Source: JBHIBR01 sp046759145 [NCBI: Nitrospinota bacterium] (GTDB lineage: Bacteria > UBA8248). Taken from it: 10,259 nt of DNA. The position numbers and the translations under genes are program-made. Location of the stretch: positions 1-10,259 of the forward strand of contig JBHIBR010000037.1 in the NCBI GenBank assembly GCA_046759145.1, read 5' to 3'. Below are positions 1 to 10,259 of this stretch, piece by piece; within the stretch, counting starts at the first letter, position 1, and each line of letters opens with the position of its first letter. The notes beneath the pieces are model-generated. The model saw nothing but the letters and a program-made list of their open reading frames with translations. It was not told the origin of the DNA and searched no databases.

Positions 1-2
1 AG

Positions 3-2696
3 GCGCGGCTCTACGACGGGGCCGACCTCCTGCGCGAGGCGGCTCGCCGCGCGCCATCCTCCCCGACCCTGCGCGAGGCATCCCTCTTCTGCCTCTACGG
101 TTTCTACGACATGAACCCGCTCCAGCGCGAGCTCGCGAGAGCGTGTCTCCAGGCGGTTCCCCGGGCGGCGGTCTTCTTCCCGTGGGCGGTAGCGGAGACG
201 GGAGCACCTCCCGGGGACCAGGAGGATCACCCCGCCCTCGCCTTCGCCCAGCCCCTCAAGGAGTGGCTCCTTGGCCTCGGCCTCGAGCCCGTCCCTCTCC
301 CCGAGGGACCGGAGGATGGCCAGCACGCCTTCCGGGAGGTGCGCCGAAGGCTTTTCCGCCGAAGGGGCCGGGATGGGGTCTCCGACCTCGGCGAGCTTTC
401 CCTCGCCATCGTGGCCGCCCCCGGGGAAGCGCGGGAGGCCTACGAACTGGGGCGCGAGATCTGGCGGCTCGCGGAGGAGGAAGGAGTGCGCTTCGAGGAG
501 ATGGCCGTCCTGCTCCGAACGGAGGAACCCTACGGCAGGCTCCTCCGCGAGACCCTGGAGTTCCTGGAGATACCCTATCGTTTTGCGGGCGGCCCACCCC
601 TCGCCGAGAGCCGGATGGCCCGCAGGTTTCGCCTCTTTCTCGAACTGGGGCCCCGCGGACTCCGCCGCAGGGATGTGCTTCGCTTCTTCGCCCTGGCCCC
701 TCCCGAAGGGGGCCCGGAGGTCGCCCCCTGGGAGGAGCTCACACGCGAGGCAGGCATCGTGGGAGGCGCCGAAGGGTGGGAGAAGGGGCTGCGACACCTG
801 AGCCAACGGCTCAGGGGAACCGGCGAGGAGGGGTCGCGCTCTGCGGGCTCCCGGCAAGGGGCCATCGAAGGGCTGCGCCGCCAGGCAGAAGCGCTCTTTC
901 AGGCCCTGGCCACGATCCCCGAGAGCGGCACCCCCGCCGCCCTCGCCCGAGCGGTCCTCGCCGCATTCAAGCCCTTCGAGCCGCCTGGCCCCACCCTCGA
1001 CGTCCTCGAAAAATGCCTGCGCGGATGGGAGCCGCTGGAGGTCCCGGAGCTTTCGCTGGAGGAATTCGCCGGCTGGGTGGGGAGGCTCCTGGAGAGGACG
1101 GCCGGAGCGGAGGGGGGGGCGGCATCCCGGGGCGGCGTCACCATCGCGCGTCTCATGGACGCGCGGGGCACGCGGTTTCGGGCCGTCCTCCTCCCCGGCC
1201 TCGGGGCGGGCCGCTTCCCCTCCCTGGGGCGACAGGACCCGCTCCTCCCCGACGAGGCCAGGAGGGCCATGGACGGAGACTCCGAGCACGGTCTCCCCCT
1301 CCTCCCCCTTAAGGGGGAGCGCTGGGCGGAGGAGCGGCTCCTCTTCTGGCTCGCCCTGGGGGCGGCGAGGGAGCACCTGGTGCTGAGCTATCCCTCCCGC
1401 GACCCGCTCCAGGGGCGCGAGAAACTCCCCTCCCTCTTCCTCCTCCACCTGGCCTCCGCCCTGGGCGCCCCGATGACGGAGGAGGGCCTTCAGAAGCTCC
1501 CCGGCTTTCGGCGCGCATCCGCGGCTCTGGAGCGTTGCCCGCGCGTCCAGCCTGCCTCTCTCCTGGAGCACGACCAGCGGCTCATCCAGGCGGCACTGGA
1601 GGGGAGAGAGGACGTCGAGGGAGCCCTCGCTCCCCTCCTGGAGGAGAGCGCCACTCTGCGGCGCGCCTTCGAGGCGGAAAGTGCCCGCTGGGCGTCTGGC
1701 TGCTTCACCCGCTTCGACGGCCTCCTGGCGGGCTCCCGGGCGCGAGAGTCCCTCGCGGGGTGGCTCGGCCTCCCTCCCCATCGAGTGTCGCCCACCGCCC
1801 TCGAGACCTACTGGACCTGTCCCTTCCAGTATTTCCTCGAGCGCGTGTTGGAGCTGGAGGCCTCCGAGGAGCCGGAGGAGCTCTACTCCCTCCCTTCCGA
1901 CGAGCTGGGCCGCCTCTACCACCGGGCACTCAGGATCTTCTTCGAGCGATGCGCCCGGGATGTTGGGCTGCTTCCGCTCGCGCAAGGAAAGCGAGAGACC
2001 CTGCTGAGCCTCCTCCGCGAGGCGGCGGAGGCGGCATTCCGGGAGCAGGAAGAGGTCGGTCTCACGGGCTATCCGCTCGTGTGGGAGAGGACCCGGCAGG
2101 AGGTTTGGGAAGCGCTTCGCTCTCTCCTCGACCGGGAGATCGAATCGGCGGAGGACTTCATCCCGTTCGCCTTCGAGGAGGAGATCGAGGTGGAGCTTCC
2201 GGAGGCGGGCCTCCTCCTGCGGGGGCGCATTGACCGGCTGGAGCGGAGCTCCGATGGGAAGCGACTCCGTCTCCTCGATTACAAGACGGGCCGCCACCGA
2301 GGGGAGAAGGATGACTCACTCGCTTGGACCAAGGACCGCAAGACTCCCTCGCTCCAGGCTCCCCTCTACCTGCTGGCGGCGAAGCTCTGCTACCCCGAGG
2401 CGGAGGTGGAAGGAGCCATCCTCCACTTCTTCACCCGGAAGGGTGAGGGGAAGAAGGTCTCTTTCTCCGCACGGGCGCTTCAAGAGAAGCGGCCGCTCCT
2501 CCTCCGTTTTGCACAGGCAGCAGCCGACGGATGGCGGGAGGGGAGGTTCTTCCCCCATCCCCTCGAGGGGGCGTGCGCGCGCTGTGACTTCAAGGCCGTC
2601 TGCGGCGCGGCCATCGAGGAGGGCGTGGCGCGGAAGAGAGACTCCGACCCTTACCTCCGAGCCTTCCTGAAACTCCGGGATGAGGCCAATGGCTGA
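3..2696 (+). CDS. addB: AddB-like helicase/exonuclease subunit with C-terminal PD-(D/E)XK Fe-S nuclease, 5' end outside window
   Basis: This is the nuclease/scaffold subunit of an AddAB-type double-strand-break resection complex, acting in the cytoplasm with the AddA protein encoded next. The frame is open from position 3 through the ATG at 111. The residues before that Met (LYGFYD, then MNPLQ) match the AddB 'GFYDL-Q' segment, so 111 is not the true start and the N-terminus is missing. Numbering from Met111: residues about 95-165 resemble the UvrD-type C-terminal helicase fold (EEPYGRLLRETLEFLEIPYR), and about 340-375 carry the 'VLLPGLGAGRFPSL' helicase-like segment. The nuclease domain has GRIDR (D708) and LLDYKTG (D723, K725). 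Four Fe-S cysteines are present: C570 in YWTCPFQYF, then C822, C825 and C831 in the CX2CX5C tail. That arrangement is diagnostic of AddB-type nucleases (family knowledge). The gene overlaps addA. The helicase site of AddB, if present, lies off the window, so its integrity cannot be judged. Confidence 0.88.
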   Translation, partial: ARLYDGADLLREAARRAPSSPTLREASLFCLYGFYDMNPLQRELARACLQAVPRAAVFFPWAVAETGAPPGDQEDHPALAFAQPLKEWLLGLGLEPVPLPEGPEDGQHAFREVRRRLFRRRGRDGVSDLGELSLAIVAAPGEAREAYELGREIWRLAEEEGVRFEEMAVLLRTEEPYGRLLRETLEFLEIPYRFAGGPPLAESRMARRFRLFLELGPRGLRRRDVLRFFALAPPEGGPEVAPWEELTREAGIVGGAEGWEKGLRHLSQRLRGTGEEGSRSAGSRQGAIEGLRRQAEALFQALATIPESGTPAALARAVLAAFKPFEPPGPTLDVLEKCLRGWEPLEVPELSLEEFAGWVGRLLERTAGAEGGAASRGGVTIARLMDARGTRFRAVLLPGLGAGRFPSLGRQDPLLPDEARRAMDGDSEHGLPLLPLKGERWAEERLLFWLALGAAREHLVLSYPSRDPLQGREKLPSLFLLHLASALGAPMTEEGLQKLPGFRRASAALERCPRVQPASLLEHDQRLIQAALEGREDVEGALAPLLEESATLRRAFEAESARWASGCFTRFDGLLAGSRARESLAGWLGLPPHRVSPTALETYWTCPFQYFLERVLELEASEEPEELYSLPSDELGRLYHRALRIFFERCARDVGLLPLAQGKRETLLSLLREAAEAAFREQEEVGLTGYPLVWERTRQEVWEALRSLLDREIESAEDFIPFAFEEEIEVELPEAGLLLRGRIDRLERSSDGKRLRLLDYKTGRHRGEKDDSLAWTKDRKTPSLQAPLYLLAAKLCYPEAEVEGAILHFFTRKGEGKKVSFSARALQEKRPLLLRFAQAAADGWREGRFFPHPLEGACARCDFKAVCGAAIEEGVARKRDSDPYLRAFLKLRDEANG
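1302..1319. repeat. 18-bp perfect palindrome CTCCCCCTTAAGGGGGAG inside addB
   Basis: The 18 bases are exactly self-complementary around the centre at 1310/1311, and a further CTCCCC run lies just upstream. The segment encodes LPLLPLKGE in the addB-like frame, directly before the conserved WAEERLLF stretch. The duplicated LPL suggests that a few residues were added by the repeat. I recall similar CCCCCTTAAGGGGG palindromes as dispersed repeats in other GC-rich genomes, but copy number here cannot be seen from one window. It might also form a hairpin in the mRNA. Confidence 0.6.
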
Positions 2697-5600
2697 GGGA
2701 GCTCCCCTGGACGCGGCCATCCGCGAGAGGGCCCGCACCTTGCGGGGCGAGAACCTTCTGGTCGAGGCGGGCGCGGGGACGGGCAAGACCACCCTCCTGG
2801 TGGACCGCCTCCTCGACCTCCTGGAGAAGGGGGACGCGGAGCTCTCCGACCTCGTTGTCATCACCTTCACCGAGAAGGCCGCCGCCGAGCTGGCCGCGCG
2901 CATTCGGTCGAAGGTGGAACGGAGACTGGAAGAGAGGGAGAGCGGGGGTGAGGGCGCTTCTGAGGTGGCGGAGCGCATGCGGTGTGCCCTGGAGGACCTC
3001 GAGCGTACCCCTGCCCAGACCATCCACGGCTTCTGCGCTTCACTCCTCCGGGAGTTCCCCCTGGAGGCGGGGGTTAGCCCTTCTTTCGATGTGCTGGATG
3101 AGCTCGCCCAGGGGGAGCTCATCGAGGAGGCCTGGGCGGGGTGGCTCAGCCGGGCGCTCTCGGAGGAGAGAGCCGCGCTGCGGGACGCGCTCGCGCTGGG
3201 CCTGGGGCCGGATAGGTGGAAGGTAGTCCGGGACTGGATGGTGGAGCATCGGGACTTGCTCAAAAACCTTCCGGACCCGATGGGGGGGGCGCGGGAGGAG
3301 GTGCTGGCGGGCCTGGGCGCGTTTGGGGCCGAGCTCGCCGAGCTTTTCGGCGAGTGCACCCGGCCCGAAGAAGATAAGCTTGCAGCCCGGTTCCAGGAAT
3401 TCAGAGATTGGGCGGGCGGTCTCCGCGGGCGGGACGAACTCGACCTTCTGCGCGCCTTCGAGGACCCTTACAAATTCAACCGCAGAGCCGGCTCCCAAAA
3501 GAACTGGTCTTCCAAAGAGGCCCTCGAAGCGGCAAGAGCGGCCCTGAGGCGTTTCCAGGAAGAACTCCTCCCCGCCTGGAGAGCCAGGCTCGGCCACAAC
3601 TTCGCCGCCCGCCTCCTGGCCGAGCTGCGGGGGTATGTCGAGGAATATGAGCGCCTCAAGGCCGAGCGCGGTCTTCTGGATTTCCTGGACCTGCTGCTGA
3701 GGGCGCGGGACCTGCTGCGGGATCACCCCGAGGTGCGGGGCATCCTCCAGGGCCGCTTCCGCCACCTGCTCGTGGACGAGTTCCAGGACACCGACCCCCT
3801 CCAGGTCGAGGTGGTCTTCTTCCTCGCCGAACGCGCGCCCCGCGCCCGGCAGTGGGAGGAAGTGGAGCTTGCCCCCGGGAAGCTCTTCCTCGTGGGGGAC
3901 CCCAAGCAATCCATCTACCGCTTCCGCCGGGCGGACATCGAGATGTACGAGAGGGCGAAGGAACGGCTTGGCCCGCGCGGCTCCCTCCTCCCCATCCAGG
4001 TGAACTTCCGCTCCGTCCCGGGCCTGCTGGAATGGGTGAACGCGCTCTTCGAGAGGCTCATCCAAAAACCTCCCGACGGGGCCTACCAGCCCGACTACAC
4101 ACCCCTCCTCCCCTGGCGGGCGGGAGAGGGGCCTCGGGTCTTCTGGCTTCCCGAGTGCGACTCCCTTCCGCCCGAGGCCAAGGTGGAAGAACGCTGCCGG
4201 AAAGAGGCCGAGGCAATCGCTTCCCTCATCTTCACCCTCACCGACCCGGAGAGCGGCCTGAGCATCGAGGGAGAGGATGGCTCCCCGCGGGCTCCTCGCT
4301 ACGACGACTTCGGTGTCCTTTTCCGCAAGGGCACCCATCTGCGCCTCTATGAGGAGGCGCTCAGGGCGGCGGGCATCCCCTTCCGGGTGGAGGGAAGCCG
4401 CCAGTTCTACCAGCGCCAGGAGGTCAAAGCGCTGCTGGCCGCCCTTCGGGCGGTCGAGAACCCGCGGGACCGGATCTCCCTCGCAGCGACCCTTCGCTCT
4501 CCCCTCTTCGGCTTCAGCGACGAGGAGGTCTTCCTCCTCGCGCGGGCGGGCTGGGAAGCGTCGGCGGCGGGCCTGCCGGAGCTCGAAGAGGCGGTTTCCC
4601 TCATCGAGGGCCTTCACCGCAAGCGGGAGGAGGTGAGTTTTCGCCGCCTTGTGAGCGAGCTCCTGGCGGCCACGCGCGCCCCCGAGCTCTTTCTCTGCAA
4701 ACCCGACGGCGAGGGGCGCCTCGCCAACCTCCTCAAGGTGCTGGACCTGGCCGAGGCCGCCGCGGGGACGGCCATGGCCTCCTTCGGCTCTTTCGTGCGC
4801 TGGCTCTCCGGGCTGGAGCGCACGGCCGAGAGCTACGAGGGGGCTCCCCGGATGGGAGAGGCCCCCGCGGACGAGGGAGCCCTCAACTGCGTCCACCTCC
4901 TCACCATCCACAAGGCCAAGGGCCTCGAGTTCCCCATCGTGATCCTGGCCGACCTGGCGAGCCCCCTGGGGAGGGGGGGGAGGGGGGCGAGGGTTGGCTC
5001 CGACCCCCTCCTCTGCGACCGCCGGGAGGGGAGAGTGGAGTGCTCCCTGGGGCCGCTCGAGACTGCGGGATTTGCACCCCTCAGGGAACTGGACGGGAGA
5101 AGGGAGCTGGAGGAAGAAAAGCGCCTCTTCTACGTGGCCGCCACCAGGGCCCGGGATTACCTCTTCCTCCCGCCCGTCCAGGGGGAGCCCGAGGGCTACT
5201 ACCGGTTCCTGGCGGCGGGAGCGCCGGGGGAAGGTGAGCTCGGCCGCCGGGCGGAGCCTTTCCCCATCCCCCTCCGCACTCCCCCGTGGGAGGACCGCCC
5301 CTTCCGGGCGGCTGAGCGCCTCTTCCTTCCCGGTGGGAAGGGAGAGGAGCAGACGCGCCGCTCAAGGGCGGCTTTCGAGGCACGGAGAAGTCGGGCGGCG
5401 AGAGAAGCGAGCGAGTCCCATCCCCTCGTGGCCGCGAGCGAGCTGGAAATGCCAGGAACGCTCGTCGGCAAGCCCTCCGTGGCGGGCGGGGGAGCCCCGG
5501 GCGGGGGCGCCCCGGGCGGGGGCGCCCCCTTCGGGGAGCTCGTTCATTTCCTCCTGGCCAGGGTGGAACGGCTCGCAGTACCCCTTCCGGCCGAGTTCGC

Positions 5601-6090
5601 CGTCCTGGCTGAGGGCAAAGCGCGGGCCTTGGGCCTGGGCGCTCAAGAGGCCGCTCGCGCCCTCGGGCTCGTTGAGGCTGCCCTCTCCATGCCCACCCTC
5701 GAGCGGGCGCGCCGCGCCCCCGCCTGTCCGCAGGAGCTCCCCTTCGTGGCGGAGGTGGAGGGCGTCTCGCTCCAGGGACAGGTGGACCTCCTCTTCGAAG
5801 AGGAAGACGCCCTCGTTGTCGTGGACTTCAAGACGGACGCCGTGGCGGAAGAGGAGGTGGACGCGCGCCTCGCGGCCTACCGCCTGCAGGGTGGGGCCTA
5901 CGCTCTGGGTCTGGAGGCCGCGACGGGGAAGCGCGTGGGGGAGGTGCGCTTCCTCTTCCTGGCGCCCCGGGTGGAGCGCCGCCTTCCGCTCGATGAGCCT
6001 TTGAAGGGGGAAGTGCGGGAGGCTTTGCGCAGCGCTCCGCACTCAGGGTGCCCGCCCGTGATCGGCCCACCGAACGGAGGAAGCCTCTGA
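2680..6090 (+). CDS. addA: AddA-like ATP-dependent helicase/nuclease (UvrD/RecB superfamily)
   Basis: This is the motor and second nuclease subunit of an AddAB-type complex; it unwinds and degrades DNA ends before RecA loading. SF1 helicase motifs occur in order: Walker A GAGTGKT (31-37), motif Ia VVITFTEKAAAEL (about 59-71), TIHGFC (114-119), Walker B LLVDEFQDTD (D366, E367), motif III GDPKQSIYRFRRAD (406-419), motif V LTIHKAKGLEF (741-751) and motif VI FYVAATRAR (817-825). The C-terminal RecB-type nuclease follows a Gly-rich linker: GELVH (H956), QVDLL (D1036) and VVDFKTD (D1049, K1051). All catalytic positions are present. The length of 1136 aa is close to the family's usual 1150-1250. The ATG at 2680 overlaps the end of addB by 17 bp. 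An in-frame ATG at 2689, nine bases downstream, would give an 8-bp overlap and is equally plausible. Either way, translational coupling with addB is likely. RecB is the alternative, but the preceding AddB-type partner and the absence of RecC favour AddA. Confidence 0.92.
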   Translation: MRPMAEGAPLDAAIRERARTLRGENLLVEAGAGTGKTTLLVDRLLDLLEKGDAELSDLVVITFTEKAAAELAARIRSKVERRLEERESGGEGASEVAERMRCALEDLERTPAQTIHGFCASLLREFPLEAGVSPSFDVLDELAQGELIEEAWAGWLSRALSEERAALRDALALGLGPDRWKVVRDWMVEHRDLLKNLPDPMGGAREEVLAGLGAFGAELAELFGECTRPEEDKLAARFQEFRDWAGGLRGRDELDLLRAFEDPYKFNRRAGSQKNWSSKEALEAARAALRRFQEELLPAWRARLGHNFAARLLAELRGYVEEYERLKAERGLLDFLDLLLRARDLLRDHPEVRGILQGRFRHLLVDEFQDTDPLQVEVVFFLAERAPRARQWEEVELAPGKLFLVGDPKQSIYRFRRADIEMYERAKERLGPRGSLLPIQVNFRSVPGLLEWVNALFERLIQKPPDGAYQPDYTPLLPWRAGEGPRVFWLPECDSLPPEAKVEERCRKEAEAIASLIFTLTDPESGLSIEGEDGSPRAPRYDDFGVLFRKGTHLRLYEEALRAAGIPFRVEGSRQFYQRQEVKALLAALRAVENPRDRISLAATLRSPLFGFSDEEVFLLARAGWEASAAGLPELEEAVSLIEGLHRKREEVSFRRLVSELLAATRAPELFLCKPDGEGRLANLLKVLDLAEAAAGTAMASFGSFVRWLSGLERTAESYEGAPRMGEAPADEGALNCVHLLTIHKAKGLEFPIVILADLASPLGRGGRGARVGSDPLLCDRREGRVECSLGPLETAGFAPLRELDGRRELEEEKRLFYVAATRARDYLFLPPVQGEPEGYYRFLAAGAPGEGELGRRAEPFPIPLRTPPWEDRPFRAAERLFLPGGKGEEQTRRSRAAFEARRSRAAREASESHPLVAASELEMPGTLVGKPSVAGGGAPGGGAPGGGAPFGELVHFLLARVERLAVPLPAEFAVLAEGKARALGLGAQEAARALGLVEAALSMPTLERARRAPACPQELPFVAEVEGVSLQGQVDLLFEEEDALVVVDFKTDAVAEEEVDARLAAYRLQGGAYALGLEAATGKRVGEVRFLFLAPRVERRLPLDEPLKGEVREALRSAPHSGCPPVIGPPNGGSL
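5485..5529 (+). repeat. Three 15-bp in-frame tandem repeats encoding (GGGAP)x3
   Basis: Three consecutive 15-base units, GGC GGG GGM GCC CC(G/C), encode GGGAP three times (AddA residues 936-950). They sit in the linker between the helicase core and the nuclease motif with H956. Units 2 and 3 differ only at the last base; unit 1 also differs at one third position. Each unit contains or nearly contains the palindrome GGGGCGCCCC. The repeat probably lengthens a flexible hinge and is a likely site of copy-number change by slippage. Confidence 0.85.
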
Positions 6091-6140
6091 CGCTCCCGCT
6101 CGGTGGACCGACGCTCGGTGGACCGACGTTCGGTGGACCG
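6063..6140. repeat. Inverted repeat spanning the addA stop codon; possible weak bidirectional terminator
   Basis: Bases 6063-6075 (CGGCCCACCGAAC), inside the last addA codons, are complementary at 12 of 13 positions to 6128-6140 in the third tandem unit. They pair less well (11 of 13) with the two earlier units, giving alternative stems with shorter loops. The structure sits between convergent genes, where a bidirectional terminator would be expected. There is no T-run on either side, so intrinsic termination is only a guess. Confidence 0.4.
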
Positions 6141-6142
6141 GC
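6098..6142. repeat. Three 15-bp tandem repeats filling the gap between convergent genes
   Basis: The unit GCTCGGTGGACCGAC occurs at 6098-6112 and 6113-6127, followed by a variant with two changes at 6128-6142 (GTTCGGTGGACCGGC). The array ends exactly where the stop codon of the convergent membrane-protein gene begins. It therefore occupies nearly all of the 52-bp intergenic space. A 15-base period equals five codons. Read in the addA frame past its stop, the units give RSVDR three times before a TGA at 6151-6153. The array may be a former coding extension or a simple slippage product. Confidence 0.85.
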
Positions 6143-7273
6143 TCAGGGCGTGAGGCGCAGGGTGGGGGGAGGGGAGCCGATGTTTTTCAGGAAGCTGTAC
6201 GGGCGGTTCGGCCGAAATCCCGCCCGGGCCACCTTCCCCGCCGATGTGAGCTCCACCACGAGCACGAAGTGGCGCCTGCGCGGGTCCACCACGAAGCGGA
6301 GGTCCAGGTACTCCACCCGGTGACGGCCTCCCTCCTCCCGGTAGCGGACGAGCGGGTAGCGGGCGAACCAGCGGTAGAGGCGCACCAGGTCCTCCTCTTC
6401 CGCCCGCCGCACGAAGGGGTTCACGGGGGCGTTCTCAAGCCGCTCGACCTGCGGGGGCGGCCCGGAAGGGTTCACCTGGGCCGCCCGGAGGTAGCCCCCC
6501 TCGATGCGGGCCAGGCCGCGCCAGGGCACGTAGCCGGGGGGCGTGAGGCCGAGCCAGCGGAAGAGAGCCCCCGGGGCGGGCAAGACAGACTCTTCGAAGG
6601 TAGCAATCCCGCTCGCCGCGGTCGCCCGCCGCAGCTGGGCGAGCGCCCTCCCGTGCTCCAGGCCCGAGGCCCCCACGTAGAGCGCGGCGGCGACGAGGCC
6701 ACCCCAGGCGAGAGGCCGGCCCCACCGGGGGAAGGCCAACCCAGCGAGCAAGGGGAGGAGAAAGCAGAGGGTGAGAGAGATGTCGATGATGAAGACCCAG
6801 TCCAAGGCGAAGCGCCTGGCGATGAAGGGGAGGAAGGCCTGGGTCCCGTAGGAGGTGGGAAGGTCCAGCAGGATGTGGAGGACAACCCCCAGGTAGGCCA
6901 CCAGGTAGAGGCTCCCGAAGGGAACCCGTCGGGCGAAAAGCCGCACTATCCCCGCCACCACCAGCGCCTCCCCGAGGCCCCCGAAGAAGGAATGGGTGAT
7001 GCCCCGGTGGTAGGCCATCACGGCGGGGAGGCCCCCCCAGAAGCGGACCACGTTATCCGCATCGGGCACAATCGCCCCGAGGAGGGCAGCCCAGGCCAGG
7101 GGGCCACGCGGCCCCGGGCGAAAACCCCATTCCCTTAAGCCCCCCTTCCCAACCGGGGCTCGAACGAAGTGGGCGCTTTCGCTCCGGCCCGGTGGCCGGG
7201 GGCCGCGTGGCCCCCGGGCGCTGAGGGCGCTCCCCAGGATGAGGCCGGAGACCACGTGGGTGATCGGGTCCAC
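6143..7273 (-). CDS. Membrane-bound metal-dependent hydrolase, DUF457/YdjM-like
   Basis: This is a 376-residue integral membrane protein of the family annotated as metal-dependent hydrolases (YdjM/DUF457, COG1988-type); the substrate is unknown. The family signatures are visible: MDPITHVVSG at the N-terminus (H6), PDADN (D71, D73), YHRGITHS (H89, H94), LHILLDLPTSYGTQ (H133, D137) and FALDWVFIIDI (D158, D164). Hydrophobic segments lie at about 60-70, 97-113, 122-137, 159-180 and 185-205. After them comes a soluble C-terminal tail of about 150 residues ending PPPTLRLTP. The start is GTG at 7273, chosen because MDPITH is the conserved N-terminus; GAGGG lies 7 nt upstream (7281-7285 on the + strand). 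Residues 20-59, rich in Arg, Gly and Pro, look like an insertion relative to the family and coincide with an inverted-repeat-bounded DNA segment. The gene is convergent with addA and transcribed alone. Confidence 0.85.
   Translation of the reverse strand: MDPITHVVSGLILGSALSARGPRGPRPPGRSESAHFVRAPVGKGGLREWGFRPGPRGPLAWAALLGAIVPDADNVVRFWGGLPAVMAYHRGITHSFFGGLGEALVVAGIVRLFARRVPFGSLYLVAYLGVVLHILLDLPTSYGTQAFLPFIARRFALDWVFIIDISLTLCFLLPLLAGLAFPRWGRPLAWGGLVAAALYVGASGLEHGRALAQLRRATAASGIATFEESVLPAPGALFRWLGLTPPGYVPWRGLARIEGGYLRAAQVNPSGPPPQVERLENAPVNPFVRRAEEEDLVRLYRWFARYPLVRYREEGGRHRVEYLDLRFVVDPRRRHFVLVVELTSAGKVARAGFRPNRPYSFLKNIGSPPPTLRLTP
7099..7215. repeat. 117-bp in-frame segment bounded by exact 17-bp inverted repeats (putative palindromic element inside a gene)
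   Basis: GGGGGCCACGCGGCCCC at 7099-7115 is the exact reverse complement of 7199-7215. The segment is 117 bp, a multiple of three, and keeps the host membrane-hydrolase frame open. It encodes residues about 20-59, with RGPRGPRP at one end and RPGPRGPL at the other. Inside it an AGCCCC/GGGGCT stem (7138-7143 with 7155-7160) could form a central hairpin. It falls between the conserved MDPITH and PDADN motifs, where I recall a shorter spacer in relatives. No target-site duplication is evident to me. It may be a non-autonomous palindromic element comparable in style to RPE-type insertions, or a locally grown GC-rich linker. Confidence 0.5.
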
Positions 7274-7317
7274 AGAAATACCCTCTACTCGCCCCGCACT
7301 ATCCAGAGTAACCTATC

Positions 7318-7346
7318 ATTCTAGATCGGCCCATCCCCCTTGTTAA
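7318..7346 (-). promoter_or_regulatory. Sigma70-like promoter for the membrane hydrolase gene
   Basis: Reading the minus strand, TTAACA (7346-7341) matches the -35 consensus at 5 of 6 positions. TAGAAT (7323-7318) matches the -10 consensus at 5 of 6. The spacer is exactly 17 nt. Transcription would start near 7311, leaving a leader of about 38 nt before the GTG at 7273. The region is noticeably more AT-rich than its surroundings. No comparably good promoter was found for the rightward genes in this interval. Confidence 0.55.
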
Positions 7347-7371
7347 GGCGTCAAGAGCTTCGGGAGGGCCC

Positions 7372-7449
7372 ATGGTCATCGACATCTGCAGCCTCGCCCC
7401 CCTGCCCGAGTTCTACGGGGAGAGCCTCTTGCGAGGGGCGCCGGCGTGA
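7372..7449 (+). CDS. Possible 25-residue leader peptide or gene-start remnant upstream of the MEMO-family gene
   Basis: An ATG at 7372 with GGGAGG 4 nt upstream opens a 25-codon frame, MVIDICSLAP followed by LPEFYGESLLRGAPA. Its TGA (7447-7449) overlaps a GTG at 7446 in the GTGA arrangement typical of coupled genes. That GTG is in frame with the downstream MEMO-family gene. I do not recognise the peptide. It could be a leader, a truncated 5' remnant of another gene (MVIDI resembles amidohydrolase beginnings, a weak hint), or chance. No regulatory codon run or attenuator hairpin is apparent. Confidence 0.25.
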   Translation: MVIDICSLAPLPEFYGESLLRGAPA

Positions 7450-7507
7450 GTAAACTTCTCCGGGGCTCTTGGAAGCCCTGGGCCTTACCCTCCAAGCTCG
7501 GCGCACG

Positions 7508-7512
7508 AGGAG
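7508..7512 (+). promoter_or_regulatory. Ribosome binding site deciding the MEMO-family start
   Basis: AGGAG lies 5 nt before the ATG at 7518 and is extended by GAGAG. It supports this ATG over the in-frame GTG at 7446. The 24 residues between the two starts (SKLLRGSWKPWALPSK and onward) look unlike family sequence. Confidence 0.7.
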
Positions 7513-7517
7513 AGAGC

Positions 7518-8768
7518 ATGGACTGCCCGAGACTGCGTCCCCTGGAAGTGACCCCCACCGTGCACCAGGGCCAGAAGCTCCTGATGCTCCGGGACCCGCA
7601 GCACTTCACGGACGCTGTGGCCCTGGTGCCCCTGGAGTTCGCCTTCGTGCTCGAGCGCCTCGACGGCCACCACACCGTGCGGGACATCCAGGCGGACTAC
7701 ATGCGGGCCTATGGCGAGCTGCTCTACAGCGAGCAGATCGAGAAGCTCATCTCGGACCTGGACCAGGCACTCCTCCTGGAGAGCGAGCGGTTCGCCGGGC
7801 ACAGGGAGCGTCTGCTCCAGGAGTTCCTCTCCTCCCCCAGCCGGGCGCCCTTCCTGGCGGGGCGCACCTACGAGGCGGACCCCGAGCGTCTGAGGGCGAC
7901 CATCCGGACCTTCTATCAGCCCCCCGAGGGGCCGGGCCTCCCCGGGACCAACGGCCAGCTCGTCCGGGGCCCCCTCCGGGCTGCCGTCGCCCCTCACATC
8001 GACTTCCACCGGGGTGGCCCCACCTTCGCCTGGACCTACCGGGCGCTCGAGGAGGCCTGCGGGGCGGACCTCTTCGCTGTGATGGGGACGGGCCACGCCC
8101 TGGCAGGGAGCAGCTTCGCCCTCACCCGCAAGGACTTCGAGACACCCCTGGGCACCCTGCGGACGGACAGGGCCTTCGTGGACCGGCTGGCGGCGGGCTG
8201 CCGCGCAGACCTCTTTGCCGAGGAGTTCGCCCAGCGGGCGGAGCACTCAGTCGAGTTCCAGGCCGTCCTCTTGCGCTTCCTGCTCGAGAGCCGAGGTGCA
8301 GGCGCCCAGGAGGCGAGTTTCGTCCCGATCCTCTGCGGCTCCTTCCACGACCTCGTGCTGAACAGTGTAAAGAGCCCTCTCTCCGACCCCGCGGTGGCCG
8401 AGTTCATAGAGAGCCTCCGGGCGGCAATCGCGGCCAGCGAGCGAGAGGGGAGGAAGGTGTGCCTCATCGCGAGCGCGGACCTCGCCCACGTAGGCCCTCG
8501 GTTTGGAGACCCGCTCCCCCTCCAGCCCTCGGATTTCGCCCGGCTCGAGAGGCAGGACCGTGCCATGCTCGAGCACGTCGCCCGGGGCGACGCCGAGGGG
8601 TTTTTCGCCATCGTCCGTGCGGAGGAAGACCGGCGCAGGGTATGCGGCCTCTCATCCATCTACGTGCTCCTCTCCGCCCTCGGGGGAGTCCGGGGCGAGC
8701 TCCTGAAATACTCCCAGTGGCCCGACCCCCACGGGACGGTGACCTTCTGCAGCATGGCCTTCCGCTGA
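7518..8768 (+). CDS. amrB: MEMO1-family protein (AmmeMemoRadiSam system protein B) with N-terminal extension domain
   Basis: This 416-residue protein has two parts. Residues about 1-125 form an extension beginning RLRPLEVTPTVHQG, with a helical segment FVLERLDGHHTVRDI and LISDLDQALLLES. It resembles the small PqqD-like or winged-helix module that I recall in long versions of this family. Residues about 130-416 form the MEMO1/extradiol-dioxygenase-like fold: APHIDFH (H160, H164), GTGHAL (H193), EHSVEFQ (E242, H243), FVPILCGSFH, ASADLAHVG (D321, H324) and VCGLSS (C376). H160, H193 and C376 align by motif with the human MEMO1 metal-binding H49, H81 and C244 (established knowledge; alignment by eye). 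Bacterial members are usually grouped with AMMECR1 and a radical SAM partner, but neither is in this window. Biochemical function is unsettled; MEMO1 has been linked to copper/iron handling and redox. The lipoprotein gene begins 23 bp downstream. Confidence 0.85.
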   Translation: MDCPRLRPLEVTPTVHQGQKLLMLRDPQHFTDAVALVPLEFAFVLERLDGHHTVRDIQADYMRAYGELLYSEQIEKLISDLDQALLLESERFAGHRERLLQEFLSSPSRAPFLAGRTYEADPERLRATIRTFYQPPEGPGLPGTNGQLVRGPLRAAVAPHIDFHRGGPTFAWTYRALEEACGADLFAVMGTGHALAGSSFALTRKDFETPLGTLRTDRAFVDRLAAGCRADLFAEEFAQRAEHSVEFQAVLLRFLLESRGAGAQEASFVPILCGSFHDLVLNSVKSPLSDPAVAEFIESLRAAIAASEREGRKVCLIASADLAHVGPRFGDPLPLQPSDFARLERQDRAMLEHVARGDAEGFFAIVRAEEDRRRVCGLSSIYVLLSALGGVRGELLKYSQWPDPHGTVTFCSMAFR

Positions 8769-8791
8769 GTCCGGCTCCCGGACGCGCCGCC

Positions 8792-8854
8792 ATGGGGCCA
8801 GGCAAGCGCTTCGACGTCGTCGGCCTTGGACTGAACTCGGTGGACCTCCTCTGC
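8792..8854 (+). pseudogene. PfkB-family sugar kinase 5' remnant (about 21 codons) fused in frame to the lipoprotein
   Basis: MGPGKRFDVVGLGLNSVDLL is the typical opening beta strand and NxVD motif of PfkB/ribokinase-type carbohydrate kinases. There the sequence normally continues with a VP-x-P stretch and the Gly-rich sugar site. Here it runs straight into a lipoprotein signal peptide, and no other kinase motif (such as the C-terminal GAGD anion hole) is seen downstream. The simplest reading is a deletion or recombination joining a kinase start codon region to a lipoprotein gene. An assembly join or chance resemblance in 17 residues remains possible. Confidence 0.45.
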
Positions 8855-9253
8855 CGGGCGCTCGCTCTTCTCCTTAGCCTCGCCCTCGCGGGCTGCTGGG
8901 GGGGGCCGCCCGCCGAGAGCATCTCCGGCACCATCTCCGTGGCGCCCGAGCTCCAGGAGCGGGCCGCCAAGATCCGCACCCTCTTCATCATCGCCCGCCC
9001 CGAGGGGGGAGGGCTGCCCCTGGCGGTCCAGCGGCTCGTGCGTCCCAGGTTCCCCTTCCGGTATTACCTCACCGCAGACGACCAGATGCTGAAGGTAATG
9101 CCCTTCCGCGGACGGCTCCACATCATCGCCCGCCTCTCCGCCAGCGGGATGGCCGGCCGCCCCCGCCCGGGGGACCTCGAGGGCCGTTTTCGGGGCAACC
9201 CCGCCCGGGTGGGCCAGCGGGGGGTGGACATCCTCATCGACAAGGCCTATTGA
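8792..9253 (+). CDS. Small lipoprotein with CcmI C-terminal-like domain, apparently carrying a PfkB-like N-terminal scar
   Basis: From the ATG at 8792 this is 153 aa. Residues 22-35 (RALALLLSLALAGC) are a clear lipoprotein signal with lipobox LAGC and acylation site C35. The mature part (about 40-153) has SISGTISVAPELQE, TLFIIARPEG, LPLAVQRLV and SGMAGRPRPGDLEG. That pattern resembles the periplasmic C-terminal domain of the cytochrome c biogenesis protein CcmI, and a role in cell-envelope redox or cytochrome maturation is only inferred. Residues 1-21 (KRFDVVGLGLNSVDLLC) instead read like the start of a PfkB-family sugar kinase. An in-frame GTG at 8840 would give a normal 19-residue signal (MDLLCRALALLLSLALAGC) and a 137-aa precursor, so it may be the real start. 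Neither start has a strong ribosome binding site, so coupling to the MEMO-family gene 23 bp upstream is possible. Confidence 0.7.
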   Translation: MGPGKRFDVVGLGLNSVDLLCRALALLLSLALAGCWGGPPAESISGTISVAPELQERAAKIRTLFIIARPEGGGLPLAVQRLVRPRFPFRYYLTADDQMLKVMPFRGRLHIIARLSASGMAGRPRPGDLEGRFRGNPARVGQRGVDILIDKAY

Positions 9254-9335
9254 GGGTGCGGTCGAGAGGCGGAAAGAAGCCCCCAGGCCGTCACAGCAGC
9301 GAGCCGCTGGGCCGCGAGTCCACGCGGGGGCGCGC

Positions 9336-9365
9336 TTTACAAGGGCTAGAGCTTTCGAGCAGAAT
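9336..9365 (+). promoter_or_regulatory. Candidate promoter for the aldolase gene
   Basis: TTTACA (9336-9341, 5 of 6 against the -35 consensus) is followed after 18 nt by CAGAAT (9360-9365, 4 of 6 against -10). It lies in a 169-bp gap after the lipoprotein gene and would give a leader of about 50 nt. The rest of the gap (9254-9335) shows only small CAGCG/CGCTG stems and no T-run terminator. The -10 is weak, so this is tentative. Confidence 0.3.
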
Positions 9366-9410
9366 CGGGGCGCTCCCGCTGTGCAGCAGCGCAGGTGGAC
9401 TCATCCCTAG

Positions 9411-9417
9411 AAGGAGG
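9411..9417 (+). promoter_or_regulatory. Strong Shine-Dalgarno deciding a GTG start
   Basis: AAGGAGG lies 5 nt before the GTG at 9423. This is the best ribosome binding site in the window, and it fixes GTG as the aldolase start. Confidence 0.8.
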
Positions 9418-9422
9418 CGCCT

Positions 9423-10202
9423 GTGGAGGAGAACAAGGTCAAGCGCAAGCTGGCCCGGGGAGAGCCGGCCATCGGCGTGGGCGTGCGGGCATTCCGGAGC
9501 ATCGAGGCCCCCAAGATGATGGCCACTGCGGGCTTCGACTGGCTTTTTGTGGACACCGAGCACACGTCCTTCAACCTGGAGACGGCGGGCGACCTCTGCA
9601 AGGCGGCCATCGACGCGGGCATCACGCCCGTTGTGCGCGTGGGGGGCCTCGAGTACCACTTGGCCAGCCGCGCGCTGGACAGCGGCGCGCAGGGGGTCTG
9701 CTTCCCGCACATCAACTCGGCCGAGGAGGCCCGCCGGGCTGCCGCGAACTCCAAATACCCCCCTCAGGGCCACCGGAGTATCGCGGGCGGGATGGTGTTC
9801 ACGGGCTACGCGCCGGCCCCGCTGGAGGAGCTCACCCGCTGGCTCAACCAGGAGACACTGCTCATCACCATGGTCGAGAGCGCCGAAGCGGTGGAGCGGG
9901 CGGAGGAGATCGCGGCGGTGGAGGGGGTGGACGTCCTCCTCATCGGCACGAGCGACCTCTCGACCGAGATGGGCATCCCCGGCCAGCTGGAACACCCGCG
10001 GGTTGCCGAGGCCTACGAGAGGGTGATCGCCGCCTGCCGCAAGCACGGCAAGGTGCCCGGCATGGGAGGGGTTTACAGCCCTCCCCTCATCGCCAAGCGT
10101 GCCGAGATGGGGATGCGGTTCATCCTCTCCGGCTCCGACCTGGAGTTCCTCTTCGCGGGCGCCCGCGAACGGTGCGAGGCGGTGAAGAGGCTGTTCGCGT
10201 AG
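9423..10202 (+). CDS. HpcH/HpaI-type class II aldolase/citrate lyase family protein
   Basis: This 259-residue cytoplasmic TIM-barrel enzyme belongs to the family of 2-oxo-acid aldolases that includes HpaI (4-hydroxy-2-oxoheptanedioate aldolase), GarL and RhmA. The length is normal for the family. Visible active-site elements by motif are: FVDTEHT (D44, E46 and the general-base position H47), PVVRVGG (substrate-binding R72), GAQGVCFPHINSAEEA, YPPQGHRS, and the divalent-metal ligands E152 (MVESAEA) and D178 (GTSDLS). The 'FPHI' at 94-97, where HpaI has 'VPMV', and the changed residues around it leave substrate specificity open. Members cleave 4-hydroxy-2-oxo acids to pyruvate plus an aldehyde (established). 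Genes within reach do not reveal the pathway. It starts at GTG with a strong ribosome binding site and is likely transcribed independently of the lipoprotein gene. Confidence 0.9.
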   Translation: MEENKVKRKLARGEPAIGVGVRAFRSIEAPKMMATAGFDWLFVDTEHTSFNLETAGDLCKAAIDAGITPVVRVGGLEYHLASRALDSGAQGVCFPHINSAEEARRAAANSKYPPQGHRSIAGGMVFTGYAPAPLEELTRWLNQETLLITMVESAEAVERAEEIAAVEGVDVLLIGTSDLSTEMGIPGQLEHPRVAEAYERVIAACRKHGKVPGMGGVYSPPLIAKRAEMGMRFILSGSDLEFLFAGARERCEAVKRLFA

Positions 10203-10210
10203 CGGGGAAG

Positions 10211-10259
10211 AGATTCTTCGCTTCGCTCAGAATGACAGGAGGGTGTCACCCTGAGCGCA
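10211..10259. repeat. Dispersed palindromic repeat, cut by the window edge
   Basis: CGCTCAGAATGACA (10224-10237) pairs at 12 of 14 positions with TGTCACCCTGAGCG (10244-10257) around a 6-nt loop. The left flank ATTCTTCGCTT would be expected to pair with sequence beyond the window. The motif family (AGATTCTTCGC... TCAGAATGACA) is one I recall as an abundant intergenic repeat in several uncultured bacterial lineages. It begins 8 bp after the aldolase stop and could also limit read-through, though it has no T-run. Confidence 0.7.

What the first reader, a model, noticed from the sequence alone, without database searches (positions are those of the whole stretch)
7099..7215. In-frame palindromic insertion inside a DUF457/YdjM-like membrane hydrolase
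Exact 17-bp inverted repeats bound a 117-bp stretch (39 codons) that stays open in the host frame and encodes a basic Gly/Pro-rich loop between two conserved metal-site motifs. Small palindromic elements that insert in frame into genes are known from Rickettsia (RPE). I know of no described equivalent in this kind of genome, so this could be an undescribed family of protein-embedded elements. That reading is inference: the bounded repeat is seen, mobility is not.
Basis: partly seen in the sequence, partly recalled or inferred. Interest (0 to 1): 0.62.

Follow-up and report, generated by a model that had tools for sequence, protein, structure and literature searches.

The report
In-frame palindromic insert in YdjM gene
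A bacterial membrane-protein gene carries a short hairpin-forming stretch of DNA that its relatives lack and that keeps the reading frame open; in-frame palindromes of this general kind are already known, and no second copy of this one was found.

Summary
Exact 17-bp inverted arms (7099-7115, 7199-7215) lie inside an intact YdjM (PF04307) gene; 0 of 1000 dinucleotide shuffles gave an exact inverted pair that long. Homologues lack the segment: start-to-PD.D distance is 35-44 residues in 32 of 33 loci (36 in 23; L027 is 47 by eye), against 69 here. The net gain is thus 33 codons (99 bp), not 39. Each arm is itself a near-palindrome (GPRGP in protein), so the arms also form a direct repeat spaced exactly 99 bp. 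The interior has atypical third codon positions, folds modestly better than shuffles, and lies between the first two predicted helices.

Mobility is not shown. The window's genome is not held; no copy appeared in plasmids, phages, viral contigs, 395 genomes of one phylum or 299 of another, all probably distant. In-frame palindromes are documented outside Rickettsia (PMC3733652). GTAG/CGTC tags are absent and RPE1 does not match. Best reading: a MITE/REP-dimer-like palindromic insertion, translated and tolerated; a local template-switch event is the main rival.

The parts
6143..7273 (-). YdjM-family (PF04307) membrane protein gene, host of the insert, 376 aa, GTG start
7199..7215 (-). Arm nearest the gene start; near-palindrome; the codons at 7199-7213 encode the first GPRGP (residues 21-25)
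7116..7198 (-). Interior, 83 bp, imperfect hairpin, atypical third codon positions
7099..7115 (-). Second arm, exact reverse complement of the first; the codons at 7100-7114 encode the second GPRGP (residues 54-58)
7099..7118 (.). One copy of the 20-nt near-direct repeat (partner 7198-7217, 85%, start-to-start 99 bp); 99 bp is the net gain against homologues
7256..7273 (-). MDPITH, conserved start motif upstream of the insert
7055..7066 (-). PDAD, conserved motif downstream of the insert (residues 70-73)

Best explanation
A small palindromic DNA element inserted in frame into a YdjM-family gene, of the general MITE / REP-dimer / RPE kind. Its anatomy is two near-palindromic GC-rich arms in inverted orientation around an imperfect-hairpin interior. 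The net gain is 99 bp (33 codons), consistent with insertion at, or duplication of, one arm-like palindrome that already encoded GPRGP. It is most likely translated as an extra basic, Gly/Pro-rich loop between the first two helices, at the end of that helical hairpin away from the MD..TH and PD.D motifs, and so is tolerated. Shown: the arms, the net insertion relative to homologues, the open frame, the atypical composition, the retention of conserved residues. Inferred: that it arrived by transposition of a dispersed element, that it is translated, and that it has no function of its own.
For: Arms beyond chance (0 of 1000 shuffles reach 17 bp). The region folds far better than shuffles: DNA z -5.02, sense RNA z -6.03 at -103.1 kcal/mol, 0 of 200 shuffles as good in each. 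Homologues lack it. Its codons are unlike the gene's: 9 of 27 end in A/T against 34 of 350, Fisher p 0.0014; against all five genes p 0.008; 50 of 2895 27-codon stretches elsewhere are as A/T-ending; one TTA codon, against 1 in 417 Leu codons in the rest of the five genes. Coding GPRGP twice independently gives an exact inverse match of 17 bp or more with probability 0.003. Intragenic palindromes that encode amino acids are established (PMC3733652).
Against: No second copy in anything searched: plasmids and phages (best E 0.2), viral contigs (0; nine 16-mers, none matching beyond about 20 nt), 395 genomes (short fragments; those looked at lie in unrelated sequence), 299 genomes (0). These genomes appear distant (best Memo identity 50%), so this is weak. 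The interior alone is only modestly palindromic (9 of 200 DNA shuffles fold as well). No GTAG/CGTC tag and no flanking TA duplication. Removing all 117 bp would leave a spacing of 30, shorter than in any homologue measured, so the element's true ends are uncertain. The loop tolerates other length changes (+3, +8 and about +11 in L030, L031, L027), so growth by other means is possible.
Confidence: 0.5

Rival explanations
1. A local rearrangement, not a mobile element: replication fork template switching at a GC-rich quasi-palindrome (one GPRGP-coding arm) copied the arm in inverted form together with filler DNA, and selection kept a product of 3n length.
For: Arms are near-palindromes, the usual substrate. 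The net gain equals exactly one arm-to-arm unit, 99 bp. No other copies were found. The window also has two GC-rich 15-bp tandem arrays of about three copies, so short-repeat instability exists here.
Against: The 83-bp interior has no source in the 10-kb window (best match other than itself E 0.089) and has a different composition.
Confidence: 0.3
2. A lineage-specific protein loop that grew as coding sequence; the peptide GPRGP occurs twice, and high-GC codons make that peptide nearly self-complementary, so the inverted repeat is a by-product.
For: GPRGP occurs at residues 21-25 and 54-58; the loop varies in length among homologues.
Against: An exact inverse match of 17 bp or more arises in 0.3% of simulated independent codings (an earlier run with one mis-framed piece gave 0.2%). 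Interior codon composition is atypical.
Confidence: 0.1
3. An assembly artefact at a strong hairpin in a metagenome-type contig.
For: Very stable hairpin; no genome is held for the window, and reads could not be examined.
Against: The frame is kept (an accident would do so about one time in three) and the conserved motifs on both sides are intact.
Confidence: 0.07

Closest known systems
Rickettsia palindromic elements (RPE)
   Same: Palindromic, of similar size (about 150 bp), inserted in frame in genes, with an ORF through the element (PMC10969869, passages)
   Different: No match to the RPE1 protein model (model present in the library); no copy family shown; window is 70% GC; no CGTC tag
GTAG / CGTC REP dimers inside ORFs
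   Same: Palindromic units in opposite orientation, sometimes inside ORFs, dimers or groups encoding 20-30 aa and clusters 43-82 aa (PMC3733652, section 15)
   Different: No GTAG or CGTC or their complements in 7080-7235; arms 83 bp apart; repetition and transposase association untested
Intragenic ERIC / RU and other MITEs
   Same: Small non-autonomous sequences found within genes, some with ORFs or in-frame fusions (PMC10969869, passages; PMC2759123, start of abstract in a listing)
   Different: No flanking TA duplication visible; no match in Rfam at gathering thresholds or in the BLAST collections
Palindromic amphipathic repeat coding sequence (PMC2996958, title and start of abstract in listings)
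   Same: A palindromic repeat that is itself coding sequence
   Different: By its abstract a tandem intragenic repeat family; the window's insert is not tandem; sequences were not compared

Membership tests
Rickettsia palindromic element (RPE1) | Encoded peptide matches the RPE1 model (TIGR01045) | tested here: not met
   Host protein and five of the six insert frames (one cut at its stop) scanned against NCBIfam up to E 5: no RPE family listed. The model exists in the library (where it matched 0 of 1 genome and none of 14 controls, so there was no positive control). Other RPE models were not checked for by name.
Rickettsia palindromic element (RPE1) | In-frame insertion in a gene whose homologues lack it | tested here: met
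Rickettsia palindromic element (RPE1) | Multiple copies in the genome | not testable with these tools
   Own genome not held
REP (GTAG or CGTC superfamilies) | Terminal GTAG or CGTC tag | tested here: not met
   Neither tag nor its complement in 7080-7235. Of the degenerate forms looked for, GYAG occurs at 7086 and GAGG (complement of CCTC) at 7082 and 7223, all outside the arms. Definition from PMC3733652 (passages).
REP (GTAG or CGTC superfamilies) | Short palindromic units, often as dimers in opposite orientation | tested here: met
   Two near-palindromic arms in inverted orientation
REP (GTAG or CGTC superfamilies) | Repeated in the genome; for GTAG, RAYT transposase | not testable with these tools
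   Own genome not held; none of the five window proteins scanned is a transposase
MITE in general | Terminal inverted repeats | tested here: met
   17/17 bp exact
MITE in general | Target-site duplication | tested here: inconclusive
   A near-direct 20-nt repeat, 85%, comes from the palindromic arms and cannot be told apart from the inverted repeats themselves
MITE in general | Dispersed copies | tested here: inconclusive
   None found in plasmids, phages, viral contigs or 395 + 299 probably distant genomes; own genome not held

The most novel reading that the evidence does not exclude
A dispersed element that survives inside genes because the ribosome can skip it: its strong mRNA hairpin is flanked by matching GPRGP codons exactly 33 codons apart, which could serve as take-off and landing sites, giving a protein of normal length. 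That would be a mobile bypassing-type element in a bacterial chromosome. Nothing here tests translation.
Probability: 0.03. Interest if true: 0.8.

Novelty: new member of a known kind. Interest (0 to 1): 0.32.

Why it matters
If further copies exist, this would extend translated palindromic insertions to another high-GC lineage and give a clean case, with intact conserved motifs and a precisely measurable net gain, for asking how such DNA is tolerated inside proteins. As a single copy it is a small curiosity.

Tried and rejected
Copy searches without result. Viral contigs: searches had 0 matches; one search had nine 16-mers, none matching beyond about 20 nt. Plasmids and phages: weak fragments only (best E 0.2). 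Insert peptide in plasmids: no match. Rfam: 0 matches at gathering thresholds.

Genome DNA search, first version: 126 of 395 genomes gave a hit at E 0.1 or less (best 1.9e-4, per genome). The listed pieces span about 17-51 bp and lie mostly in the GC-rich arm; at most two candidates per genome were scored and the list was cut. Of the eight that became loci, the three exact 22-bp matches (L042, L044, L045) lie in near-identical surrounding sequence inside long open frames, that is, one gene in three related genomes; L043 looks like an RNase P RNA gene (recognised from memory); none has the arm-interior-arm arrangement. I repeated the search with 66 bp of the interior: 3 of 395 at E 0.01 or less, 22-27 bp each, not extending, and 0 of 299. 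The tool notes for that an empty answer without a positive control shows nothing.

Placing the organism. AddA against plasmids: 564 records, all under 60% identity, none covering 80%. The one genome-contig scan gave three distant homologues. Around the first of them, Memo identity reached 50% at best and AddA 39-44% in the five best matches. I did not reach the window's lineage.

Viral-contig searches for relatives of the host protein and of the aldolase found none. Structure prediction with four sequences was poor (mean pLDDT 48.1); no fold search was run on it.

Corrected on checking: the codon simulation included one out-of-frame piece of the YdjM gene (result 0.0022); the corrected run gives 0.003.

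Rejected: terminator (no T run after the hairpin, by eye); GTAG/CGTC REP; RPE1.

Full report
WHAT IS THERE. The window's minus-strand ORF 6143-7273 (376 aa, GTG start) belongs to PF04307 YdjM (E 6.2e-30). Inside it, 7099-7115 and 7199-7215 are exact 17-bp reverse complements with 83 bp between them. No other exact inverted pair of 13 bp or more with a spacer of 0-150 bp exists in the window. In 1000 dinucleotide shuffles the longest was 16 bp (2 of 1000), and 0 reached 17. The 136-nt region 7090-7225 folds at z -5.02 as DNA and z -6.03 as sense-strand RNA, with 0 of 200 shuffles as good in each case. The interior alone is less striking: DNA z -1.64 (9 of 200 shuffles as good), sense RNA z -2.59 (2 of 200), other-strand RNA z -2.20 (2 of 200).

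IT IS AN INSERTION, BUT OF 33 CODONS. I took three homologous loci from a genome scan and 30 from a search of 247 genomes of one phylum, of which 54 had a match (the remaining matches were not given as loci). In these 33 loci the distance from the start residue to PD.D was measured by script in 32: 35 in three, 36 in twenty-three, 37 in four, 39 and 44 in one each. The script failed on L027, where I count 47 by eye from its printed sequence. L001 and L014 have the same N-terminal sequence and L010 and L011 differ little, so the rows are not all independent. In the window the value is 69. In a MAFFT alignment of the window with 19 of the 33 homologues, the net gap opposite this region is 33 columns in 11 of 19 rows, 32 in four, 34 in two, 30 and 25 in one each. 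M1, D2, H6, P70, D71, D73, H89 and R90 are among the 20 invariant columns.

WHY 33 AND NOT 39. Each arm is a near-palindrome, so the arms also match in direct orientation (7099-7118 and 7198-7217, 20 nt, 85%, start-to-start 99 bp), and both encode GPRGP. Taking away one 99-bp unit gives spacing 36, the mode of the homologues. Taking away the whole 117 bp would give 30, shorter than any of the 32 measured. Either one arm was already in the gene, or six codons were lost at insertion. The inverse match is exact (17 of 17) while the direct match has three mismatches in 20, which favours an inverted origin for the second arm. Coding GPRGP twice independently with the window's codon usage gives an exact inverse match of 17 bp or more with probability 0.003 (one search gave 0.0022 with one mis-framed piece).

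FOREIGN LOOK. Of 27 interior codons, 9 end in A or T, against 34 of 350 in the rest of the gene (Fisher p 0.0014) and 417 of 3050 in the five genes together without the interior (p 0.008). Of 2895 sliding 27-codon stretches elsewhere, 50 are as A/T-ending, so this is suggestive rather than extreme. Apart from itself, the interior's best match in the window has E 0.089.

WHERE IN THE PROTEIN. An AlphaFold2 model from four sequences is poor (mean pLDDT 48.1). It has coil from about residue 20 to 57, between helices 3-19 and 58-71, which agrees with hydropathy. Since MD..TH begins the first helix and PD.D ends the second, the insert should lie at the far end of that hairpin (inference). The conserved start motif is upstream of the insert, so a downstream start that avoids the insert would lose a strictly conserved part of the protein (inference).

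IS IT A DISPERSED ELEMENT? Not shown. No genome is held for the window. Searched without finding a copy: plasmids (peptide), phages, viral contigs, 395 genomes of the phylum of the L001 genome, a record titled Desulfobacteraceae, and 299 genomes of the phylum of the L003 genome, titled Desulfitobacteriaceae. One search gave short hits in 126 of 395 genomes. The eight examined lie in unrelated sequence: three are one gene in related genomes, and one looks like RNase P RNA (the identification is from memory). In the first phylum the best Memo identity is 50%; distance to the second was not measured, though neither of the two non-Desulfobacterota genomes tested had a Memo match. Lineage-specific repeats would not be expected there, so the misses are weak evidence against mobility.

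WHAT IT RESEMBLES. In-frame palindromic insertions are known. PMC10969869 (passages read) describes RPEs and says in-frame fusions by ORFs in intragenic MITEs are not unusual. PMC3733652 (passages; section 15) describes GTAG- and CGTC-tagged palindromic repeats inside ORFs in several bacteria, with dimers or groups encoding 20-30 aa and clusters 43-82 aa. PMC2759123 (start of abstract in a listing) covers enterobacterial small mobile sequences found inside genes. By anatomy the window's element is like a REP dimer or RPE. By membership, the GTAG/CGTC tags are absent and RPE1 does not match (model present, without a positive control). I saw no paper on this particular element in the listings of five library searches, which is not proof that none exists.

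VERDICT. A local template-switch origin remains a serious rival (0.3), and ribosomal skipping is a bold reading that nothing here tests (0.03).

Noticed in passing
window 5483-5528: 15-bp GC-rich tandem repeat (3.1 copies, 96% matches) inside the AddA-like helicase/nuclease gene, encoding GGGAP three times; the four homologues L035-L038 have a different short linker there.
   Followed up: partly
window 6097-6140: A second 15-bp tandem repeat (2.9 copies, unit CGCTCGGTGGACCGA) in the short gap between the converging AddA-like and YdjM genes.
   Followed up: no
window 111-2696 and 2680-6090: AddB-like (PDDEXK_1) and AddA-like (UvrD plus PDDEXK_1) genes overlap by 17 bp, a probable recombination-repair operon.
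   Followed up: no
L020, L026, L030, L031 (YdjM homologues): These four of the 19 aligned homologues share an insertion of about 40 residues before the [LF]P.P..P..W region, absent from the window's protein and the other 15.
   Followed up: no
L043 around 1501-1538: A 42-nt, 81% match to the insert falls at the 5' part of what looks like an RNase P RNA gene (recognised from memory); probably chance similarity of GC-rich hairpins with a GAAA loop.
   Followed up: partly
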